DNA from: Hyphomonas sp. Mor2
GTDB lineage: Bacteria; Pseudomonadota; Alphaproteobacteria; Caulobacterales; Hyphomonadaceae
Assembly (NCBI RefSeq): GCF_001854405.1
Contig: NZ_CP017718.1
Span: 2,108,001 to 2,172,000, forward strand
DNA: 64,000 bases
Direction of reading: 5' to 3'
Made by a program: the position numbers and the translations under genes. The notes beneath the pieces were generated by a model, which ran no database searches, was not told where the DNA came from, and was given only the letters and a program-made list of their open reading frames with translations. Shown piece after piece: positions 1 through 64,000 of this stretch (position 1 is its first letter; each line of letters begins with the position of its first letter).

Positions 1-733
1 TCCAGTCAATCTCCGCGCCATCGCGCTGCATGGCGAGGGTCCAGCCCTGCCGGTCGCCGCCTTTCTCGTCATAGAGATAGCGCGGTTCGAGCAGCCGCAT
101 CGGGCCCGAGCGCAGGCCTTTTCGTGCCCGCACGAGGACGCGTTTGGCCTCAGCGCCCGGATAAGAATGGATCGGCAGGACCGTGATCTCACCCGTCTGG
201 CGCTCGATAACAGACAGAATTCTCGCAAGATCCGCGGCCCGGTGCACCATGACAAGCGTCCCTTTCGGCCGAAGCGCGAACAGCATGGCGTTGATCCAAT
301 CCTTCAACGTGATGCTTTCCAGATACGCCGCCTCTTTCCCGATGCCCGGCGTTTGAATGGTGCCAAGCTCAAAGAAGGGCGGGTTGGAGAACACCAGATC
401 GAACCGGTTCTGCCAGGTCTCCGGCAAATCCCCGGCACTGCGATGTGCCAGCGTGACGCGATCTCGAAACCCGTTCGCGTCAATGCCTTTCTCGGCCAGC
501 TCGATCATCTGTGCATCAAGCTCCAGCCCTGTGAAACTTGCGCGTTTGAGCCGGTGTGCCGCCGGAAGCAGCGCGCCGCCGGCGCCGCAGCCTATCTCGA
601 GCACTTCCCCTTCAGTGAAGCGGTCGAGCGCCGAGGCCAATAACAGACTGTCCGTTCCGGCGCGAAAGCCTTGTTTCGGTTGGTAGACCTTGAGCCGCCC
701 GGAATAGAAATCGTCGACCGTAAATGCCGTCAC
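1..733 (-). CDS. tRNA1(Val) A37 N6-methyltransferase-like protein (3' end outside window)
   Basis: This is a SAM-dependent methyltransferase read on the minus strand from a GTG whose bases overlap the stop of the upstream DUF2007 gene (GTGA overlap). The SAM-binding loop VLEIGCGAGG is at residues 44-53 and the N6-adenine/glutamine type motif SNPPFF at 116-121. The opening YQPKQGFRAGTDS is typical of the TrmN6/YfiC group, which methylates the adenine next to the anticodon of tRNA-Val. About 244 codons are visible and the frame runs off the left edge, so the C-terminus is missing. The family call is firm; the exact substrate is inferred. Confidence 0.85.
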   Translation of the reverse strand, partial: MTAFTVDDFYSGRLKVYQPKQGFRAGTDSLLLASALDRFTEGEVLEIGCGAGGALLPAAHRLKRASFTGLELDAQMIELAEKGIDANGFRDRVTLAHRSAGDLPETWQNRFDLVFSNPPFFELGTIQTPGIGKEAAYLESITLKDWINAMLFALRPKGTLVMVHRAADLARILSVIERQTGEITVLPIHSYPGAEAKRVLVRARKGLRSGPMRLLEPRYLYDEKGGDRQGWTLAMQRDGAEIDW

Positions 734-939
734 GCATCCTTCTCCAGATCGCGGAGAAGAAAACGCGCCCGGTCGGCCAGATCTTCGCGTACGGTGATGC
801 GGATCGGAACCATTGGACCACGGCCATCAATCATCGCCGTGTGCTCGTCGAGAACGAACGGTTCGATCCCCTCTTCCTGAAGCACGTGTTTGATATAGGA
901 CAGTTTCACCAGATCATTGGTGCGAAACACTTCTTCCAC
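730..939 (-). CDS. DUF2007 family protein (putative signal-transducing protein)
   Basis: This 69-residue protein opens MEEVFRTND and continues with the DUF2007 pattern, in which an N-terminal strand is followed by a helix, LQEEGIEPFVLDE and a late RITVREDLADRAR. It has no signal peptide or membrane segment. It is translationally coupled to the downstream methyltransferase through a 4-base overlap and diverges from the polyprenyl synthase gene. The gene pair is commonly found beside octaprenyl diphosphate synthase in alphaproteobacteria. The biochemical role of the family is not established. Confidence 0.85.
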   Translation of the reverse strand: MEEVFRTNDLVKLSYIKHVLQEEGIEPFVLDEHTAMIDGRGPMVPIRITVREDLADRARFLLRDLEKDA

Positions 940-1047
940 GTCCGTTTCTCCAAATATGTCACATGCGGTGGCTTACCGCAGCTGCGGGAGGTCAAATTTG
1001 CGCTACCTGTATGGCAAGCGAAGCAAAAGTGACATAGGACTTCCGGC
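940..1047. promoter_or_regulatory. Divergent promoter region with a 12-bp palindrome
   Basis: This 108-bp gap separates the minus-strand DUF2007 gene from the plus-strand polyprenyl synthase gene and must hold both promoters. It contains the perfect palindrome CCGCAGCTGCGG at 976-987 and an overlapping inverted pair TGCGGT/ACCGCA at 964-980. I recognise no specific regulator site and no clear -35/-10 pair. Confidence 0.35.
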
Positions 1048-2067
1048 GTGACAGCGCAAACCAACCCCTCCCGCGACTCAGGCATCGACACGATTGTCGA
1101 GCGTCTGCAGGACATGCTCAGCGACGACCTCGCGGCGACGGAGGCCTTGCTGATCGAACGCGCAAAAAGCCCGGTCGATGTCATTCCCGATTTGTCCGGC
1201 TATATCGTGTCGGCTGGCGGCAAGCGTCTGCGCCCGATGATCACGATGGCGGCGGCGCATGCCTGCGGGGGAACGAATAGCGGAACCCATGCCCTCGCGA
1301 CCGCCGTAGAGTTCATCCACACCGCCACATTGCTGCATGATGATGTGGTTGATGACAGTGATCTGCGCCGCGGCAAGAAAGCGGCCAAGAATGTCTGGGG
1401 CAATAATGCCTCCATTCTCGTTGGCGACTTCCTGTTTGCCCGCGCCTTCACCTTGATGGTCGAAACCGGCAGCCTGGAGATCCTGCGCATTCTGTCCCAG
1501 GCCTCTTCGGTGATTGCCGAAGGCGAAGTGCACCAGCTGGCCGCAGCCAGCCGGACGGATCTGCCGACGGAAGAGTATCTCGCCATTATCGAGGCCAAGA
1601 CTGCCGCACTATTCGAAGCAGCCGCTGAAGCGGGCGCCCTGTCTGCCGGCCCGCAAGGCGAACCCTATGCCGCAGCGCTCGCCGCCTATGGCAAGAATCT
1701 CGGTCTCGCCTTTCAGATCATTGATGACGCCCTCGATTATGGCGGCACGACCTCTGTGATTGGCAAAGCCGTGGGCGACGATTTCCGGGAAGGCAAATCG
1801 ACGCTGCCTGTGATTATCGCACGGCGACGCGGCAGCTCCGATGACCAGGACTTCTGGGACAGAGTGCTCAATCCGGAGCTTCAAGCAGAAGGCGATCTCG
1901 CCCACGCCATCTATCTCATTCGCTCCACCGGTGCCGCGGAAGCCACGCTGGTCGAAGCCAGGGCCTATGCGGAACTCGCCAAAGCAGCGCTACGCGCATT
2001 GCCGGAGAGCGACTGGACCAAGGCCTTGTCGGATCTGGCCGATTTCTGTGTCAGCCGGGCGCATTAG
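1048..2067 (+). CDS. Polyprenyl diphosphate synthase (octaprenyl type)
   Basis: This 339-residue all-alpha prenyltransferase extends farnesyl diphosphate with isopentenyl diphosphate, most likely making the ubiquinone side chain. The first aspartate-rich motif DDVVD is at residues 98-102, followed by RRG, and the second, DDALD, is at 226-230. GGKRLRP near 57-63 is the usual substrate-binding stretch. Length matches bacterial IspB. Translation starts at GTG. The chain length of the product cannot be read directly, so octaprenyl is an assumption. The nearby ispE fits an isoprenoid theme. Confidence 0.92.
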   Translation: MTAQTNPSRDSGIDTIVERLQDMLSDDLAATEALLIERAKSPVDVIPDLSGYIVSAGGKRLRPMITMAAAHACGGTNSGTHALATAVEFIHTATLLHDDVVDDSDLRRGKKAAKNVWGNNASILVGDFLFARAFTLMVETGSLEILRILSQASSVIAEGEVHQLAAASRTDLPTEEYLAIIEAKTAALFEAAAEAGALSAGPQGEPYAAALAAYGKNLGLAFQIIDDALDYGGTTSVIGKAVGDDFREGKSTLPVIIARRRGSSDDQDFWDRVLNPELQAEGDLAHAIYLIRSTGAAEATLVEARAYAELAKAALRALPESDWTKALSDLADFCVSRAH

Positions 2068-2150
2068 GGCCTGCAGCCCAGGCATTGACCGCCAATTAAA
2101 TTTCACACTTTTACTTGCCTGAAACCACGGTGGTTGAGACAAGGCAGACT

Positions 2151-3893
2151 ATGTTTCGCGCGCTTTTGCTTTCAGCATGCTGTTTGAGCGTCTCCGCTTG
2201 TGTCTCAAGCGGTTCCGGCACGCCGTCCGAAATCCTCGCGCGGGCCGAGGCGGATACGCAGCTGCGTCAGGAAATTGATACGCTCAGCACCTATGCCGTC
2301 GCCAAGTATGCAGGCCTGACCGATGACGCCCATACGGCCGCGCGCCAATATGCCCGGCTGCTGCGCAGCGTTCAGGATGATCCTTGGGTGGCAGAACAGG
2401 CCATCTTCTCTGTTTTGCGTATCGGCGAGGTTGAACGCGCGGTCCTGCTGGCCAAACGCTTGCCGCCCAAAACGTTGGAAGAAACAGAGCTGCCGCGCCT
2501 GCTGCTCGCCGTAGAAGCCACGCGGAAAGGCGACGCTGACGCCGCCCTGGCGCGACTGAACCAGCCCTGGCGCAATGATTATCACGCCATGCTGGCGCGT
2601 AGCCTCGCCGCCTGGAACCTGCTTGAGACAGATCCGCAAGCCGCCATCCTGCTGCAACAACAAGCGGGCGGTGATGACGGACTGTACACGCTGATGGGCC
2701 AGACTCTCGCGGCAATCATGAAAGCGAACACGGGCGACGCAGCGTCCGCGCGTTCGGACCTGGGCTATTTGTTCGATCTGAGCGCTCGCCTGGCGGTCGG
2801 CGTCGAAGCCGAAGCTCGGTTGCTCGCCCTGGATGGTCAGGATGAAAAAGCGCTGCAACGCTTGCAGGCTTTCCGAACCGAAGTTGGGCGCCACCCGGCC
2901 CTTACCGCACTCGCCGAGGAGATCGAAGCGGGGGCTGTCAGGCCGATGCCGACCTATTCTGCAGCGCAGGGCACAGCGCTTGCCTTCTATCTCGCCACAG
3001 CGCCCCAGGCGGCGCAGAGCTATAATGACGCGCCGGCCGCCTATTTCGCGATTGCCAGTTATCTCGACCCGGACCTGGATGTTGCCAAGACCCTTTGGGC
3101 CGATGTACTCGATCAGTTTGACCGACGGGTCGAAGCCATTGCCTTGCTGCAATCGATCCCGAATGACTCGATCCATCATACTAGCGCGCAGGGACAACTG
3201 GCCTGGGCGTTACGACGCGAAGGGCGAGATGATGAGGCCCTGACCATTGCGCGTGAAACCCTGGCCCGAACCGACAATCGCAATATTCGCGTCCAACTGG
3301 CCGACTTGTTGCAATCGCTCGGACGCGATGGCGAGGCGGAGCACACCTTTACCGAGATTATCGAAGCCGACGAAGCTGAAGGCCATTATGACTGGCGGAT
3401 CTATTATGCGCGCGGCGGCGCCCGCGAGCGTCTTGGCGAATGGCCGCCCGCCGAGAATGATCTGCAGACAGCGATGAACCTGCGGCCTGACAATCCCGCC
3501 ATCATGAATCATCTCGGCTATAGCTGGATTGATCGCGGCATCAACCTGGATGAGGGCCTGGCCCTGATCGAGACGGCTTTGCGCTATGAGCCGGACAATG
3601 GCGCGATCACGGACAGCCTTGGCTGGGCACATTACAAGCTTGGCAATTATGAGCGCGCCATTTTCTATCTCGAACGCGCAGCCCAGCTCGAGCCGACGAT
3701 TTCGGAAATCCTCGATCATCTGGGCGACGCCTATTGGCAGGTGGGGCGGTTCAAGGAAGCCGGTTTCCAGTGGGAGCGCGCGCTGAAATACGCGACCGAT
3801 GAGGAAGAGCGTGATCTGCTGACACGCAAACTGGCGGGCGGAGTTGCTTTGCTTCAGGCAGCAAATGATGTGCAGGCGCCTGCCTACCCATGA
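2151..3893 (+). CDS. TPR-repeat lipoprotein
   Basis: The open frame extends upstream to a TTG at 2115, but the ATG at 2151 gives a clean lipoprotein signal (LSVSAC, lipid-attachment Cys17), so I start there (580 residues). The C-terminal third (roughly residues 410-570) holds several tetratricopeptide repeats, seen as repeated YKLGNYERAIFYLERAAQ-like units; the N-terminal part is more weakly repeated. It probably acts as a periplasmic scaffold anchored to a membrane. Its stop overlaps the ispE start by four bases, so the two are cotranslated. No specific partner is evident. Confidence 0.88.
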   Translation: MFRALLLSACCLSVSACVSSGSGTPSEILARAEADTQLRQEIDTLSTYAVAKYAGLTDDAHTAARQYARLLRSVQDDPWVAEQAIFSVLRIGEVERAVLLAKRLPPKTLEETELPRLLLAVEATRKGDADAALARLNQPWRNDYHAMLARSLAAWNLLETDPQAAILLQQQAGGDDGLYTLMGQTLAAIMKANTGDAASARSDLGYLFDLSARLAVGVEAEARLLALDGQDEKALQRLQAFRTEVGRHPALTALAEEIEAGAVRPMPTYSAAQGTALAFYLATAPQAAQSYNDAPAAYFAIASYLDPDLDVAKTLWADVLDQFDRRVEAIALLQSIPNDSIHHTSAQGQLAWALRREGRDDEALTIARETLARTDNRNIRVQLADLLQSLGRDGEAEHTFTEIIEADEAEGHYDWRIYYARGGARERLGEWPPAENDLQTAMNLRPDNPAIMNHLGYSWIDRGINLDEGLALIETALRYEPDNGAITDSLGWAHYKLGNYERAIFYLERAAQLEPTISEILDHLGDAYWQVGRFKEAGFQWERALKYATDEEERDLLTRKLAGGVALLQAANDVQAPAYP

Positions 3894-4780
3894 CAAAATT
3901 GTCGGAATTTGCACCCGCAAAGATCAACCTCTCGCTGCATGTCGGGCCCCCGAAAGACAATGGTCGGCACAATCTGATCTCATTGGTCGCTTTCGCAGAT
4001 GTGGACACCGCCGACGTGTTGACCGCCGAACCAGCCAGTCATTTCAGCCTCGCCGTTGACGGCCCCTATGCTGACCAGTCTGGCCCGGCCAAGGACAATC
4101 TGGTGCTCAAGGCGGCACGCGCCATGAATGATGCGCTGGATGGCGGCGCCCCGCCACTCGCCTTTCGCTTGATCAAGAACCTGCCTTGTGCGGCGGGCAT
4201 TGGCGGCGGCTCTGCTGATGCAGGCGCGGCGCTGCGCCTGATCGTACGTGCACATGGCGGAGAAACAGCGCAGACCATGGCCGAGACGATCGCGCCGCTG
4301 ATTGGCGGCGATGTTCTGGCCTGTTTTCGCAACTTGCCTGGCCTGATGACCGGCGAAGGTGAAACCTTCGACCCTGTGCTGAGTGTGCCGCGCATCCCGG
4401 CCGTCCTGGTCAATCCCGGGATCGCCTGCCCAACCGGCCCCGTCTTTGCGGCTTATGACGCCGTGGCGCCCGCCGAAATCCCCGAACATCCCCCACTGCC
4501 CGACAATCGCACGGCGCTCCGCGCCTTTCTGTCCTGGCTGCGAGACAATACCGAAAACAGCCTCGAAACGCCGGCCATGAGCAAGCATCCGGAGATCACC
4601 CGCACGCTTGCCATGCTGCAGGCCGTGCCGGGCGCGCGGCTGATCCGCATGAGCGGCTCCGGGGCAACCTGTTTTGCGCTATTTGACACGATGAAAGCCG
4701 CAGAGGCTGCGGCTGCTTCTCTGACCGCAGGCAGCGAAAGCCAGTGGGTCCGGGCAAGCATGCTGGGAGCCGGGCATTGA
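3890..4780 (+). CDS. ispE: 4-diphosphocytidyl-2-C-methyl-D-erythritol kinase
   Basis: IspE phosphorylates CDP-methylerythritol in the MEP isoprenoid pathway in the cytoplasm. This 296-residue protein begins with the family opening FAPAKINLSLHV, has the GHMP-kinase ATP loop LPCAAGIGGGSADAG at residues 98-112, and the C-terminal glycine-rich motif MSGSGATCFALF. Length fits the family (about 280-300). It overlaps the TPR gene by four bases upstream and the glycosyltransferase gene downstream, which points to one transcript. Confidence 0.95.
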   Translation: MTKLSEFAPAKINLSLHVGPPKDNGRHNLISLVAFADVDTADVLTAEPASHFSLAVDGPYADQSGPAKDNLVLKAARAMNDALDGGAPPLAFRLIKNLPCAAGIGGGSADAGAALRLIVRAHGGETAQTMAETIAPLIGGDVLACFRNLPGLMTGEGETFDPVLSVPRIPAVLVNPGIACPTGPVFAAYDAVAPAEIPEHPPLPDNRTALRAFLSWLRDNTENSLETPAMSKHPEITRTLAMLQAVPGARLIRMSGSGATCFALFDTMKAAEAAAASLTAGSESQWVRASMLGAGH

Positions 4781-5835
4781 CCGCTGAGCTCGCCATCGCT
4801 GCAGCTGGGTTTGCGCTGCTCAGCTTTGCCATCTGCCTCGCCGTGGTTGCGCTGGTAAAGCGATCCGGCGTGGTCGATGCGCCAGATGGTGGCCGCAAAC
4901 AACAAACTGTCGCCATTCCGCGCCTGGGGGGTGTTGCCATTGCCGCAGGCGCTTTGGTGGGCGGCTTGATTAGCTTCTTCATTCTGATCCTTGCCTGGGG
5001 CGGCGATCCTGGCTCGGGGGTTGCGCAGTTCGGTTCGGCTCTGGCTGATTTCATCCGGGGGCACGAAACCGTGGTGATTTTCGTCGTGGGCGCGTTCCTG
5101 CTCGGCCTTTGGGACGACATCTGGACAGCGAATACAAAGCTCAAACTGTTCGCGCTTGCCGCGATTTGCCTGGGTGTCACTGTCTTCGGCCTTGTACCGA
5201 CAGCTCTCTCTTCGCCCTGGGGTGATGTCACTTTGCCGTTCATTTTGGTCATTGGCAGCGCCGCGTGGCTCCTGGTGTTCACCAACGCGGTCAACTTTAT
5301 CGATGGATCAAACGGCCTGGCCATTGGGTCGCTGACCATCATGCTGATCGGCCTCGCCATCACTGGAAGCGTTGTCGGTGACTGGGGCTTTAGTGTGTTC
5401 TGGTTCGCCCTGTTCGGCGCTATCGCAGGGTTCCTGCTGCACAATCTCCGTGGCACGCTCTATGTTGGCGATGCGGGGGCCCTGGGGCTCGGCGCCTTGT
5501 TCGCCGCGCTCAGCCTGGTCTCGGGCCTTGATATCTGGACCGTGGCCACGCTCGCCTTGCCCTTCCTGGTCGATGTGTTGATGACCCTGATCTGGCGCGC
5601 CAGGCATGGACGCAACTGGCTCCAGCCGCATCTCGATCATGCCTATCAGCGGATGATTGCCAGCGGCTGGAGCCATCTCGATGTGGCGATCCTGTACTGG
5701 GGCTTCAGCGCGGTCAGCGCCGCGGCGGCCTATATCGCGGCACAAGGGGGCGGTGCGGCGCCATTTGCCGTCTTCTGGGGCCTATGCCTCGCCGGAATCG
5801 CCCTCTGGATCCGTCACCGGCGGTCCGCCATATAA
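4777..5835 (+). CDS. WecA/MraY-family undecaprenyl-phosphate sugar-1-phosphate transferase
   Basis: This is a polytopic membrane protein that transfers a sugar-1-phosphate from a UDP-sugar onto a polyprenyl phosphate. Family motifs in order are the cytoplasmic LGLWDD, the Mg-binding NFIDGSNGLA, GDAGALGLG, and a late histidine-rich loop (QPHLDHAYQRM). I prefer the TTG at 4777, which overlaps the ispE stop (TTGA), giving 352 residues; an in-frame GTG at 4744 would add 11 residues inside ispE. Most similar to the WecA/Rfe branch, so O-antigen, capsule or holdfast-type polysaccharide initiation is likely. The sugar cannot be told. Confidence 0.85.
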   Translation: MTAELAIAAAGFALLSFAICLAVVALVKRSGVVDAPDGGRKQQTVAIPRLGGVAIAAGALVGGLISFFILILAWGGDPGSGVAQFGSALADFIRGHETVVIFVVGAFLLGLWDDIWTANTKLKLFALAAICLGVTVFGLVPTALSSPWGDVTLPFILVIGSAAWLLVFTNAVNFIDGSNGLAIGSLTIMLIGLAITGSVVGDWGFSVFWFALFGAIAGFLLHNLRGTLYVGDAGALGLGALFAALSLVSGLDIWTVATLALPFLVDVLMTLIWRARHGRNWLQPHLDHAYQRMIASGWSHLDVAILYWGFSAVSAAAAYIAAQGGGAAPFAVFWGLCLAGIALWIRHRRSAI

Positions 5836-6369
5836 GGCAATCTCGCGCGCCAGATCCCGCGGGGGGCTGGTCTTCGCTTTCATGTTCGGGCGACAAGTCC
5901 AGGCAACCGGAAACATCAGGATCACCAGAGCGAGGCCGGCAATCGAAGCCTCCACCGAACCGCGACCGGTCATGTCTGTTACCCCGACATAGATCAGGAA
6001 AAATCCGAGCAGCGTGCCCGCAATGCCGAGGATAAACAACGCCATGCGCCAAGGCTCCGAATAGCCTTGTTCGATCTCAAGATCTGGCCGCAGGCGTTGC
6101 AGTTCCGACAGGATCGCCTGAACCAGTGCGAAGAACTCATCACGCCCGCCGCCCTGATCATTGCATTCGATCTTGGTGACGCCCTCATCGGACTTGAGGT
6201 GCAGCCAGGCGCTGCGCGTTCCGCGATAGGTAACGGTGTTCCAGCTGGCTGAAATGACAGCGGCGAGGCTGAGCGCATTCGCGCCGCCTCGCCGCATCAA
6301 ATGTCCATCCTTGATCGCCCAGGTCTGTTCCTTGCGAACCGGCGCGGGTTTGAACGTGTATTCGCGCAT
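5782..6369 (-). CDS. Hypothetical membrane protein, two C-terminal transmembrane segments
   Basis: This 195-residue protein has a soluble N-terminal half rich in beta-strand pattern (EYTFKPAPVR, ISASWNTVTYRGT), then two hydrophobic segments at about residues 108-130 and 142-160 and a basic tail. I do not recognise a family. It converges with the WecA-like gene and its last 54 bases overlap that gene's end. It lies 15 bp upstream of the ETF-QO gene's end, on the same strand but in front of it only if both were read through, so a shared transcript with ETF-QO is possible. Confidence 0.7.
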   Translation of the reverse strand: MREYTFKPAPVRKEQTWAIKDGHLMRRGGANALSLAAVISASWNTVTYRGTRSAWLHLKSDEGVTKIECNDQGGGRDEFFALVQAILSELQRLRPDLEIEQGYSEPWRMALFILGIAGTLLGFFLIYVGVTDMTGRGSVEASIAGLALVILMFPVAWTCRPNMKAKTSPPRDLAREIALYGGPPVTDPEGDSGEA

Positions 6370-6384
6370 CCCCGCGGCCCCAAC

Positions 6385-8064
6385 CTACATATTCGGATAG
6401 GCTGGACCGCCGCCGCCTTCCGGTGTGACCCAGTTAATGTTCTGGTTCGGATCCTTGATATCGCAAGTCTTGCAGTGGATGCAGTTCTGCGAATTGATCT
6501 GGAAGACCGGCTCCTTGCCGTCTTCTTCGATCCACTCATACACACCCGCCGGGCAATAGCGCGCCGACGGGCCGTTGAAGACGTCATGCTCGGACGATTT
6601 CTGCAGGGCCAGATCGGCCACTTTCAGGTGCTTGGGCTGATCCTCGGCATGATAGGTGTTGGTGAAGGACACATTGGTCAGCTTGTCGAAGCTCAGAACG
6701 CCATCCGGTTTCGGATACTCGATCGGTTTGAACTTGCTGGCTGGCTTCAGATATTCATGGTCCGCCTTGCCATGCTTGAGCTGCGGGATGTAGCCAAAGC
6801 CAAGCATATAGCGCAGCCACATGTCCGGCATGCCGAGCACTGCCCCCGGCATGGTGCCATAACGCGACATGAGCGGCTTCACGTTGCGCACGCGGGCCAG
6901 GTCGGTCCAGACCCAGCTGTCGCGGACGGCCTGCTGATAGGTGTTCAGCTCATCCGAGGCGCGACCGTCACGCAGCGCAGCCACCGCTTCCTCGGCGGCC
7001 AGCATGCCGGTCTTCATCGCATTGTGGGTGCCTTTGATCCGCGGCAGGTTCACAAATCCGGCCGAGCAGCCAATCAGAGCGCCGCCTGGGAAGGCAAGCT
7101 TCGGAATGGACTGAATGCCACCGGACGTGATCGCCCGGGCGCCATAGGCCTCGCGTTTGCCCCCCTTCAGGAATTTAGAGATGTCGTCATGGTGCTTGTA
7201 GCGCTGGAACTCGTCATAGGGTGACAGGTGCGGGTTCTTGTAATTCAGGTGCACCACATAGCCGACCGAGACATAATTCTCGCCACCTTCGGAGAAATGG
7301 TAGAGGAACCCACCGCCATTGCCGTCCTTGTCCTTCACTGGCCAGCCAAAGGTATGCTGGACGTAGCCGGAGCTAAATTCAGGATGATCGGCCGGGACTT
7401 TCCAGACCTCTTTCAGACCGATGCCGTATTTCTGCGGATCGCAATCGGCTTCGAGGTCATATTTGGCTTTGACTTCCTTTGTCAGCGAGCCGCGGGCGCC
7501 TTCTGCGAACAGGACGTACTTGCCCAGCAGTTCCATGCCAGGCTCATAGTCTGGCTTGTGGCTGCCATCCTCGGCAATGCCCATGACGCCGGCGACAACG
7601 CCGCGCACTTCGCCATTCTCGCCATAGACCACTTCAGAGGCGGCAAAGCCCGGGAAGACCTGGACTTCCAGTTCTTCGGCACGCTCGCCGAGCCAGCGGC
7701 AGACATTGGCTAGCGAGCCGATATAGCAGCCATGATTGTGCATGAAGGGCGGGAACGCAAAGGTCGGCATCGCCATCGACCCGTTTGGCCCAAGCAGCTT
7801 GTACTTGTCTGCATTCACCTCGGTTCGAATCGGGCGGTCATCGCGCGTACGCCAGTCCGGAATCAGCTCGTCCAGAGCTTTCGGATCCAGCACCAGGCCT
7901 GAGAGAATGTGCGCGCCAATCTCGCCGCCCTTCTCCAGAACCACAACTTCCAGCTCCTCGCCGGCCTCATTTGCCAACTGTTTCGCGCGGATTGCAGCTG
8001 CCAGACCCGCAGGGCCGCCTCCGACAATCACCAGGTCAAATTCCATGGACTCGCGTTCGCTCAT
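6385..8064 (-). CDS. Electron transfer flavoprotein-ubiquinone oxidoreductase
   Basis: ETF-QO passes electrons from ETF (fatty-acid and amino-acid dehydrogenases) to ubiquinone at the inner membrane. The protein (559 residues) starts with the FAD dinucleotide fold IVGGGPAGLAAAIRA near residues 12-26 and ends with a [4Fe-4S] ferredoxin-like cluster, CPAGVYEW followed by CIHCKTC and the characteristic tail INWVTPEGGGGPAY. I chose the ATG at 8064, which has a GGGAGAG ribosome site, over a GTG at 8091. Length matches the family (about 550). The gene diverges from the uracil-DNA glycosylase gene. Confidence 0.95.
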   Translation of the reverse strand: MSERESMEFDLVIVGGGPAGLAAAIRAKQLANEAGEELEVVVLEKGGEIGAHILSGLVLDPKALDELIPDWRTRDDRPIRTEVNADKYKLLGPNGSMAMPTFAFPPFMHNHGCYIGSLANVCRWLGERAEELEVQVFPGFAASEVVYGENGEVRGVVAGVMGIAEDGSHKPDYEPGMELLGKYVLFAEGARGSLTKEVKAKYDLEADCDPQKYGIGLKEVWKVPADHPEFSSGYVQHTFGWPVKDKDGNGGGFLYHFSEGGENYVSVGYVVHLNYKNPHLSPYDEFQRYKHHDDISKFLKGGKREAYGARAITSGGIQSIPKLAFPGGALIGCSAGFVNLPRIKGTHNAMKTGMLAAEEAVAALRDGRASDELNTYQQAVRDSWVWTDLARVRNVKPLMSRYGTMPGAVLGMPDMWLRYMLGFGYIPQLKHGKADHEYLKPASKFKPIEYPKPDGVLSFDKLTNVSFTNTYHAEDQPKHLKVADLALQKSSEHDVFNGPSARYCPAGVYEWIEEDGKEPVFQINSQNCIHCKTCDIKDPNQNINWVTPEGGGGPAYPNM

Positions 8065-8159
8065 CAATTCTCTCCCAAAAGCTGGCAGCACGACTTGCGC
8101 GCCATTTAGGTATAATCCACTATTCGCCCTTCTCTTTAGCCAAAGTTTACAAGGTCACA

Positions 8160-9008
8160 ATGCCCCAAAATGCCTCTGCCCTAGCGTTAAAGGCGCTCAC
8201 CGAGTGGTGGGAGGAGATGGGAGTCGCTGTTGACCAGGGCGAGATCGAGGCTGCAGTGCAGGCACAGCAGGCCACAGGCACAGGCGCTAGCGAAGCGCAC
8301 GCCCCTGCAATTCAAGACCCTCCGCGTGAGACACCAGGAGAAGTCCGAAACTCGCGCAAATCACGCCGAAACTCGCAGAAATCCCTCCCGGACTGGATCA
8401 AGGAGGCCGAAGCGCTCGCGGCTGCAGCTGATTCGCTCGCTGCCCTGAAAACGGCGATTGAGAGCTTCGACGGCTGCCCGCTGAAACAGCTCTGCGAGAA
8501 AACGGTCGTCTATGATGGCACGCTCGAGGCGCCGGTCATGATCCTCGGCGAAGGCCCTGGCGGTCAGGAGGACCGGATCGGCCTGCCTTTTGTCGGCAAG
8601 GCGGGGCAGCTGCTCGACAAGATGCTCGCCGCCATTCAGCTCGATCGCAAGACCAATACGTTCATCTCCAACGTCAATTACTGGCGCCCGCCCGGCAACC
8701 GCAATCCGGAAGCGGATGAACTTGCCGTCTGTCGCCCGTTCGTGAACCGGATGGTCGATCTGGCCCAGCCGAAGATCATTATCGCGACCGGCGGCGTGGC
8801 GGCGAAATCCCTGCTCGACACCAAGACCGGGATCATGCGCCTGCGCGGCTCGGAGCGGCCGTTCGAGACGCCGGCCGGAACGCGGGTACCGCTGGTCCCG
8901 ATGTTCCACCCGGCCTATCTCCTGCGCCGCCCGCAGGACAAGAGCCGCGCCTGGCGGGATTTGCTACTGGTGCAAGCGCGGTTGAAAGAGATGGGGGTGG
9001 AGGTGTGA
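8160..9008 (+). CDS. Uracil-DNA glycosylase, family 4-like, lacking one Fe-S cysteine
   Basis: This enzyme should remove uracil from DNA. From the ATG at 8160 it has 282 residues: a low-complexity leader (about 1-75), then motif 1 GEGPGGQEDRIGLPFVG at 130-146, and the late motif HPAYLLR at 250-256. Classical family 4 enzymes bind a [4Fe-4S] cluster with CxxC and two later cysteines. Here the first pair is spaced Cys106-x5-Cys112, the third ligand position (before RPPGNR) is Trp175, and Cys191 remains, so a normal cluster looks unlikely. Its stop overlaps the next gene's GTG. Confidence 0.88.
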   Translation: MPQNASALALKALTEWWEEMGVAVDQGEIEAAVQAQQATGTGASEAHAPAIQDPPRETPGEVRNSRKSRRNSQKSLPDWIKEAEALAAAADSLAALKTAIESFDGCPLKQLCEKTVVYDGTLEAPVMILGEGPGGQEDRIGLPFVGKAGQLLDKMLAAIQLDRKTNTFISNVNYWRPPGNRNPEADELAVCRPFVNRMVDLAQPKIIIATGGVAAKSLLDTKTGIMRLRGSERPFETPAGTRVPLVPMFHPAYLLRRPQDKSRAWRDLLLVQARLKEMGVEV

Positions 9009-9259
9009 TCGAGAAAGAGAAAACCACAATGGGTCGCGTCGCCAATGTCTGGATCACGTTCGCGCTTTTGGGCGCGATTGCCGGGATGAGCACATTCCTT
9101 GCCGGAACGCTCCTATTTGGGTTTTCGAACGTACCTGCAGTCTTGCTGGGTTGGGGAGTCGGCTTGGTGACCGGGTTCGCGTTTGCATGGTTTCGATGGG
9201 CTCGTATCTCGGCCGGACTAATTCTTAGCTCAATCTGGGCACTTGGAAGCTCTAGCTGA
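9005..9259 (+). CDS. Small membrane protein, unknown function
   Basis: This 84-residue protein (GTG overlapping the glycosylase stop as GTGA; an internal ATG at 9029 is an alternative) has two hydrophobic segments, at about residues 16-36 and 42-62, and a possible third at the end. I recognise no family. The overlap with the gene upstream suggests translational coupling, and the next gene follows after 2 bp. Confidence 0.6.
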   Translation: MIEKEKTTMGRVANVWITFALLGAIAGMSTFLAGTLLFGFSNVPAVLLGWGVGLVTGFAFAWFRWARISAGLILSSIWALGSSS

Positions 9260-9261
9260 AA

Positions 9262-9948
9262 ATGCCCGCCCCGCTCTCGATCGTCATCCCGGCTCTTAAT
9301 GCCGAGCGCGTCTTGCCGCTGTGCCTGTCCTCGCTGATGCCCGGACTGGAATCCGGCCTGATCCGCGAGGTCATCCTGGTCGATGGCGGTAGCGAGGATC
9401 AGACCCGTCGGCTGGCCGAAGGCGCGGGCGCAAGCGTGTTCTCAGCCCCGGAAAAAGGCCGCGCCGCGCAGCTCCGCCATGGCGCCGAACAGGCCCGCGG
9501 GGACTGGCTGCTCTTCCTGCACGCTGATACGGCGCTGTCGCGCGACTGGGCCGAACGGGCCAAGAGCCATATGACCGACCGCGCCGACACGGCCGCCGCC
9601 TTCACACTGGCCTATCGCTCTGACCATCCCATGGCCAAAATCGTGGCACGGCGGGCCAACTGGCGAGCCCGCACGCTTGGCCTGCCTTATGGGGACCAGG
9701 GCCTGATGCTGTCGAAAAAGCTCTACACTGAAATTGGCGGCTATCCTGACACTCCCTTCATGGAAGACGTCAAAATTGTCCGCGCGCTGGGCAAGAAGCG
9801 CCTGACGCTCCTGTCCGCCGAAGCGCGCACGGACGCCGCCAAATATGACCGCGATGGCTGGCGCCGCCGGGCCTGGCGCAATGCCTTCCTGATCACGCGA
9901 TATTTTCTTGGCGCAAGTCCGGAAAAATTGGCAAAATCCTATTCCTGA
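9262..9948 (+). CDS. Family 2 glycosyltransferase (rSAM/selenodomain-associated transferase 2 type)
   Basis: The protein (228 residues) opens LSIVIPALNAE, followed by the nucleotide-binding VDGGSEDQT (about residues 40-48), the EKGRAAQLRHGA segment and LLFLHADT, which together mark the TIGR04283-type transferases. It is expected to be cytoplasmic and to use a nucleotide sugar, but the acceptor is unknown. In many genomes it is paired with a transferase-1 type (DUF2064) gene; here that partner lies 220 bp downstream, with a DUF2283 gene between them. Confidence 0.85.
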   Translation: MPAPLSIVIPALNAERVLPLCLSSLMPGLESGLIREVILVDGGSEDQTRRLAEGAGASVFSAPEKGRAAQLRHGAEQARGDWLLFLHADTALSRDWAERAKSHMTDRADTAAAFTLAYRSDHPMAKIVARRANWRARTLGLPYGDQGLMLSKKLYTEIGGYPDTPFMEDVKIVRALGKKRLTLLSAEARTDAAKYDRDGWRRRAWRNAFLITRYFLGASPEKLAKSYS

Positions 9949-9971
9949 AACACCCGATTCGAGGATGGGCC

Positions 9972-10169
9972 ATGACGCTGGATGCAAGCTGGGACGAGGA
10001 ATTGGAGGCGGGTTATGTCTACCTGCCGGACCACCCGGGCGCCGGGACACCGGGCTGCGTCGCCCGCTCGATCGATGTGTTCGCCCTCGATGAAAGCCTG
10101 CGCGGCCTGCAAATCATCCTTGATGTGGATGAGCGCAATCGCGTGATCGGGATCGAGATCGTCCGCTGA
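9972..10169 (+). CDS. DUF2283 family small protein
   Basis: This 65-residue protein matches the DUF2283 pattern: an early YVYLPD-like strand, a middle RSIDVFALDE and an ending of the type ILDVDERNRVIGIEI. No membrane segment or signal peptide is present. Its stop codon overlaps the ATG of the next gene (TGATG), so the two are coupled. The family has no firm function. Confidence 0.75.
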   Translation: MTLDASWDEELEAGYVYLPDHPGAGTPGCVARSIDVFALDESLRGLQIILDVDERNRVIGIEIVR

Positions 10170-10774
10170 TGCGCCGCGCCCAGGTCCTGATCTATGCCAA
10201 GCCGCCGCGAATGGGCCTCGCCAAGACCAGGCTGGCGCGCAGCCTCGGCTCAGCGACGCAGGCGCGGCGGATCGCGATGATGACTCTGGCCCGGACGATG
10301 CGCGCGGCGATGGGCGGCGCCTGGACGCCGATCCTTTATACCGCCCCGGACAGGGCGCTTGGCGAAAGCCTGGGCGGGATCTGGCCCGCCGCATTGGAGC
10401 GCCGGTCGCAAGGCGCGGGCGACCTCACAGATCGGCTGAACAAGGGCCTCGCCGAAGCGCGTCCCGGTCCGGTCCTGTTCATTGGCGCCGACGCGCCGGA
10501 CCTCACCCCCGCCTTGATCCGCCATGCGATCCGGGACCTGCAAACGCATGACGCTGTCTTTGGCCCTGCCAGCGATGGCGGTTTCTGGTTGTTCGGGCTG
10601 AACAAGACCGCACGGACCAGGAGCCCATTCGGGCCCGTGCGCTGGTCCGGGCCGCATGCGATGGCGGATGTGCGGGCAAACTTGCCGAAAGGGGCCCGTG
10701 TGGCTGAGCTGCCGACGCTGGTTGATCTGGACGAGGCGGAGGATTGGACAGCGTGGCGGAGGGGACTCCGCTAA
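10169..10774 (+). CDS. DUF2064 glycosyltransferase-like protein (rSAM/selenodomain-associated transferase 1 type)
   Basis: This 201-residue protein begins VLIYAKPPRMGLAKTRLA, the nucleotidyltransferase-like opening of the TIGR04282/DUF2064 family, has IGADAPDLTP near residue 110 and FGPASDGGFWLFGL near 128-141, which correspond to the metal and substrate loops. It is predicted to act on a nucleotide-activated sugar or similar group. The partner transferase-2 gene is just upstream, but the radical SAM gene often found with the pair is not in the window. Confidence 0.85.
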   Translation: MRRAQVLIYAKPPRMGLAKTRLARSLGSATQARRIAMMTLARTMRAAMGGAWTPILYTAPDRALGESLGGIWPAALERRSQGAGDLTDRLNKGLAEARPGPVLFIGADAPDLTPALIRHAIRDLQTHDAVFGPASDGGFWLFGLNKTARTRSPFGPVRWSGPHAMADVRANLPKGARVAELPTLVDLDEAEDWTAWRRGLR

Positions 10775-10778
10775 CCGC

Positions 10779-10944
10779 ACGCTCCTCCAGACGCTCTGCC
10801 CAGCCAGGTCTGGGCATGCTCTGCCCGACTTGATCGGGCAGCCCATCACCCGCACGGCCCGCGAAGAGCAGGAGCGACACCATCTCTCCCGGCCTCTGCC
10901 GCTGGATCTCGTGCTGGACCCCACGGAAAATTCCGTGGGGCGCG
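10779..10944 (+). repeat. Mosaic palindromic repeat, type E copy 1
   Basis: Between two convergent genes lies a string of short palindromes: TGCCCAG/CTGGGCA (10798-10815), TGCCCGA/TCGGGCA (10822-10840) followed by GCCCATCAC, an AGGAGCGAC spacer, and CCCCACGG/CCGTGGGG (10919-10940) after CTCGTGCTGGA. The same modules, in the same order, recur at 15659-15804 (inverted) and 27950-28093. It has no coding appearance. Family and mechanism of spread are unknown. Confidence 0.75.
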
Positions 10945-11016
10945 CTTGAAGGGGAGGTGGGTCAATTGTCTGCTATGGGTCATGAGGAGACATTAGCGGA
11001 GCAAGATGCTTTCTTT

Positions 11017-11099
11017 GTCATCCCGGCCGCAGCGAAGCGGAGAGCCGGGACCCAGAACGGCTGGGTCCCGGACAAGTGCTGCGCACTTTCCGGGATGAC
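11017..11099. repeat. Long inverted repeat, type F copy 1
   Basis: The two ends are inverted copies: GTCATCCCGG at 11017-11026 pairs with CCGGGATGAC at 11090-11099, and CCGGGACCCAG with CTGGGTCCCGG inside, so the whole 83 bp can fold into one imperfect hairpin. It sits between convergent genes after the type E element. One arm of the same element is found inverted near 15598-15645. Similar elements are common in alphaproteobacterial intergenic regions. Confidence 0.75.
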
Positions 11100-11151
11100 A
11101 ACTCAAGTTGAGGTCCGCTCCGACTCCGAAAGCAGACGTACCGCCCCCCCT

Positions 11152-12189
11152 TTACGGAAACAGCGCCTGCAACCCCGCTAGCCCGAGCGTTTCGTCCCAG
11201 TCCATCATCAGGTTGAGGTTCTGGATGGCCTGACCCGAGGAGCCTTTGACCAGATTGTCGATCACCGCGATGACCACGACCCGGCCTTTGACGCGGTCGG
11301 GATAAACGGCGATGCGGCAATGATTGGTGCCGCGGACATGCCGTGTGTCCGGGGTCGGCGCGCCGAGGGGGAGGACAGAGACAAAGGGGGCATCGGCGTA
11401 CTTCGCCACCAGCGTCGCATGGATCTGATCCACATCGCCGCGAACATGGCAGGTCACCAGCTCGCCGCGGGTCATCGGAATAAGGTGCGGGGTGAAGGTC
11501 ACGCCAATATCCGTGCGGCCGGTCTGCAGGTTCAGCTCCTGCTCGATCTCGGGCGCGTGCCGGTGGGTGCCGACGCCATAGGCATGCACGCCTTCGGCGG
11601 CTTCGGAGAAGAGGTTGCCCTCTTTCAGGCCGCGTCCGGCGCCGGAGACGCCCGACTTGGCATCGATGATGACGCTGTCCGGATCAATCGTGTCGATGAT
11701 CGGCAGCAGGGCCAGCAGGCTGGCCGTCGGATAGCAGCCCGGGCATGCGACCAGCGTTTCGCCGGAAAGATCAGCGCCGCGCCATTCCGGTAGGCCATAT
11801 TTCACCTGAGCGGTCCGGGCAGGATTGAGGTGCGGCCGGCCATAAGTCTCGGCATAGAGGTCGGCATCGCGGAGGCGATAATCGGCGGACAGATCGACCA
11901 CGCGGACATGTTCCGGCAGGGTTTCGATCAGGTCCTGGCTGGTGCCATGCGGCAGGCAGCCAAAGGCGACATCGATATCGGCCCAGTCGACATCCTCGGC
12001 CTTTACGACTGGCAGGTCGGCGTTGGCCAGATGCGGGAAGATCTCCGACAGCTGCTTGCCCGCCAGGCTGTGTCCGGTGGCCGCCACGGCTTCCACGCGC
12101 GGGTGCCCGGCCAGAAGGCGCACCGTTTCGGCGCCTGTATATCCGGATGCGCCGAGCACCGCAGCTTTCAGTTTCGTCTTATCAGTCAT
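11152..12189 (-). CDS. argC: N-acetyl-gamma-glutamyl-phosphate reductase
   Basis: ArgC reduces N-acetylglutamyl phosphate to the semialdehyde with NADPH, the third step of arginine biosynthesis. From the ATG at 12189 the protein has 345 residues. It shows the NADP fold LGASGYTGAE at 12-21, ATGHS at 37-41 and the catalytic cysteine motif CPGCYPT with Cys152. Length fits the type 1 family. It lies downstream of rplM-rpsI on the same strand but is separated from them by a terminator. The argD gene is 20 kb away. Confidence 0.95.
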   Translation of the reverse strand: MTDKTKLKAAVLGASGYTGAETVRLLAGHPRVEAVAATGHSLAGKQLSEIFPHLANADLPVVKAEDVDWADIDVAFGCLPHGTSQDLIETLPEHVRVVDLSADYRLRDADLYAETYGRPHLNPARTAQVKYGLPEWRGADLSGETLVACPGCYPTASLLALLPIIDTIDPDSVIIDAKSGVSGAGRGLKEGNLFSEAAEGVHAYGVGTHRHAPEIEQELNLQTGRTDIGVTFTPHLIPMTRGELVTCHVRGDVDQIHATLVAKYADAPFVSVLPLGAPTPDTRHVRGTNHCRIAVYPDRVKGRVVVIAVIDNLVKGSSGQAIQNLNLMMDWDETLGLAGLQALFP

Positions 12190-12212
12190 GGCCAAACTCT
12201 TGTTTCAGATAC

Positions 12213-12240
12213 GAAAAAGGCGCCCCGCGGGAGCGCCTTT
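12213..12240 (-). terminator. Intrinsic terminator after rpsI
   Basis: On the minus strand the sequence AAAGGCGC-loop-GCGCC is followed by a run of T (CCTTTTTCG). It lies 28 bp past the rpsI stop and just before argC, so it should separate the ribosomal transcript from argC. Confidence 0.75.
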
Positions 12241-12267
12241 ATCACGTGTTCAAATAAACCGTAACGC

Positions 12268-12756
12268 TTAGCGCTTGGAGAACTGGAAGCTACGACGGGC
12301 TTTCGCACGGCCATACTTCTTCCGCTCGACAACGCGCGGGTCACGGGTCAGGAAGCCGAACGGCTTCAGAGTGCGACGCAGTTCTGGTTCAAAATTGACC
12401 AAGGCACGGGCAATCCCGTGACGAACAGCACCAGCCTGACCAGACAGGCCAGAGCCTTTGACGGTGGCAACGACATCATACTGGGTGCGGCGGTCAGCTT
12501 CGACCAGCGGCTGCTCCAGAACCATACGCAGAACCGGGCGAGCGAAATACTCTTCCTGATCCTTGCCATTGATGGTGATCTTGCCAGAGCCTGGCTTCAG
12601 CCAGACGCGGGCCGTGGCAGACTTGCGGCGACCGGTGCCGTAAGAGCGGCCATGCTCGTCAATCTTTGGCTCAGCGGTGATCGGAGCCAACTCCGCAGCG
12701 CCTTCGCCTTCGGTGACGTCCTTCAGGTCCTCGAGGGATTGTGCAGTTTCAGCCAT
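12268..12756 (-). CDS. rpsI: 30S ribosomal protein S9
   Basis: S9 contacts the decoding site of the small subunit through its basic C-terminal tail. The 162-residue protein has an acidic N-terminal extension of about 35 residues, normal for alphaproteobacteria, then the S9 core starting [15 protein letters not shown] and ending in the invariant [16 protein letters not shown]. It follows rplM after 2 bp, the usual L13-S9 operon. Confidence 0.97.
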
Positions 12757-12758
12757 CT

Positions 12759-13223
12759 TTAAGAGACCTTCGTGTTCTTGGTGTTCATGGCCGCAAAGTC
12801 GACCGCTTCCGGGCCCTGGGCCTCGTGCGGGTGCTCAGCGCCAGCATAGACGCGCAGCTTGCCGAACTGTTTGCGAGCCAGTGTGCTTTCTTTTGGCATC
12901 ATGCGCTTCACCGCCATTTCGATGGCGCGCTCGGGGAAACGACCCGACATGATTTTGCCAGCTGTGGTCTCTTTGATGCCGCCCGGGTGACCGGTGTGAC
13001 GATAGTAGACTTTGTCCGCCAGCTTGTTGCCAGTGAATTTCGCTTTCTCAGCATTGATCACAACGACATGGTCGCCGGTGTCAATGTGAGGCGTGAAGTC
13101 AGCGCGGTGCTTGCCACGCAGACGTTTGGCGACGTAGGAAGCAAGACGACCCACAACGACATCGGTCGCGTCGATGACGATCCATTTGTTCTCAACGTCG
13201 GCAGGTGCGTTATAAGTTTTCAT
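12759..13223 (-). CDS. rplM: 50S ribosomal protein L13
   Basis: L13 is an early-assembly protein of the large subunit. I start at the ATG at 13223 (MKTYNAPA), preceded by a GGAG ribosome site, giving 154 residues; an upstream in-frame start would add seven. Signature stretches are [16 protein letters not shown], the [20 protein letters not shown] segment and [10 protein letters not shown]. It is cotranscribed with rpsI and diverges from a lipoprotein gene 37 bp away. Confidence 0.97.
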
Positions 13224-13260
13224 TGCTCCGCCGGAGCCTCTCATTCGGAGTTATTGGATA

Positions 13261-14271
13261 ATGTTCAAGCGCCCGCATCTACGCGCCGCGAAACGCCTTG
13301 TCAACGCGCCTTTGGCGCTGTCCCTGCTTTTCCTTGCAGCCGCTTGTAACCAAGGGGGAGCGCCGGCATCTGACGAGGCCGCGGACTCCCCTGTAGAGTC
13401 AGTCGAACCGGCCGATCCGGAGGGCCTGGTTTTGCCCGCCGTGTGGCAGACAAAAGACCTCGGCTCCGCCATTGCCAGCGTCGCCCTGGCCGATCAGGTC
13501 GGCTCCACGGTTGCGGTCTCCTATGAGGATGGCGGCCTGCAATTCCTCGATTTCGAGGGCGAACGCGTCACGGACAAGGCAGATATGGGCGTCTCGCAGG
13601 TCGCCGATGGCCGCTACATGATGCTGCAGGACACGCCGGTCACGATCTTTCCGGGCATCACGAATTCCGGCGACCTGTCTCTCTATATCCATGGCGGTGA
13701 ACTGGATCAGCCCCTGCCCTACCCGCTGGACGATGACACAGACGGCCGGATCGAGGGGCTGTGCAGCGCCGGTCCTGTGCTCGACAGTGACGGCGTCATG
13801 CGCATCGGCTTCTGGACCCAGGAGGAGCGCCGCACGCTGCATACGGGTCGCATCGTCGAGGTGGGCGAAAACCTGGTCCTGCTTCTGAACGAGCCGATTC
13901 CGGCGGCCCGGGATATTTCAGCCTGCGCCCTCTCTGACGGAGACGCCCGCGTGTACACCGATCCGGTTATCGCGGCGACGGAGGTCAACCATCGCGGCAA
14001 GACCTATCGGTTCGTGCTCGATGATCTTGGCGGCTATTCGTTCACGGATGCGGCAGGCGCTGTCGAAACCTTCACGGTCCTGGATGGTATCAGCGTGCGC
14101 CCGCCGACGCGGCCGGTCGATATGGCAGCCACAGGCGATGCCCGCAGCGGCGGTTATCCAGGCGGCCTGATCGTGATTGCCGGACTGGATGTGCGCGGCG
14201 CGCATACGGTCGTCTTTATTGATCCAAGTCAGGTGACGATGGACCCGATTGGATACGCTCCGGCCGAGTGA
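13261..14271 (+). CDS. Hypothetical lipoprotein
   Basis: This 336-residue protein has an N-terminal signal with a lipobox (LAAAC, lipid Cys at about residue 29) followed by an acidic linker. The rest is beta-rich with several short repeated DG/GG turns (SYEDGGLQFLDFEGE), suggesting a propeller-like or beta-sandwich fold, but I do not recognise the family. Its last 56 bases overlap the end of the convergent heme A synthase gene. Confidence 0.75.
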   Translation: MFKRPHLRAAKRLVNAPLALSLLFLAAACNQGGAPASDEAADSPVESVEPADPEGLVLPAVWQTKDLGSAIASVALADQVGSTVAVSYEDGGLQFLDFEGERVTDKADMGVSQVADGRYMMLQDTPVTIFPGITNSGDLSLYIHGGELDQPLPYPLDDDTDGRIEGLCSAGPVLDSDGVMRIGFWTQEERRTLHTGRIVEVGENLVLLLNEPIPAARDISACALSDGDARVYTDPVIAATEVNHRGKTYRFVLDDLGGYSFTDAAGAVETFTVLDGISVRPPTRPVDMAATGDARSGGYPGGLIVIAGLDVRGAHTVVFIDPSQVTMDPIGYAPAE

Positions 14272-15277
14272 CCCAGACCAGCCAGACGGCCGCTAGCAGA
14301 ACCACAACGCCCAACCCCTGGTGAACCAGCGCGACGGGAAGCGGTGCGGCATTGACGAGCGTGATAATGCCCCAGATCGCTTGAGCCGTGACCAGGCCCG
14401 CGACGATGTGGAAACCCTTCGAACTCGCCGTACCACGCGCAAGCAAGGCGCCGATCACAGCCATGGCAAGCAAAGTATAGGCAAAGAAGCGGTGATTGAA
14501 CTGCGTCGCCGCCCGGCCTTCAAACAGGCTGCGCAGGCCGAGCTGCTCATCCAGATAATGCCCCGGGATTAGCTCGCCCGCCATGAGCGGCCAGTCGGTA
14601 TAGGTGCGCCCGGCATCGAGGCCCGCGACCAAAGCTCCGCTGAGCATCTGGATACTGGTCAGGATCAGCAAGGCCAGGGCGATGACGCGCAAGCGTTGCG
14701 GCGTCTCGATCCGGTCTTGTTCGCCAAGATCGAGCCAGTACCAGGCGGTGATCGCGATGATCAGCAAGGCCAGGCCAAAATGCGTCATCAGACGATACGG
14801 CGCGACATCTAGACGATCCGTGTCGCCAATCCCGCTCGCCACCATCCACCAGCCGATAAAGCCCTGCAGACCGCCCAGCGCGATCAACACAGCGAGCCGA
14901 ACCACCCATTTGCGCGACATCCAGCGCTTTGCGGCAAACCAGACGAACCCGGCGATTGCGACCAGGCCGATCAGGCGGCCAAACAGGCGATGGCCCCATT
15001 CCCACCAGTAAATGTACTGGAACTCGCCCATCGTCATATTGTAATTCTGCTGCTGGAATTCGGCTGTCTGCTTGTACTTTTCAAACTCTGCCAGCCAGGC
15101 GCCCTCGCCAAATGGCGGCAGCGCGCCTTTGATCGGCTCCCATTCGGTGATGGAGAGGCCAGAATCGGTCAACCGCGTGGCGCCGCCAATCAGGATCATG
15201 GCATAAACCATGAGACCGATCAGGATCAGCCACCGGCGCATCCAACGTGCGGCATCAGGAGAAGTTGCGTCAGGCAT
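14216..15277 (-). CDS. ctaA: Heme A synthase (COX15/CtaA)
   Basis: CtaA oxidises heme O to heme A for aa3-type cytochrome oxidase in the inner membrane. The open frame is longer upstream, but the ATG at 15277 (MPDATSPDAARW) gives 353 residues and the first membrane helix in the right place. Family marks include GGATRLTDSGLSITEW with the first helix pair, EWGHRLFGR carrying a heme-ligand histidine, NHRFFAYTLLA and HQGLGV. Eight hydrophobic helices are visible, as expected for type 2 CtaA. Confidence 0.95.
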   Translation of the reverse strand: MPDATSPDAARWMRRWLILIGLMVYAMILIGGATRLTDSGLSITEWEPIKGALPPFGEGAWLAEFEKYKQTAEFQQQNYNMTMGEFQYIYWWEWGHRLFGRLIGLVAIAGFVWFAAKRWMSRKWVVRLAVLIALGGLQGFIGWWMVASGIGDTDRLDVAPYRLMTHFGLALLIIAITAWYWLDLGEQDRIETPQRLRVIALALLILTSIQMLSGALVAGLDAGRTYTDWPLMAGELIPGHYLDEQLGLRSLFEGRAATQFNHRFFAYTLLAMAVIGALLARGTASSKGFHIVAGLVTAQAIWGIITLVNAAPLPVALVHQGLGVVVLLAAVWLVWVTRPERIQSGPSSPDLDQ

Positions 15278-15352
15278 AATGCGCTCTATTTGATGCCCCA
15301 GCCCCGAACAGCAATCGGCCACACGGTCGCAGGAACCAGGAAAAAGCAGTTC

Positions 15353-15562
15353 ATGCCCAGATCTCAGCGTCGCCTTGTCGCCAGTGTCATTGTCATCGCT
15401 TTCCTGATTTTCTGGATCTGGGGCGCCGCGACGCTCGGAACGCAACTCGCCACCGCACCGAAATGGATGACCCTGATCTTCTTCGTCGTGGCAGGAATCG
15501 GCTGGGCCCTGCCTCTGAAGCCTGTTTTCAACTGGATGAACTCAGGGCCCGAGGACGAGTAG
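15353..15562 (+). CDS. DUF2842 family small membrane protein
   Basis: The ATG at 15353 gives a 69-residue protein with two hydrophobic segments (about residues 9-28 and 38-58) and the family ending WALPLKPVFNWM. The open frame runs much further upstream, but that part overlaps ctaA on the other strand. DUF2842 is mostly alphaproteobacterial and often sits by ctaA. No function is known. Confidence 0.8.
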   Translation: MPRSQRRLVASVIVIAFLIFWIWGAATLGTQLATAPKWMTLIFFVVAGIGWALPLKPVFNWMNSGPEDE

Positions 15563-15597
15563 GTACAATTCGAATCGAGGCTTAGCAGATTCAAACT

Positions 15598-15645
15598 GTC
15601 ATCCCGGAAAACTCGCCAGCATTTGTCTGGGATCCAGCCGCTTTT
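15598..15645 (-). repeat. Type F repeat, single arm
   Basis: Read on the minus strand this stretch (GCGGCTGGATCCCAGACAAA... ending TTTTCCGGGATGAC) matches the right arm of the 11017-11099 element. The other arm is not evident, so this is a half element next to the type E and R copies of the same intergenic region. Confidence 0.55.
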
Positions 15646-15658
15646 GGTCCAACCCTCT

Positions 15659-15804
15659 CAACGACGCTCCCCACGGTTTGACCGTGGGGTCCAGCACGAG
15701 GACTCTCGGGAAAGATCGGGAAGGACATCATCGCTCCCGATCCTCGCGGCAGGATTTCGTGATGGACTGCCCAGACCAGGCTGGGCAGAGCGCTTGGAGG
15801 CGCA
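15659..15804 (-). repeat. Mosaic palindromic repeat, type E copy 2 (inverted)
   Basis: Same modules as 10779-10944 in reverse orientation: CCCCACGG/CCGTGGGG (15667-15686) with GCACGAG, the ATCGCTCCCGAT module near 15725-15738, GTGATGG and the palindrome CTGCCCAG/CTGGGCAG (15764-15785). It lies between the convergent DUF2842 and helicase genes. Confidence 0.75.
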
Positions 15805-15888
15805 TTCGGGAGATCTTTGCGAGAGGTCCTGGGCCGGGCCTGGGACTACGGAGACAGAGGAGGAACAGGCGAACCACCGGGTCCCGCC

Positions 15889-15981
15889 GTCCTGACGCAA
15901 GTCAGGATCCATGGCGGTCGAGACCACACACGAACACATCGGCCAGCCGCCATGGCTGCCAACTGGCGTTGGCAAAACGGG
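15889..15981 (+). repeat. Palindromic repeat, type R copy 1
   Basis: Three stem units in series: TCCTGACG-CA-AGTCAGGA (15890-15907, one mismatch), CATGGCGG paired with CCGCCATG around a 30-nt loop (15910-15954), and GCCAAC/GTTGGC (15958-15973). Copies with the same order occur at 28130-28213 (inverted), 63513-63597 and, in part, at 27895-27936. Confidence 0.75.
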
Positions 15982-15996
15982 AAACCGCATCGAAAT

Positions 15997-17325
15997 TTAG
16001 ACGCTCACCTTCTCACGATCGCGCTTGCGCTGGTTCTTGCCCGGCCGTTTGCGCGAGCGCATCTTGGACTTGGACGCACCATCCGGGCGATTGCGCCGCG
16101 AACCTTGCTGCGGTGGCTTGCCCGAGCGCCGCGACGGGCCTTTTGGTTTGCGCACACGGACAGACGGGTCCGGCGTCGGGAGCATGAAATCCTCACACCC
16201 TTCCGGCGTCGGCAGGATTTCAACCTCCATCCGCGTAATCTTCTCGACTTCGCGCAGGTAGTAGAGCTCGTCTTCCGCGACCAGCGAAATCGAAATGCCG
16301 TCCTTTCCCGCCCGGGCGGTGCGCCCGATCCGGTGGACATATTGTTCGGCCACATTCGGCATCTCGAAATTGATGACGTGGCTGATGCCATCAATATCGA
16401 TGCCGCGCGCAGCAATGTCGGTGGCGATCAGGATGCGGCAGTCGCCGGACTTGAACGCTGCCAGCGCTTTCAGACGCTGGGATTGCGACTTGTTGCCGTG
16501 GATCGCCAGGGCCTTGTGGCCTTTGGCCATCAGTTTGCGCACCACTTTATCTGCGCCATGCTTGGTGCGGGTAAAGACCAGAGCCCGGTCAATGTCCGGA
16601 TCCTCGAGCAGTTTGCCGAGCACTGGCAGCTTGTGATTGTTCGGCACGTGCAGCACGCCCTGGGTGACGCGCTCAGCTGTGGTGCTCTCAGGGGCCACTG
16701 AAACGCGAACCGGATCATCGAGATATTTGCCGGCGAGGTCCTCGATCAGTTTCGGCATCGTGGCCGAGAAAAGCAGCGTCTGGCGATCCTCCGACACCTC
16801 GGCAATGATCTTCCGCAGGTCATGGATAAAGCCCATGTCGAGCATCTGGTCTGCTTCGTCGAGGATAAGCACTTCGACGTCGCGCAGACGCACGGCGTCC
16901 TGGTTCATCAGGTCCAGCAGACGCCCCGGTGTGGCGACCAGGACATGACAGCCTTTCTGGAGGTCGCGGATCTGGCGATTGATCTTCACCCCGCCAAACA
17001 CGGTGTGGGTGACGCAATCCATGTATTTCGAATAGGTGCGGAAACTGTCAGCGATCTGACCCGCCAGTTCGCGAGTCGGGGCAAGCACCAGCACGCGCGT
17101 ATGTTTCGGTTTGCGGGGCTCCGGCTCTTCGAGCAGGAAATCGAGCGTGGGCAGCGCGAAGGCTGCGGTCTTGCCGGTGCCGGTCTGGGCGATGCCCAGC
17201 ATGTCGCGGCCCTCCAGCAAGTGCGGGATGGCCTGCGCCTGGATCGGCGTGGGCGTGTCATATCCTTCGGCTGTGACAGCTTTCAGGACCTGCTTGTGCA
17301 GATCCATGTCGGTAAATGTGGTCAC
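15997..17325 (-). CDS. DEAD-box ATP-dependent RNA helicase, RhlE-like
   Basis: The helicase remodels RNA structures. I use the GTG at 17325 (442 residues); an ATG six codons later is possible. Motifs in order are the Q motif PTPIQAQAIP (25-34), Walker A AQTGTGKT (46-53), PTRELAGQ (83-90), DEAD (156-159), SAT (187-189) and HRIGRTARAGK in domain 2. The C-terminal 60 residues are lysine- and arginine-rich, a non-specific RNA-binding tail. The 258-bp upstream gap on the minus strand may include a long leader. RhlE versus other DEAD subfamilies is a judgement. Confidence 0.9.
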   Translation of the reverse strand: MTTFTDMDLHKQVLKAVTAEGYDTPTPIQAQAIPHLLEGRDMLGIAQTGTGKTAAFALPTLDFLLEEPEPRKPKHTRVLVLAPTRELAGQIADSFRTYSKYMDCVTHTVFGGVKINRQIRDLQKGCHVLVATPGRLLDLMNQDAVRLRDVEVLILDEADQMLDMGFIHDLRKIIAEVSEDRQTLLFSATMPKLIEDLAGKYLDDPVRVSVAPESTTAERVTQGVLHVPNNHKLPVLGKLLEDPDIDRALVFTRTKHGADKVVRKLMAKGHKALAIHGNKSQSQRLKALAAFKSGDCRILIATDIAARGIDIDGISHVINFEMPNVAEQYVHRIGRTARAGKDGISISLVAEDELYYLREVEKITRMEVEILPTPEGCEDFMLPTPDPSVRVRKPKGPSRRSGKPPQQGSRRNRPDGASKSKMRSRKRPGKNQRKRDREKVSV

Positions 17326-17583
17326 AAGAAATCTTTCTGTGTGCGGGCGCTGACAGGCTTCATGGCCACAAGCGCCCAATCCCCTATGTGAGGGGCGTGA
17401 TCGGGAACGGCCTGCGCGAAAGAGGGCGTTTGGGAGATTCAGGTCTGAAGAGACGGGCTCAAGCTGGCCAGGGCCAGGTTGCGATTCACGCTGCCGGTCT
17501 CATGCGCGGATAAACGCGCTGCGACGCGCGCCACATGCAACTGCTTTGATTAAAGGTCAATGAACGAGCCGCAGCTCGGTCGC
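17326..17583. other. Intergenic gap between helicase and Psd-like genes
   Basis: This 258-bp gap lies upstream of the helicase start and downstream of the Psd-like gene, both on the minus strand. It should contain the helicase promoter and leader. I see no clear -35/-10 pair, strong hairpin or small reading frame. Confidence 0.4.
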
Positions 17584-18504
17584 CTAATCCTCATCCTGGA
17601 TTTTCTTGGCTTCCTTGCGCAGGCGGGCAAACATTTCCGAGACGTCTTCTTCCTCATCCTCGTCGGACGTGGCGTCTTCACCCGCCAGTTCCTCGAGAGT
17701 CAGTTCGTCTTCCTCATCGATGACAAGCTCGGCTTCGATGGGCTCGTCCTCGTCTGCGGGCGCATCGTCCGCCTCGACCGGGGCAGCGGTTTGCATGTCG
17801 TTTTCGAACAGATCTGCACTGGCGCTCCCGAACCGGCCAATGACGGTTTCAGAGCAGACCAGCGTCTGGCCCGGGCGCGGCAGGACCTCGACATCTGATG
17901 GCACATACAGGTCGCACCAACCGCCCAGCCGCAGCGTCCCGATATTGCGGCCCAGCCGGACGGCGTCCCCGGCTTCATTGGCGATTTCGAGCCGTGGACC
18001 AAGGCCGCCCGTCGCTAGGCGCAGGCCCACCGAGCGCGCACCACTTTCCAGCGAGACATAAGCCACCGCGAGGCCCGGACGATCTGGTTTCATCGCGGCA
18101 AAGGCCGCCGGGTCGCCGGTTTCCAGGATGACATGGTCAATCGCGCCGTCCATCGGCGCATGAATGCCATTGGTCTTGGTCGGCCCGACCGAGATCCGGA
18201 CCCGCGTCCAGCCGGCCCCTTCAAGGCGCAGCTCATCCGGCGGGGTGGCGCCGCCGACGGAGACGACCAGCCCGTCCGTCGGCGCTGTAATCAGGTCTTC
18301 GGCTTCCGGCGGCGTTCGCTCCGCCGTGCGCGTGGCGAACAGAATCACGATGGCGGCGAAAAAGCCGATCCAGAAAAGCGGCCCCCAGACAATTCCCAAC
18401 AGAATCCCAACCAGCCAGGCGGCCAGCGCGCCGACATAGCCTTCCAGGTCAAACCCGGCCCGCAACCACGGAAAGCTCTTGCGGCTGAAATCTTCGTCTG
18501 TCAT
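17584..18504 (-). CDS. Phosphatidylserine decarboxylase-like protein, catalytic residues lost
   Basis: From the ATG at 18504 this 306-residue protein shows two hydrophobic segments (about 26-57) and a core with Psd features: APTDGLVVSV (74-83), APMDGAI (116-122), IGTLRLGG (188-195) and GQTLVCSETVIGRF (212-225). True enzymes self-cleave at Gly-Ser in RFGS to make the pyruvoyl group; here that serine is Gly195. The conserved histidine of VHVNR-AP aligns with Asn112, while Asp77 of PTDG is kept. The last 75 residues are strongly acidic with a predicted coiled end. It probably does not decarboxylate. It sits 13 bp downstream of the ABC exporter gene, and no pssA is nearby. Confidence 0.7.
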   Translation of the reverse strand: MTDEDFSRKSFPWLRAGFDLEGYVGALAAWLVGILLGIVWGPLFWIGFFAAIVILFATRTAERTPPEAEDLITAPTDGLVVSVGGATPPDELRLEGAGWTRVRISVGPTKTNGIHAPMDGAIDHVILETGDPAAFAAMKPDRPGLAVAYVSLESGARSVGLRLATGGLGPRLEIANEAGDAVRLGRNIGTLRLGGWCDLYVPSDVEVLPRPGQTLVCSETVIGRFGSASADLFENDMQTAAPVEADDAPADEDEPIEAELVIDEEDELTLEELAGEDATSDEDEEEDVSEMFARLRKEAKKIQDED

Positions 18505-18517
18505 CGGCGTGGGCCTC

Positions 18518-20359
18518 CTATTCGGCAGCTGCGACGGTGAGGGCGTCCCGTTTGGCTTGTCGCGCCCACATATCGGCATATTCGCCGTCTGCTGCCAAGA
18601 GCGCCTCATGGGTTCCGCGTTCAATCACCTGCCCCGCCTTCAGCACGACAATCTCATCGGCATTCTGCACAGTCGACAGGCGGTGCGCGACCATCAGCGT
18701 GGTGCGGCCTTTGGAGGCTTCATCCAGCGCATCCTGCACAGCCGCCTCGGTGGCGCTATCAAGGGCGGAGGTCGCTTCATCCAGGACCAGAATGGCCGGA
18801 TCGGCGAGGATCACCCGGGCGATCCCGACGCGCTGTTTCTCGCCGCCAGAGAGTTTCAGCCCGCGTTCGCCGACGCGCGTGTCCCAGCCGTCCGGCAAGG
18901 CCTCGATAAAGTCGAGCAATTGTGCCCGCCGGGCCGCGTCGCGCAACTCGTCCATGCTGGCATCGGGCTTGGCATAGGCGATGTTGGACTTCACCGTCTC
19001 GTTGAACAAGACCACATCCTGCGGCACCAGTCCGAGCGACTGGCGCAGGCTCTCCTGCGTGACATCGCGGACATCCTGGGCATCGATCAGAACGCGCCCG
19101 CCCTGCACATCATAGAAGCGGAAAAGCAGTTTCAGGAGCGTCGACTTGCCCGCGCCGGAGGTCCCGACAAAGGCGATCTTCTTGCCTGCGGCGAGATTGA
19201 AGCTGACATCCTTGACGCCCACCGTGCGCGCATCATGGGTGAAACTGACGGCGTCGAAGACCACGTCGCCTTTGACACCGGTCAGTGCTTTCGCATCGTG
19301 CTTGTCTGCGACTTCGGCTTTCATGCCGAGCAGGCCGTACAGCTTCTCCAGGTCCACCGCGCCCTGTTTGATCTCCCGCCAGGCCCAGCCGAGAATGTTG
19401 AGCGGCGCATAAAGCGAGAAGAACATGGTCATCACGCCCGTCAGGTCGCCGACCAGCATGGTGCCTTTGGAAACGTTCCAGGCCGAGATGACCAGCGCCG
19501 CCAGAAGGCCGGCATTCATCACGAAGGCCTGCGCCCCATTGAGGACATACATGGAGCGGATCGCATCGACATAGCGCAGATTGTAATTGCGCATGGCGTC
19601 ATTGAAGCGCCCGGTCTCTCGGGTCTCTGCGGCGAAGGATTTCACGGTCTCGAAATTGTTCAGAATATCCACCGCGACGCCGCGAAAGCGCGTATCGGCT
19701 TCATTCATGCGCCGCCGCTGGCGCACCCGCCATTCGGTAATCGTGATCGTCGACCAGGCGTAAAGGATGATGGTCACCACCGCCACGAGTGAGAGCCAGG
19801 GGTCATAGGCAAAGGCCAGCGCGATCGAAGCGAGGATCAGGCGCACGACTGTCGGGCCGATATTGAAGGCGAGGAAGCGGATCAGATAATCGATCGCGCT
19901 CGCACCGCGCTCGATGACACGGTTCAGGGCGCCCGCCCGGCGTGTCTGATGGAATCCGAGCGACAGGCTTTGCGCATGTCCAAACGCGTCGACACAGGCA
20001 ATGCGCTGAGCATCCTGACTGACCGGCGAGAACAACCAATCCCGCAATTGCGGCAGTCCAGCGCCGAGGAATCGGACGCTGAGCGCGACGGAGAGCCAGA
20101 ACATGGCGGGCCCGAAGCCGGCAATAATCCCTTCCTCATTGGTGACCAGCTTGTTGATCGCGTAGCCAAGCAGCAACGGGAAAGCGACTTCCAGCACCGC
20201 CGCCGCCAGGGTTAGCAGAATGGCCAGCACCATGACCGGCCGCCATTTGCTGAGTTCTGGTCGCGCCAGAAGCTTCAGAATTCGTCCGATCGAAATACCC
20301 AGGCCGCCATCGGCGCTTTCGATCTTATCGGGATCGGTGGTTTGAGCGTGCGTATTCAT
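18518..20359 (-). CDS. ABC transporter, fused permease and ATPase, Atm1/HMT1 type
   Basis: The half-transporter (613 residues) has six membrane helices in residues 40-330 and an ATPase with Walker A GTSGAGKST (399-407), the signature LSGGEKQRV (about 505) and Walker B ILVLDEATSALDS. The membrane part resembles Atm1/ABCB7 proteins that export a glutathione-linked or Fe-S precursor compound, as seen in RFLAFNIGPTVV. It should form a homodimer in the inner membrane. It is transcribed with the Psd-like gene downstream and lies downstream of a receptor gene that ends in a terminator. Confidence 0.85.
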   Translation of the reverse strand: MNTHAQTTDPDKIESADGGLGISIGRILKLLARPELSKWRPVMVLAILLTLAAAVLEVAFPLLLGYAINKLVTNEEGIIAGFGPAMFWLSVALSVRFLGAGLPQLRDWLFSPVSQDAQRIACVDAFGHAQSLSLGFHQTRRAGALNRVIERGASAIDYLIRFLAFNIGPTVVRLILASIALAFAYDPWLSLVAVVTIILYAWSTITITEWRVRQRRRMNEADTRFRGVAVDILNNFETVKSFAAETRETGRFNDAMRNYNLRYVDAIRSMYVLNGAQAFVMNAGLLAALVISAWNVSKGTMLVGDLTGVMTMFFSLYAPLNILGWAWREIKQGAVDLEKLYGLLGMKAEVADKHDAKALTGVKGDVVFDAVSFTHDARTVGVKDVSFNLAAGKKIAFVGTSGAGKSTLLKLLFRFYDVQGGRVLIDAQDVRDVTQESLRQSLGLVPQDVVLFNETVKSNIAYAKPDASMDELRDAARRAQLLDFIEALPDGWDTRVGERGLKLSGGEKQRVGIARVILADPAILVLDEATSALDSATEAAVQDALDEASKGRTTLMVAHRLSTVQNADEIVVLKAGQVIERGTHEALLAADGEYADMWARQAKRDALTVAAAE

Positions 20360-20405
20360 AGCCCGCCATATGGGGCAGACGGCGTGAATTGAACAGGGCT
20401 CAGCG

Positions 20406-20432
20406 GAAAAGAAAAGCCGCCCGAAGGCGGCT
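20406..20432 (-). terminator. Intrinsic terminator after the TonB receptor gene
   Basis: On the minus strand the stem AGCCGCC-TTCG-GGCGGCT is followed by TTTTCTTTT. It lies 12 bp past the receptor stop. Confidence 0.85.
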
Positions 20433-20443
20433 CCTCTCGAATT

Positions 20444-22588
20444 CTAGAAGCGGCCGCTAATCGCGATCCGGGCGCTCAATGGGGCCCCGACTGAGGCCTG
20501 ATGCGTGCTGTGCGAGTTCGGGAAATAGAGCTCGTCCGCCAGGTTCTCGATATTGAGCTGAATGCGCAGGTCTTCGCTAATGTCATAATAGGCGGCCGCG
20601 TCGACGCGCGTATAGCTCGGCAATACCGCCGTGTTGGAATTGTTGATGAAACTCTCATCCTGATAGGTCAGCCCGAGGCCGAGGCCGAACCGATCGGTGA
20701 CCTGATAGCCATTCCAGACAGAGTACAGGTTCTCCGGCAGTTCGCGCGGGCGCAGACCGGTCGATCCGGACCGATCGACCTGCTCCCCGTCGAGATAACT
20801 ATAGCCCGCGGAGATGTACCAGGCATCCGTAATCTGCCCCTGAAACTGCAGCTCAAATCCGGTGGTTTCAGTATCGATCACGTCCAGGGTCGAGGCATCG
20901 CCATCGGCCACTTGCGGAGAGCTCTGCTCGATCTCGAAAACCGCCGCGGTAAAGCTGAGACCAGGCTGGAAATCCCATTTAACGCCGGCCTCCACATTGG
21001 TGAACGTGTTGGGATCGAGGGCGTTATTGCTGCCATTGATATTGGCGAACTGCTCGCCAGAGCGCGGCAGGAAGGATTCTGAATAGCTGCCATAGATGGA
21101 GACATTCTCCATTGGCTTGTAGACTAGGCCAAAGCGCGGCGAGATCTCTTCGTCGGTGCGGCTGCGCTGGCGGTCGGCCGGGGCGACGCTCGGGTCGAGA
21201 TTGTCGACCGAGATATCGAAACTGTCGAAACGCGCGCCGATAATGATGTCGAGTTGGTCCGAGATCTCGATCTCGTCCTGAACATAGGCCGAGAACACTT
21301 CCACGGTTGCCGACGTATCATCGTTCAAGTCGGAGAAGGCCAAGCTCGTCGAGTTCCCGCTGGCATTGACGCCGACGCCGCCGCTGAAGCCCAGAGGCCG
21401 CATCACGTCGAAGAACTCGACATCATCGTTTGACCCGGACCAGACCGGATTGAATCGGTCATTGTCATTGGTCGTGTCGATATATTCCACGCCCGTGACG
21501 ATCGTGTGCCCGACGCCTGCAGCATCGAACTGGCCGATCAGATCGCCGGAGAGAATGAAGTTCCGGCGCTGAGTCGTGTCCACATAGCCATCAATGCCGA
21601 CAATATTGGTCGTCGGGTCGTAACTCGCCGCGTAGAAGTTCCGATACAGCTTGTCATAGTCGCCATAGAAGGCGCTGATCCGGCCTTTCAGGTTTTCCGA
21701 AAAAGTGTGCTGGACCAGGCCGCGCAAAATGTGGGCTTCGAGCTCCGTCGTGTTCAGTTCCGGATCGCCGAAGACAATGTCTTCGAAGGCTTCGACCGGC
21801 TCGCCATTCGCGCCGGTTGGAATGCCGCGATCGATGAAACGCTCATGGTCGACATATTCGTAAGACAGATCCAGCGTGGTGGCCGGGCTCAGCTCAAAAC
21901 GCGCCGTCGGATTGATGCCGAAGCGGTCACCATCATAGAAGTCACGGTGGTTCTCGAGCCCTTCATACATCGCATTGATGCGGAATGCGGCCGTGTCACT
22001 GAGCTCGAAATTGCTGTCAATCTGCGCCCCGAAGGCGCCGAAGGAGTCAACGCTGACCTGGTAGCCAGTGAAGGTCTCGCCCACGACCCCCTTCTTGGTC
22101 ACGCGATTGAGGATGCCGCCCGTCCCACCGCGCCCGAACAGCAAGGCATTCGGGCCGCGCAGGACTTCCACCTGTTCAAGATTGTAGAGTGGACGGTAAT
22201 ACTGAACGTCATCACGCACGCCATCGATGAAGAAGTCAGCCGTAGAGCGCACTCCGCGGAAGACCACAGCATCGCGATGCCCTTCTCCTTGAGAGGTCGT
22301 CACGCCCGGCGTGTAATCGATGATGTCGCCAATGCTGGTAAAGCCCTGGCGCAGGATCTGATCCGCCGTCACGATGGAGAGGCTTTGCGGCACATCAATG
22401 ATCGGGGTTGGAGATTTCAGGGCGTTGACCTGATCTGTGTACAGATACTGTCCCACCACCACGATTTCGTCCTGCACGTACAGATCATCATAAGAGGCCT
22501 GGTCCGGCGCATCCGCCATCGCCATCGGGGCAGCAAGGACGACGGACAGCGCAGCTGTGCAGAGCAACTGGGAGGTGAGCTTGGTCAT
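20444..22588 (-). CDS. TonB-dependent siderophore receptor
   Basis: The protein (714 residues) has a signal peptide cleaved near ADA at about 26, then a TonB-box-like DEIVVVG, a plug domain (roughly 60-165) with PQSLSIVT and VEVLRGPNALLFGRGGTGG, and a 22-strand barrel ending in a phenylalanine (ISGRF). It belongs to the siderophore group of FhuA/Fiu-like receptors; the ligand cannot be read. The promoter region carries two Fur-like boxes, so iron repression is likely. No exbB or siderophore synthesis gene is nearby. Confidence 0.93.
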   Translation of the reverse strand: MTKLTSQLLCTAALSVVLAAPMAMADAPDQASYDDLYVQDEIVVVGQYLYTDQVNALKSPTPIIDVPQSLSIVTADQILRQGFTSIGDIIDYTPGVTTSQGEGHRDAVVFRGVRSTADFFIDGVRDDVQYYRPLYNLEQVEVLRGPNALLFGRGGTGGILNRVTKKGVVGETFTGYQVSVDSFGAFGAQIDSNFELSDTAAFRINAMYEGLENHRDFYDGDRFGINPTARFELSPATTLDLSYEYVDHERFIDRGIPTGANGEPVEAFEDIVFGDPELNTTELEAHILRGLVQHTFSENLKGRISAFYGDYDKLYRNFYAASYDPTTNIVGIDGYVDTTQRRNFILSGDLIGQFDAAGVGHTIVTGVEYIDTTNDNDRFNPVWSGSNDDVEFFDVMRPLGFSGGVGVNASGNSTSLAFSDLNDDTSATVEVFSAYVQDEIEISDQLDIIIGARFDSFDISVDNLDPSVAPADRQRSRTDEEISPRFGLVYKPMENVSIYGSYSESFLPRSGEQFANINGSNNALDPNTFTNVEAGVKWDFQPGLSFTAAVFEIEQSSPQVADGDASTLDVIDTETTGFELQFQGQITDAWYISAGYSYLDGEQVDRSGSTGLRPRELPENLYSVWNGYQVTDRFGLGLGLTYQDESFINNSNTAVLPSYTRVDAAAYYDISEDLRIQLNIENLADELYFPNSHSTHQASVGAPLSARIAISGRF

Positions 22589-22636
22589 TATGGGGACTAC
22601 CTTGAAGAAATTCGATGCGATCGCATAAAAGGACAG

Positions 22637-22683
22637 TAAATGAAAATCAATCGCAACTTACACGAAAATGCAAATCAGTCGCA
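22637..22683 (-). promoter_or_regulatory. Tandem Fur-like boxes upstream of the receptor gene
   Basis: Read on the minus strand, two near-identical 18-nt units occur: TGCGACTGATTTGCATTT and TGCGATTGATTTTCATTT, start to start 28 nt apart. Both resemble the alphaproteobacterial Fur site (TTGCAAATGATTATCATTTGC type). They lie 50-95 bp upstream of the receptor ATG. Confidence 0.65.
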
Positions 22684-22810
22684 GAACTATCACAGGTATT
22701 TTTACGTACTCAAGCTCAAGCGGAATTTCGAGACAGCGAGACAGCTTTGTTCTGGTTTTCGAAACGAAACTCCTTTAAGGCTCGTCCGGTTTGAATCAGA
22801 GGCAAGGTGA

Positions 22811-23374
22811 ATGACCGGTTTGAAATCTGTTTGCGTGTATTGTGGCTCTTCGAATGACGTGAAGCCTGAATATTTGCGTCTCGCCCAGGATCTCGGGCGG
22901 ACGCTTGCGCAGAAAAATATCCGCCTGGTGTATGGCGGCGGCGGCGTCGGTCTGATGGGCGCCTGCGCGCGCGCCGTACACTCCGATGGCGGCGAGGTTC
23001 TCGGGATCATGCCGCGTTTCCTGCTGCAGAAGGAACGCATCTTTGAAGACGTCCCGCATGAAATCGTCGATGACATGCACACGCGCAAACAGCGCATGTT
23101 CGACGAGAGTGACGCCTTCATCGTCCTGCCCGGCGGCATCGGCACGCTGGAAGAAGCCGTCGAGATGCTCAGCTGGGCGCGGCTCGGCCTGCATGCCAAG
23201 CCGATGGCCTTTCTCGATGAAGACGGCTTCTGGGCGCCCTTCTTCGAGCTGATGGATCACATTATCGACGGCAAGTTCACGCCGGAGGAGTTTCGTGCGG
23301 CCCTGGTTCACGAGCATACGCCCGAAGCTTCGATCCAGGCGCTCTGCGATCGCGTTGTGAAGCTGGGTGATTAG
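22811..23374 (+). CDS. LOG family protein (Rossmann-fold nucleotide hydrolase type)
   Basis: The 187-residue protein has the Rossmann start VCVYCGSSN, the loop YGGGGVGLMG at 41-50 and the LOG signature PGGIGTLEE at 107-115, with the Arg-Lys pair of HTRKQRM upstream of it. LOG enzymes in plants and actinobacteria release cytokinin bases from nucleotide monophosphates; the bacterial role is often unclear. Length fits (about 180-195). Confidence 0.9.
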   Translation: MTGLKSVCVYCGSSNDVKPEYLRLAQDLGRTLAQKNIRLVYGGGGVGLMGACARAVHSDGGEVLGIMPRFLLQKERIFEDVPHEIVDDMHTRKQRMFDESDAFIVLPGGIGTLEEAVEMLSWARLGLHAKPMAFLDEDGFWAPFFELMDHIIDGKFTPEEFRAALVHEHTPEASIQALCDRVVKLGD

Positions 23375-23466
23375 GCCGGCCCGACGCGCGACCCAACCCC
23401 GTTTACTTGCCGATACCTTCCGCGCGCCCTACGCTTGTCTCAGACGTAAGCAGGAAGGGACGCGCC

Positions 23467-24645
23467 ATGGCCTACGCACCAGCAAACCGAGCCATTTATG
23501 ATGCTGACAGTCACATCATGGAGCTCCCGGACTTCCTCAAGAAATATGCCGACCCGGCCGTGCGGGATGACATTCCCGAAGTGAATTATTCCGCCTCTCT
23601 GGTCACCGACGAGGAAGTCGCGGTGATCATGGACCAAGGCGGACAGCATTCGCAAAAGCATGTCGAAGAGCAGATCGCGATGGGTGACACGCTAATTGCC
23701 CAGTCTAAGGAAATCCAGGCCCTCGGCGCGTTCAATCGGGACGATCGATCCAAGGCCATGGATTTGCTCGGCTTTCAAAAGCAGCTGGTTTTCGCCACCC
23801 ATTCCGTCGCCTTTCCGTTCCATCCAAGCTCGAAAACCGATCCCGTTCTGCGCTATGCCGCAACGCGGGCGCATAATCGGCACATGGCAGATTTTTGCGC
23901 AGACGATGCACGGCTTATGGGGGTAGGCATTGTGCCGCTGGACACGCCGGATCTGGCGATACAGGAGCTGGACTTTGCCATCGAAAACGGCATGGAAGCC
24001 ATCTGGGTGCCGCACCGCGCCCCGATTGGGTTTGCGCCTGGACATGTCGATCTTGAGCCCTTCTGGGCGCGCCTCGCCGAAGCTGGCATTCCGTTTGTCC
24101 TGCATGTCGGCGGTTCGCCGCTACAAGCCTTGAAGTCGTGGAGCAATAATGGCCGCGCGGCGGTGCGGGACTGGATGGGCGGCGGCGAGAATGTCCGCAC
24201 CAAGGATGCAGCTGTATTGCACCAGCCGGTCGAGGCGTTTCTTTCAATGATGCTGATCGATGGGCTGTTCGAGCGCCATCGCGGCCTGCGCGGGGCCGCG
24301 GTTGAGCTCGGCGCCGGATGGGTGCCAGAACTTTTGCGCCGCCTCGATTGGGTGACGCGCGTCTATGGCCGCGTCGATGAGACTTTGCGGTTTGAGCGCA
24401 AACCATCCGAACAGCTGACACAGCAAATGGGCTTCACCCCCTTCCCTGTCGAAGATGTCGGCATTCTGATCGGTGAGTCTTCGCCTGATCTCTACCTGTT
24501 TTCGTCAGACTATCCGCATGTCGAAGGCGGGCGGGATCCGATTGGGAAGTTCGAGCAATCGATTGGCGAGATGAGTGAGCAGGTCAAGACCCAGTTCTAT
24601 ACCGAGAATTTCCTACGCCTCTGGCCAGAAGCGCGCGCCCACTAA
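23467..24645 (+). CDS. Amidohydrolase-related (TIM-barrel metal-dependent) hydrolase
   Basis: I start at the ATG at 23467, with an AGGAAGGGAC ribosome site, giving 392 residues. The opening DADSHIME and later HVGG, LGAGWVPE and FSSDYPHVEGG mark the amidohydrolase-2 (ACMSD-like) group. The usual first metal motif DxHxH is reduced to DADSH, which is common in this subgroup. The substrate is unknown; such genes often serve aromatic-compound breakdown. It converges with gltX. Confidence 0.8.
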   Translation: MAYAPANRAIYDADSHIMELPDFLKKYADPAVRDDIPEVNYSASLVTDEEVAVIMDQGGQHSQKHVEEQIAMGDTLIAQSKEIQALGAFNRDDRSKAMDLLGFQKQLVFATHSVAFPFHPSSKTDPVLRYAATRAHNRHMADFCADDARLMGVGIVPLDTPDLAIQELDFAIENGMEAIWVPHRAPIGFAPGHVDLEPFWARLAEAGIPFVLHVGGSPLQALKSWSNNGRAAVRDWMGGGENVRTKDAAVLHQPVEAFLSMMLIDGLFERHRGLRGAAVELGAGWVPELLRRLDWVTRVYGRVDETLRFERKPSEQLTQQMGFTPFPVEDVGILIGESSPDLYLFSSDYPHVEGGRDPIGKFEQSIGEMSEQVKTQFYTENFLRLWPEARAH

Positions 24646-24675
24646 AAAGCGATATCTCCGTTGCGTAGAGCGCGC

Positions 24676-26013
24676 TCAAGCGAGCCGCTGCAACACCCGC
24701 TCGCGGCCCATCAGGACCAGCATGTCGCCAACGCTCGGGCCGCGCTCCATGCCGGTCAGCGCCTTGCGGAGCGGCATGAACAGGCCTTTGCCCTTGCGAC
24801 CAGTTTGTTCTTTCAATGCCGATGTCCAGCCCCCCCAGGTGTCGCCTGTGATCTCGCCATCAGGCAGCAGCTTCGCAGCGGCCGCGATAAAGTCGCGATC
24901 TTCCTCATCGACAATCGGCTCGATCTCGCCAAATGCCACCGGGACGAACCGGGCCGCGTCTTCGATCGTCTCGCAATTTTCGCGCACGAGCAGCCAGAAG
25001 GCCTCGTTCGCCGCCTTTTCGTCCACGGCGCTGAGGCGGTCTTTCGCCTGCTCAAAGGACAGATTGTGCGTGATCGCGGCGTTGAGGCTGCGCAGATCGG
25101 CTTCATCAAAGCGCGCCGGGGCCCGGCCAATCTTGTCGAAGGAAAACTCCTCCGCCAGCTGAGCCAGCGATTCGCGGATCTCGACATTGTCACTGGTCCC
25201 GAGCTTGCCGAGCAGCGAGCAAATGGCCAGCGGTTCAATGCCCTGAACGCGCAACTCGCCCATACCAAGTGAGCCCAGACGCTTGGACAGGCTCGCGCCG
25301 TCCGCGCCAACCAGAAGCGGCGTATGTGCCATGCCAGGCGCGGTCCCGCCGAGGGCCTGGAAGATCTCGATCTGGGCGCCGGAATTGGTGACATGATCCT
25401 CACCGCGCACCACATGCGTGATGCCGGCTTCAATATCATCGACGCAGCTTGGCAGCGTGTAGAGATAAGAGCCATCGGCGCGGATCAGGACCGGATCGGA
25501 CAGCGAGCTTGTATCAATCGCCTGCTCGCCGCGGACCAGATCGTTCCAGACAATCCGTTCGCCGCTCAGCTTGAAGCGCCAATGCGGCTTGCGCCCCTCA
25601 GCCTCATAAGCGGCCTTCTCTTCGTCGGTCAGGTCGAGGCCAGCGCGATTATAGACAGGCGGCTTGCCACGGGCGCGCTGCAGCTTGCGCTGACGATCCA
25701 GCTCGTCGGCCGTCTCGTAACAGGCATAGAGCAGACCCATCTCGCGGAGCTTGTCGGCGGCGGCGTCATATTGGTCAAACCGCTCAGACTGTTTGAACGT
25801 CTTGTCCCAGGCCAGGCCGAGCCAGGTCAGGTCGTCGCGAATGCCCTGCTCATATTCGGCGGTCGAGCGCTCTGTATCGGTATCATCAATGCGCAGGATA
25901 AAGGTTCCGCCCTGGCCTTTGGCAAACAGCCAATTGATCAGCGCAGTGCGGACATTGCCGACATGCAATTTGCCGGTCGGCGACGGCGCGAAACGAACAA
26001 CAGGTTGGGTCAT
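24676..26013 (-). CDS. gltX: Glutamate-tRNA ligase
   Basis: The class I synthetase charges tRNA-Glu (and in many alphaproteobacteria tRNA-Gln). The 445-residue protein has the HIGH motif as SPTGKLHVGN (10-19), the ATP motif as LSKRLG near 237-242, and the family stretch FILRIDDTDTERS. Alphaproteobacteria often carry two gltX genes; whether this is the discriminating or the dual-acting copy cannot be decided here. Confidence 0.93.
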   Translation of the reverse strand: MTQPVVRFAPSPTGKLHVGNVRTALINWLFAKGQGGTFILRIDDTDTERSTAEYEQGIRDDLTWLGLAWDKTFKQSERFDQYDAAADKLREMGLLYACYETADELDRQRKLQRARGKPPVYNRAGLDLTDEEKAAYEAEGRKPHWRFKLSGERIVWNDLVRGEQAIDTSSLSDPVLIRADGSYLYTLPSCVDDIEAGITHVVRGEDHVTNSGAQIEIFQALGGTAPGMAHTPLLVGADGASLSKRLGSLGMGELRVQGIEPLAICSLLGKLGTSDNVEIRESLAQLAEEFSFDKIGRAPARFDEADLRSLNAAITHNLSFEQAKDRLSAVDEKAANEAFWLLVRENCETIEDAARFVPVAFGEIEPIVDEEDRDFIAAAAKLLPDGEITGDTWGGWTSALKEQTGRKGKGLFMPLRKALTGMERGPSVGDMLVLMGRERVLQRLA

Positions 26014-26142
26014 GGCAAAGCCTTAGAGAATTCGAAGCGCCCCTTCCACACGAAAACGCCTAAAAAGCCAAGTCATTGCCGCCACATTTGACAGCGACAG
26101 TCGAGTCCCGGCACATCGAAACGGGGCGAATGGGAGAATAAC

Positions 26143-26892
26143 ATGATCAGACTCACTGTATCGGCAATTGCGGCCAGTCTCTTTCTCACGGCCTGCGGAC
26201 CAGCGGCGCAAGATCCGGCCGCGCCGGACAGCGACGCGCCCGAGACCGACGCCGATGCCCTGCCCCTGGTCGAAGAGCCGGCAGATCTCACCGAGATCCT
26301 GTCAGAGCCCGAGGATATCCCGACCATTGGCTATCCGGACGGCTGGGAGATGCAGCTCTATTGGTCCGGCGAATACCCGAACGCCTTTTCGGTCACTCAG
26401 GAAGGGGTGACTGTGATTGGGCATGAGACAATCACGTTTGAAGAATACCCGCCCATCTATTGCGGCCTGCCGCACAAGGCCACGTACAGCCCTTGGAATG
26501 TGGATCGCATGATCGCCGATGAATTGATCTTCGTCGCCATGACCTATCCCACCACGTTCACCATCAAGGAAGCGACGAGCATAGAGGTTTTTGTCGGCGA
26601 CGGCGTCGAGCAATTGGCGCTCCAGGAAGGCGATGTGCTGACCTATAAATCCTATATCGCGGAAGGCTTCTTCATCGCCGAGAAAGACGGCATCTCCTAT
26701 GAAATGAACGAAGCCGCCCTGCCGCAAAGCACGGAGTTCGAGCAAGGTCCGGAAGATCAGGAATGGGTCCAGGTCACCTGCGATGATGCGGACAAGACCC
26801 GCGCCTGGGTGCTCTATGACCAGGCCCTGCTGGCCCAGGGGGTCGAGCCGTACGAATATACCGGCTTCGGCGAGGCCGCCGACCTGCCGTAA
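26143..26892 (+). CDS. Hypothetical lipoprotein
   Basis: The 249-residue protein has a clear lipobox (LFLTAC, lipid Cys17) and an acidic, proline-rich linker to about residue 60, then an unrecognised globular domain with a conserved-looking YCGLPHKATYS. The signal is preceded by GGGAGAATAAC as ribosome site. It lies next to a DUF1499 gene on the same strand, 82 bp apart. Confidence 0.75.
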   Translation: MIRLTVSAIAASLFLTACGPAAQDPAAPDSDAPETDADALPLVEEPADLTEILSEPEDIPTIGYPDGWEMQLYWSGEYPNAFSVTQEGVTVIGHETITFEEYPPIYCGLPHKATYSPWNVDRMIADELIFVAMTYPTTFTIKEATSIEVFVGDGVEQLALQEGDVLTYKSYIAEGFFIAEKDGISYEMNEAALPQSTEFEQGPEDQEWVQVTCDDADKTRAWVLYDQALLAQGVEPYEYTGFGEAADLP

Positions 26893-26974
26893 AAGCGACG
26901 CCCCGGCTGCGCAAAAGATTTCCTTGTCGCCGAGAATGGTCTATCTCGCCAGAAACGGGATAGAGGAGCCCCCC

Positions 26975-27865
26975 ATGAGCGAAGCGATCGAGCCCCAGTC
27001 CGCCGGTTGGCGCATGAAAGTGGCAGTGTTTGCGCTGTGCGCGTCCATTTTCACGATTCTCTGGTTCGCCGTTGCGGCGCTTGGCACAAAATGGGGCTGG
27101 TGGCCCTGGCAAGTGGGTCTCGGACAGATGACAATCGGAGTCGGCCCGCGTATCGCGCTCGCCGCCGTTGTCGTTTCGCTGGCGGCACAGGTCATTGCCC
27201 TGATCAAGGCGCCGCGCAAGCAAGCTTTCATTCTGGCGCTCGTGGCAACTTTGATCGCCGCGTTCACCTTGTTCCGCCTGGCCGGGATGGGGGCTCAGGC
27301 GGCTGCTCTACCGCCACTGCATGATATTCAGACCGACTGGTCCGACCCCATTCAATTCAGCGAAACCCTCATGACCGCCCGCGCCGACCAGGGTGAGACC
27401 AATCCCGTTCTGGATGCGCCCACGGTGCCCGACTATGCAGAAGCGCGCTGGCCCGGCACAGCTGGCCGTCTGGTTTCGGAACTCCAGGAAGAAGCCGAGC
27501 GCGCCGAAGGCTCGAGAGGCACGGTCTATCCGACCCTGCAATCGATCTATTTCGATCAATCGCCCGACGATGTCGCAGAACTGGTCGAGCGGACCATGCG
27601 CAAGCGTGGCTGGAAGATCGTCACCCCGGCGCCTGTGAATGGCAATACCGGCGACGACGTTCTGGTCGAGGCGACACACACGTCCGGCTGGTTCGGCTTC
27701 AAGGATGATGTGGTCGTACGGGTTCAGCCGGGAGACGGTCATACCAAGCTGGATATCAGATCCACCAGCCGGGTCGGCCTGTCCGACCTCGGCGCGAACG
27801 CCAAACGCGTTTACGGCCTGATGATTGAGCTTGAGGATCGCGGCGCCGGCCGCCGCGCGCCTTAA
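26975..27865 (+). CDS. DUF1499 family membrane protein
   Basis: The ATG at 26975 follows a GAGGAG ribosome site; the open frame upstream overlaps the lipoprotein gene. The 296-residue protein has three hydrophobic segments in residues 12-105 and a C-terminal DUF1499 domain (about 170-290), recognised by DVLVEATHTSGWFGFKDD and LDIRSTSRVGLSDLGANA. DUF1499 proteins are widespread in alphaproteobacteria and have no known function. Confidence 0.85.
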   Translation: MSEAIEPQSAGWRMKVAVFALCASIFTILWFAVAALGTKWGWWPWQVGLGQMTIGVGPRIALAAVVVSLAAQVIALIKAPRKQAFILALVATLIAAFTLFRLAGMGAQAAALPPLHDIQTDWSDPIQFSETLMTARADQGETNPVLDAPTVPDYAEARWPGTAGRLVSELQEEAERAEGSRGTVYPTLQSIYFDQSPDDVAELVERTMRKRGWKIVTPAPVNGNTGDDVLVEATHTSGWFGFKDDVVVRVQPGDGHTKLDIRSTSRVGLSDLGANAKRVYGLMIELEDRGAGRRAP

Positions 27866-27894
27866 CGTCTTTCCTTGGCAGCAGAACGAGTATT

Positions 27895-27936
27895 CTCGAC
27901 CGCCATGGATCCTGACGTTCGTCAGGTAAACGGGGT
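27895..27936 (-). repeat. Type R repeat, truncated copy
   Basis: The stretch CTCGACCGCCATGGATCCTGACG-TT-CGTCAGGTAAACGGG matches the end of the 28130-28213 copy but lacks the rest of the hairpin and the GCCAAC/GTTGGC palindrome. A short remnant, CCTTGGCA, lies about 15 bp before it. Confidence 0.65.
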
Positions 27937-27949
27937 TCGAGTTTAGGTC

Positions 27950-28093
27950 CTGCCCCCTCCCTCACGCTCTACCCAACTTGATTGGGCAGCCCATCACCCG
28001 AACGCACACCAAGGATCGGGAGCGATAAGGCTGCTGCCGTCCGCGGCTGGAACACGTATTGCTGGGCCCCACGATCAAGCCGTGGGGAACGTT
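27950..28093 (+). repeat. Mosaic palindromic repeat, type E copy 3
   Basis: The modules are CCCAA/TTGGG (27973-27987) with GCCCATCAC after it, AGGATCGGGAGCGAT (28012-28026), and CCCCACG/CGTGGGG (28066-28087) after TGCTGG. It is the same order and orientation as copy 1 and lies in a convergent intergenic region. Confidence 0.75.
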
Positions 28094-28129
28094 GTCGGAG
28101 AGATTGGAAACGATCGACGCCCCTGACCC

Positions 28130-28213
28130 GCCTTGCCAACGAAAGTTGGCACCCATGGCGGCTGGATGAAAATTCTCGACCGCCACAGATCCTGACATTC
28201 GTCAGGTAAACGG
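28130..28213 (-). repeat. Palindromic repeat, type R copy (inverted)
   Basis: In minus orientation it contains the TGACGAATGTCA palindrome, GTGGCGGTCGAG paired with AGCCGCCATGG, and GCCAAC/GTTGGC, in the same order as the copies at 15889 and 63513. It directly follows the type E copy. Confidence 0.75.
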
Positions 28214-28237
28214 GCGTCTCTCCAGCCGGGCGAAGCG

Positions 28238-29149
28238 CTAGGCGTCCACCTTGGTCAGACGAAACTCGCTCTGCACGACAGGGCGGGCATCGCTGGCCGT
28301 GACGCGGCCTTCGTCGATCAGCTTGAACATGTGTCCGAGAAGGCTCAGGCAGGCCGCTGGGAACAGACGATCTTCCAGTCCGACATACATGGTCTTGACC
28401 ATTTCCGGGATCGACGTGACGCCTGTTTTCATCTGGGCGATCACCCCGTCTTCGCGCTCCTGACGGTGCAGGCGATAGGCCTGGATGAACTCTTTCACAA
28501 AGGCCTTGCCTTCGATCGGTGAGCCATGCGTCGGCCAAAGGATGTCAAAGTCCCGCGCTTCGATCTTGTCGAGGCTCTTGAAATAGTCCGCCATGTTGCC
28601 GTCGGGCGGCGCCACGATCGTGGTGGACCAGCCCATGATATGGTCGCCGGTCAGACAGGCATTCTCTTCCTTCAGGGCGAAGCAGAGATGGTTGGTCGTG
28701 TGACCCGGTGTTTCAATCGTTTCCAGCGTCCAGCCCGGGCCTTCGAACAGGTCGCCGTCCTGGGTGCACTCGTCTGGCGAGAAGCCAGGATCGTCTTCAC
28801 TGCCGAGTTCGCCCTTGGCCGTCGGTTCGCCGCAGCCCTTGGCGTAGACTTGGCAACCAGCCCAATCGGCCAACGGCTTGGCCAGCGGAGAGTGGTCCGA
28901 GTGGCCATGCGAGACGAGCACGTATTTCACCGTTTCGCCTTCAAGCGCGGCTTTCAGCGCTTCGAAATGTGCTTCATCGTGTGGACCGGGATCGATCACA
29001 GCGACTTCGCCATGGCCGATAATATAGACGCCGGTTCCAACATAGGTGAACGGACCAGGATTGTTGGCGACGACGCGCCGGATCAGCGGAGAGACTTGCT
29101 CCACCTTTCCATATTCAAATTCAATTTCACGCACAAAAGGGATGGCCAT
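28238..29149 (-). CDS. Metallo-beta-lactamase fold hydrolase (LACTB2-like)
   Basis: The 303-residue protein has the metal-binding motif SHGHSDHSP (about residues 79-87), CLTGDHIMGWS and THGSPIEG, and a C-terminal helical extension of the winged-helix type found in LACTB2-like proteins. It should bind two zinc ions in the cytoplasm. Substrate is unknown; related proteins cleave RNA or thioesters. Confidence 0.85.
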   Translation of the reverse strand: MAIPFVREIEFEYGKVEQVSPLIRRVVANNPGPFTYVGTGVYIIGHGEVAVIDPGPHDEAHFEALKAALEGETVKYVLVSHGHSDHSPLAKPLADWAGCQVYAKGCGEPTAKGELGSEDDPGFSPDECTQDGDLFEGPGWTLETIETPGHTTNHLCFALKEENACLTGDHIMGWSTTIVAPPDGNMADYFKSLDKIEARDFDILWPTHGSPIEGKAFVKEFIQAYRLHRQEREDGVIAQMKTGVTSIPEMVKTMYVGLEDRLFPAACLSLLGHMFKLIDEGRVTASDARPVVQSEFRLTKVDA

Positions 29150-29221
29150 GGGAGTTCGCTGTCTTTTTTTCTTCTAAATGTCTTCTGGGACGTCGTGCCC
29201 TGATTTTGCAAGTCCGGCAAA

Positions 29222-30154
29222 CTACCTACGTTTCGGCGCAAACGCTGCGACAAAGGCCTTCGCCATGCGGCGGGTCGATTTCAGCTTGTCCCCAAGCTTC
29301 AGAGCCACGGGCGGGCCCATGTCGGTTTTGTTCGCGTCGACAATGTAGATCTTGCCGGACGCGTTATCGCGTAGCACGTCCACACCGCCCCATTCCAGAC
29401 CGATCTCTTCAGCAAATCGTGAGATCACGCGAATTTCATCTTCCGTGTAGGTGTTCTGCGGCGTGTCGAGCAGGACTTCGGCATTCTCATTGAGGAACCG
29501 GCGCCCGATCGGACGGCGCTTGCGGAATACGACGGCGGGCTCGCCGCCACAAATGCAGCACCGCAGATCCTCGATCAGGCCGCCCGGAATCTCATTGTCG
29601 ACCAGCACCTGATAGGTCTTGTCTTCCTGTGGCTCAATCGGCCCTTCGAGAATTCGACCATCATGGCAGGCATTCTTTTCCGACTTCTCCACCATGGTGC
29701 CGGTAAAGGTCCGCGGATCGACGGCCAGATTATAGCCTGCGGCCCGTTCAAACGCCGCCGCGACATTCGATTTGGAAATATCGGTACAGCCGAAATTGAC
29801 CAGTTTCGCACCGGGCTTGGTCTTTGGCGGCTCGTGATTGGCTTCGGTCGAATCGTCAAACTGGAAGACAATGTCCGCCACGCTGGTATCTGAGATCAGT
29901 TTCGCGCCTGAGGCATGCATGACCGGCCAGATAAAATACCAGGGCCGCGGCTTTTCAGGATAGAAGGCAATGGTCGGACGCTTGTGTCCGGTGACCCGGC
30001 GCCAGCTGCGCCAGGACTGGGCCAGCGTGTAAAAGGTCAACCAGGTGAAGATATCATTCGCGAGTTCGCGGGTCGCGGGCACGCGATGACCGGTCTTTTT
30101 GACCAGCCACGCGCCGTCTTCATATTTAAAGTCTGTCAGCCAGTTTCGCGACAT
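29222..30154 (-). CDS. ATP-grasp-like protein, substrate unknown
   Basis: This 310-residue protein shows a C-terminal half like ATP-grasp ligases: EWGGVDVLRDNASGKIYIVDANKT (near residues 253-276) contains the metal- and ATP-binding D...E/D-x-N pattern, and VLVDNEIPGG precedes a CxxCGG-type loop (LRCCICGG, about 199-206). The N-terminal half, with conserved tryptophans and FYPEKPRPWY, is unfamiliar. It may ligate a small acid to an amine, but nothing identifies the substrate. It lies 72 bp from the neighbouring MBL gene on the same strand. Confidence 0.65.
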   Translation of the reverse strand: MSRNWLTDFKYEDGAWLVKKTGHRVPATRELANDIFTWLTFYTLAQSWRSWRRVTGHKRPTIAFYPEKPRPWYFIWPVMHASGAKLISDTSVADIVFQFDDSTEANHEPPKTKPGAKLVNFGCTDISKSNVAAAFERAAGYNLAVDPRTFTGTMVEKSEKNACHDGRILEGPIEPQEDKTYQVLVDNEIPGGLIEDLRCCICGGEPAVVFRKRRPIGRRFLNENAEVLLDTPQNTYTEDEIRVISRFAEEIGLEWGGVDVLRDNASGKIYIVDANKTDMGPPVALKLGDKLKSTRRMAKAFVAAFAPKRR

Positions 30155-30274
30155 ACTTTACTCCTTAGGCCTTCGCAGCGGCCTTTTATGGTGAATTCGC
30201 ATTTTGTGAAGACGCTAGCAAGCTCTTTCGGACACTTGAAGTGAATAAATGCTCACAAAGAATTGAGCCTCCCG

Positions 30275-30685
30275 TTACAGAAGTGGCCTGAGGGCAGAGA
30301 GGTCATAGCCCGCCCCTGCTGCAGCATTGACCACTTCGTCGCCCATGCCCTGCCCGCCATGTGTCAGCGCCCAGGCTGTGATCGAACGCGTGCCAGTCCG
30401 GCAATAGGCGAGGACCGGAGACGGCGCTTCCGCCAGCGCTGCACCGAATCGCTCGAGAATGTCGGGCGTCGGCGCCCCGGCAAATGGGATCGCGACGAAC
30501 ACGAGTCCCAGAGCTTCAGCCTTGGCTCGAATCGCGCCCATGCGGGGTTGATCGATCCCGCCCTCACCGTCCGGTCGGTTGGCGATCAGGGTCTTGTATC
30601 CGGCATCGACAATCGCCTGCACATCGCTTTCGTCAATTTGCGGCGCGACGGCGAACCCGTCGGTGACTTTGCGGATATCAGCCAT
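30275..30685 (-). CDS. TIGR01244/DUF442 family phosphatase or sulfurtransferase-like protein
   Basis: I start at the ATG at 30685 (136 residues); an upstream extension is not family-like. It matches the DUF442 group, with LIANRPDGE near 33-41 and the Cys-x5-Arg loop as YCRTGTRS near 94-101. This is the active-site shape of cysteine phosphatases and sulfurtransferases. Related domains are fused to Blh, linked to sulfide oxidation, in other alphaproteobacteria. Here it stands alone and diverges from oppB. Confidence 0.82.
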   Translation of the reverse strand: MADIRKVTDGFAVAPQIDESDVQAIVDAGYKTLIANRPDGEGGIDQPRMGAIRAKAEALGLVFVAIPFAGAPTPDILERFGAALAEAPSPVLAYCRTGTRSITAWALTHGGQGMGDEVVNAAAGAGYDLSALRPLL

Positions 30686-30810
30686 GGGAGGAGCTCCAGT
30701 GTAGATGGGCGTTGACTTTGCGTCGAAGGGCGTGAACGTAAGAAGTGTTGGCGGGGCTGCCAAGCCCTTCGTGTTGAATCTAATGCACATAGTTAGAGGG
30801 CGTCGAGACC

Positions 30811-31821
30811 GTGTCAGCTGTTCAGCGTATCGCTTCGCGCATTCCCTGGGCCTATACGGGACGTCGGCTCATCATCGCCATCCCGACTCTGCTCGTCATC
30901 ATCACCGTTGCCTTCTTCATGATGCGCATGGCGCCGGGTGGTCCATTCGATGGCGAGCGCAAACTGAACGCCGCGACAGAGGCCGCTCTGAACGCCAAGT
31001 TCGGGCTCGATAAACCGCTCTGGCAGCAATACACAGACTATCTCTGGGGCGTCGTGCAGCTCGATTTCGGGCCCAGCATGAAGACGCTCGGCAAGAGCGT
31101 GAATGATCTGATCATGGACGGCCTGCCGATCAGTCTGACCATTGGCTTCATGTCGATTGGCCTGGCCATTATTGTCGGCACAGCCATGGGGATCTTTGCC
31201 GGACTTCGGCAGAACACCGCAGGCGACTATTCTGTCATGGGCTTTGCCATGGCGGGGATCTCGATCCCAACCTTTGTCACCGGCCCGATCCTGATCCTCA
31301 TCTTCGCGCTGACCTTTGGCGTGTTCGCCGTGGGCGGTCTGGGCGACCCCTGTATCGCGGTGCTGCAGCCGAATGGAACCTGCCCCGTTATTCCGAGCTG
31401 GTTCTCGTTCGAGTATCTGTTCCTGCCGGTCATTACCCTTGCCCTGCCGCAGATTGCCATCATCTCGCGCCTGATGCGCGCCAGCGTGATCGAGACCATG
31501 CGCTCTGGCCATATCCGCACCGCCCGCGCCAAAGGCCTGTCAGAACGCGACGTCGTGATGAAACATGCCCTGCCGTCAGCCATCCTGCCGCTGGTCTCTT
31601 ATGTCGGCCCGGCCATGGCGCGCGTGATGACCGGCTCGCTGGTCATTGAACGCATTTTCGGTCTGCCCGGCATGGGCTCCTATTTTGTCGATGGCGCGAT
31701 TAATCGCGACTACACTTTGGTGATGGGCGCGCTGATCATCTACGCCACGCTGATCGTCCTGTTCAACTTGCTGGCCGACATCCTCTACGCCCTGCTGGAT
31801 CCAAAGGTGAAGTATGACTGA
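30811..31821 (+). CDS. Oligopeptide/dipeptide ABC transporter permease (OppB type)
   Basis: The protein (336 residues, GTG start) has six hydrophobic segments and the OppB/DppB pattern: FMMRMAPGGPF early, then the EAA-type loop RTARAKGLSERDVVMKHALPSA (about 232-253) that contacts the ATPase. It overlaps the oppC-like gene by eight bases. No binding protein or ATPase gene is adjacent on either side, so it must use partners encoded elsewhere. Confidence 0.9.
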   Translation: MSAVQRIASRIPWAYTGRRLIIAIPTLLVIITVAFFMMRMAPGGPFDGERKLNAATEAALNAKFGLDKPLWQQYTDYLWGVVQLDFGPSMKTLGKSVNDLIMDGLPISLTIGFMSIGLAIIVGTAMGIFAGLRQNTAGDYSVMGFAMAGISIPTFVTGPILILIFALTFGVFAVGGLGDPCIAVLQPNGTCPVIPSWFSFEYLFLPVITLALPQIAIISRLMRASVIETMRSGHIRTARAKGLSERDVVMKHALPSAILPLVSYVGPAMARVMTGSLVIERIFGLPGMGSYFVDGAINRDYTLVMGALIIYATLIVLFNLLADILYALLDPKVKYD

Positions 31822-32716
31822 TACGATGGACCTGACCGGCCGCAAGCAAGCGGTGGAAACCGCGATCCAGGGCGGACGCTCGCTCTGGGACGATGCCAAG
31901 GCCCGCCTGTTCCGCAACAAGGCGGCGGTGGCCTCCATGTGGATCCTCGGCATCATGGTGGCGATCGCCGTGCTCGGCCCGTTCTTCTGGGTGCATGACT
32001 ATCGAACCATTTCTGCCAATGTCGAGCTGCCGCCAACCTTCCAGAACCTGCATCTGCTGGGCACCGATACGCAAGGGCGAGACAGCCTCGCGCGTCTCAT
32101 GGTCGGCCTGCGCATATCGCTGGCGGTCGGCCTTGTGGCGACCATTGTCTCGCTGATCATCGGCGTCACCTGGGGCGCGGTGGCCGGCTTTGTCGGCGGG
32201 CGGGTCGACAATATCATGATGCGCTTCGTCGACGTCCTCTATGCGATGCCGTTCATTTTCTTCGTGATCCTGTTGCTGACAGTATTCGGTCGCAACATCA
32301 TCCTGATCTTTGCCGCCATTGGCGCGGTCGAATGGCTGACCATGAGCCGCATCGTGCGCGGCCAGACCCTGGCCCTGAAGAACATGGAATTCATCGAGGC
32401 GGCCCGCGCCACTGGCGTGCCCTTCTTCACCACCATTCGCCGCCACATCATTCCGAACGTGGTCGGCCCAGTGGCGGTCTATGTGACGCTGACCATTCCG
32501 GTCGTCATCCTGGCGGAGAGTTTCCTCTCCTTCCTTGGCCTCGGTGTGAACGAGCCGCTGACCTCGCTCGGTGTGCTGATCTCGGACGGCGCCAAGGAGA
32601 TGCAGGACAAGCCCTGGATGCTGCTCGCCCCGGCCCTGACCATGATGATCACGCTGCTCTGCCTGAACTTTATCGGCGACGGCCTGCGCGACGCCCTCGA
32701 CCCGAAAGAGCGTTAG
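31814..32716 (+). CDS. Oligopeptide/dipeptide ABC transporter permease (OppC type)
   Basis: The 300-residue protein has an N-terminal OppC domain, then six hydrophobic segments with HLLGTDTQGRDSLARL (about 79-94), the standard OppC motif, and the EAA loop FIEAARATGVPFFTTIRRHIIP. It is coupled to the OppB-type gene by overlap. Its end overlaps the convergent argD end by four bases. It is part of a two-gene unit without oppA, oppD or oppF. Confidence 0.9.
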   Translation: MTDTMDLTGRKQAVETAIQGGRSLWDDAKARLFRNKAAVASMWILGIMVAIAVLGPFFWVHDYRTISANVELPPTFQNLHLLGTDTQGRDSLARLMVGLRISLAVGLVATIVSLIIGVTWGAVAGFVGGRVDNIMMRFVDVLYAMPFIFFVILLLTVFGRNIILIFAAIGAVEWLTMSRIVRGQTLALKNMEFIEAARATGVPFFTTIRRHIIPNVVGPVAVYVTLTIPVVILAESFLSFLGLGVNEPLTSLGVLISDGAKEMQDKPWMLLAPALTMMITLLCLNFIGDGLRDALDPKER

Positions 32717-33906
32717 GTCGCCACTTCCCAGCTGCCGAGCGCCTCGTCCATGACGGATACCGCTTCGCGGACGTCGGCGTCTTCGATCACCAGCGGGGGC
32801 GCCAGGCGCAGGACATTATTGCCCGCCACGCCGACCAGCAGGCCGCGATCGCGACAGGCATTCTGCACCGGCTTGGGCAGCGCTTTCAGCTGCAGACCAA
32901 CCAGCAGGCCCTTGCCGGTGACGCCAACGACCTTGTCCGGATGGCTGTCGGCGAGGGATTTCAGCCCCTGCACGACCGTGCCGGAAACGCGGCGGACATT
33001 GGCCAGGAAATCCTCATCGGCGATAATGTCCCAGACCACATTGCCGACGGCCATGGCCAGCGGGTTGCCGCCATAGGTCGAGCCATGGCTGCCCGGTTGC
33101 ATGACGCTGCCAGCCGCTTCCGTGGTCAGGCAGGCGCCGAACGGGAAGCCGCCGCCCACACCTTTGGCCACACACATAATGTCCGGTTCGGCATCGGTGG
33201 CCCATTCATGCGCGAACAGCTGCCCGGTCCGCCCCATGCCGCATTGAACTTCGTCATAGATCAGCAGCGCGCCGCGCTCATCGCACAGCTTGCGGAGCTC
33301 GGTCAGGCAACTCTCCGGAATCGCCCGCACGCCGCCTTCGCCCTGGACGGGCTCCACCAGAATCGCGGCGGTCTTGTCTGTCACCGCCTTGTCCAGTGCC
33401 TCATGGTCGCCAAACTCGACTTGCGTGAAGCCCGGCAGCGCCGGGCCGAACCCTTCGAGATATTTTGGATTGCCACCCGCATTGATAGCGCCGAGCGAGC
33501 GGCCATGAAAGGCGCCGCTAAAGGTCACGATCTCGTAGCGATCTTCATCGCCATTGGCCCAATGATATTTCCGCGCGGTCTTCAGCGCGCACTCGATCGC
33601 CTCGGTGCCGGAATTGGTGAAGAAGACGCGGTCGGCAAATGGCAGGCGTTCGCACATCTTGCGGGCCAGCTCTTCGCCCGCTGGAACCCGAAACATGTTG
33701 GACGTGTGCCACAGCTTTGCGGCCTGGCTCTGAAGCGCATCGACCATGGCCGGGTGCGAGTGACCGAGCGCGCTGACCGCAATGCCCGCCACGAAGTCCA
33801 GATAGGATTTGCCGTCTTCGGTGATCAGGCGGACGCCTTCTCCACGTTCGAACGCTTCTTCCGGCGGACGATAGACCGGCATGATGTGCTGACGCGGATC
33901 GGACAT
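32713..33906 (-). CDS. argD: Acetylornithine aminotransferase
   Basis: This class III PLP transaminase (397 residues) converts N-acetylglutamate semialdehyde to N-acetylornithine in arginine synthesis. It opens with the family stretch YLDFVAGIAVSALGHSHP, has TNSGTEAIECALK, YDEVQCGMGRTG and the PLP lysine in CVAKGVGGGFPFGA near residue 244, and STYGGNPLA. ArgD and ArgC share the pathway but their genes lie 20 kb apart. A related omega-transaminase specificity cannot be excluded. Confidence 0.9.
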   Translation of the reverse strand: MSDPRQHIMPVYRPPEEAFERGEGVRLITEDGKSYLDFVAGIAVSALGHSHPAMVDALQSQAAKLWHTSNMFRVPAGEELARKMCERLPFADRVFFTNSGTEAIECALKTARKYHWANGDEDRYEIVTFSGAFHGRSLGAINAGGNPKYLEGFGPALPGFTQVEFGDHEALDKAVTDKTAAILVEPVQGEGGVRAIPESCLTELRKLCDERGALLIYDEVQCGMGRTGQLFAHEWATDAEPDIMCVAKGVGGGFPFGACLTTEAAGSVMQPGSHGSTYGGNPLAMAVGNVVWDIIADEDFLANVRRVSGTVVQGLKSLADSHPDKVVGVTGKGLLVGLQLKALPKPVQNACRDRGLLVGVAGNNVLRLAPPLVIEDADVREAVSVMDEALGSWEVAT

Positions 33907-34115
33907 TGAATTCTCCTGTCTGGGACTGATTTTGACTTGGCTTTGCCCTCTGGCGCACGCTTGGCCAGCCTCTGACTGAAAGTCAACACATGGCGTGTCC
34001 GAGGCATGAATCTATTCAGCGCGTTACAAATGAGACAAAATCATTCCACGGAGCGGATTATCCGCACACGAATTTTCCTTACAAAACTTTCAGGTGACAA
34101 ATTCGGATTCCGCTA

Positions 34116-34143
34116 TTGACGAAAAACGATAAACAGTTATTGT
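34116..34143 (+). promoter_or_regulatory. Possible sigma-70 promoter
   Basis: TTGACG at 34116 and TATTGT at 34138 are 16 bp apart in an AT-rich stretch. It would begin transcription at about 34150 and could drive a short RNA. No nearby reading frame starts correctly from it. Confidence 0.35.
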
Positions 34144-34149
34144 TTTTCA

Positions 34150-34264
34150 ATAATAAATGACTTGGCGGTTTCTCTCAATTCCTCTCTCCCCCCTGAGCGT
34201 CGCTAGGTTGATAAATCTCACTCCAATCATCTTGGCGGCTCCCAATAGGGGGTCGTTTCTTTTT
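34150..34264 (+). ncRNA. Candidate small RNA (promoter to hairpin plus T run)
   Basis: A putative transcript of about 115 nt runs from the promoter above to GGCGGCTCCC-AATA-GGGGGTCG followed by TTTCTTTTT at 34234-34264, a terminator-like end. It includes a C-rich loop CCTCTCTCCCCCCTGAG at 34182-34198, the kind of anti-ribosome-site sequence seen in some alphaproteobacterial sRNAs. There is no family match by eye and no expression evidence, so it is only a candidate. Confidence 0.3.
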
Positions 34265-34303
34265 GGGGAATCTGTAGAGCGTGCAGCGCTCTGAGAGAGG
34301 CAA

Positions 34304-34333
34304 AGAAAAAAGGCGCGACCGATTGGTCACGCC
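34304..34333 (-). terminator. Intrinsic terminator downstream of hisG
   Basis: On the minus strand GGCGTGACC-AATC-GGTCGCGCC (one mismatch) is followed by TTTTTTC. It ends the hisS-hisZ-hisG transcript, about 80 bp past the hisG stop. Confidence 0.75.
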
Positions 34334-34411
34334 CGTAAAAGTGATTGCAGCGTTTCCTCCCAGAAACTTGCAAATCCTGTATCGCCATAATGTCGCAGGT
34401 CGTCAAGCAGT

Positions 34412-35347
34412 TTATGACACCTTCTTAACAAAATTTTCGAAGACCTCGTTCTCGGGTGCGAACACTTGATCCACTGTTGTAATCGCAACAGTTCCAGCCC
34501 CTCGCTCGGACAGCTGGCGCGCGGCGTCCCGGGCCGATGATGCCGGGCTCAAGGCGGCGCGATCATTGAGCGGTGTCAGCCCCAGAGCGACCATTTCAGA
34601 CTCTCCCAGAGCGTTCGACAATTCCAGGCGAGACAGTTTTTGCGCGCGCGCGGTAGCTGCGACGCCGTCGAGCAGCGTTCGCATGGGCGCGAGTGATTCG
34701 TCCGACCATGTTGCTTTCAACGAGGCGGTCAGCGCCGCCTGACTCTTCAGAATCACCCCGTCCTGCAGAATCTTCAGATCGTTTGCTTTCAGCGTCGCGC
34801 CTGTGGACGTGATGTCGACAATGACTTCCGCCGACCCGGCCGCCGGAGCCGCTTCAGTTGCGCCAGCACTCTCGACCAGGCGGTACTCACCGACCGCACG
34901 CTCGGCAAAGAAGCGACGCGTCAGATTGAGATATTTTGTGGCCACCCGCATCCGTCGCCCGTGCCGCTCCCGGAACAAGGCCCCGGCCGCTTCCAGATCG
35001 GCCATGGTCTCCACATCGAGCCAGGCGGCCGGCACGGCGACAATGACGTCGGCGCCGCCAAAACCAAGTCGGTGCAGACCGTGAAACTCGGTCTGCAGAG
35101 CGCTGGACAGATCATGCAGCAAATCCTCACCCGTAATGCCGAGATGGATCTGCCCCTCAATCAGGCCAGTGGCGATCTCGCGCGCCGACAGCAGCATGAC
35201 ATCCACCTCGGCCAGCCCGCTCAACTCGGCGCTGTAGCCGCGCCCGCCGCCTTTCTGGCGCAGCTTGAAGCCGCTTCGGGCGAACCAGTCTTCGGATTTT
35301 TCCTTCAGCCGCCCCTTGGACGGAATGGCAATCGACAGGCGTGTCAT
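34412..35347 (-). CDS. hisG: ATP phosphoribosyltransferase, catalytic subunit (long)
   Basis: HisG joins ATP and PRPP in the first step of histidine synthesis. I start at the ATG at 35347, which overlaps the hisZ stop (ATGA), giving 311 residues. The core shows IPSKGRLKEKSEDWF, LGITGEDLL and the PRPP loop IVDITSTGATLKAN (about 171-184). About 110 residues follow the catalytic part, longer than the short HisG that usually needs HisZ, yet a HisZ gene lies next door. Its C-terminus does not look like the ACT-type domain of long HisG. Confidence 0.9.
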   Translation of the reverse strand: MTRLSIAIPSKGRLKEKSEDWFARSGFKLRQKGGGRGYSAELSGLAEVDVMLLSAREIATGLIEGQIHLGITGEDLLHDLSSALQTEFHGLHRLGFGGADVIVAVPAAWLDVETMADLEAAGALFRERHGRRMRVATKYLNLTRRFFAERAVGEYRLVESAGATEAAPAAGSAEVIVDITSTGATLKANDLKILQDGVILKSQAALTASLKATWSDESLAPMRTLLDGVAATARAQKLSRLELSNALGESEMVALGLTPLNDRAALSPASSARDAARQLSERGAGTVAITTVDQVFAPENEVFENFVKKVS

Positions 35348-36471
35348 GAGCACTCTCCAGACAGGCTGGCCACGCGGTGCGGGATTACAATGCCGCCAAT
35401 CGCCGTAGCGCTGATCTCACCGCTGGACAGATCAGACAGCAGGGAATCATATCGCCCGCCCGCCGCGAGCGGCCGTAGCCTGGCAGCCTCGCTTGCCGCG
35501 GATGCGATCTCGAAGACGAAGCCGTCATAATAGGTGAACCGTCGTCCGAACCGGGTGGCGAATTGGGCGCCCCCAAGCAGGGATTTGAATTCAGATTGCG
35601 CCAGGCGTTCGGTGCGCTCGGCAAATGTCTCGAGCGTTTCGTTCAAGCCTTCCAGACCCGCGTCTCGCGCTAGGTCCGCCAGGGCTGCCGGGGCGTCCTG
35701 GAACGGGACTTCAAGGGCCAGAAGCTGCGTCAGCACCGCATCTGTTTCAGGCGAAAGCGTCGACCCGGTCGCAGCCTGCGCACTTTGATACAGGCGCTCA
35801 ACCACTTCTTCGCCGGTGCGCACGCCGACGGGCTTGAGGCCGGTCATGGCGTAAATATCGTCGACAAAGGACGCGACGTCCTCGCGGCCCATGCCTTTCA
35901 AACGGTTCGACATACTGTTCGCGCTGCCGCCTTGCCCGGCCAGATAGGCCCGCACGCCGCCTTCCTGACGAAAGGCCCGCTTCAGGCCCGCCGCGACGTC
36001 CTCTGGCAAACCGAGCGCATCAACAAAGCGCGGAAAAATGGACAAGTCGCCAAAAGAAGTTTCACCAGAGCCGACCCCTGCCGCGGTGCAGGCTTCCGCA
36101 ATCGCCTCGAACACCCAGACATCTTGCGACACACCACGCGGCGCCGCGAAGCGTTCAAGGCCGACCTGTTCATATTCGACCGGCTCACCCGCCACGGAGG
36201 GCAATCGGAAGACCGGCCCGCGATAGCGCCGGACGGCTTCCGCCGTCCGCCCCTGTCGGCGCGCTGCGATCTCCGCCAAAGCGACGGGCAGCGTGAGATC
36301 GGGACGCAATGCCCATTCCCGACCTTCGGCATCGGCAAAGGTGCAGATCCGGCTGCGGACGACCTCGCCCGACAATTCCAGCGGCACCGACGCTTCAATG
36401 ATGATTGGCACGTCGACCGCCTCGCCGCCGCGCGCCGCGATCGCAGCTGAGACTTTTTCGGACACGCTCAC
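35344..36471 (-). CDS. hisZ: ATP phosphoribosyltransferase regulatory subunit
   Basis: HisZ is a class II histidyl-tRNA synthetase paralogue that cannot charge tRNA but activates and regulates HisG. The 375-residue protein has ALRPDLTLPVALAEIAA, FRLPSVAGEPVEYEQVGLE and, at the end, YYDGFVFEIAS and AAGGRYDSLL. It starts at a GTG overlapping the hisS stop (GTGA) and overlaps hisG downstream, so all three are cotranslated. Confidence 0.92.
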   Translation of the reverse strand: MSVSEKVSAAIAARGGEAVDVPIIIEASVPLELSGEVVRSRICTFADAEGREWALRPDLTLPVALAEIAARRQGRTAEAVRRYRGPVFRLPSVAGEPVEYEQVGLERFAAPRGVSQDVWVFEAIAEACTAAGVGSGETSFGDLSIFPRFVDALGLPEDVAAGLKRAFRQEGGVRAYLAGQGGSANSMSNRLKGMGREDVASFVDDIYAMTGLKPVGVRTGEEVVERLYQSAQAATGSTLSPETDAVLTQLLALEVPFQDAPAALADLARDAGLEGLNETLETFAERTERLAQSEFKSLLGGAQFATRFGRRFTYYDGFVFEIASAASEAARLRPLAAGGRYDSLLSDLSSGEISATAIGGIVIPHRVASLSGECS

Positions 36472-37943
36472 TGATCGGCCTCCAGAATCGCCCGAAGCCG
36501 CGCGATCATGTCGCCGCGCGGTGCTTCGAACTGGCCAGGACGCGCTTCGCGATACTCTTCATTGCTGGCAATGGCCGCCGCCTGACGGGCGCCCTCTTTC
36601 AGATCCTTGATGGTGACGACACCTTTTTCCAGCTCGTCACTGCCAACCATGACCACGGCGGGTGCGCCGCGCCGATCAGCATACTTCATCTGCGGTCGCA
36701 TCCCGGAACTGCCCATATAGGCCTCGGCGCGAATACCGGCGCGGCGCAGCTCGGTGGCAAGCTTCAACGCTTCGGACGGATCTTCGCGGTCCATGTTCAG
36801 GACAACGACTGGGCCATTCAGCGCTCCGATCGCACCGCTGATCGAAAATGCCGCCGCCAGTCGGCTTACCCCGACGGAGAACCCGGTCGCGGGAATTTTC
36901 TCGCCGGTGAAGCGGGCGACAAGGTCATCATATCGCCCGCCGCCGCCGACCGATCCGATCCGGACCGTGTTGCCGTCCTCATCCTGGGTCTCCTTGAGCA
37001 GCTCGGCTTCGAAGACAGGGCCGGTATAATATTCCAGTCCGCGCACGACGGAGGGATCGATGGTGACATCCGTTTCCGGCGCACCGAGCGCTTGCAGTCC
37101 GCGCGCGATCGCTTCCAGTTCGGCGAGCCCAGCGGCCGCTTCCTCGCCGGTGCCGACGGCTTGCCCGAGCGCTTCAAGCGTCTCGCCCCGGGTTGCGCGA
37201 CCGGCTTCGGCAAAAGCCAGCACGGTCTTCACTGCGACAGCGTCGAGCCCCGCGCCCTTGGTGAAGTCGCCGCTTTCATCCATGCGCCCCGCGCCGAGCA
37301 GATCGGCGACGCCGCTGGCGCCAAACTTGTCGAGCTTGTCGAGCGCGCGGAGAATGGTCAGGCGCATCGCCTCGTCTGTGGCCCCAACCTGTTCGAGCAC
37401 GGCATTCAGCAATCGGCGTGTATTGACGCGAATGGTGAACTCGCCGTCCGCAGCGCCCGCCGCCCGCATGGCTTCAGCGGCCATGGCAATCATTTCGGCA
37501 TCGGCATGGGCGCCCGCTGCGCCGACTGTGTCTGCGTCGCATTGCAGGAATTCGCGGAACCGGCCCGGGCCAGGCTTCTCATTGCGCCAGACCGGACCTG
37601 CCGCATAACGCCGAAACGGCTTCGGCAGGGTCTGCCAGTTCTCCGCCGCGAACCGGGCCAGCGGCGCTGTCAGATCGTAGCGCAGGCTCATCCATTGTTC
37701 GTCATCATCCTGCAGCGCGAAGACACCGGCATTCGGGCGATCATCATCTGGCAGGAACTTGCCGAGCGCATCGGCATATTCGAACGCGCCGGTCTCCAGG
37801 CCTTCAAAGCCCCAGCGCCGATAGACGCCGGTAATCTTCTCGATCATGGCCTGCTCTGCATGGATCAGATTTTCGCGCTTGTCCGGAAAGCCACGCGGCT
37901 TGCGCGCCAGATCGATCGGTTTCGGCTGTTTGGTCTTGCCCAT
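36468..37943 (-). CDS. hisS: Histidine-tRNA ligase
   Basis: The class II synthetase attaches histidine to tRNA-His. From the ATG at 37943 it has 491 residues, on the long side for the family and typical for this lineage. Motif 2 is FRRYAAGPVWRNEKPGPGRFREFLQCD (cited only in part), then RGLEYYTGPVFE (histidine A motif) and GGGGRYDDL. The C-terminal anticodon-binding part carries VVLNMDREDP. The open frame runs upstream through the tRNA gene, but that part is not protein-like. Confidence 0.95.
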   Translation of the reverse strand: MGKTKQPKPIDLARKPRGFPDKRENLIHAEQAMIEKITGVYRRWGFEGLETGAFEYADALGKFLPDDDRPNAGVFALQDDDEQWMSLRYDLTAPLARFAAENWQTLPKPFRRYAAGPVWRNEKPGPGRFREFLQCDADTVGAAGAHADAEMIAMAAEAMRAAGAADGEFTIRVNTRRLLNAVLEQVGATDEAMRLTILRALDKLDKFGASGVADLLGAGRMDESGDFTKGAGLDAVAVKTVLAFAEAGRATRGETLEALGQAVGTGEEAAAGLAELEAIARGLQALGAPETDVTIDPSVVRGLEYYTGPVFEAELLKETQDEDGNTVRIGSVGGGGRYDDLVARFTGEKIPATGFSVGVSRLAAAFSISGAIGALNGPVVVLNMDREDPSEALKLATELRRAGIRAEAYMGSSGMRPQMKYADRRGAPAVVMVGSDELEKGVVTIKDLKEGARQAAAIASNEEYREARPGQFEAPRGDMIARLRAILEADQ

Positions 37944-38005
37944 TTCGATTGCCTTTATCTCGGGTCGCGGTCCGTCTAGACGAAGCCGCAGCTGGTGTGA
38001 AGCTT

Positions 38006-38079
38006 TGGATGCCGGGGCTGGGATCGAACCAGCATTGACCGAGTCAAATTCGGTTGTCCTACCATTAGACGACCCGGCA
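38006..38079 (-). tRNA. tRNA-Gln (anticodon TTG)
   Basis: The cloverleaf on the minus strand closes with TGCCGGG/CCCGGCA, a D arm GTCT-AATGGTA-GGAC, an anticodon stem ACCGA/TCGGT with loop ATTTGAC (anticodon TTG), a 4-nt variable loop, a T arm GCTGG-TTCGATC-CCAGC, and an encoded TCCA 3' end. The loop has A at position 32 instead of the usual pyrimidine. It lies 62 bp upstream of hisS on the same strand. Confidence 0.93.
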
Positions 38080-38371
38080 AAGGTCGGATCGGTGGACACT
38101 CTGAATTCACGTCAATCGAAGTCTGGATTTATGAAAACATGAGGCGCACCGAGATCATTCGCGCCTCGTCGGGCGCGTCAGGTCTGTTGATGATGGTGAT
38201 GCAGTCTTGTTTTCATGCGGCGGCGGATATCGACAGAACGCCAAAAGGTCAAGCCTGGTCTTTCGGTGAAGATTTCCAGTGAACGAGCGAGAATCGATAA
38301 AATTTCAAGGATAAATCAACCGTAAGTTATCGCCTGCCGCCTATAGTCACGGGCAAAGCAGGGCAATCGAT

Positions 38372-39550
38372 TTGAAACGTTTTTTTACCCTACTCGGCGC
38401 CATGTCCCCAAGCACCAAGCTGGTGCGCGACGATGGCAGCTTCATTCTGTCGACGGAGGATATCCAACGTCGACGAATGGTGTTTGTCGCAGGTTTCGGT
38501 CTGGTGATGACCGTGATGTACACGGTCCTGCAGGTCTTTCTGCTCGGCTTTGACAGCACCGCCTTGTTCAATATGGCCACCGGCATTGTTGGCGCCGCCA
38601 TTTGCGCCCTGGGCTTGAGATTCGCCCTGTTCAGCGAACGCCCGCAGCCGATGATCCGGATCCTGCTGCTCGCCTTCTCGGCTCTGGTCTGGGGTGAGAT
38701 TGCCCTGGCCGGAGGGATCTCCGGATATCATGTCGGGATCCTGCCCGTGTTGCCCGTCATCGCGGCCATCCTGCTCAGCGCCCGCGATACGATCCTGTTC
38801 ACGGCGCTGAACCTGCTGGTGGTGCTCGGCATTGCCGGGCTCGCCTATAGCGGCTCTTACCTGCCTGCTTTCACGATTGCACCGGAAACCGACCTGCTGA
38901 TGTCATCCTTCATGATCATCCTGGCCATCCTGGGCTGTGGCGGCGCAGCGGTGACGCTGGTGCTGCAGAGTGAGAAAGTGAACCGTCAGCTGCTCGACCT
39001 GGTGGAATACCAATCGCACCTCGCCGCGCATGATGCGCTCTCTGGCCTCGGCAATCGCATCCGCCTGCAACAGCGTTTTGACGCTTTGAAATCCGGCGAA
39101 ACCTTCGACATCCTGCTGATCGACCTGGACGGGTTCAAGGCGGTCAATGACACGTTCGGCCACAATGCCGGGGACTATCTGATCAAGGCCTTGTCCGAAC
39201 GGCTGCGCGAAGTCACCGATGATGAGGACCTGCTGGTCCGGCTTGGCGGCGACGAATTTGTCATCCTTCTGGAGAATGTCGACGGCACTCTGGCTAGCAT
39301 TCGCAAATATGCCGAATACCTGATCGAAATCCTCAGCCGCCCTTATCTCTGGGACAAGACGGTGCTGCGCATCTCCGCCTCGATCGGTCATGCCCGTTAT
39401 CCGAACCATGGCGCCACGCCGAGCAAGGTCCTGTCTCTGGCTGACAAGGCGCTCTACCAGGCCAAGGATGCCGGCAAGCGCCAATGCATCACCTATGGCA
39501 CGACCCCGACGCCCAAACCGGCGCGCAAAGAGCAGCCGCTGCGCGCATAG
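38372..39550 (+). CDS. Diguanylate cyclase with N-terminal membrane domain
   Basis: The protein makes cyclic di-GMP from GTP. A TTG start at 38372 with AGGG before it gives 392 residues; an ATG at 38402 is an alternative. Six or so hydrophobic segments lie in residues 30-200, then the GGDEF domain with LIDLDGFKAVNDTFGHNAGD and the active-site RLGGDEFVILL. No EAL domain is present. It would link a membrane-sensed signal to motility or holdfast decisions. Confidence 0.9.
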   Translation: MKRFFTLLGAMSPSTKLVRDDGSFILSTEDIQRRRMVFVAGFGLVMTVMYTVLQVFLLGFDSTALFNMATGIVGAAICALGLRFALFSERPQPMIRILLLAFSALVWGEIALAGGISGYHVGILPVLPVIAAILLSARDTILFTALNLLVVLGIAGLAYSGSYLPAFTIAPETDLLMSSFMIILAILGCGGAAVTLVLQSEKVNRQLLDLVEYQSHLAAHDALSGLGNRIRLQQRFDALKSGETFDILLIDLDGFKAVNDTFGHNAGDYLIKALSERLREVTDDEDLLVRLGGDEFVILLENVDGTLASIRKYAEYLIEILSRPYLWDKTVLRISASIGHARYPNHGATPSKVLSLADKALYQAKDAGKRQCITYGTTPTPKPARKEQPLRA

Positions 39551-39725
39551 CGCTGTAATTGAACCCAAAATTGCCGCATTCGGTGCAAATCAGCGCCTAA
39601 AATTCCCGTAACAGTGCAGAAACGACGAAGCCGGGGCTTCCGGTGGCCATCGAACCATGGTTCAACAGCCGCCGAGAATTTGGCCCGGTCCCTATCGATC
39701 GGGTTTGGAAGCAAAGGGCTGGACC

Positions 39726-40421
39726 ATGACCACACTTGCACTTGTCGACGATGACGAGAACATTGTTGCCTCTCTGAAGATCTTCTTCGAAGCCGAGGGC
39801 TACAATGTCCGCACCTATCATGACGGTCTGACCGCCCTTGGGGCCCTGACAGACAGCCCGCCAGATCTGGCCATCCTGGATGTCAAAATGCCCAAGATGG
39901 ACGGCATGGAGCTGCTTAAGCGCCTACGCCAGACCTCGGAGCTTCCGGTCATCTTCCTGACCTCCAAGGATGAAGAGATTGACGAAGTGATCGGCTTCAA
40001 CATTGGCGCGGATGATTTTGTCCGCAAACCCTGCTCGAACCGGCTTCTGTCAGAGCGTGTGAAAGCCGTGCTGCGCCGGTCACGCTCTTTCGATAGCGGC
40101 CCGGAAGATGGCGATGTCAAACCCATCGTGCGGGGACGCCTGACGCTCGATCCGAACCGGCATTCCTGCTCCTGGGATGGACATCCCGTGCGCCTGACCG
40201 TGACCGAGTTCCTGATCCTGCAGGCCCTGGCCCAGCGCCCCGGCTATGTGAAGTCGCGCGACAATCTCATGGACGCCGCCTATGACGATCAGATCTATGT
40301 GGATGACCGCACGATTGACAGCCACATCAAACGGCTGCGCAAGAAGTTCCGCGAAAGCGACAAGGAGTTCGACGCGATCGAGACGCTTTACGGCGTCGGG
40401 TATCGCTACAACGAGAGCTAA
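39726..40421 (+). CDS. OmpR-family response regulator, ChvI-like
   Basis: From the ATG at 39726 the 231-residue protein has a receiver domain ([11 protein letters not shown], phosphoacceptor Asp in [12 protein letters not shown], Thr/Lys in [18 protein letters not shown]) and a winged-helix DNA-binding domain ending [10 protein letters not shown]. The pattern is close to ChvI of rhizobia and Caulobacter, which regulates envelope stress responses. In most relatives the ChvG kinase gene follows; here a lipoprotein gene does. Confidence 0.85.
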
Positions 40422-40447
40422 AAAACTCAACTTGGTGGGGTAGAGTG

Positions 40448-40912
40448 ATGAAAACGCAGATTGGAAGCATCGCCCTGGCGATGAGCCTGCTGACGGCTTG
40501 CAGCAGCGAGACAGCTGAGGTGGTGGATCCGTATGCGGATCTTGACGGCGAGACGCTGCTGGTGCGGTTCGAACCGAACCCGGACGTTGAAGACAGCATG
40601 TGCAATCCGAACGTGCATTATGCGATGCGCACACCAGAAGACTATATCTTCCTGAACGTGAACTATGCCGTCGGCGACAACATTACCGGCTCGGGGATCA
40701 ATCTCGCCAATCTGGAAGATAGCGGCGTGGCCCGCACAAACTCGGAACTCAACATGTTTGAGGCGTATGACCGCCCGTGCGCCGAGCTGCAGGTCAAGGT
40801 CACGTCACTGACCTGCCGTACCGCGGCTGAAAGCGATGGGTCCCCCTGTCCGTCCCCGCGCTATGAAGGGACAGAAATGTTTGCAAGCTTTCAAGGCTTG
40901 CCAGACGATTAG
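40448..40912 (+). CDS. Hypothetical lipoprotein
   Basis: The 154-residue protein (GTG at 40445 or ATG at 40448) has a lipobox (LLTAC, lipid Cys at about 17-18) and several cysteines in pairs (SMCNPNVHY, RPCAELQV, LTCRTAA, SPCPSP) that could form disulfides in the periplasm. The family is not recognised. It lies 27 bp after the ChvI-like gene and converges, with a 4-bp overlap, with the Sel1-like gene. Confidence 0.7.
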   Translation: MKTQIGSIALAMSLLTACSSETAEVVDPYADLDGETLLVRFEPNPDVEDSMCNPNVHYAMRTPEDYIFLNVNYAVGDNITGSGINLANLEDSGVARTNSELNMFEAYDRPCAELQVKVTSLTCRTAAESDGSPCPSPRYEGTEMFASFQGLPDD

Positions 40913-41187
40913 TTGGCCAGTTGCAGCCAGGCGCGTGCAGCCGCCAGAGCAGACTTGATGTCTTCCTTGACCAGCATGTCAGCCATTTCCTGACGGCAAA
41001 TCTTTGCCTCGTCATAGCCTTTGAGCACAGCCAGGTTGAACCATTTATGCGCAGCGATCAGATCCTGTTCGCAATCCACGCCTTCTGAATAGGCCAGTCC
41101 CACGCGGTACAGCTCTTCTCCGGTTGCCGTGGCTGCTTCCAGCCCGGTTTCAGGAGCGATATCGGTTGCCATATCTGAATAAGGCAT
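40909..41187 (-). CDS. Sel1-repeat-like small protein
   Basis: The 92-residue protein has the Sel1/TPR core LYRVGLAYSEGVDCEQDLIAAHKWFNLAVLKGY (one repeat, given by its ends only), followed by a short helix. Such short proteins are found in alphaproteobacteria; function is unknown. Its mRNA would carry a hairpin-rich leader. Confidence 0.75.
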   Translation of the reverse strand: MPYSDMATDIAPETGLEAATATGEELYRVGLAYSEGVDCEQDLIAAHKWFNLAVLKGYDEAKICRQEMADMLVKEDIKSALAAARAWLQLAN

Positions 41188-41467
41188 CTTCTTTTTCCTC
41201 TCTCGTTTCGAGAGGTGCTCGACCCTGGTTTTCCAGGTCTCGAGACACCCACCATCACTGTCTCCAATTCCTCGGCGACAGGGGTGAGATTGCCGGAGAG
41301 ACTCTTCTGTATGGTTAACGCGGAAGCGGCCAAACCGGCAGTTCGTTAACGCCAGCTGGGTCGCCGGTTAAGAAAGGCCGGGTTTTTGAGGTGTTTTGCA
41401 TGACACAGGCAGAATTTCTGCCTCAGCGCGTTATCCATAGTGGCAATTTTTGGACCCGCTTTTTGCC
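41188..41467 (-). promoter_or_regulatory. Hairpin-rich leader and promoter region of the Sel1-like gene
   Basis: On the minus strand two hairpins precede the gene: GGTGTCTCGAGACCTGG-AAAA-CCAGGGTCGAGCACC (41214-41249) and CTCTCG-AAA-CGAGAG (41200-41214), whose right arm touches the ribosome site. Three TTAA half-sites occur further up at 41315, 41346 and 41368. The remainder of this 280-bp gap shows nothing else. Confidence 0.5.
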
Positions 41468-43036
41468 CTATCCCGGCACGACCGCCGCGATCAGGCGCGG
41501 TCCAGGCGCGGCAATCGCTTCAGCGAGGGCGGCATCGAACGCCTCAGCCGTGGTCGCTTCCACAGCTGGGACGCCCATGCTGGTCGACAATTGCACCCAA
41601 TCGATATCCGGGCCGCCAATCGACAGCATGTTCTGAGCCGTCGGGCCGGGATTGCCGGCGCCAGTCCGGTAGAGTTCGATATTGAGAATGCGATAGGAAT
41701 GATTGACGAATACGATCGTAGTCACGTCCGCGCCCTCGCGCGCCATGCTCCACAAGGCCTGGTTGGTGTACATGCCAGCGCCATCGCCAGACAGGCACAG
41801 GACTTTTCTCTCGGGCGCGGCCAGCGCAGCCCCAAGCGCCAAAGGCAAGCCTTGGCCGATCGCTCCGCCCGTCAGCATCATCCAGTCATGCGGCTGCGCG
41901 TTCTGAGTCGGCAGATAGGACATCAGGCCATTGGACACGCCGTCATCGGAGACTATCGCATCGACCGGCATATGCCGCGCCATGCTTTGACCCACGGCCT
42001 GCGCCGTCAGGTCGCCCGTTGGCGCATCTGGCACCACCAGGCTCTCAACCGTCGCGGCCTCTTTTGCGCCAATCTCGTCGGCAAGCGCCGCCAAAGTGGC
42101 TGCACTGTCGGTACCCGCATCACCGAGGTTCAACACATCGCATCCGTCCGGCACCAGGAGACTTGGTTTGCCGGGATAGGAAAAGAACGCCACCGGCGCG
42201 CTGGTGCCAGCCAGCAGCATCAGGTCGCTGCCTTCCAGGTCTGCCATCGCCCCTTCGGCAAAATACTGCATGCGCTCTGGCGCATACACGCCAGCGCCGC
42301 GTCGCATTTTTGCGTAGAATGTATCCGTGAGCACCCGAATGCCCGCCGCTTTCAATCGTGCAGCGGCCCGTAATCCCGCCTCGGTCAGGGCCGTGCCATT
42401 GATGATCAGAACCGGTTTGCTCGCCTTGGAGATGGCCTCGGCAGCGGCGCTGATCGTGGCCGCATCGGTGCGGCGCAAGGTCGGCGGTGTCACCACGTCG
42501 CCTGGTATACCGCCTTCCAGCCAGGCGCTGTCGGCGGGCAGCAGGAGAGAGACCGGACCAGCCTTCGGGCCGAAGCTCGCGGCAAAGGCCTCGGACGCAA
42601 GCGCGCCTGTCTCCTCGACCTTGTCGGCGGACTTGATCCAGCGCGAGTTTGGCCCGGCAAGCCCTGCAATGTTCGACGTCAATGGCGCATCATATTTCAG
42701 GTGCGGCACGGCATGGTCCCCAATGACATTGATCATAGGCGTGTTGGCACGCCCGGCATTGTGGATGTTGGCGCCGGCATTCATATAGCCCGCGCCAAGA
42801 TGCAACAGAGTCATCGCCGGCGTCCCGGTGATCCGGGCATAACCGTCCGCTGCGCCCGTCGCGACGCCCTCAAACAGGCACAGAACGGAGCGGATACGTG
42901 GTTCACCATCCAGCGCTGTGACCAGGTGCATCTCTGACGTGCCCGGATTGGCAAAGCAGGCCGTGACGCCATTATCAGCGAGAGTGGAAACCAGCGCCTG
43001 TGCACCTGTGAGCGTATCTGATTGCGGGTCGGTCAT
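41468..43036 (-). CDS. Thiamine-diphosphate enzyme of the acetolactate synthase/benzoylformate decarboxylase family
   Basis: The 522-residue protein has the three ThDP domains: N-terminal ANPGTSEMH with the catalytic glutamate in FEGVATGAADGYAR, a central domain (about 185-320), and the C-terminal cofactor site LCLSGDGAGMYTNQAL...NHSYRI (GDG to N). It resembles many genes annotated as acetolactate-synthase-like, but no regulatory subunit is near. Its neighbour ligase suggests an aromatic or 2-keto-acid route. The substrate is uncertain. Confidence 0.85.
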   Translation of the reverse strand: MTDPQSDTLTGAQALVSTLADNGVTACFANPGTSEMHLVTALDGEPRIRSVLCLFEGVATGAADGYARITGTPAMTLLHLGAGYMNAGANIHNAGRANTPMINVIGDHAVPHLKYDAPLTSNIAGLAGPNSRWIKSADKVEETGALASEAFAASFGPKAGPVSLLLPADSAWLEGGIPGDVVTPPTLRRTDAATISAAAEAISKASKPVLIINGTALTEAGLRAAARLKAAGIRVLTDTFYAKMRRGAGVYAPERMQYFAEGAMADLEGSDLMLLAGTSAPVAFFSYPGKPSLLVPDGCDVLNLGDAGTDSAATLAALADEIGAKEAATVESLVVPDAPTGDLTAQAVGQSMARHMPVDAIVSDDGVSNGLMSYLPTQNAQPHDWMMLTGGAIGQGLPLALGAALAAPERKVLCLSGDGAGMYTNQALWSMAREGADVTTIVFVNHSYRILNIELYRTGAGNPGPTAQNMLSIGGPDIDWVQLSTSMGVPAVEATTAEAFDAALAEAIAAPGPRLIAAVVPG

Positions 43037-43111
43037 GAATTCGGTCTATCCTGCTTGATGTCTGATGAGGGTTTTAGACGGCTGTATCAGAAAATACAGG
43101 CCCAGACCCAA

Positions 43112-43152
43112 GACAGGACGATCGATCGCACGAAGCGATCCATCGTCCTGTC
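43112..43152. other. Stem-loop upstream of the ThDP gene
   Basis: GACAGGACGATCGAT pairs with ATCCATCGTCCTGTC (one mismatch) around an 11-nt loop. It lies 75 bp upstream of the ThDP gene start. A shorter hairpin CTGTAT/ATACAG lies beside it at 43082-43099. It could act in the leader or as an operator. Confidence 0.45.
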
Positions 43153-43267
43153 AAGGTCCGCAGACAAGCCACAAAGGGGATATGGCTGCAGGAGACATAG
43201 TTCTATGTTCCTGCGCCGACAATATCTGACGTGGCGGCAGTGAATTCAAGTCGTCGAATCTGGTGAC

Positions 43268-43288
43268 ACGGGGCTCTGAAAGCCCCGT
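43268..43288 (-). terminator. Hairpin just after the acyl-CoA ligase gene
   Basis: On the minus strand ACGGGGCT-TTCAG-AGCCCCGT begins one base after the stop codon. It has no T run, so it is a weak terminator or an mRNA end-stabilising hairpin. Confidence 0.5.
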
Positions 43289-43289
43289 T

Positions 43290-45152
43290 CTACAGGACAA
43301 TCAGACGAGATGTTATCTCGTCACCATACAAGCGCTCGACATCCTCCCGGCGGAGCGTCTGCGCCTTGTTCTGGTTGATATAGCCCTTCTCGGTAATCTC
43401 TCCGGCATCGGCCTGAGGCGGGGTCGGTTGCAGGATGACCCGGGCAATCCGGTTGGCCGCATTCGGGTGCGCGGCATTGTGCTTTTCGAGACCACTGCGT
43501 ACCGCATCCATGACGGCGGGATGTTCGATCAGCTGAGGCAGCGGCAGAGCCTCGCCGGTCAGCCGCGCACAATAAGTCTCGTTCACGAAACCGAGTATAC
43601 AGACCTCATCCCGGTTCAGGCCGCAGACAACGGCGTCCGCCAGTGCCCCATCCACCGCTTCAACCGCCTGCACGCGTAACTTCCCGGCGGATACCCAGGT
43701 GCCATTGGCGAGCTTGAACTCCTCGGCCGTGCGGCCATCAAAGGCGAGGCCCTTCTCAGGATGATCCGGATCGACGAACCGCACAGCGTCGCCGAGCCGA
43801 TAAAAGCCTTCTTCATCGAACGCGGCGCGGGTCTTGCCCTCATTTCTATAGTAGCCCGGCGTCACATTCACGCCTTTGACCCGAAGTTCCTTCTTATCGC
43901 CAGCCGGGACCAGCTTGAAGATATTGCCAGGCAAAGGCAGGCCGATCAGTCCCATCGTGTCATTTGGCCAATGGACATTGCTGGCGGTCGGCGACGTCTC
44001 GGTGGCGCCATACCCGGCTGACAATGAAATCCGTTCTCCGGTGACCTGAACCGCAACTTTCTGGATGCGCTCGTAAATGTCCTGACCCATCGCCGCGCCG
44101 CCATATGCCATCTGGCAAATATGTTTGAAGAAGGTGCGGGCCAGGGCTTCGTCCCTTTCAAACTCCGTGGCCAGCGCCGCCCAGGCCGCTGGGACAGTTG
44201 TGTGCTGTGTGGTCGAGACCTCTTTCAGATTGCGGATCATGTCCGGCAAGCGCGCAGGCGTCGGCGCGCCCCAATCGATATAGAGCGTGCCACCCCAGTC
44301 GGTCATATTGTGCAGGATGGCATTGGCCCCATAGGTGTGACTCCAGGGCAGGAAGTTGCACATGACCTGCACCTCGCCCGTCACCTCCGCCAGACGCGCC
44401 TCGTCCCAGACCGATCGGATCATCTTGGCATTCGCCGCGATCATGCCATGCGTATTGATGACGGCTTTCGGCTCTCCAGTCGAACCGGAGGTCAGCATGT
44501 ATTTGGCCACGGTTTCGGGGGTTAGACGATCATAGGCCTCAGTCACGGAATTCCCGCCGGGGATCGCAAACGCCTCAAGCGACGCATTCTCATAACCACT
44601 CGGCGCATTGCGGGAGTAAAGCACGAGCCGGTCGCCGACCGTCATGCCGTCCAGGCCACGCTGAAACTCAGTGCCGTCTTCGACATAGATATATTTCGGT
44701 TCTACCAGCTGATCGACATAATTGAGGCGGGCAAAGTCCTGACTGAGAAGCGCATAGGCTGGCGTCACCGGGACCACCGGGCAACCGGCCAACATCGCCC
44801 CATACATGACAAGCGCATGGTCGATTGTGTTGCGCGACAGGATCATGACCGGGGCAGCATCCCCAGCATTCAGAAACCCCTGCGCCAGGGCGCGGACACG
44901 GTCCCAGGCCTCACCATAGCTGATCTCCTGCCAGCCCTCGCGGCTCGGCTCCACCGGGTTGCGCTGGGCCAGCCAGATCCGGTCCGGTGCCTGTTCCGCC
45001 CAGTGCTTGAGCGGCCAGAGCATGTGCGGTGGATAATCTTTCAGCGGCTGCCCGTTGCGGATCAGAACCGTGCCATCCTCGCGAGGCTCGATTTCGGTTT
45101 TCTGCGGCAGGTACGGCACTTCCCGAAACGGAATCTGACTGGTGTCGCTCAT
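43290..45152 (-). CDS. Feruloyl-CoA synthetase-like AMP-binding ligase
   Basis: The 620-residue adenylate-forming enzyme has the P-loop TSGSTGEPKAV near 206-216, GYGATETSPT near 365-374, and a C-terminal RLGDAVRFVDP and GRTAEEFKLANG. The N-terminal PREDGTVLIRNGQPL and LKHWAEQAPDRIWLAQRN and its length match feruloyl-CoA synthetases, which activate hydroxycinnamic acids. The substrate is inferred. It is followed by the K+ channel gene upstream by 3 bp, so the two likely share a transcript. Confidence 0.82.
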   Translation of the reverse strand: MSDTSQIPFREVPYLPQKTEIEPREDGTVLIRNGQPLKDYPPHMLWPLKHWAEQAPDRIWLAQRNPVEPSREGWQEISYGEAWDRVRALAQGFLNAGDAAPVMILSRNTIDHALVMYGAMLAGCPVVPVTPAYALLSQDFARLNYVDQLVEPKYIYVEDGTEFQRGLDGMTVGDRLVLYSRNAPSGYENASLEAFAIPGGNSVTEAYDRLTPETVAKYMLTSGSTGEPKAVINTHGMIAANAKMIRSVWDEARLAEVTGEVQVMCNFLPWSHTYGANAILHNMTDWGGTLYIDWGAPTPARLPDMIRNLKEVSTTQHTTVPAAWAALATEFERDEALARTFFKHICQMAYGGAAMGQDIYERIQKVAVQVTGERISLSAGYGATETSPTASNVHWPNDTMGLIGLPLPGNIFKLVPAGDKKELRVKGVNVTPGYYRNEGKTRAAFDEEGFYRLGDAVRFVDPDHPEKGLAFDGRTAEEFKLANGTWVSAGKLRVQAVEAVDGALADAVVCGLNRDEVCILGFVNETYCARLTGEALPLPQLIEHPAVMDAVRSGLEKHNAAHPNAANRIARVILQPTPPQADAGEITEKGYINQNKAQTLRREDVERLYGDEITSRLIVL

Positions 45153-45155
45153 GTC

Positions 45156-45938
45156 TTATCCTCGACCCTCGGTTTCGATCTTCAGCATGGCTCCGCAATG
45201 CTTGCAGTGAATCGCATCCATATCGTGACGGGTCAGACCGCATGCCTCGCAGGTATAGTCAATCTTGCCGCCGGGGAGGGTGATTGCTCGCAACAGTCTG
45301 AGGAATAGCGTCAATCCCAGGACCATGATGACCACCGCCAGAAGGCGGCCCCAGACGCCCTCCATCAGGATATCGCCATACCCGGTCGTGGTCAGGCTGG
45401 TGACGGTAAAATAGAGCGCATCAACATAATTCTCGATGCCCGGATTGGTGTCCTTCTGCAGCACAAAAACGAGCCCGGCCATGAGGAAGACAAACACGAT
45501 CAGATTGGTCACCCGGTCAAAGATCCGCTCGTGGCGTTTCAAATAGGATGACACCCCCTTCAAGCGCTTGAGCAAGGTAAAGGCGCGAATGATCCGAACG
45601 GCGCGCAGCAATCTCAGGAAAGCGAGGTTTTGCGTGAACAGAGGCGCCAGCATCGAAATGACAACAATGATGTCGGCCCAATTATAAAGTCGCCGCCAGA
45701 ACTTGGTCCTGGGCTGCGCAATGTAAAAACGCGCCGCCAGATCCAGCGCGATGATCGCGCCGATCGCATAGTCGGCCACTGGATGCGAAACACCGTCGCC
45801 GCGAAACGGCGCCCACAAAAAGTAAGCGATGGTCAGGACATCAAAGGTCAGCAGACCAATCCGAAAATAATATGGGGCGGGCCCATGCCCCTCATACAGC
45901 CAGAACAACCGGCGGTTCAGCCCCTTGCGTTCGCTCAA
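45156..45938 (-). CDS. Voltage-gated-type potassium channel with C-terminal zinc ribbon
   Basis: The open frame extends far upstream, but the family-like part begins at the TTG at 45938 (LSERKGLNRR), giving 260 residues. Six membrane segments are visible. The S4-like helix has regularly spaced arginines and lysines (LRLLRAVRIIRAFTLLKRLK), and the pore loop has the K+ filter TTTGYGD. The end carries CEACGLTRHDMDAIHCKHC, a four-cysteine zinc ribbon. It should form a homotetramer in the inner membrane. The exact start is uncertain. Confidence 0.85.
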   Translation of the reverse strand: MSERKGLNRRLFWLYEGHGPAPYYFRIGLLTFDVLTIAYFLWAPFRGDGVSHPVADYAIGAIIALDLAARFYIAQPRTKFWRRLYNWADIIVVISMLAPLFTQNLAFLRLLRAVRIIRAFTLLKRLKGVSSYLKRHERIFDRVTNLIVFVFLMAGLVFVLQKDTNPGIENYVDALYFTVTSLTTTGYGDILMEGVWGRLLAVVIMVLGLTLFLRLLRAITLPGGKIDYTCEACGLTRHDMDAIHCKHCGAMLKIETEGRG

Positions 45939-46178
45939 CTCGTTTGCACTCCCATTCCCAAGTCTGTGCCGCGAATCTCTGCCGCATCTATGGCGGAAGG
46001 CGCCGCCGCTGTCACCAAATCGGCTCAGGTGCCGCGAGTTCGTGGCAAGCCCGAACCGAAATTGTGATCTCAATTTGGTGTGAGACTTGGTGAAGAGACG
46101 TGAAATGCCAGCCGGAAAAATCCGGTCTAGGTCAGCTGCGACACGAAAACAGATCTCCACGCAGAAGGACCTCCCAAC

Positions 46179-46919
46179 ATGTCTAAGCTCACGCTCATCT
46201 CCCTGGCCAGCGTTTCACTTGCCGCCATCGCCCTGCCCGCGACGGCTCAGAATGATCAGGGCTGGTACGTTTCCGGTTTCGTCGGCGCAGGCTTTCCTGG
46301 CGACGTGGAATTGACCGGGGTCCAGAACCCGGCGGCTGGCGCGCCGGGTGTGGCCGGAGCCCCTGCCAATATCGCCACGGACTTTGATAGCGATGCAACC
46401 TTCGGTGTAGCCATCGGTTATGACACGCCGTGGGAGTTCTTCGGGCTCTTCAATACGCGCCTGGAACTTGAATATTCCCGCATCGAAGCCGATGTCAGCG
46501 GCGGCAGCTTCAATAGCGGCTCGCAGCCCTTCTCCGGCGATGTCAGCATCGATTTCTTCCTGGTCAACAATTACTCCGACATCATCTGGGACGACAGTCA
46601 GACTGTGATCCCCTTTGTCGGTGGCGGCCTCGGGATCGCGACAGTTGACGCGAATATCCTGTACGCGGGCGGCGGATCGCCAACCCCGAACTTCGTGGCC
46701 ACCGGTGATGATAGCGGCCTGGCCGGAACCATTGCGGGCGGCCTGACCTGGCTGACCGGCACGCCGTGGGAAGTCTATGGCGAAGCCCGCTACTATCAGA
46801 TCCGCGACCTCGAGTTTGAACGACGTTTCATTGGCGGCGGCGCCAACCTGTTCAATGCCAGTGTTGAAGACGATTTTGACGGCTCCAGCCTGACCATAGG
46901 AGCCCGATATAAATTCTAA
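46179..46919 (+). CDS. Outer-membrane beta-barrel protein (porin-like)
   Basis: This 246-residue protein has a signal peptide cleaved after ATAQ (about 23) and alternating beta strands such as WYVSGFVGAGF, TFGVAIGYDT and NTRLELEYSR, ending YKF with a terminal aromatic residue. It fits the eight-stranded Omp/P44-like family. It probably inserts into the outer membrane. A strong terminator follows. Confidence 0.85.
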   Translation: MSKLTLISLASVSLAAIALPATAQNDQGWYVSGFVGAGFPGDVELTGVQNPAAGAPGVAGAPANIATDFDSDATFGVAIGYDTPWEFFGLFNTRLELEYSRIEADVSGGSFNSGSQPFSGDVSIDFFLVNNYSDIIWDDSQTVIPFVGGGLGIATVDANILYAGGGSPTPNFVATGDDSGLAGTIAGGLTWLTGTPWEVYGEARYYQIRDLEFERRFIGGGANLFNASVEDDFDGSSLTIGARYKF

Positions 46920-46962
46920 GAGATAGAAATTTACCCTCCCTCTCACACTACCTCTTAGATCC

Positions 46963-47005
46963 AGGCCCGACGCGCTTACCCCTCTTTGCGTCGGGCCCTT
47001 TTTTT
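46963..47005 (+). terminator. Intrinsic terminator after the outer-membrane protein gene
   Basis: GGCCCGACGC at 46963 pairs with GCGTCGGGCC, followed by CTTTTTTT. It lies 44 bp past the stop and before ygfZ. Confidence 0.9.
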
Positions 47006-47051
47006 GTCTGTCAGGATGACAAGCCGGAACAGGCCGCCTACATCCGCGGGC

Positions 47052-47921
47052 ATGACATCTTCTCTTGTTCGTCTGCCCCACCGCTCAATCGTGACCCTGC
47101 AAGGGCCGGACACGATCACGCTGCTGGAACGCCTGGTGACCAATTATACGTCCAACTGGGCGGTCGGCGATACACGCTATGGCGCCTTGCTGACGCCGCA
47201 AGGCAAGGTGATCGCGGATTATCTCGCCTTGCGCACCGAGGACGGCGTTCAGCTGGACGTGTCCAGTGATCATGCACCTGACCTCGCCAAACGGCTGAAA
47301 ATGTTCCGCCTGCGCAGCCAGGTCGAGATTGAGGTCAGGGAGGACCTGTTCGTCTTTGCGGGGCTCGAGGCGCATGGCGACTCCGAACGGGACTTACAGG
47401 AAGCGATGAGCCTCTATCGCGACCCGCGCTATTCTGAGGGCCGCCTTCGCCTCGTGGGCGACCGGGACGACGCGTTCGAGACCACGCGCACGCTCGCTGA
47501 CTATCATGCTGATCGCATCGCCAATGTGATCCCGGAGCAAGGCCCCGATTTCGGTGCGGCTGAGGTATTTCCAGCCGAGATCAATATGGACGTGCTGGAC
47601 GGCGTCGCGCTGAACAAGGGCTGTTTTGTCGGTCAGGAAGTGGTCAGCCGTATGCATCGCCGCGGAAAGATCCGCAAACGGGCTCTCCGCCTGAGCGCGC
47701 CGGAGGGCATCATGCTTCACCCCGGCACAGAGATCGCCGCGCCCCTGCCGATCGGAACCGTCACCAGCGCTGCTGGCAATCACGGGCTCGCGGTCGTTCG
47801 CGTCGATCGCCTGGTCGCCGCCGAACAGGCTGGTGAGTCGACAAAAATTGGTGAAACCCTGGTCACTTTGGAAAAACCGGGTTGGCTCGTCCACGAGCTC
47901 GCGTCTATGCAAGGCGCATGA
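47052..47921 (+). CDS. ygfZ: Folate-binding protein YgfZ (Fe-S cluster repair/assembly)
   Basis: From the ATG at 47052 the protein has 289 residues. It shows the YgfZ/GcvT-like signature KGCFVGQEVVSRMHRRGK, here near residues 189-206, with the conserved cysteine needed for function in tetrahydrofolate-linked maintenance of Fe-S enzymes. An upstream start would add 22 unlike residues. The tag gene starts in its stop codon (ATGA), so the two are coupled. Confidence 0.92.
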   Translation: MTSSLVRLPHRSIVTLQGPDTITLLERLVTNYTSNWAVGDTRYGALLTPQGKVIADYLALRTEDGVQLDVSSDHAPDLAKRLKMFRLRSQVEIEVREDLFVFAGLEAHGDSERDLQEAMSLYRDPRYSEGRLRLVGDRDDAFETTRTLADYHADRIANVIPEQGPDFGAAEVFPAEINMDVLDGVALNKGCFVGQEVVSRMHRRGKIRKRALRLSAPEGIMLHPGTEIAAPLPIGTVTSAAGNHGLAVVRVDRLVAAEQAGESTKIGETLVTLEKPGWLVHELASMQGA

Positions 47922-48502
47922 CTGATCGAATCCCCTGCGCCTGGGCGCCTATCGATGATCCGCTCTACCGGACCTATCATGATGAAGAATGGGGCGTGCC
48001 GGAATACGATTCCCGGGCGCTCTGGGAAAAGCTCCAGCTGGACGGCATGCAGGCCGGGCTCGCCTGGATCACCATTCTGCGCAAACGCGAGACCATGCGC
48101 GAGGAGTTTGACGGATTTGACCCGGAAAAAATCGCCCGCTGGGACCAGGCCCGGATCGACAAGGCGCTGGCCAATCCCGGTATCATTCGCAGCCCGAAAA
48201 AAATTGAATCCTGTATCGGCAATGCCCGCGCCTTCCTCGACGGGTTCGACAGGGGAGAAGATTTTTCGGACTTTTGCTGGGACTTTGTCGACGGCAAACC
48301 GATTGTCAGCCATTTCGAGGATTATCGCGATGGCCCGACGAAGACCGATATCTCGGAGTCGTGTTCCAAAGCGCTCAAGAAACGCGGGCATAAGTTCGTT
48401 GGTCCCACCATTGTTTATGCCTGGATGCAGGCTTGCGGCCTTTACAATGATCACGAGGTGGGCTGTCCTCGCCACAAAGCCGTTCAGGAGCTCGCCCGAT
48501 GA
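47918..48502 (+). CDS. tag: DNA-3-methyladenine glycosylase I
   Basis: Tag removes 3-methyladenine from alkylated DNA. The 194-residue protein opens CAWAPIDDPLYRTYHDEEWGVP, a Tag hallmark with the N-terminal zinc-binding cysteine, and later has the paired histidine and cysteine in NDHEVGCPRHK near 179-189. It overlaps ygfZ upstream and the small lipoprotein gene downstream. Confidence 0.93.
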   Translation: MTDRIPCAWAPIDDPLYRTYHDEEWGVPEYDSRALWEKLQLDGMQAGLAWITILRKRETMREEFDGFDPEKIARWDQARIDKALANPGIIRSPKKIESCIGNARAFLDGFDRGEDFSDFCWDFVDGKPIVSHFEDYRDGPTKTDISESCSKALKKRGHKFVGPTIVYAWMQACGLYNDHEVGCPRHKAVQELAR

Positions 48503-48759
48503 AACTTGCGCTCATCCTCCCCTTCATCTTGATGACCACCGCCGCCTGCGTCACCAATACCGAATTCGATCGCGACCGCGCCTATAGCAAATGCGAATCC
48601 ATCTCTCAGACCACCAGTCGGGACCGCTGCATTGCCGATGCCATCGCCCAGGCGGAACGTGAACGGGCCAGGGATGATGCCAAGGATCAGCAAAGGCAGG
48701 ATGATGCTGATCGCCGGGAGCTGGGCCGTGAGATTGCCGGCGCCGGGGATGGACGGTGA
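48499..48759 (+). CDS. Small lipoprotein with helical charged tail
   Basis: The 86-residue protein starts in the tag stop (ATGA) and has a lipobox (MTTAAC, lipid Cys17) then a charged helical stretch with repeated Asp, Arg and Lys (ERARDDAKDQQRQDDADR). The gene after it overlaps too (GTGA). The role is unknown. Confidence 0.7.
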   Translation: MKLALILPFILMTTAACVTNTEFDRDRAYSKCESISQTTSRDRCIADAIAQAERERARDDAKDQQRQDDADRRELGREIAGAGDGR

Positions 48760-48932
48760 GAAAGGCCTTGATGGCCCTTTGCCTGTGCGGCCTGATGGGG
48801 GGCTGCGCGCTGGGCCAGGAATTGTATGACGCGCGCCGAATTGATGAATGTCGCGAGCTACCCACCCCGAATGAACGCCTGGATTGCGAACGCACCGCGC
48901 GCGACGCGGCCTCGGTCCGTCCGATCGACTGA
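48756..48932 (+). CDS. Very small lipoprotein
   Basis: A 58-codon frame starts at GTG 48756, overlapping the previous stop, and encodes a short hydrophobic leader with a lipobox (LMGGC, Cys17), then a charged tail with two cysteines (DECREL, LDCER) similar in spacing to the previous small lipoprotein. It may be a diverged duplicate. Coding status rests on the overlap and lipobox. Confidence 0.55.
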   Translation: MRKALMALCLCGLMGGCALGQELYDARRIDECRELPTPNERLDCERTARDAASVRPID

Positions 48933-49020
48933 TATGTGTCTGCGTCTCGACCTTCCCGATCGACGGGACTATCTCTGTTGTTAAACGAACAGAGCGCGAC
49001 CCGAAGCGCATGAGGCTAGC

Positions 49021-50142
49021 ATGATCACACCTGTCATTTCCGCCACCGGTCTCTGGACCCCTGCGCAATCGGTTTCGAACAAGGAACTGGTCGAGAGCTT
49101 CAATGCCTGGGCCGACAAGTGGAATGCCGAGCACGCCGCGGAGATCGAGGCGGGTACCGCTGAAGCGAAAACCCATTCGAGCGTTGAATTCATCGAGAAG
49201 GCCTCCGGCATCAAGTCGCGCTACGTGGTCGACAAGTCTGGCGTGATCGATCCTGACATGATGCGCCCGAACATTCCGGAACGCCCGAATGAAGACATCT
49301 CGGTGCTGGCAGAGATCGCCGTCAATGCCGCGCGCCAGGCGCTGGAACGGGCGGGGCGCGATCCGCAAGAGGTCGATGCGGTCCTGTGCGCCGCGTCGAA
49401 CATGCAGCGTGGGTATCCGGCCATGGCGGTCGAGATTCAGGACGCACTCGGCATTGACGGGTTCGGGTTCGATATGAATGTCGCCTGCTCATCGGCGACA
49501 TTCGGTATCCAGACCGCAGCCGATTTTGTCCGCTCCGGCAGCGCCAGATCGGTGCTGATGGTGAATCCGGAAATCTGTTCCGGCCATCTCAACTTCACCG
49601 ATCGCGACAGCCATTTCATTTTTGGCGATGTGGCGACCGCCGTCCTGATCGAGGCCGAGGAGATCGCACCCGACACGCACTGGAAGATTCTCGGCACTCA
49701 GTTGAAGACGCAATTCTCGAACAATATTCGCAACAATTTCGGTTTCCTCAATCGCTGCGCCCCGGATGGCATCGGCGCCGAGGACAAACTGTTTGTCCAG
49801 GAAGGGCGCAAGGTCTTCAAGGAAGTCGTGCCCATGGTCGCGAAAATGATCATTGCCGAACTCGAGCGATTGGAACTGGACGCCCCGAACCTGCGCCGGA
49901 TGTGGCTGCATCAGGCGAATGCCAACATGAACCGGCTGATCGCCTCGAAAGTGCTGGGGCGCGAGGCCACACCGGATGAGAGCCCGACCGTGCTCGACAC
50001 CTATGCCAATACCAGTTCCGCCGGCTCAATCATTGCCTTTCACAAGCATAGCGACGACATGGTCGCCGGCGACAAGGGTCTGATCTGCTCGTTCGGCGCT
50101 GGCTATTCCGCCGGCACAGTCTTCGTCGAAAAAGCCGCCTAG
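49021..50142 (+). CDS. 3-oxoacyl-ACP synthase III family protein (FabH-like)
   Basis: The 373-residue thiolase-fold enzyme has the catalytic triad in order: Cys in NVACSSATFG (about 159), His in WLHQANANMN (about 299), and Asn in YANTSSAG (about 331). It condenses an acyl-CoA with malonyl-ACP to start fatty acid or related chains. It is longer than canonical FabH (about 320), with an N-terminal extension, so it may be a specialised KAS III. It converges with the zinc-ribbon gene. Confidence 0.88.
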   Translation: MITPVISATGLWTPAQSVSNKELVESFNAWADKWNAEHAAEIEAGTAEAKTHSSVEFIEKASGIKSRYVVDKSGVIDPDMMRPNIPERPNEDISVLAEIAVNAARQALERAGRDPQEVDAVLCAASNMQRGYPAMAVEIQDALGIDGFGFDMNVACSSATFGIQTAADFVRSGSARSVLMVNPEICSGHLNFTDRDSHFIFGDVATAVLIEAEEIAPDTHWKILGTQLKTQFSNNIRNNFGFLNRCAPDGIGAEDKLFVQEGRKVFKEVVPMVAKMIIAELERLELDAPNLRRMWLHQANANMNRLIASKVLGREATPDESPTVLDTYANTSSAGSIIAFHKHSDDMVAGDKGLICSFGAGYSAGTVFVEKAA

Positions 50143-50149
50143 ACCGACT

Positions 50150-51328
50150 TTAAGCCCTGCCCCGTTCCGGTTCCGCCGCAATCTGCGGTCTGGCGCCGAA
50201 GAGCAGGAGCAGCGAGACGAAGGCGATGCTGGTGCCCTGTGAGGAAAACAGCTCCAGCATCAGCGCAAAAAACCAGGCAGGGAGGTTTTGTGCGGGGAGA
50301 GTGAGCCCGCCCGCCTCCGCTGCCTGGCGCAGTTCGGCTCGCGCCCCTGCAATCCGGTCTTCGAGCAGGGCCCGTCGCCGCGCCTGCCCGAGCTCATTCT
50401 GAGCATCCCGATACGGTTTCTGGTGCGTCCGTCCAGCCGCTTCGACTCCGGCGAGATAAGCTTCCAGGCCCTCAATGGATCGGGTTTCAGCCGGAATGCC
50501 GTCCAGCTGCCGGGTCCAGTCAGCAATCTCGGCTTCGCGCAGCGCCTGCACCTGCTGGGCCTGAACCAGTTGGGTGTCCTGTTGCTGGGCATTGTTCAGC
50601 ATGAACAGGGACGTGCCGGCAATGCTGGTCCCCGCGCCTGCGAGCGCGAAGACCAGCGACCGCATCGCCTCCCCCAGCCGACGGCCTGACATATGCCACC
50701 AGAAGAATGTGAACCCGCCAAAGGAGCAGACCGAGGCGATCACCCCGCTCCACCCCCAGACACGCGCCTGCGCAGCGTCGAGTACGCCGGCGCTGAAGGC
50801 CTGGTAATTGGCAAAACCCGACAACGCCGCGGCCGCAAGACCGGCAGCGAGAAAGACCAGCGCCAGAAGCGAGATAATGATCCGCTCGCCCCAATGCCGG
50901 GCGGGATGCTGGAGGGGCTCCATCTGCGCGTGGACCGGATCAGACGCCAGCTCTTCGACCAGCTCGACTTCGACCGCGTGCGGCATCGAAACCGGCACTG
51001 GCACGTGTTCAGCGCAGCGCTCGGCAATCTCATCATCATTGGCCGGGCATCGGCGCGGTTCGATCGGAATGATCTCCGCCTCGGCATACGGTTCGTGGTT
51101 CCACTCCCCGGCTTCGGCCTTTTCTCGCAGATAGGCCAGCAAGGGGCCTTCACTGCCGCAGGCGCTGCAATGAACCCGCCCACGCCCCAGAGAGAGCTTC
51201 AGCCCGCGGGTCGCGCCGCAGCCTGGGCAATCCTCATGCGCGATGCCGCGATCATCAAACGCTTCCTCCAACCCGGCGCTGCGCAAGGCCTGGTCCAGTA
51301 CATCAGAAGTGGTCGATACAGCGCCCAT
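50150..51328 (-). CDS. Unrecognised membrane protein with N-terminal zinc ribbon
   Basis: This 392-residue protein begins with a CHC2-primase-like ribbon, CPGCGATRGLKL...VHCSAC (about 34-56), then an acidic linker to 135, hydrophobic segments near 150-172, 190-210 and 228-247, a coiled-coil region with many Q, E and R (about 250-340), and a last membrane segment (about 352-378). I do not know a family with this layout. A GTTC-rich motif upstream suggests damage-linked control. It stands alone between convergent and codirectional genes. Confidence 0.7.
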   Translation of the reverse strand: MGAVSTTSDVLDQALRSAGLEEAFDDRGIAHEDCPGCGATRGLKLSLGRGRVHCSACGSEGPLLAYLREKAEAGEWNHEPYAEAEIIPIEPRRCPANDDEIAERCAEHVPVPVSMPHAVEVELVEELASDPVHAQMEPLQHPARHWGERIIISLLALVFLAAGLAAAALSGFANYQAFSAGVLDAAQARVWGWSGVIASVCSFGGFTFFWWHMSGRRLGEAMRSLVFALAGAGTSIAGTSLFMLNNAQQQDTQLVQAQQVQALREAEIADWTRQLDGIPAETRSIEGLEAYLAGVEAAGRTHQKPYRDAQNELGQARRRALLEDRIAGARAELRQAAEAGGLTLPAQNLPAWFFALMLELFSSQGTSIAFVSLLLLFGARPQIAAEPERGRA

Positions 51329-51362
51329 TTCAGCCCTTTGGTCGAGAATTTGATCACATTTT

Positions 51363-51387
51363 GTTCTCTTTATGTTTCTATTTGTTC
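51363..51387. promoter_or_regulatory. LexA-like direct-repeat motif
   Basis: GTTC-N7-GTTT followed after 6 nt by GTTC. The alphaproteobacterial LexA site is GTTC-N7-GTTC, so one base is off. It lies 35-60 bp upstream of the zinc-ribbon gene's ATG. Confidence 0.35.
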
Positions 51388-51459
51388 TGAGTCAAACAGA
51401 TTTCTGCCTGAGCGTCGCGGTGAGCCCGCAATGCAACCCGATGAAGTCAGGAAAGACTC

Positions 51460-52269
51460 CTATGCGAGCCCAAACACGCGCGCCGCATTGCCGCCCAGGA
51501 ACGCCGCCTTGTGGTCCTCAGACAGGCCGAGATCGTCCAACCCGGCGAGCGCCTTGGCTGCGGTGATCATCGGATAGTTGGTCCCGAACAGGACCTTCGA
51601 GGCCCCATGGCCGCGCAGATAGCGCACCAGCTCGGGCGGATAACGCTTCACCGTGTAGGCCGAAGTATCGATATAGACATTCTGATGCTTGGTCGCGACC
51701 GCGACGGCTTCCTCGGTCCAGGGATATCCTATGTGACCGCCGACAATCACCAGGTCCGGAAAATCGAGCGCCACCTGGTCCAGATAGATCGGTCGACCGA
51801 CTTCTGATGGCATGAGCGGACCGGTGTGGCCGATCTGCGTACAGAACGGGACACCTTCCTCGACGCAGGCGACATAGACCGGGTAAAACCGCCGGTCGGT
51901 GGGCGGCACTTCCCAGAGCCAGGGCAAGACCCGGATGGCCTTGAACCCGAGCTCGCGCACGCAGCGCCGAACCTCGGCCACGGCCTGCATCGGATTGGAG
52001 ATATCGACAGACCCCACCCCGACCAGTCGCTCGGGCGCGTCGGCGACGAAGCTTGCCACTTCATCATTCGAGATCATCGTGTTGCGGGGCGCCGACCAGG
52101 CGCTGATCAGCATTTTGTCCACCCCGGCCTCGTCCAGCATGGCCACGGTGGCCGAGACAGGTAATTCCTCGCTGGGCGTTTCGGACTTATTCCAGCGGCG
52201 CAAGGAGGCGAAGATCGGATCCTGACTGTGCCGAAGCGTTGGATGCTGTCCCCAGGCGTCGATGATCAT
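51460..52269 (-). CDS. Amidohydrolase-2 (ACMSD-like) family protein
   Basis: From the ATG at 52269 the protein has 269 residues (the open frame extends upstream without family likeness). A TIM-barrel pattern with VLPWLWEVPPTDRRFYP, IGHTGPLMPSE, GGHIGYPWTEE and FGTNYPM is seen. The usual DxHxH metal motif at the start is IDAWGQHP, so metal binding may differ. It likely handles a small carboxylic ring or decarboxylates a dienoic acid. It lies 91 bp past the SnoaL-like gene. Confidence 0.8.
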   Translation of the reverse strand: MIIDAWGQHPTLRHSQDPIFASLRRWNKSETPSEELPVSATVAMLDEAGVDKMLISAWSAPRNTMISNDEVASFVADAPERLVGVGSVDISNPMQAVAEVRRCVRELGFKAIRVLPWLWEVPPTDRRFYPVYVACVEEGVPFCTQIGHTGPLMPSEVGRPIYLDQVALDFPDLVIVGGHIGYPWTEEAVAVATKHQNVYIDTSAYTVKRYPPELVRYLRGHGASKVLFGTNYPMITAAKALAGLDDLGLSEDHKAAFLGGNAARVFGLA

Positions 52270-52360
52270 GCGATGTCTCCTGTCCGGCTTGAGCGCCAAA
52301 ATGCAAAGCCGTGGGAGGGGTAACCCAGCCCACGGCTTCGCGCCAGATCCGGAATGTCGC

Positions 52361-53296
52361 TTAGTCGGCCAGGCCGAATGCGCGCTCGAATTCCCGTGGA
52401 TCGAAATATTCGCGGTACAGTGTGATCTTGCCATTCTCGACATGGAACAGGCTGCCATAGGTCTGGCGGTAGGTGTTGCCGGTCGGGATGATGTCGACCA
52501 CGCCTTTGAACTCGACATAGACGGTTTGCGGATCGACCATCGGATAGAAGAGGATCTCGTCAGTGAAGGTGGCGTCTCCAGCCGCTTCAGGCCAGCCCGC
52601 ATATTGGGCAATCAGTCCGTCCTTGCCGATCACCTCATGCACCCAGCCATCCGGCACATAAGGCATGTGCTGGACCGCATCATCGGCCCAGACGCCGTTC
52701 ACCTTGTCCATGTCTTTCTCCTCCAGACCGGTCAGGAAATCGAGCACGACCTGGCGCGTTTGCTGGCGCTGAATATAGGCGGTGGGGTGAGCCGTCGCGG
52801 CCGCGATGGCCGGACCGAACACATCGCGAGAGCCAAGCTCGTTCTCCAGCGAGAAGGTCATGGAGGTGATCTTCCAAGTCCCGGCCTGACGTTCCAGCTG
52901 ATAGTCATAGTGGCCGTCTACTTGCCAGTAAGCGCCATCGACCCAGTGTCCGGCTTCGACATTGGCGGTTGCCGTGGCCTGATCCCCCTCAATCGTTGCC
53001 GTGACATCGGACAGCGCATGACGCGTGCGGTCGAAGCCTGGCAGGACACTCGCCCATTCGGTCATCAGGGCTTGCGGACTTTTCACTTCTGCCGGGGCCC
53101 CGGACAGGGAGGAATAATCCAGCGTGAATTCGTCGGCATAGAGCTTTTCAAGCGCATCAAATTCATGCCGATCCGCGAGCAGGCCGACGCTTTCAACGAT
53201 GGTCTTGATCGTGGCTTCGTCTTCCGGTGTAGCATGCGCGAGTGGGGCGGTGGTGAGCGTGGCAGTCATGGCAAGGGCTCCTATCAGGCGTATCAT
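52361..53296 (-). CDS. Exported tandem SnoaL-like (NTF2-fold) protein
   Basis: The ATG at 53296 gives 311 residues with a signal peptide cleaved after AHA (about 22). Two SnoaL/NTF2-like units follow: residues about 25-145 (ATIKTIVESVGLLADRHEF) and about 160-305 (VLDFLTGLEEKDMDKVNGVWADDA). Domains of this kind often bind or turn over small polyketide- or steroid-like molecules. It lies next to an exported alpha/beta hydrolase gene. Confidence 0.75.
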   Translation of the reverse strand: MIRLIGALAMTATLTTAPLAHATPEDEATIKTIVESVGLLADRHEFDALEKLYADEFTLDYSSLSGAPAEVKSPQALMTEWASVLPGFDRTRHALSDVTATIEGDQATATANVEAGHWVDGAYWQVDGHYDYQLERQAGTWKITSMTFSLENELGSRDVFGPAIAAATAHPTAYIQRQQTRQVVLDFLTGLEEKDMDKVNGVWADDAVQHMPYVPDGWVHEVIGKDGLIAQYAGWPEAAGDATFTDEILFYPMVDPQTVYVEFKGVVDIIPTGNTYRQTYGSLFHVENGKITLYREYFDPREFERAFGLAD

Positions 53297-53363
53297 GGTT
53301 TCGTCTCCGTGGGTCGTTGAGGGCGCGCCGGAGCCTTCATCGAGACTCCGGCGCCGGCGGTGT

Positions 53364-54338
53364 TTAGTGGCTGGCAAAGAAGGCTGCGACGGCATCGCTG
53401 GCCGTCGTCACGGCGTCTTCGCGGTGATAGAAATCAAACTGCGTCACGCCATCGAGCCAGAGTTCTTCCTTGTCGACGGACAGGTCCGCAAAGAATTGAT
53501 GCGCCCCAGCCGGGATGGCTGCGTCTTCGGAATGCACGATCATCAAGGGCTGTGAAATGCCGGGCGCTGCGCGCACGCCGTCAAAGGTCAGCCAACCTTC
53601 CCAGGATGCAAGATTGAATGTGTTCTCCCATTCCGGGATCATGCCGAGGCCTTCCTCGGTATAATAAGGCACGCCCGGCATCAGCGACGCTGACCCTGCC
53701 GGACCCGTGGCCGGGATGAGCTGCGGCTCACCGGACTCGGCTTCGGTGGCGGCTGCACTGCGACCGGTTTCGATCAATCCGGCAACGCCATCCGGGCCGC
53801 CATAGACTTCATCCACAATCGCCGCATTGTGCAGCCAGGGCGCGACCAGGGCGATGGTCTTGAAGGTGGAGGACTGCTCCGCCGCCGTTGCCATGTATCC
53901 CGCACTCGCGCAGATCCCGAGACCGTTCACGCCGTCCACTTCCGGACGCGTGGAGAGGAATTCGCCAGCTGCGATGATGTCCTCAATCTTGATCTCCGGA
54001 TTCTCGAAGCTGCGGGTCGAGCCGCCGCTTTCGCCCCAGGTGCGGAAGTCGAAGGCGAGGGCAATTTCGCCGCGCTTGGCCATTTCGGCGGCATAGGTGC
54101 CGGGCATATGTTCCTTGACCGTCGTCCAGGCGCCGGTCACGACGATCCCATCGGTGCGATTGGCGTCGTTTACGCCGGCAGGAATGTAGAGATTGCCGAC
54201 AAGGGTCTCACCGCCGGATTCAAACGTCACACGCTCGACCGTATAGTCGGCATCAGCACCGGTCGTGTCGGCACTTCCACAGGCGGCGATTGCACCAGCG
54301 GAAGTGGTAGCGGCGAGGGTTTTGATAAGCTTGTTCAT
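53364..54338 (-). CDS. Alpha/beta hydrolase lipoprotein with cysteine nucleophile
   Basis: From the ATG at 54338, with a GGAG site, the protein has 324 residues. A lipobox (IAAC, Cys20) suggests a membrane-anchored form. The hydrolase nucleophile elbow is GLGICASAG near 142-150, with cysteine at the nucleophile position as in dienelactone-hydrolase-like enzymes. It diverges from an AraC gene, which may regulate it. Confidence 0.78.
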   Translation of the reverse strand: MNKLIKTLAATTSAGAIAACGSADTTGADADYTVERVTFESGGETLVGNLYIPAGVNDANRTDGIVVTGAWTTVKEHMPGTYAAEMAKRGEIALAFDFRTWGESGGSTRSFENPEIKIEDIIAAGEFLSTRPEVDGVNGLGICASAGYMATAAEQSSTFKTIALVAPWLHNAAIVDEVYGGPDGVAGLIETGRSAAATEAESGEPQLIPATGPAGSASLMPGVPYYTEEGLGMIPEWENTFNLASWEGWLTFDGVRAAPGISQPLMIVHSEDAAIPAGAHQFFADLSVDKEELWLDGVTQFDFYHREDAVTTASDAVAAFFASH

Positions 54339-54368
54339 TCTGGTCTCCATGACTCAATTTCGATGAGA

Positions 54369-54401
54369 CCAAGCTAGCTATGAGGCGATCACAAAGCTTG
54401 G
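54369..54401. promoter_or_regulatory. Inverted repeat in the hydrolase/AraC intergenic region
   Basis: CCAAGCT (54369-54375) and AGCTTGG (54395-54401) form a 7-bp inverted pair with a 19-nt spacer. A second pair GGTCTC/GAGACC lies next to it. Either is a plausible site for the divergent AraC regulator. Confidence 0.35.
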
Positions 54402-54453
54402 AGGGACCAACTTTGTTTTTGAAGATTCCGACTTTCTCGCCTAATTTGCTTGC

Positions 54454-55341
54454 ATGAGAACCTATCAGGAAATCTACCCTTCCGAGCCCCTGATGCGGTC
54501 CGGGGACCAGGTCCGTCCGCGGGCAGCAGACTTGCTTTCGCTCGAATATTTCGAAGCCGAGCCCGCAACCATGCCGACCGAGGCCTATGCGCAGCATCAT
54601 ATCTTGATCAATCTCAAGGAGATGCCGCACCGGGTCGAGAATTGGCGCGGCGAAGCGCATCGCGACTTTCTGTTCCGCCAGAACGAAATCGTCGTGACCC
54701 CGGCAGGACTGAAAAGCGGTTGGCGCTGGCATGAGCCGTCGAAGTGCATCGTCATCACTCTGGATCCGGCCAAACTCGAGACCTTTACACAGAGCGAACT
54801 CGGCCTGCTGCTGACCGATCAGCAATTGCGCGACCTGCCCCAATTTGAAGACGCCGATATCACGTCCGCGGCGGTCATGTTGCTCGAGGCCCTGCGCCTT
54901 GGCGGGGCGAGCTCGGACGTCATGTTCGAAAGCCTGGCGCGCGTGTTCCTGGTCAAGCTGGTCCAGAAATATGGCGATGATCGCAGCCACGAAATCGCCT
55001 TCTCTAGCAGCTTTACCGCCGCTCATTATAAGCGCGTGCTGGATTTCGCGGCGCAGAATTTCGGCAAACCGATTCAGATCGAAGACCTCGCCCGCGAAGC
55101 CGGTCTGTCCGCATCTCACTTCACGCGCCTGTTCAAGTCGGTCATCGGCGACAGTCCCTATCAGTTCCTGATGCGCTACCGGGTCGAACGCGCGGCGGAG
55201 ATGATGATGGATCCGGCCAAGGCCCTGATTGAAATCGCGCTGGCGTGCGGATTTTCAGACCAACCGCACCTCACTCGGGTCTTCAAACAGTATTATGGTC
55301 AGACCCCAAAGGCCTGGCGCAAGGCCCAAATGGCCAGCTAA
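54454..55341 (+). CDS. AraC-family transcriptional regulator
   Basis: The 295-residue protein has an N-terminal cupin-like effector domain (about 40-110) and two C-terminal helix-turn-helix units (about 195-290), with IEDLAREAGLSASHFTRLFK and IEIALACGFSDQPHLTRVFKQYYGQTP. It likely binds DNA near its own gene and the divergent hydrolase gene. The effector is unknown. Confidence 0.9.
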   Translation: MRTYQEIYPSEPLMRSGDQVRPRAADLLSLEYFEAEPATMPTEAYAQHHILINLKEMPHRVENWRGEAHRDFLFRQNEIVVTPAGLKSGWRWHEPSKCIVITLDPAKLETFTQSELGLLLTDQQLRDLPQFEDADITSAAVMLLEALRLGGASSDVMFESLARVFLVKLVQKYGDDRSHEIAFSSSFTAAHYKRVLDFAAQNFGKPIQIEDLAREAGLSASHFTRLFKSVIGDSPYQFLMRYRVERAAEMMMDPAKALIEIALACGFSDQPHLTRVFKQYYGQTPKAWRKAQMAS

Positions 55342-55414
55342 CACGGACATCCGGTCCATTTCGGATTGCGGATTTAACTCGACGCACACATTTTCCCGGC
55401 ATATACGTCATACT

Positions 55415-55999
55415 ATGACACGTTATCGCAATCGCACGCCCGCCACGGGCCAGCGCCGCCTGCATCGTCGCCGCTGGCGCCAGCCGGATGCCAAGAAGCC
55501 AAGCCGCGAGGAGCTGATCCAGGCCGCGGCCGATGAAGCGCAGCTGTCCGGCAAGAGCCTGACGGCAATCCGCAAGCATGTGCTGAATGTCCTGCTCGAT
55601 GCCCAGCGCCCGATGACGGCCTATGAGGTCCTGGCCTCTCTGGAAGGGGTCGGTTCCGTATCGCCGCCCACCGCCTATCGCGCGCTCGACTTTCTGGTTT
55701 CGCTCGGATTCGTCTCGCGGGTTGAGAGCCTCAATGCCTATCTGGCACTCGATCTCGGGCCTAGCGACGTGCCGCTGGCCTTTTTTGTCTGCGAGAAATG
55801 CGGTCAGGCGAAGGAAATCACGGCCAATGATGCCGTGGTCAGCCTGATCAGCGCCGCGGATGAGCAAGGCTTCGGCGTCAAGCATGCGGCTCTGGAAGTG
55901 CGCGGCGATTGCCGCGGGAAACTGGGATGCGACGCCTGGGATGCAAGTCGCGCCTCGGCTGAGGCGTCAGCTGCGGTCGACCAGCACAGCCACAAATAG
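55415..55999 (+). CDS. Fur-family regulator, Zur-like
   Basis: From the ATG at 55415 the protein has 194 residues. A basic 35-residue tail precedes the winged helix (YEVLASLEGVGSVSPPTAYRALDFL). The first CxxC (FVCEKCGQAKEI) is in place, and the end shows GDCRGKLGC, where typical Zur proteins carry CADC, so metal binding may be altered. Zur controls zinc uptake; this may be a different Fur-type member. Confidence 0.8.
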   Translation: MTRYRNRTPATGQRRLHRRRWRQPDAKKPSREELIQAAADEAQLSGKSLTAIRKHVLNVLLDAQRPMTAYEVLASLEGVGSVSPPTAYRALDFLVSLGFVSRVESLNAYLALDLGPSDVPLAFFVCEKCGQAKEITANDAVVSLISAADEQGFGVKHAALEVRGDCRGKLGCDAWDASRASAEASAAVDQHSHK

Positions 56000-56518
56000 A
56001 GCTGGCTCATCGCCCTCAACGGCCCAGGCATGATTGGTGGCGCGCTGCACCACCACATCGCCCGGTCCGATCACCGTTTCTTCCTTGTCGAGGATTAGCC
56101 GCACGCGGCCTTTGACCAGGATGATGGCGTCCAACGTATGGGTTGTATGCATGGCCGGGTGCTTGCTCGTATCGGGCTGATGGTCGCCGGCGCCAATGTC
56201 GATAAAGGCCTTGCGGGTGAGCTCTGCGACCATTTCCGGTGGGGCACCCTCCGGAGTCGGTCCTGAGGTGAACCAACGAATTTTCACCTTGCCCTTGTCC
56301 GGCGACAGGATCGGTGTGCCGGCCCCTTTGTCGTCACATGGCGTGGGATCGAGCGGACCTGATACGTCATCATGCCAGATCTCGAGCAGGCCGCCGAGAT
56401 CGCCCGTTCGGAACTCTGCGGCAGGCCCACCATCAATCATGATATGAGATTTACCGGCCTCATCATCCGCGGTGACGATCCGGCGGAGCCCGGACAACAT
56501 GTCATTCATCTTGCTCAT
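55967..56518 (-). CDS. Cupin-domain protein
   Basis: From the ATG at 56518, after GGGAGGTAAG, the protein has 183 residues with a C-terminal cupin: MHTTHTLDAIILVKGRVRLILD and GDVVVQRATNHAW. It overlaps the end of the Zur-like gene by 33 bp in a convergent arrangement. Such small cupins can be isomerases or dioxygenases; the substrate is not known. Confidence 0.78.
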   Translation of the reverse strand: MSKMNDMLSGLRRIVTADDEAGKSHIMIDGGPAAEFRTGDLGGLLEIWHDDVSGPLDPTPCDDKGAGTPILSPDKGKVKIRWFTSGPTPEGAPPEMVAELTRKAFIDIGAGDHQPDTSKHPAMHTTHTLDAIILVKGRVRLILDKEETVIGPGDVVVQRATNHAWAVEGDEPALFVAVLVDRS

Positions 56519-56752
56519 TCTTACCTCCCGACATTTTTCCCGAACGCTAAGCCGGACTTGACGCAATCGGCAAGTGTTTCCTATGGGGATCTCCAACGGA
56601 GACTTTATGTTCACTTTGTCCGAGACCCGGTAAGGGCCCCGACCGCAAAACCAAAACGCGAGATGGGGCCAGAAACAGCCTGAGCTCTGATCCAGCCATT
56701 GGATCAGCCTGTTTCCCTGCGCGCACGCCGCGCACTATCGGACATTCAAATC

Positions 56753-57010
56753 ATGGATATCTCACGCGCCGAACAGCGCATCCTGCACCTGCTCGCGCAA
56801 GGCGGGCGGATCGAAATCGAACGCGGCGAAGGTCGCAAGATCGAACGCGTCACCTGTATCAATCGCGAAGGTTGGCGGGCTCCGGGACTGGATCTGATCC
56901 TGTTTCGCAAGCTGAAACGCCGCAGGGCCATCGCCTCGAAACAGGGCCAGCCCTACCGGATCACCCGTCGCGGGCTGGAACTGGTGCGCTCTGAATTCGA
57001 CAATCGCTGA
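56753..57010 (+). CDS. YjhX family toxin-like protein
   Basis: The 85-residue protein starting at ATG 56753 matches the YjhX/UPF0386 pattern: MDISRAEQRILHLLAQGGRI, TCINREGWRAPG and PYRITRRGLELVRSEFDNR. In E. coli YjhX is a toxin paired with YjhQ, an acetyltransferase; no such partner is next to it here. Its upstream extension is not conserved. Confidence 0.85.
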   Translation: MDISRAEQRILHLLAQGGRIEIERGEGRKIERVTCINREGWRAPGLDLILFRKLKRRRAIASKQGQPYRITRRGLELVRSEFDNR

Positions 57011-57018
57011 CCAAATGG

Positions 57019-57055
57019 AGGGGAGAGCCGCGAAAAACGTGACTCTCCCGTCACA
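57019..57055 (+). terminator. Hairpin after yjhX-like gene with two possible folds
   Basis: GGGAGAG (57021-57027) can pair with CTCTCCC (57043-57049), while GTGAC/GTCAC (57040-57055) can pair around the same arm; the folds exclude one another. A short T-rich stretch (CACTTTTC) follows. It may end the YjhX transcript. Confidence 0.45.
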
Positions 57056-57113
57056 CTTTTCAAGATTGCTGTGATTTGCGACATCAAGCCCTTTCCGGAA
57101 CTGCGAACGAGTC

Positions 57114-57129
57114 TTAACTGCTTGGTAAC
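57114..57129 (+). promoter_or_regulatory. CtrA-like box upstream of the desaturase gene
   Basis: TTAA-CTGCTTG-GTAAC has the CtrA form TTAA-N7-TTAAC with one mismatch, 49 bp upstream of the desaturase start codon. Confidence 0.4.
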
Positions 57130-57177
57130 ACGACGCAGATGCATACTGTCTGCGACTCAGACCCGGAGGCCTTCAGA

Positions 57178-58068
57178 ATGATCCCTCGCTCGATTGCGAT
57201 TCCCAAAACCTGGAAAACGTTCAACTTCGCGAGTTTCTTCTCGGCCTTCCTGTATCCCGCGCTTGGCCTCGCCATGCTGATCACCATGATCGTGCTCGGC
57301 GTCACCCTGTCAGGTCTGACCTTGCGCTGGTACTACCTGCCGCTCGGGATTGGCATCGTTCTGTTCTCGATCTTCATCTGCAATGCCGGGATCGGGCCGC
57401 TCCACCGGATCATGCAGCATCGCGCGGGCGAACTGAAAGCGCCCGGTCAGGTCCTGACCATGCTGAACCTGATGATCGCCATGCAGGGTACTGTGCGCGA
57501 TTGGGTCAACTATCACAGTCAACATCACCGCTTCTCCGACAAGCCAGGCGATCCGCATAACCCGTTTGAATCCAAGCGCTGGGCCTGGGTCGGCTGGATC
57601 CTGTGGCGCGACACCAAGGATATGGCGCGCCCCATGGCCCTGTGGTTGAAACAGCATCCGATCATCGTCTGGATGGATGGCTTCTACAATTCCATCTCAC
57701 TGGTTCTGCATCTGATGATCCCGGCCGCGATCTATCTGATCGTCTGGGCGGCTGGCGGTTCGCTGGTCCTGACCGCCATTTGTCATGCCTGTTTCGTGAT
57801 TGGCCGGGCCATCCAGTTCCACGCGACGACCTATGGCATCAATGTCCTCGGCCATTTGAAGACCCCGGTCTGGGCCGATCATCTGATCGGGCTGCTGACC
57901 GGCGGTGAGGCCTTTCACGACCATCACCATGATCAACCCGTCAGCGCCCTGCACCGCCCGCGCAAGGGCGTCTGGAACCGGATTGTCGATTATAATGGCA
58001 CCATGCTGCTCATCTATGAGAAGCTGGGCTGGGTGAAGAATCTCAAGATCGCCCCGCAATTTGCTTAG
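57178..58068 (+). CDS. Fatty-acid desaturase (acyl-CoA delta-9 type)
   Basis: From the ATG at 57178 (GGAGG site upstream) the protein has 296 residues with four or more membrane segments. The three histidine boxes are HRIMQHR (about 82-88), HSQHHRF (about 119-125) and HDHHHD (about 249-254), as in stearoyl-CoA desaturase-type diiron enzymes. It would introduce double bases into membrane fatty acids using a ferredoxin- or cytochrome-type electron donor. Confidence 0.88.
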   Translation: MIPRSIAIPKTWKTFNFASFFSAFLYPALGLAMLITMIVLGVTLSGLTLRWYYLPLGIGIVLFSIFICNAGIGPLHRIMQHRAGELKAPGQVLTMLNLMIAMQGTVRDWVNYHSQHHRFSDKPGDPHNPFESKRWAWVGWILWRDTKDMARPMALWLKQHPIIVWMDGFYNSISLVLHLMIPAAIYLIVWAAGGSLVLTAICHACFVIGRAIQFHATTYGINVLGHLKTPVWADHLIGLLTGGEAFHDHHHDQPVSALHRPRKGVWNRIVDYNGTMLLIYEKLGWVKNLKIAPQFA

Positions 58069-58153
58069 CGCGCGATAGCTCCCGCGACGACAAACTAGCC
58101 TCTCGCCCCTGTTTTTGCTTGGCTGCGCGCGCCAGACAGAAGGAGTGCGCCCC

Positions 58154-59191
58154 GTGGTCGATATTGCCAATGATCCCAGACTGGACCCTCGCCTGAAAGC
58201 GGTCCTGACCATGATGCCCGCACCGGATCAAAGCGATGTCGCCTCAAGGGAAGCGCAGCTGGAAGAGGCCAACTCGCCCGCCGCCCAGGCCATGCGACAA
58301 CAACTCGAACTGATGTTCGACATGGCCGATAATGAAGTGGTTGCGCCGTCTGCCGGTCTCGCCATCTCCGAACATGAGTTTACCTCACAACCGGACGGCA
58401 ACACGATCAAGATCCGCTTCGTCCGGCCTGAAGGCGATGAGAAAGTGCCCTGCATCTATTACATTCATGGCGGCGGCATGATGGTCTTTTCCTGTTTCTA
58501 CGGAAACTATCGTGCCTGGTCGAAAATCATTGCGGCCAATGGCGTCGCAGTGGCCATGGTCGACTTCCGCAACTGCTTGACCCCCTCTTCCGCCCCCGAG
58601 GTCGCCCCTTTCCCGGCAGGCTTGAATGATTGTGTGTCCGGCGTGCACTGGCTGTCTGAACAGGCCGATGCGCTTGGCATCGACAAGGACCGGATCGTGA
58701 TCGCCGGTGAAAGCGGCGGCGGCAATCTGACCATCGCGACCGGCCTGAAACTGAAACAGGAGGGTGATCTCGGCCTGATCAGCGGGCTCTATCCCTTGTG
58801 CCCCTACATTGCCGGACAATGGCCCCGCGAGGACTTGCCCTCTTCGATCGAGAATAATGGCATCTTGATCGGACTGCACTCCAATCGCGGCGCCACGGCT
58901 TATGGCATCGAGCAGCTCGAGAACAAGAACCCGCTCGCCTGGCCGCTCTTTGCCAGCGAAGACGATGTGCGCGGATTGCCGCCGACCATGATCAGCGTGA
59001 ATGAATGTGACCCGCTGCGGGATGAAGGGGTCGCCTTCTATCGCCTGCTTCTGAAAGCCGGTGTCGAGGCCCGATGCAGGGAGGTGCGCGGCAGTTGTCA
59101 CGCTGCAGAATTGCTGATGACCGCCGTCCCGGATATTGCGGGCGACACAGCTGCCGACCTCGCCCGCTTCGCCAAACTGAGCGGCGGCTGA
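58154..59191 (+). CDS. Alpha/beta hydrolase, hormone-sensitive-lipase type
   Basis: From the GTG at 58154, eight bases after AGGAG, the protein has 345 residues. It shows the HSL-family HGGG (about 102-105) and nucleophile elbow GESGGG (about 178-183) and a late His in GSCHAAELL. It likely cleaves esters or lactones of small acids. The upstream gene is the desaturase, 85 bp away. Confidence 0.88.
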   Translation: MVDIANDPRLDPRLKAVLTMMPAPDQSDVASREAQLEEANSPAAQAMRQQLELMFDMADNEVVAPSAGLAISEHEFTSQPDGNTIKIRFVRPEGDEKVPCIYYIHGGGMMVFSCFYGNYRAWSKIIAANGVAVAMVDFRNCLTPSSAPEVAPFPAGLNDCVSGVHWLSEQADALGIDKDRIVIAGESGGGNLTIATGLKLKQEGDLGLISGLYPLCPYIAGQWPREDLPSSIENNGILIGLHSNRGATAYGIEQLENKNPLAWPLFASEDDVRGLPPTMISVNECDPLRDEGVAFYRLLLKAGVEARCREVRGSCHAAELLMTAVPDIAGDTAADLARFAKLSGG

Positions 59192-59392
59192 CTCTTTTCC
59201 CCGCGCCTCTGAACCTGTTGTCATTATTGGCTGATCCAAATCGGGACAGGTTTGCAAACAGCGTCCTAACGCGGCGCGCCGGGTTGTGTGCAATTTTCAG
59301 GAAAATTCACAGATCCGTTTGAAACCGGATTTAATTCGCAGCCTGTATAAGTGCGCCATGGCTACAGAAGTGGCCTGTGAAACCAACAGAAG

Positions 59393-59674
59393 ATGGTGGA
59401 AAAAATGGCGCAGAATGCACAATCTCTCAGTGTGCGTGGCCCGGATGGTCGCCCGCTGACTCTTTCAGACCTGCCAAAGCCCGGCATTACCCGCTGGGTG
59501 ACACGCCGCAAAGCAGAAGTCGTGGCTGCCGTCACCGGTGGTCTGCTTTCTGAGGAAGAAGCGCTTCGTCGCTACGATCTCAGCGAAGAAGAATTCTCCG
59601 GCTGGCGGGCACTTTATTCCAAGCACGGCCGCAAAGGCCTGCGCACAACCCGGCTGCAACAATACCGCGCCTAG
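59393..59674 (+). CDS. sciP: CtrA inhibitor SciP
   Basis: The 93-residue protein has the DUF1153/SciP pattern GPDGRPLTLSDLP, TRWVTRRKAEVVAAV and GGLLSEEEALRRYDLSEEEF with a basic C-terminus (HGRKGLRTTRLQQYRA). SciP blocks CtrA-driven transcription in the dimorphic cycle, mainly after swarmer division. It lies directly before flagellar genes, as I recall for Caulobacter. Start ATG 59393 or ATG 59405. Confidence 0.92.
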   Translation: MVEKMAQNAQSLSVRGPDGRPLTLSDLPKPGITRWVTRRKAEVVAAVTGGLLSEEEALRRYDLSEEEFSGWRALYSKHGRKGLRTTRLQQYRA

Positions 59675-59677
59675 CGT

Positions 59678-59712
59678 TTCAATCGATCGCATTTCGCATG
59701 TGATCGATTGAA
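59678..59712 (+). terminator. Hairpin after sciP
   Basis: TTCAATCGATC at 59678 pairs with GATCGATTGAA at 59702-59712 around a 13-nt loop. It lies 4 bp past the stop and has no T run, so it could be an mRNA end hairpin rather than a full terminator. Confidence 0.55.
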
Positions 59713-59728
59713 GGGGACGAGGCCGGTG

Positions 59729-59744
59729 TTAAAGCGCCGTTTAC
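59729..59744 (+). promoter_or_regulatory. CtrA-like box in front of the short fliF
   Basis: TTAA-AGCGCCG-TTTAC differs from TTAA-N7-TTAAC by one base, and lies 25 bp upstream of the first ATG of the flagellar operon. It fits a CtrA-activated class II flagellar promoter. Confidence 0.5.
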
Positions 59745-59769
59745 GACGCCGCCCGTAAAAGACACGGGT

Positions 59770-60447
59770 ATGCCCGCATCTGCGCCGGGCAAAGGTGTCG
59801 ACATGAGCGCGAAAACCCGAACGCCTTATCCGCGTCTGATCGCCCTGGCTGCGCTCGTGCTGGCGGCAGGGCTTTTATCTGTTCGCACCTATGACATCTT
59901 TGGCAGTGTAAAGTCCGAACCGGTCGGCAGCGCGCTTGAGCGTGAGCTGACCTATCTCCTCGAACCAATTACCGGCGCCGACCGCGTCCGTGTCTCGGTC
60001 ACCGGACGCAGCGATCGCACCGTGCTGGTCATGATTGATGGCGAGATGGGTAGCGATTTACGGACTCAACGCGTCCAGATCGAAAACATCCTCATCGCCT
60101 CGCTCGGCTTTGACCCTGCGACCGACACGCTCACGCTGACGCAATTCCCGTTCGCGCGCGGGGTTGGCAGTTCCCTCACAGCGTTTGAGATCGCCGAACT
60201 GACAGGGCTCGGCCTGCTTTGCGCGATCCTGCTCGCGGGCACGCTCAACGCCCCCACCGCCTCCACACGCGCTGCAGCGCCGGAACCCGCCTTGCGCCGT
60301 GAGCCCGTCCTCGCCGCCCAGGCGCGATTGCCTGCGCCGCAAACGAGCATGGACGCCGATTTGAACGAAGCCGCCAGGCTGGCCGAGTCGAAACCCAATG
60401 AAACCGCCAATGTCGTCCGCGACTGGCTGTCTTATGCGGAGGAGTAG
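59770..60447 (+). CDS. fliF: Short FliF (MS-ring) homologue
   Basis: The protein has 225 residues (ATG 59770; ATG 59803 is an alternative). It shows a first membrane segment (22-38), a domain like the third ring-building motif (LERELTYLLEPI at 57-68, then RTVLVMIDG at 83-91 and IENILIASLGFDPATDTL at 104-121), a second membrane segment (about 140-159), and a C-terminal tail (LAESKPNETANVVRDWL) that matches the FliG-binding end of FliF. FliF is normally over 500 residues; there is no room for RBM1 and RBM2 between this gene and sciP. fliG follows directly. Confidence 0.7.
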   Translation: MPASAPGKGVDMSAKTRTPYPRLIALAALVLAAGLLSVRTYDIFGSVKSEPVGSALERELTYLLEPITGADRVRVSVTGRSDRTVLVMIDGEMGSDLRTQRVQIENILIASLGFDPATDTLTLTQFPFARGVGSSLTAFEIAELTGLGLLCAILLAGTLNAPTASTRAAAPEPALRREPVLAAQARLPAPQTSMDADLNEAARLAESKPNETANVVRDWLSYAEE

Positions 60448-61374
60448 ATGACCTTGCCCGCTGCTTCCGCCACGCCGATGAAATCTGGCCTCAAGCGTAG
60501 CGCGCTGCTGATGCGGGCGCTTGGGGCGCGGGCATCCGCCGTCTGGTCGCAGCTCTCGCCGCAGGAAGCGGAAACGCTCAGTCGGGCGATGCAGGCCTTG
60601 CCGGAAGATGCGGCGTCAGAACACCGCGCCGTTGAATCCTATGTCGCCTCCATGGCCCAAACAAAGTCTGCGCCCCGCGCCGAGCCGCGCTCGATCTGGG
60701 CGCGCCTGTCAAATTGTGAGAGGACGGTGATCGCCGGACTGATCCAGGAAGAAAGCCCGCAGGTGATCGCCTTGACGCTGTCCCGGCTGGATCCGGACGC
60801 GGCGGCCAATGCCGTGCGCGCCCTGCCGCGTGCACTGGCGACGGAAGCGCTGAAACGCATGCTCAGCCTCGGCGAGGTGCACCCTGCGGCGATGAAAGGG
60901 CTCGAACTGGCGCTCGCGGCGCGGCTCGACCAGGCCCTTCCAGGCCACGCGCAAAGCGGTCATGAACAGGTGGCGCGGATCTTCGACCGTCTCGACAGCA
61001 AGTCTGAAGAATCGCTGCTCTCCTCCCTCGATACAGCGGAGCCAGGCGCCGGCGAGAAGATACGCGCCTTCATGTTCACGTTCGAGGACCTTGCAAATCT
61101 CGATGCCGCCAGTCTCCAGACCATTCTCGGCAATGTCGACCGCAGCGTCCTGACGCTGGCCCTGAAAGGTGCGCCGGAGCCAGTCGCGACCGCTTTCTTC
61201 TCCAATATCACGCAACGGGCTGCCGATCTCCTGCGCGATGAGATTGAGGCCACAGGTCCGATGCGGCGCAGCGAGATTGATGCGGCACGCAGCGACATCA
61301 TCGAAATTGCCCGCACCCTGGTCAAACGCGGCGATATCCTGACCGGACATGCTGAAGACGAGCTGATCGAATGA
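60448..61374 (+). CDS. fliG: Flagellar motor switch protein FliG
   Basis: FliG links the MS ring to the stator-facing rotor. The 308-residue protein has EESPQVIALTLSRL (101-114; the usual EHPQ-TIA motif) in the middle domain, MFTFEDLANLD (209-219) and the charged torque helix region RDEIEATGPMRRSEIDAAR (263-281). The N-terminal domain that binds FliF is shortened and diverged, in line with the odd fliF. It starts right after the fliF stop and overlaps the next gene by four bases. Confidence 0.88.
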   Translation: MTLPAASATPMKSGLKRSALLMRALGARASAVWSQLSPQEAETLSRAMQALPEDAASEHRAVESYVASMAQTKSAPRAEPRSIWARLSNCERTVIAGLIQEESPQVIALTLSRLDPDAAANAVRALPRALATEALKRMLSLGEVHPAAMKGLELALAARLDQALPGHAQSGHEQVARIFDRLDSKSEESLLSSLDTAEPGAGEKIRAFMFTFEDLANLDAASLQTILGNVDRSVLTLALKGAPEPVATAFFSNITQRAADLLRDEIEATGPMRRSEIDAARSDIIEIARTLVKRGDILTGHAEDELIE

Positions 61375-61724
61375 AACGCCGCGTCGAGAAAATCACGCCC
61401 TACCCGTTTGCCAGCGATTTCAGCGCGCCCGCGCCGGAACACGCCGACACGGTACGCATGACCCCGCAGGACCTCGCCTTGCTGCTCAGTGATGCCCAGG
61501 CCGGCGGCGCCTCGATCGCGCGCAATGATGCGCTTGCAGCCGAAGCCAGCAAGCTGGCACAGGCCTCAGATGATTTGAAAAAGGTTCTGGCCGGCATTGT
61601 CGATCTCGCCGCACATCTCGAACAGGCAGCGATTGACGAGACGGATCGCAAGGACGCTCTCGAGCGCGTGCGCCGCCTCGCCGCAGTTGTGATTGAGGGC
61701 CAGGGCGATTTATTTGGCGGCTAA
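61371..61724 (+). CDS. FliH/FlbE-like flagellar protein
   Basis: The 117-residue product (ATGA overlap with fliG) opens KRRVEKITPYPFASDF, close to the FlbE/FliH opening of Caulobacter-type clusters, followed by a helical region ending with GDLFGG. FliH normally has over 200 residues and binds the FliI ATPase; here the C-terminal half seems absent. Assignment rests on position between fliG and fliN and on the opening. Confidence 0.5.
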   Translation: MKRRVEKITPYPFASDFSAPAPEHADTVRMTPQDLALLLSDAQAGGASIARNDALAAEASKLAQASDDLKKVLAGIVDLAAHLEQAAIDETDRKDALERVRRLAAVVIEGQGDLFGG

Positions 61725-61797
61725 GTCGAAACTGTTCACCACTCGGCAACCATTCACCGCCAGTCTGGCCCTTCCCATCCACAGAGTTTGAGACCTC

Positions 61798-62064
61798 ATG
61801 ACCGTCAACCGCGCCCTCGAAGACAGCCTCATGGATGCCCCCGTCAAGGTTGACGTGGTGCTGGGCGAAGCGCGCGTACCGGTCGAGGAGCTGATGTCCC
61901 TGTCGGAAGGCGAAATTGTCGCCCTGGAAAACAGCACGACTGATCTGGTCGACATTTATGTGTCCGACCGCCTGATGGCGCGGGGGCGTCTGGTGGTTGC
62001 CGACGGACAACTCGGCGTCACGCTGAGCGAGATTGTCGACAGTCGCTCGCAAGGTTTCGCGTAG
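61798..62064 (+). CDS. fliN: Flagellar motor switch protein FliN
   Basis: The 88-residue protein has the SpoA/FliN core: PVKVDVVLGEARVPVEELMSLSEGEIVALE, then DIYVSDRLMARGRLVVADGQLGVTLSEIV. FliN forms part of the C ring. It lies 73 bp after the FliH-like gene. No flbD follows within the window. Confidence 0.9.
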   Translation: MTVNRALEDSLMDAPVKVDVVLGEARVPVEELMSLSEGEIVALENSTTDLVDIYVSDRLMARGRLVVADGQLGVTLSEIVDSRSQGFA

Positions 62065-62114
62065 GGTCCGAGGCCAAGACGCTATCTCCACATAAATGGT
62101 ATTAATCCGCAAAC

Positions 62115-62199
62115 ACCTGCGCAGGCAGGTGTCCAGCGACTGACCTTCACTGACAGAGTAAGCGGTTATCATCGCCCATGGATACCTGCCTGCGCAGGT
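62115..62199. repeat. Pair of inverted 16-nt palindromic units
   Basis: ACCTGCGCAGGCAGGT (62115-62130) and ACCTGCCTGCGCAGGT (62184-62199) are exact reverse complements, 53 bp apart, and each can also form its own hairpin (CACCTGC/GCAGGTG; ATACCTGC/GCAGGTAT). They lie between fliN and the sterol-desaturase-family gene. Confidence 0.6.
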
Positions 62200-62244
62200 A
62201 TCAGCGGACTTTAGGACGCGACTCAACACAGCCCAAATTCCGGG

Positions 62245-62283
62245 TTGACAGTTTTCTTTTGCACAGTTATTTGAACGCGTTCA
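62245..62283 (+). promoter_or_regulatory. Promoter with overlapping palindrome for the sterol-desaturase-family gene
   Basis: TTGACA at 62245 and TATTTG at 62268 are 17 bp apart. The perfect palindrome TGAACGCGTTCA at 62272-62283 overlaps the -10 and start region, as a repressor site would. Confidence 0.45.
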
Positions 62284-62328
62284 TTTAATTATCCCCGACC
62301 CTAGTCACGGGGCATTTGGAGACTCATC

Positions 62329-63480
62329 GTGGAACGGACTGACGCTCATCACACCGGCAATCGCCGGATACCTCGACAAGCCCGGATCGGCCGGTTTCTG
62401 GAAACCTGGCTTGGCGCGCCGATCAGTTTTCTGGAATTCACGCTGCAATGGATCATGGTCAAACCGCTACGCTGGTTCTGGCGGCATCTGGATCACTGGT
62501 CCTACAAGCTGGAAGGCACATTGTTGCGCCGGATCCTGTCGCACACAATCTTTCCGTTTACCCTGGTCATGTCCGTCATCATTGGGCTTACGCTGGTGGA
62601 GAACGGGATTACCAGCCTGACGCTGCTCGGCTTTGTCTTGCTGCCCATCATTTTCGGTCTGTACTGCGCCCCACTCGAGCGTCTGATGCCGTTCAGCCGC
62701 AAATGGCTGGAAGGCGGCAATGACAGTGCCGTCGACATCATCATGTACTTTTCGGGCGCCTTCTGGAGCGGGATTTCAGGCCTGATCGTGAGTGCTCTGT
62801 TCATTATCGGCATGGTCGAAGCCCTCGAGCCCTATGGGCATGATCTCTGGCCCGATCATTGGAACCCGGTCGTCCAGGTCGCGCTGTTCATCCTGATCAA
62901 GGATTTCTTCCGCTACTGGTTCCACCGCGCCTTGCATGAGATCCCTGCGCTCTGGCGTATCCATGCTGCGCACCATTCCGTCGAGCGCCTCTACTGGCTG
63001 AACGGCATCCGCGCGCACCCGCTGGAAATTGTCAGCCAGGCGATCTTCTACGCCATTCCTCTCGCGCTGGTGCAGCCGACGGCTGAAATCGCGCTGGTCG
63101 CGGTCATCCTGCAGCTGAGCATTGGCATCTTCCAGCACTCGAATATCGATCTCAATCTCGGCTGGTGGGAGTATATCTTCTCGATCGGCGACAATCACCG
63201 GTACCACCACTATCCCGACAAAGGCATTGGCGACTCCAATTATGGCGGCGAGCTGATCATCTGGGACATCCTGTTCGGCACCTTCCACAATCCGCGCGAT
63301 GAGCGCCCGCATGACAATATCGGGATTGGCACAGCGCCGGATTATCCGATGACCGTGGCGGGGCTCTATATTGCGCCTTTCCTGCCAAACCAGAAGAATG
63401 TGTTTCGGGTGGAGCGCGAGGACCGCTCTCAAGAGGACGTCACCGCGCCCGGTAAACCGATATTGCAACCTGCCGAGTAA
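62329..63480 (+). CDS. Sterol desaturase/fatty-acid hydroxylase superfamily membrane protein
   Basis: From the GTG at 62329 (GGAG seven bases upstream) the protein has 383 residues and several membrane segments. Histidine clusters of the diiron family are visible: HRALHE (about 203-208), HAAHHS (about 215-220), HSNID (about 264-268) and NHRYHHYP (about 285-292). Such enzymes hydroxylate or desaturate lipids. The gene sits apart from the flagellar genes in orientation only by position; a link is not shown. Confidence 0.85.
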   Translation: MERTDAHHTGNRRIPRQARIGRFLETWLGAPISFLEFTLQWIMVKPLRWFWRHLDHWSYKLEGTLLRRILSHTIFPFTLVMSVIIGLTLVENGITSLTLLGFVLLPIIFGLYCAPLERLMPFSRKWLEGGNDSAVDIIMYFSGAFWSGISGLIVSALFIIGMVEALEPYGHDLWPDHWNPVVQVALFILIKDFFRYWFHRALHEIPALWRIHAAHHSVERLYWLNGIRAHPLEIVSQAIFYAIPLALVQPTAEIALVAVILQLSIGIFQHSNIDLNLGWWEYIFSIGDNHRYHHYPDKGIGDSNYGGELIIWDILFGTFHNPRDERPHDNIGIGTAPDYPMTVAGLYIAPFLPNQKNVFRVEREDRSQEDVTAPGKPILQPAE

Positions 63481-63512
63481 GCCCGGGACCGCATAAATCC
63501 CAGACTCCGTTT

Positions 63513-63597
63513 TCCTGACGCACGTCAGGATCTATGGCGGTCGAGCATGCCGCTCCGCCAGCCGCCCTGGATGCCAACTTGCGTTGGCAAAGCGGAA
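63513..63597 (+). repeat. Palindromic repeat, type R copy
   Basis: It has TCCTGACG-CA-CGTCAGGA (63513-63530), TATGGCGG paired with CCGCC (63533-63568) and GCCAAC/GTTGGC (63573-63588), the same order as at 15889. It lies between codirectional genes, the only copy not in a convergent gap. Confidence 0.75.
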
Positions 63598-63737
63598 GCG
63601 CACGCTGGCGCGTGTCCGTGCTCGCCACATGTAAACTTATCCACAAAGCGACATCTTCTGTGAAAAACTAACAAATCAACAGATTCTGTTAACCATTTCG
63701 CCTCAACACTCGGCTGCACTAGAGTGGAGTGTGCCGT

Positions 63738-64000
63738 ATGCGAATGAAGATGTTTGCCGCAGAGTCCCTGGAGGCTGCAAAGGCAATGATCTTCGCGGAA
63801 ATGGGCGATGATGCGATCATCCTGTCCGAACGCGAAGTTCCTGGAGGTGTGGAAGTTCGGGCTGCTACGGACAAGATGGGCGGTGGTATGGTGCCGAGCG
63901 AGTCTCGCATCCTGACCCGTCTGGGCGCGACGCCGTCTCCGCGATTGGTTGAAAGTCCGGTCCGCAACCGGGTTCGCGACGCGCTGCTCTGGCACGGCGC
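63738..64000 (+). CDS. flhF: Flagellar biosynthesis regulator FlhF (5' part, continues beyond window)
   Basis: The frame starts at ATG 63738 after a GGAG site and opens MRMKMFAAESLEAAKAMIFAEMGDDAIILSER, the typical FlhF N-terminus (SRP-type GTPase that places flagella at the pole). The GTPase domain lies outside the window. 87 codons are seen. Confidence 0.85.
   Translation, partial: MRMKMFAAESLEAAKAMIFAEMGDDAIILSEREVPGGVEVRAATDKMGGGMVPSESRILTRLGATPSPRLVESPVRNRVRDALLWHG

Follow-up and report, generated by a model that had tools for sequence, protein, structure and literature searches.

The window analysed here, a stretch of 64,000 nucleotides from Hyphomonas sp. Mor2, contains the core of what is, in our judgement, rather likely to be an ancestral flagellum reduced to a rotor and a stator without export apparatus, probably a polar torque- or load-sensing device. 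The families of its parts are known; what is new is their combination, namely a rotor and stator that lack an exporter and would be built around a FliF cut down to RBM3. Judging from the sequences, the parts predicted to face the export gate have been trimmed and those predicted to make torque have been kept.

The ring protein, hereafter mini-FliF, is encoded by a 225-codon open frame (59770..60447, + strand) and is reduced to the RBM3 core. A preliminary description of the locus had placed this frame between sciP and fliG and had concluded that the flanking genes leave no space for more of FliF, which is correct: the frame begins 95 bases after the end of sciP (59393..59674, + strand; SciP, the CtrA inhibitor, matches NCBIfam NF051866 at 125 bits for a cut-off of 100), and fliG, itself identified by Pfam, starts at 60448, the next base after the mini-FliF stop. 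Because Met12 (59803) is invariant in an alignment of 24 mini-FliF members, and residues 1-11 are confined to the four closest of them, the true start is probably Met12, giving a protein of 214 aa.

Taken as a single sequence, mini-FliF provides weak evidence of its family (E 0.013 and 16.4 bits against Pfam YscJ_FliF_C, PF08345, below the cut-off of 23.8), and eight of the 24 members reach E <= 0.1 with this model (best 0.0022). The identity becomes firm with the 24-member profile, which retrieves Salmonella FliF (6scn) at E 7.9e-6 and Vibrio FliF at 2.1e-5. Nine PDB sequences were found at E <= 1, four of them below 0.001, all M-ring proteins; one of these four best matches is fused to FliG. 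A comparison with canonical FliF by hhalign gave 5.7e-9 and covered the second half of RBM3 and the helix that follows. Within Salmonella FliF, residues 239-271 are aligned with mini-FliF 41-74 (7.7 bits, weak alone) and residues 406-559 with mini-FliF 93-221 (27.1 bits), the intervening FliF residues being skipped. RBM3 is delimited in PMC8270960 as FliF 228-270 plus 382-438, and the beta-collar as 271-381. Both halves of RBM3 are represented in the profile alignment, which leaps from FliF 271 to 406 and leaves mini-FliF without the beta-collar insertion. As for RBM1 and RBM2 (PF01514), the sole match in the genome is a second FliF, and there is no space for them 5' of mini-FliF. The earlier claim that RBM1, RBM2 and the insertion of the upper ring wall are missing is thus borne out.

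The AlphaFold2 model (mean pLDDT 77, pTM 0.48) adds a predicted alpha-beta-beta-alpha-beta domain at residues 55-126 (block pLDDT 86-95), as expected of RBM3, and shows hydrophobic helices at 20-44 and 138-159, assigned to the membrane by eye on hydrophobicity, then two C-terminal helices. Foldseek returned no match to this model at E <= 0.001; the top rank was a ribosomal S3 (KH) structure, and FliF RBM3, PrgK and EscJ were among the best matches, a result no more than consistent with a predicted RBM3 fold. The C-terminus aligns with the ends of Salmonella and Vibrio FliF and is predicted to be a FliG-binding tail, in which Pro209 and Trp219 are invariant and Arg217 nearly so across the 24 members. 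Profile alignment and model together support the two membrane segments, RBM3-like core and FliG-binding tail that had been read from the sequence. Mini-FliF therefore shares with the canonical MS-ring protein (PF01514 plus PF08345, TIGR00206) the RBM3 domain, two membrane helices, FliG-binding tail and position before fliG, but lacks RBM1, RBM2 and the beta-collar, measures approximately 214 aa instead of 507-593 and stays below the Pfam cut-off.

The genes that follow belong to the same set. FliG (60448..61374, + strand; 308 aa) is of the ancestral, canonical Caulobacterales type (Pfam FliG_C 3.2e-34, FliG_M 1.8e-16, FliG_N 5e-8; profile against canonical FliG, 8.8e-56). It is followed by mini-FliH (61371..61724, + strand; 117 aa), for which no Pfam family scored above its cut-off and which corresponds to the N-terminal half of canonical FliH: residues 8-111 align with 7-109 of the 225-residue canonical protein, the C-terminal half being missing (hhalign 1.8e-5, prob 78; controls against FliG and FliF, 0.25 and 0.56). 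The lost C-terminal part of FliH is the one that binds the export ATPase. FliN (61798..62064, + strand; 88 aa) is recognized by Pfam FliMN_C at 4.1e-21 and, profile against canonical FliN, at 7.2e-23. An FlhF-like GTPase of 332 aa (+ strand; SRP54 5.9e-14; TIGR03499 FlhF 1.4e-18, below the cut-off) has only its start in the window (63744..64000; L003:11744-12742), and past the window end come a MinD/FlhG-like ATPase (AAA_31 5.5e-16) and then CtrA (NF045991, 414.5 bits, over the cut-off). Among the 25 stretches of the genus fetched around the locus (G004, G011, G012 and G028 being left out), all 25 have FliN, 24 have SciP, 24 FliG, and likewise 24 each of the FliH-like, FlhF-like and FlhG-like proteins, while CtrA is present in 23. 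Between fliN and the FlhF-like gene of the window lies a gene resembling fatty acid hydroxylases (62329-63480; PF04116 6.3e-31); since it is labelled in only four of 29 stretches compared, those of its own genome, G008, G016 and G025, it looks like a recent insertion.

The locus was compared with 13 canonical stretches of the order Caulobacterales, in which FliG was called in 12 and FliN in 11. Wherever the gene was called, the canonical protein was closer to that of the window than to that of the second flagellar system of the genome, indicating that the window holds the ancestral locus and that the flagellum is the other system. The possibility that the window set is a duplicate of the second flagellum can be discarded on the same ground. 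In the primary cluster of Caulobacterales, the order is fliF-fliG-fliH-fliN, then a gene for a 455-aa protein, presumably NtrC-like, then flhA; the window has the same first four genes in the same order, with good profile matches, but continues with the FlhF-like, FlhG-like and CtrA genes and has no FlhA. Sizes differ as well: in ten canonical clusters, FliF has 507-593 residues, FliG 304-376, FliH 187-225 and FliN 110-132, against 225, 308, 117 and 88 in the window, so that FliF, FliH and FliN are shorter and FliG stands at the low end of its range.

The second flagellar system is encoded on the same contig (C1; 3,628,091 bases, the whole genome G000). Its full-length FliF, at G000:C1:2292383, 125 kb from the window cluster, is the single PF01514 match (E 9.4e-44, open frame of 625 aa), and FliG, FliP, FliN, a FliM-like FliMN_C protein, FlgE, FlgK, flagellin and MotB are encoded within the 20 kb around it; MotA lies at 2282264 and FlhA at 2266084. 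This FlhA, approximately 25 kb from the second FliF, is the only FlhA match of the genome, and there is none at the mini-FliF locus. Both systems thus have FliF, FliG, FliN, FliM, MotA and MotB; the second differs from the mini set in having FliP, FlhA, FlgE, FlgK and flagellin, a full-length FliF and a divergent FliG (L002:6673-7764, - strand) without the K264 and R297 equivalents that are kept by the canonical FliGs examined. The flgB-fliI arrangement of Hyphomonas has been likened to fla2 of R. sphaeroides (PMC6180460). The Pfam model of FliM (PF02154) has no match in the 29 genus genomes nor in G051, G055 and G056, although these last three have FlhA; because it is silent in FlhA-bearing genomes, their FliM is probably too divergent for the model.

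The remaining parts of the reduced motor are encoded away from the window, at separate loci that are themselves conserved. A FliM-like protein (C1:225465) matches Pfam at its C-terminus only, but its model (mean pLDDT 68, residues 84-243 mostly 84-95) resembles C-ring FliM, which provides the top Foldseek matches (E 2.3e-12); the profile comparison of the FliM-like set with FliM of one canonical stretch was weak (prob 11, E 0.0027). All 13 FliM-like proteins carry an N-terminal motif, L[ST]..EI.ALLRP, which we take to be like the CheY-binding one. A complete C-ring set is therefore present, FliG and FliN scoring above their Pfam cut-offs and the FliM-like protein being assigned by fold. A stator pair of a second type is encoded by MotA2 (C1:2422510; PF20560 8.1e-22, PF01618 3.4e-13) and MotB2 (C1:821877; PF13677 4.7e-11), the latter having both the channel Asp and a peptidoglycan-binding OmpA domain (PF00691 2.4e-13). 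We infer from these sequences that MotA2 and MotB2 would serve the mini-FliF rotor.

The residues by which rotor and stator would act on each other are kept. FliG Arg-281 and Asp-289 are described as contacting MotA Glu-98 and Arg-90 (PMC7564593). All 26 FliGs of the mini set have Arg at the equivalent of 281 and an acidic residue at that of 289. Equivalents of K264 and R297 (the latter as Arg or Lys), positions that we presume to be correctly numbered from known FliG, are present in 25 of the 26, the exception being G024. In MotA2, with loop residues placed, as we assume, by E. coli MotA, the loop Glu is found in 20/20 sequences and the wider loop motif with Arg, searched with one pattern, in 18/20; LPALGIVAAV occurs in 20/20. 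MotB2 has the channel Asp motif WK-AYADF in all 19 sequences; the peptidoglycan motif is present in its strict form in 17 and as a close variant in the remaining two.

Counting the genome of the window itself, the short FliF was detected in 28 of 61 genomes: 25 of the 29 genus members, three of eight other family members and none of 24 in the rest of the order. Such a distribution rules out chance or a local frameshift, and with it a sequencing artefact, as the origin of the short form; a wholly unrelated membrane protein is ruled out by the profiles and the AlphaFold2 model. Seven of the relatives have named records, Henriciella sp. (5) or Hyphomonadaceae (2), all of them MAGs, and across the genus and the three further genera the identity of mini-FliF ranges from 28 to 80%. 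In none of the 61 genomes did FlhA and full FliF occur one without the other (52 have the pair, nine lack it); of the 29 genus members, 22 have the pair and seven have neither. Each of the 22 FlhA-bearing genus genomes also has mini-FliF, two MotA, at least two MotB and four FliMN_C matches, and the second-type MotA and MotB accompany mini-FliF in all 28 genomes with a match. Outside this group, G051, G055 and G056 have an FlhA that scores like that of the genus, one MotA and one MotB, and no mini-FliF match. Over 385 genomes of the class, with up to 7 candidates scored per genome, the mini-FliF profile found matches in at least 55. Among the matches listed, 47 of 56 fall in FliF-sized open frames (506-646 residues), and only those of the original genome and G032 span the whole profile. 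Five other class matches lie in short frames, and two of the three inspected look like frame-broken FliF genes: in L211 (G357) and L221 (G403), the frame of fliF is apparently broken before the C-terminal tail. The third inspected, in G089, is a 100-residue protein (L210:1498-1800, - strand) whose single hydrophobic stretch is accompanied by a FliG-binding tail like that of FliF (the other two short-frame matches are those of G348 and G147); it follows a long frame reading like a CoA ligase and is not near fliG, and the resemblance may be due to chance.

Three of the seven genus genomes without FlhA bear directly on the autonomy of the set. G006, G013 and G023 have no FlhA or full FliF match and keep mini-FliF, the FliG beside it and FliN, with one MotA_N, one MotB_plug and two FliMN_C matches each, FliN being one of the two. 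Their MotB_plug match is the weaker second type (43.6-49.2 bits, against 74-78 for the flagellar MotB of the genus). These genomes, searched for FlhA, full FliF, MotA, MotB and FliMN_C/FliM, are drafts of 95, 100 and 99% completeness in 180, 50 and 20 contigs, respectively, and a binning artefact is a less likely cause of the missing FlhA and FliF. A tree built from four neighbour genes places G006 as sister to the clade of the window genome (support 95) and groups G013, G023, G024 and G007, though weakly (54), which suggests that the flagellum was lost at least twice, or lost once and then regained. A gene next to the second flagellar cluster was found in none of seven genomes, no positive control being among them, and this count says nothing about an empty site.

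Three other genomes are reduced further, which indicates that the set is dispensable in some lineages. G024 (90% complete) keeps FliG, FliH, FliN, a FliM-like protein and MotA, no MotB being found in the genome search; its FliF (L148:4005-4385, - strand), between sciP and fliG, is down to 126 residues with two hydrophobic stretches as seen by eye, a short loop, a FliG tail and no RBM, and its FliG lacks the K264 and R297 equivalents. G007 (90%) has two FliMN_C proteins and, at the locus, the FlhF-like, FlhG-like and CtrA genes; neither mini-FliF, MotA nor MotB was found, nor FliG within the fetched stretch. G028 (95%) has MotA, MotB and one FliMN_C match, and no mini-FliF match. In the seventh genome, G011 (87% complete, in 590 contigs), MotA and MotB are each matched twice; it is uninformative.

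Relaxed selection was looked for on a tree of fixed topology by comparing, as a ratio, how long the terminal branches are for each gene and for neighbour genes, the references (FlhF-like, FlhG-like, CtrA and SciP) all being neighbours of the cluster, and the outgroup and taxa with a reference branch below 0.015 being left out. For G006, G013 and G023, respectively, the rates were 14.6, 9.4 and 13.0 for mini-FliF (flagellated genomes: 1.0-20.2, median 11.0, n=12), 8.1, 3.9 and 8.2 for FliG (0.7-16.5, median 8.4), 6.2, 5.4 and 9.9 for FliH (1.1-18.2, median 4.9), 3.8, 2.3 and 4.8 for MotA2 (2.0-5.7, median 2.5, n=9), 5.3, 2.9 and 7.7 for MotB2 (4.2-17.9, median 7.8, G013 being below the range) and 2.4, 2.9 and 4.7 for FliN (0.0-3.8, median 2.6, G023 being above it). 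These branch lengths give no clear indication of a relaxation of the set in the three genomes. The test is a weak one, since the ranges are wide and G024, despite its degenerate-looking FliG, stays within them (FliG 6.8, FliN 1.6, FliH 2.7, MotA2 2.7); the FliN of G007, at 6.9, is outside the flagellated range.

If these parts work together, mini-FliF would form a ring in the inner membrane through RBM3, on which FliG, FliM and FliN would sit as a C-ring; peptidoglycan-anchored MotA2/MotB2 would turn or press this ring by ion flow, and the FlhF-like protein would place the motor at the pole. Ion-driven rotation is what we infer from the residues and parts described. Lacking RBM1 and RBM2, the seat of the export gate, which is located within the RBM2 ring (PMC8270960), as well as the C-terminal half of FliH, such a motor could not build rod, hook or filament. 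A polar device linked to the cell cycle fits with the FlhF/FlhG and CtrA neighbourhood. The job of the motor, by analogy with Caulobacter, would most likely be to sense load or surfaces at the pole and thereby to influence adhesion and development. More tentatively, the set may be a free-standing, ion-driven rotary machine outside any flagellum, in which a polar MS ring of RBM3 only carries a complete C-ring, is driven by a MotAB pair of its own and performs a mechanical or sensory task in the envelope; this stronger version is a possibility to which we would not yet commit ourselves.

Other explanations have to be weighed against this one. The preliminary description had seen in mini-FliF either a minimal MS ring or one completed by another protein, to be given up should a second full-length FliF be encoded elsewhere or the predicted structure differ from RBM3 with a FliG-binding tail. 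The predicted structure is of that kind, and the position between sciP and fliG is also the one expected; but a full-length FliF was found, and since it lies among the flagellar genes of the same genome and recurs in 22 of the 25 mini-FliF-bearing genus genomes, it is hardly credible that mini-FliF is the MS ring of a working flagellum. As three relatives have the short FliF without full FliF or FlhA matches, the idea of a minimal ring survives in another form, that of a non-flagellar rotor anchor. Alternatively, the mini set and MotA2B2 might be an auxiliary rotor and stator, added to or alternating with the parts of the second flagellum. All 22 FlhA-bearing genus genomes do combine mini-FliF with two MotA and MotB, and in the window's genome the FliG of the second flagellum lacks the K264 and R297 equivalents; this scheme is nonetheless very unlikely, for the set persists in G006, G013 and G023, where neither FlhA nor full FliF was found, and G051, G055 and G056, with a similar FlhA, have no mini-FliF match and a single MotA and MotB each.

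Two further readings dispense with a working motor. According to one, the mini-ring and C-ring do not rotate and form a static polar scaffold that holds FlhF, FlhG, CheY-like or c-di-GMP proteins, MotA2/MotB2 acting elsewhere or leaking ions. The FlhF-like, FlhG-like and CtrA genes that come after the cluster and the CheY-binding-like motif of the FliM-like protein would suit it; yet second-type MotA and MotB are present in all 28 mini-FliF genomes, and the channel Asp (19/19), the MotA loop residues (18 to 20 of 20) and the MotA-contact positions of FliG are kept, none of which a scaffold would need, so that we consider it improbable. The other reading, that the set is a relic in decay, left over from the lost primary flagellum and without present use, seems to us no more convincing and is unlikely for the group as a whole. 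It gains from the piecemeal reduction in G024, G007 and G028, where it may well describe those lineages, from the absence of PF02154 matches in 29 of 29 genus genomes and from a rate test that fails to separate the degenerate-looking G024 from flagellated genomes, but it accords poorly with a set kept in 25 of 29 genus genomes and three further genera at 28-80% mini-FliF identity, with its key residues in place and no clear rise in rate in G006, G013 and G023.

For the reduced rotor and stator that we favour, no equivalent appeared in a literature search: none of the titles and abstract openings covered dealt with an export-less flagellar motor or a short FliF, and we know of no other flagellar motor without export apparatus. 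A functional parallel and precedent is in Caulobacter, where mutants without outer flagellar parts but with the inner-membrane rotor intact are reported to raise holdfast production via MotAB and the stator-associated cyclase DgcB, a response that depends on proton flow and rotor assembly (PMC7885107). There as here, a rotor and stator without outer parts would control adhesion, which in our case is proposed from the genes alone; the Caulobacter situation, as presented in that source, is however a mutant state of a complete flagellum, whereas the mini set is kept in some genomes in which FlhA and full FliF were not found. Non-flagellated Lysobacter enzymogenes, the nearest case among the literature covered, likewise keeps flagellar genes without flagella, but the pattern described is opposite, fliG, fliM, motA and motB being lost and the export apparatus still working (PMC9927559). 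A hat-like inner-membrane structure related to flagella has been described in Hyphomonas neptunium, of the same family (PMC9380563). The mini-FliF set was rejected as its basis: according to the same report, the structure is seen across divergent classes, in species that have flagellar export genes, and persists in an H. pylori fliF deletion (PMC9380563).

Should the proposed reading hold, the motor would be separable from the flagellum, and a natural deletion would distinguish the FliF parts used for export from those used for torque. The locus would also offer a small MS ring for structural work, in which it could be tested directly if RBM3 by itself determines the symmetry of the ring, and an example, open to testing, of a flagellar motor retained for something else than propulsion, such as sensing, adhesion or polarity. 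It would bear on the evolutionary dismantling and reuse of rotary machines, and gives a hint of a still undescribed type of rotary or sensing machine.

MotA2, MotB2 and the FliM-like gene each lie in surroundings where several genes are conserved. No candidate for the load of the motor was found among the neighbours scanned, which comprise only transporters, DksA, FlbT or genes without a Pfam family. Upstream of the FliM-like gene are FlbT (PF07378 1.7e-34), at a distance of approximately 3 kb, and DksA, immediately adjacent (L100:5261-5647 and 8156-8572, respectively), FlbT being another flagellar gene kept at a separate site.
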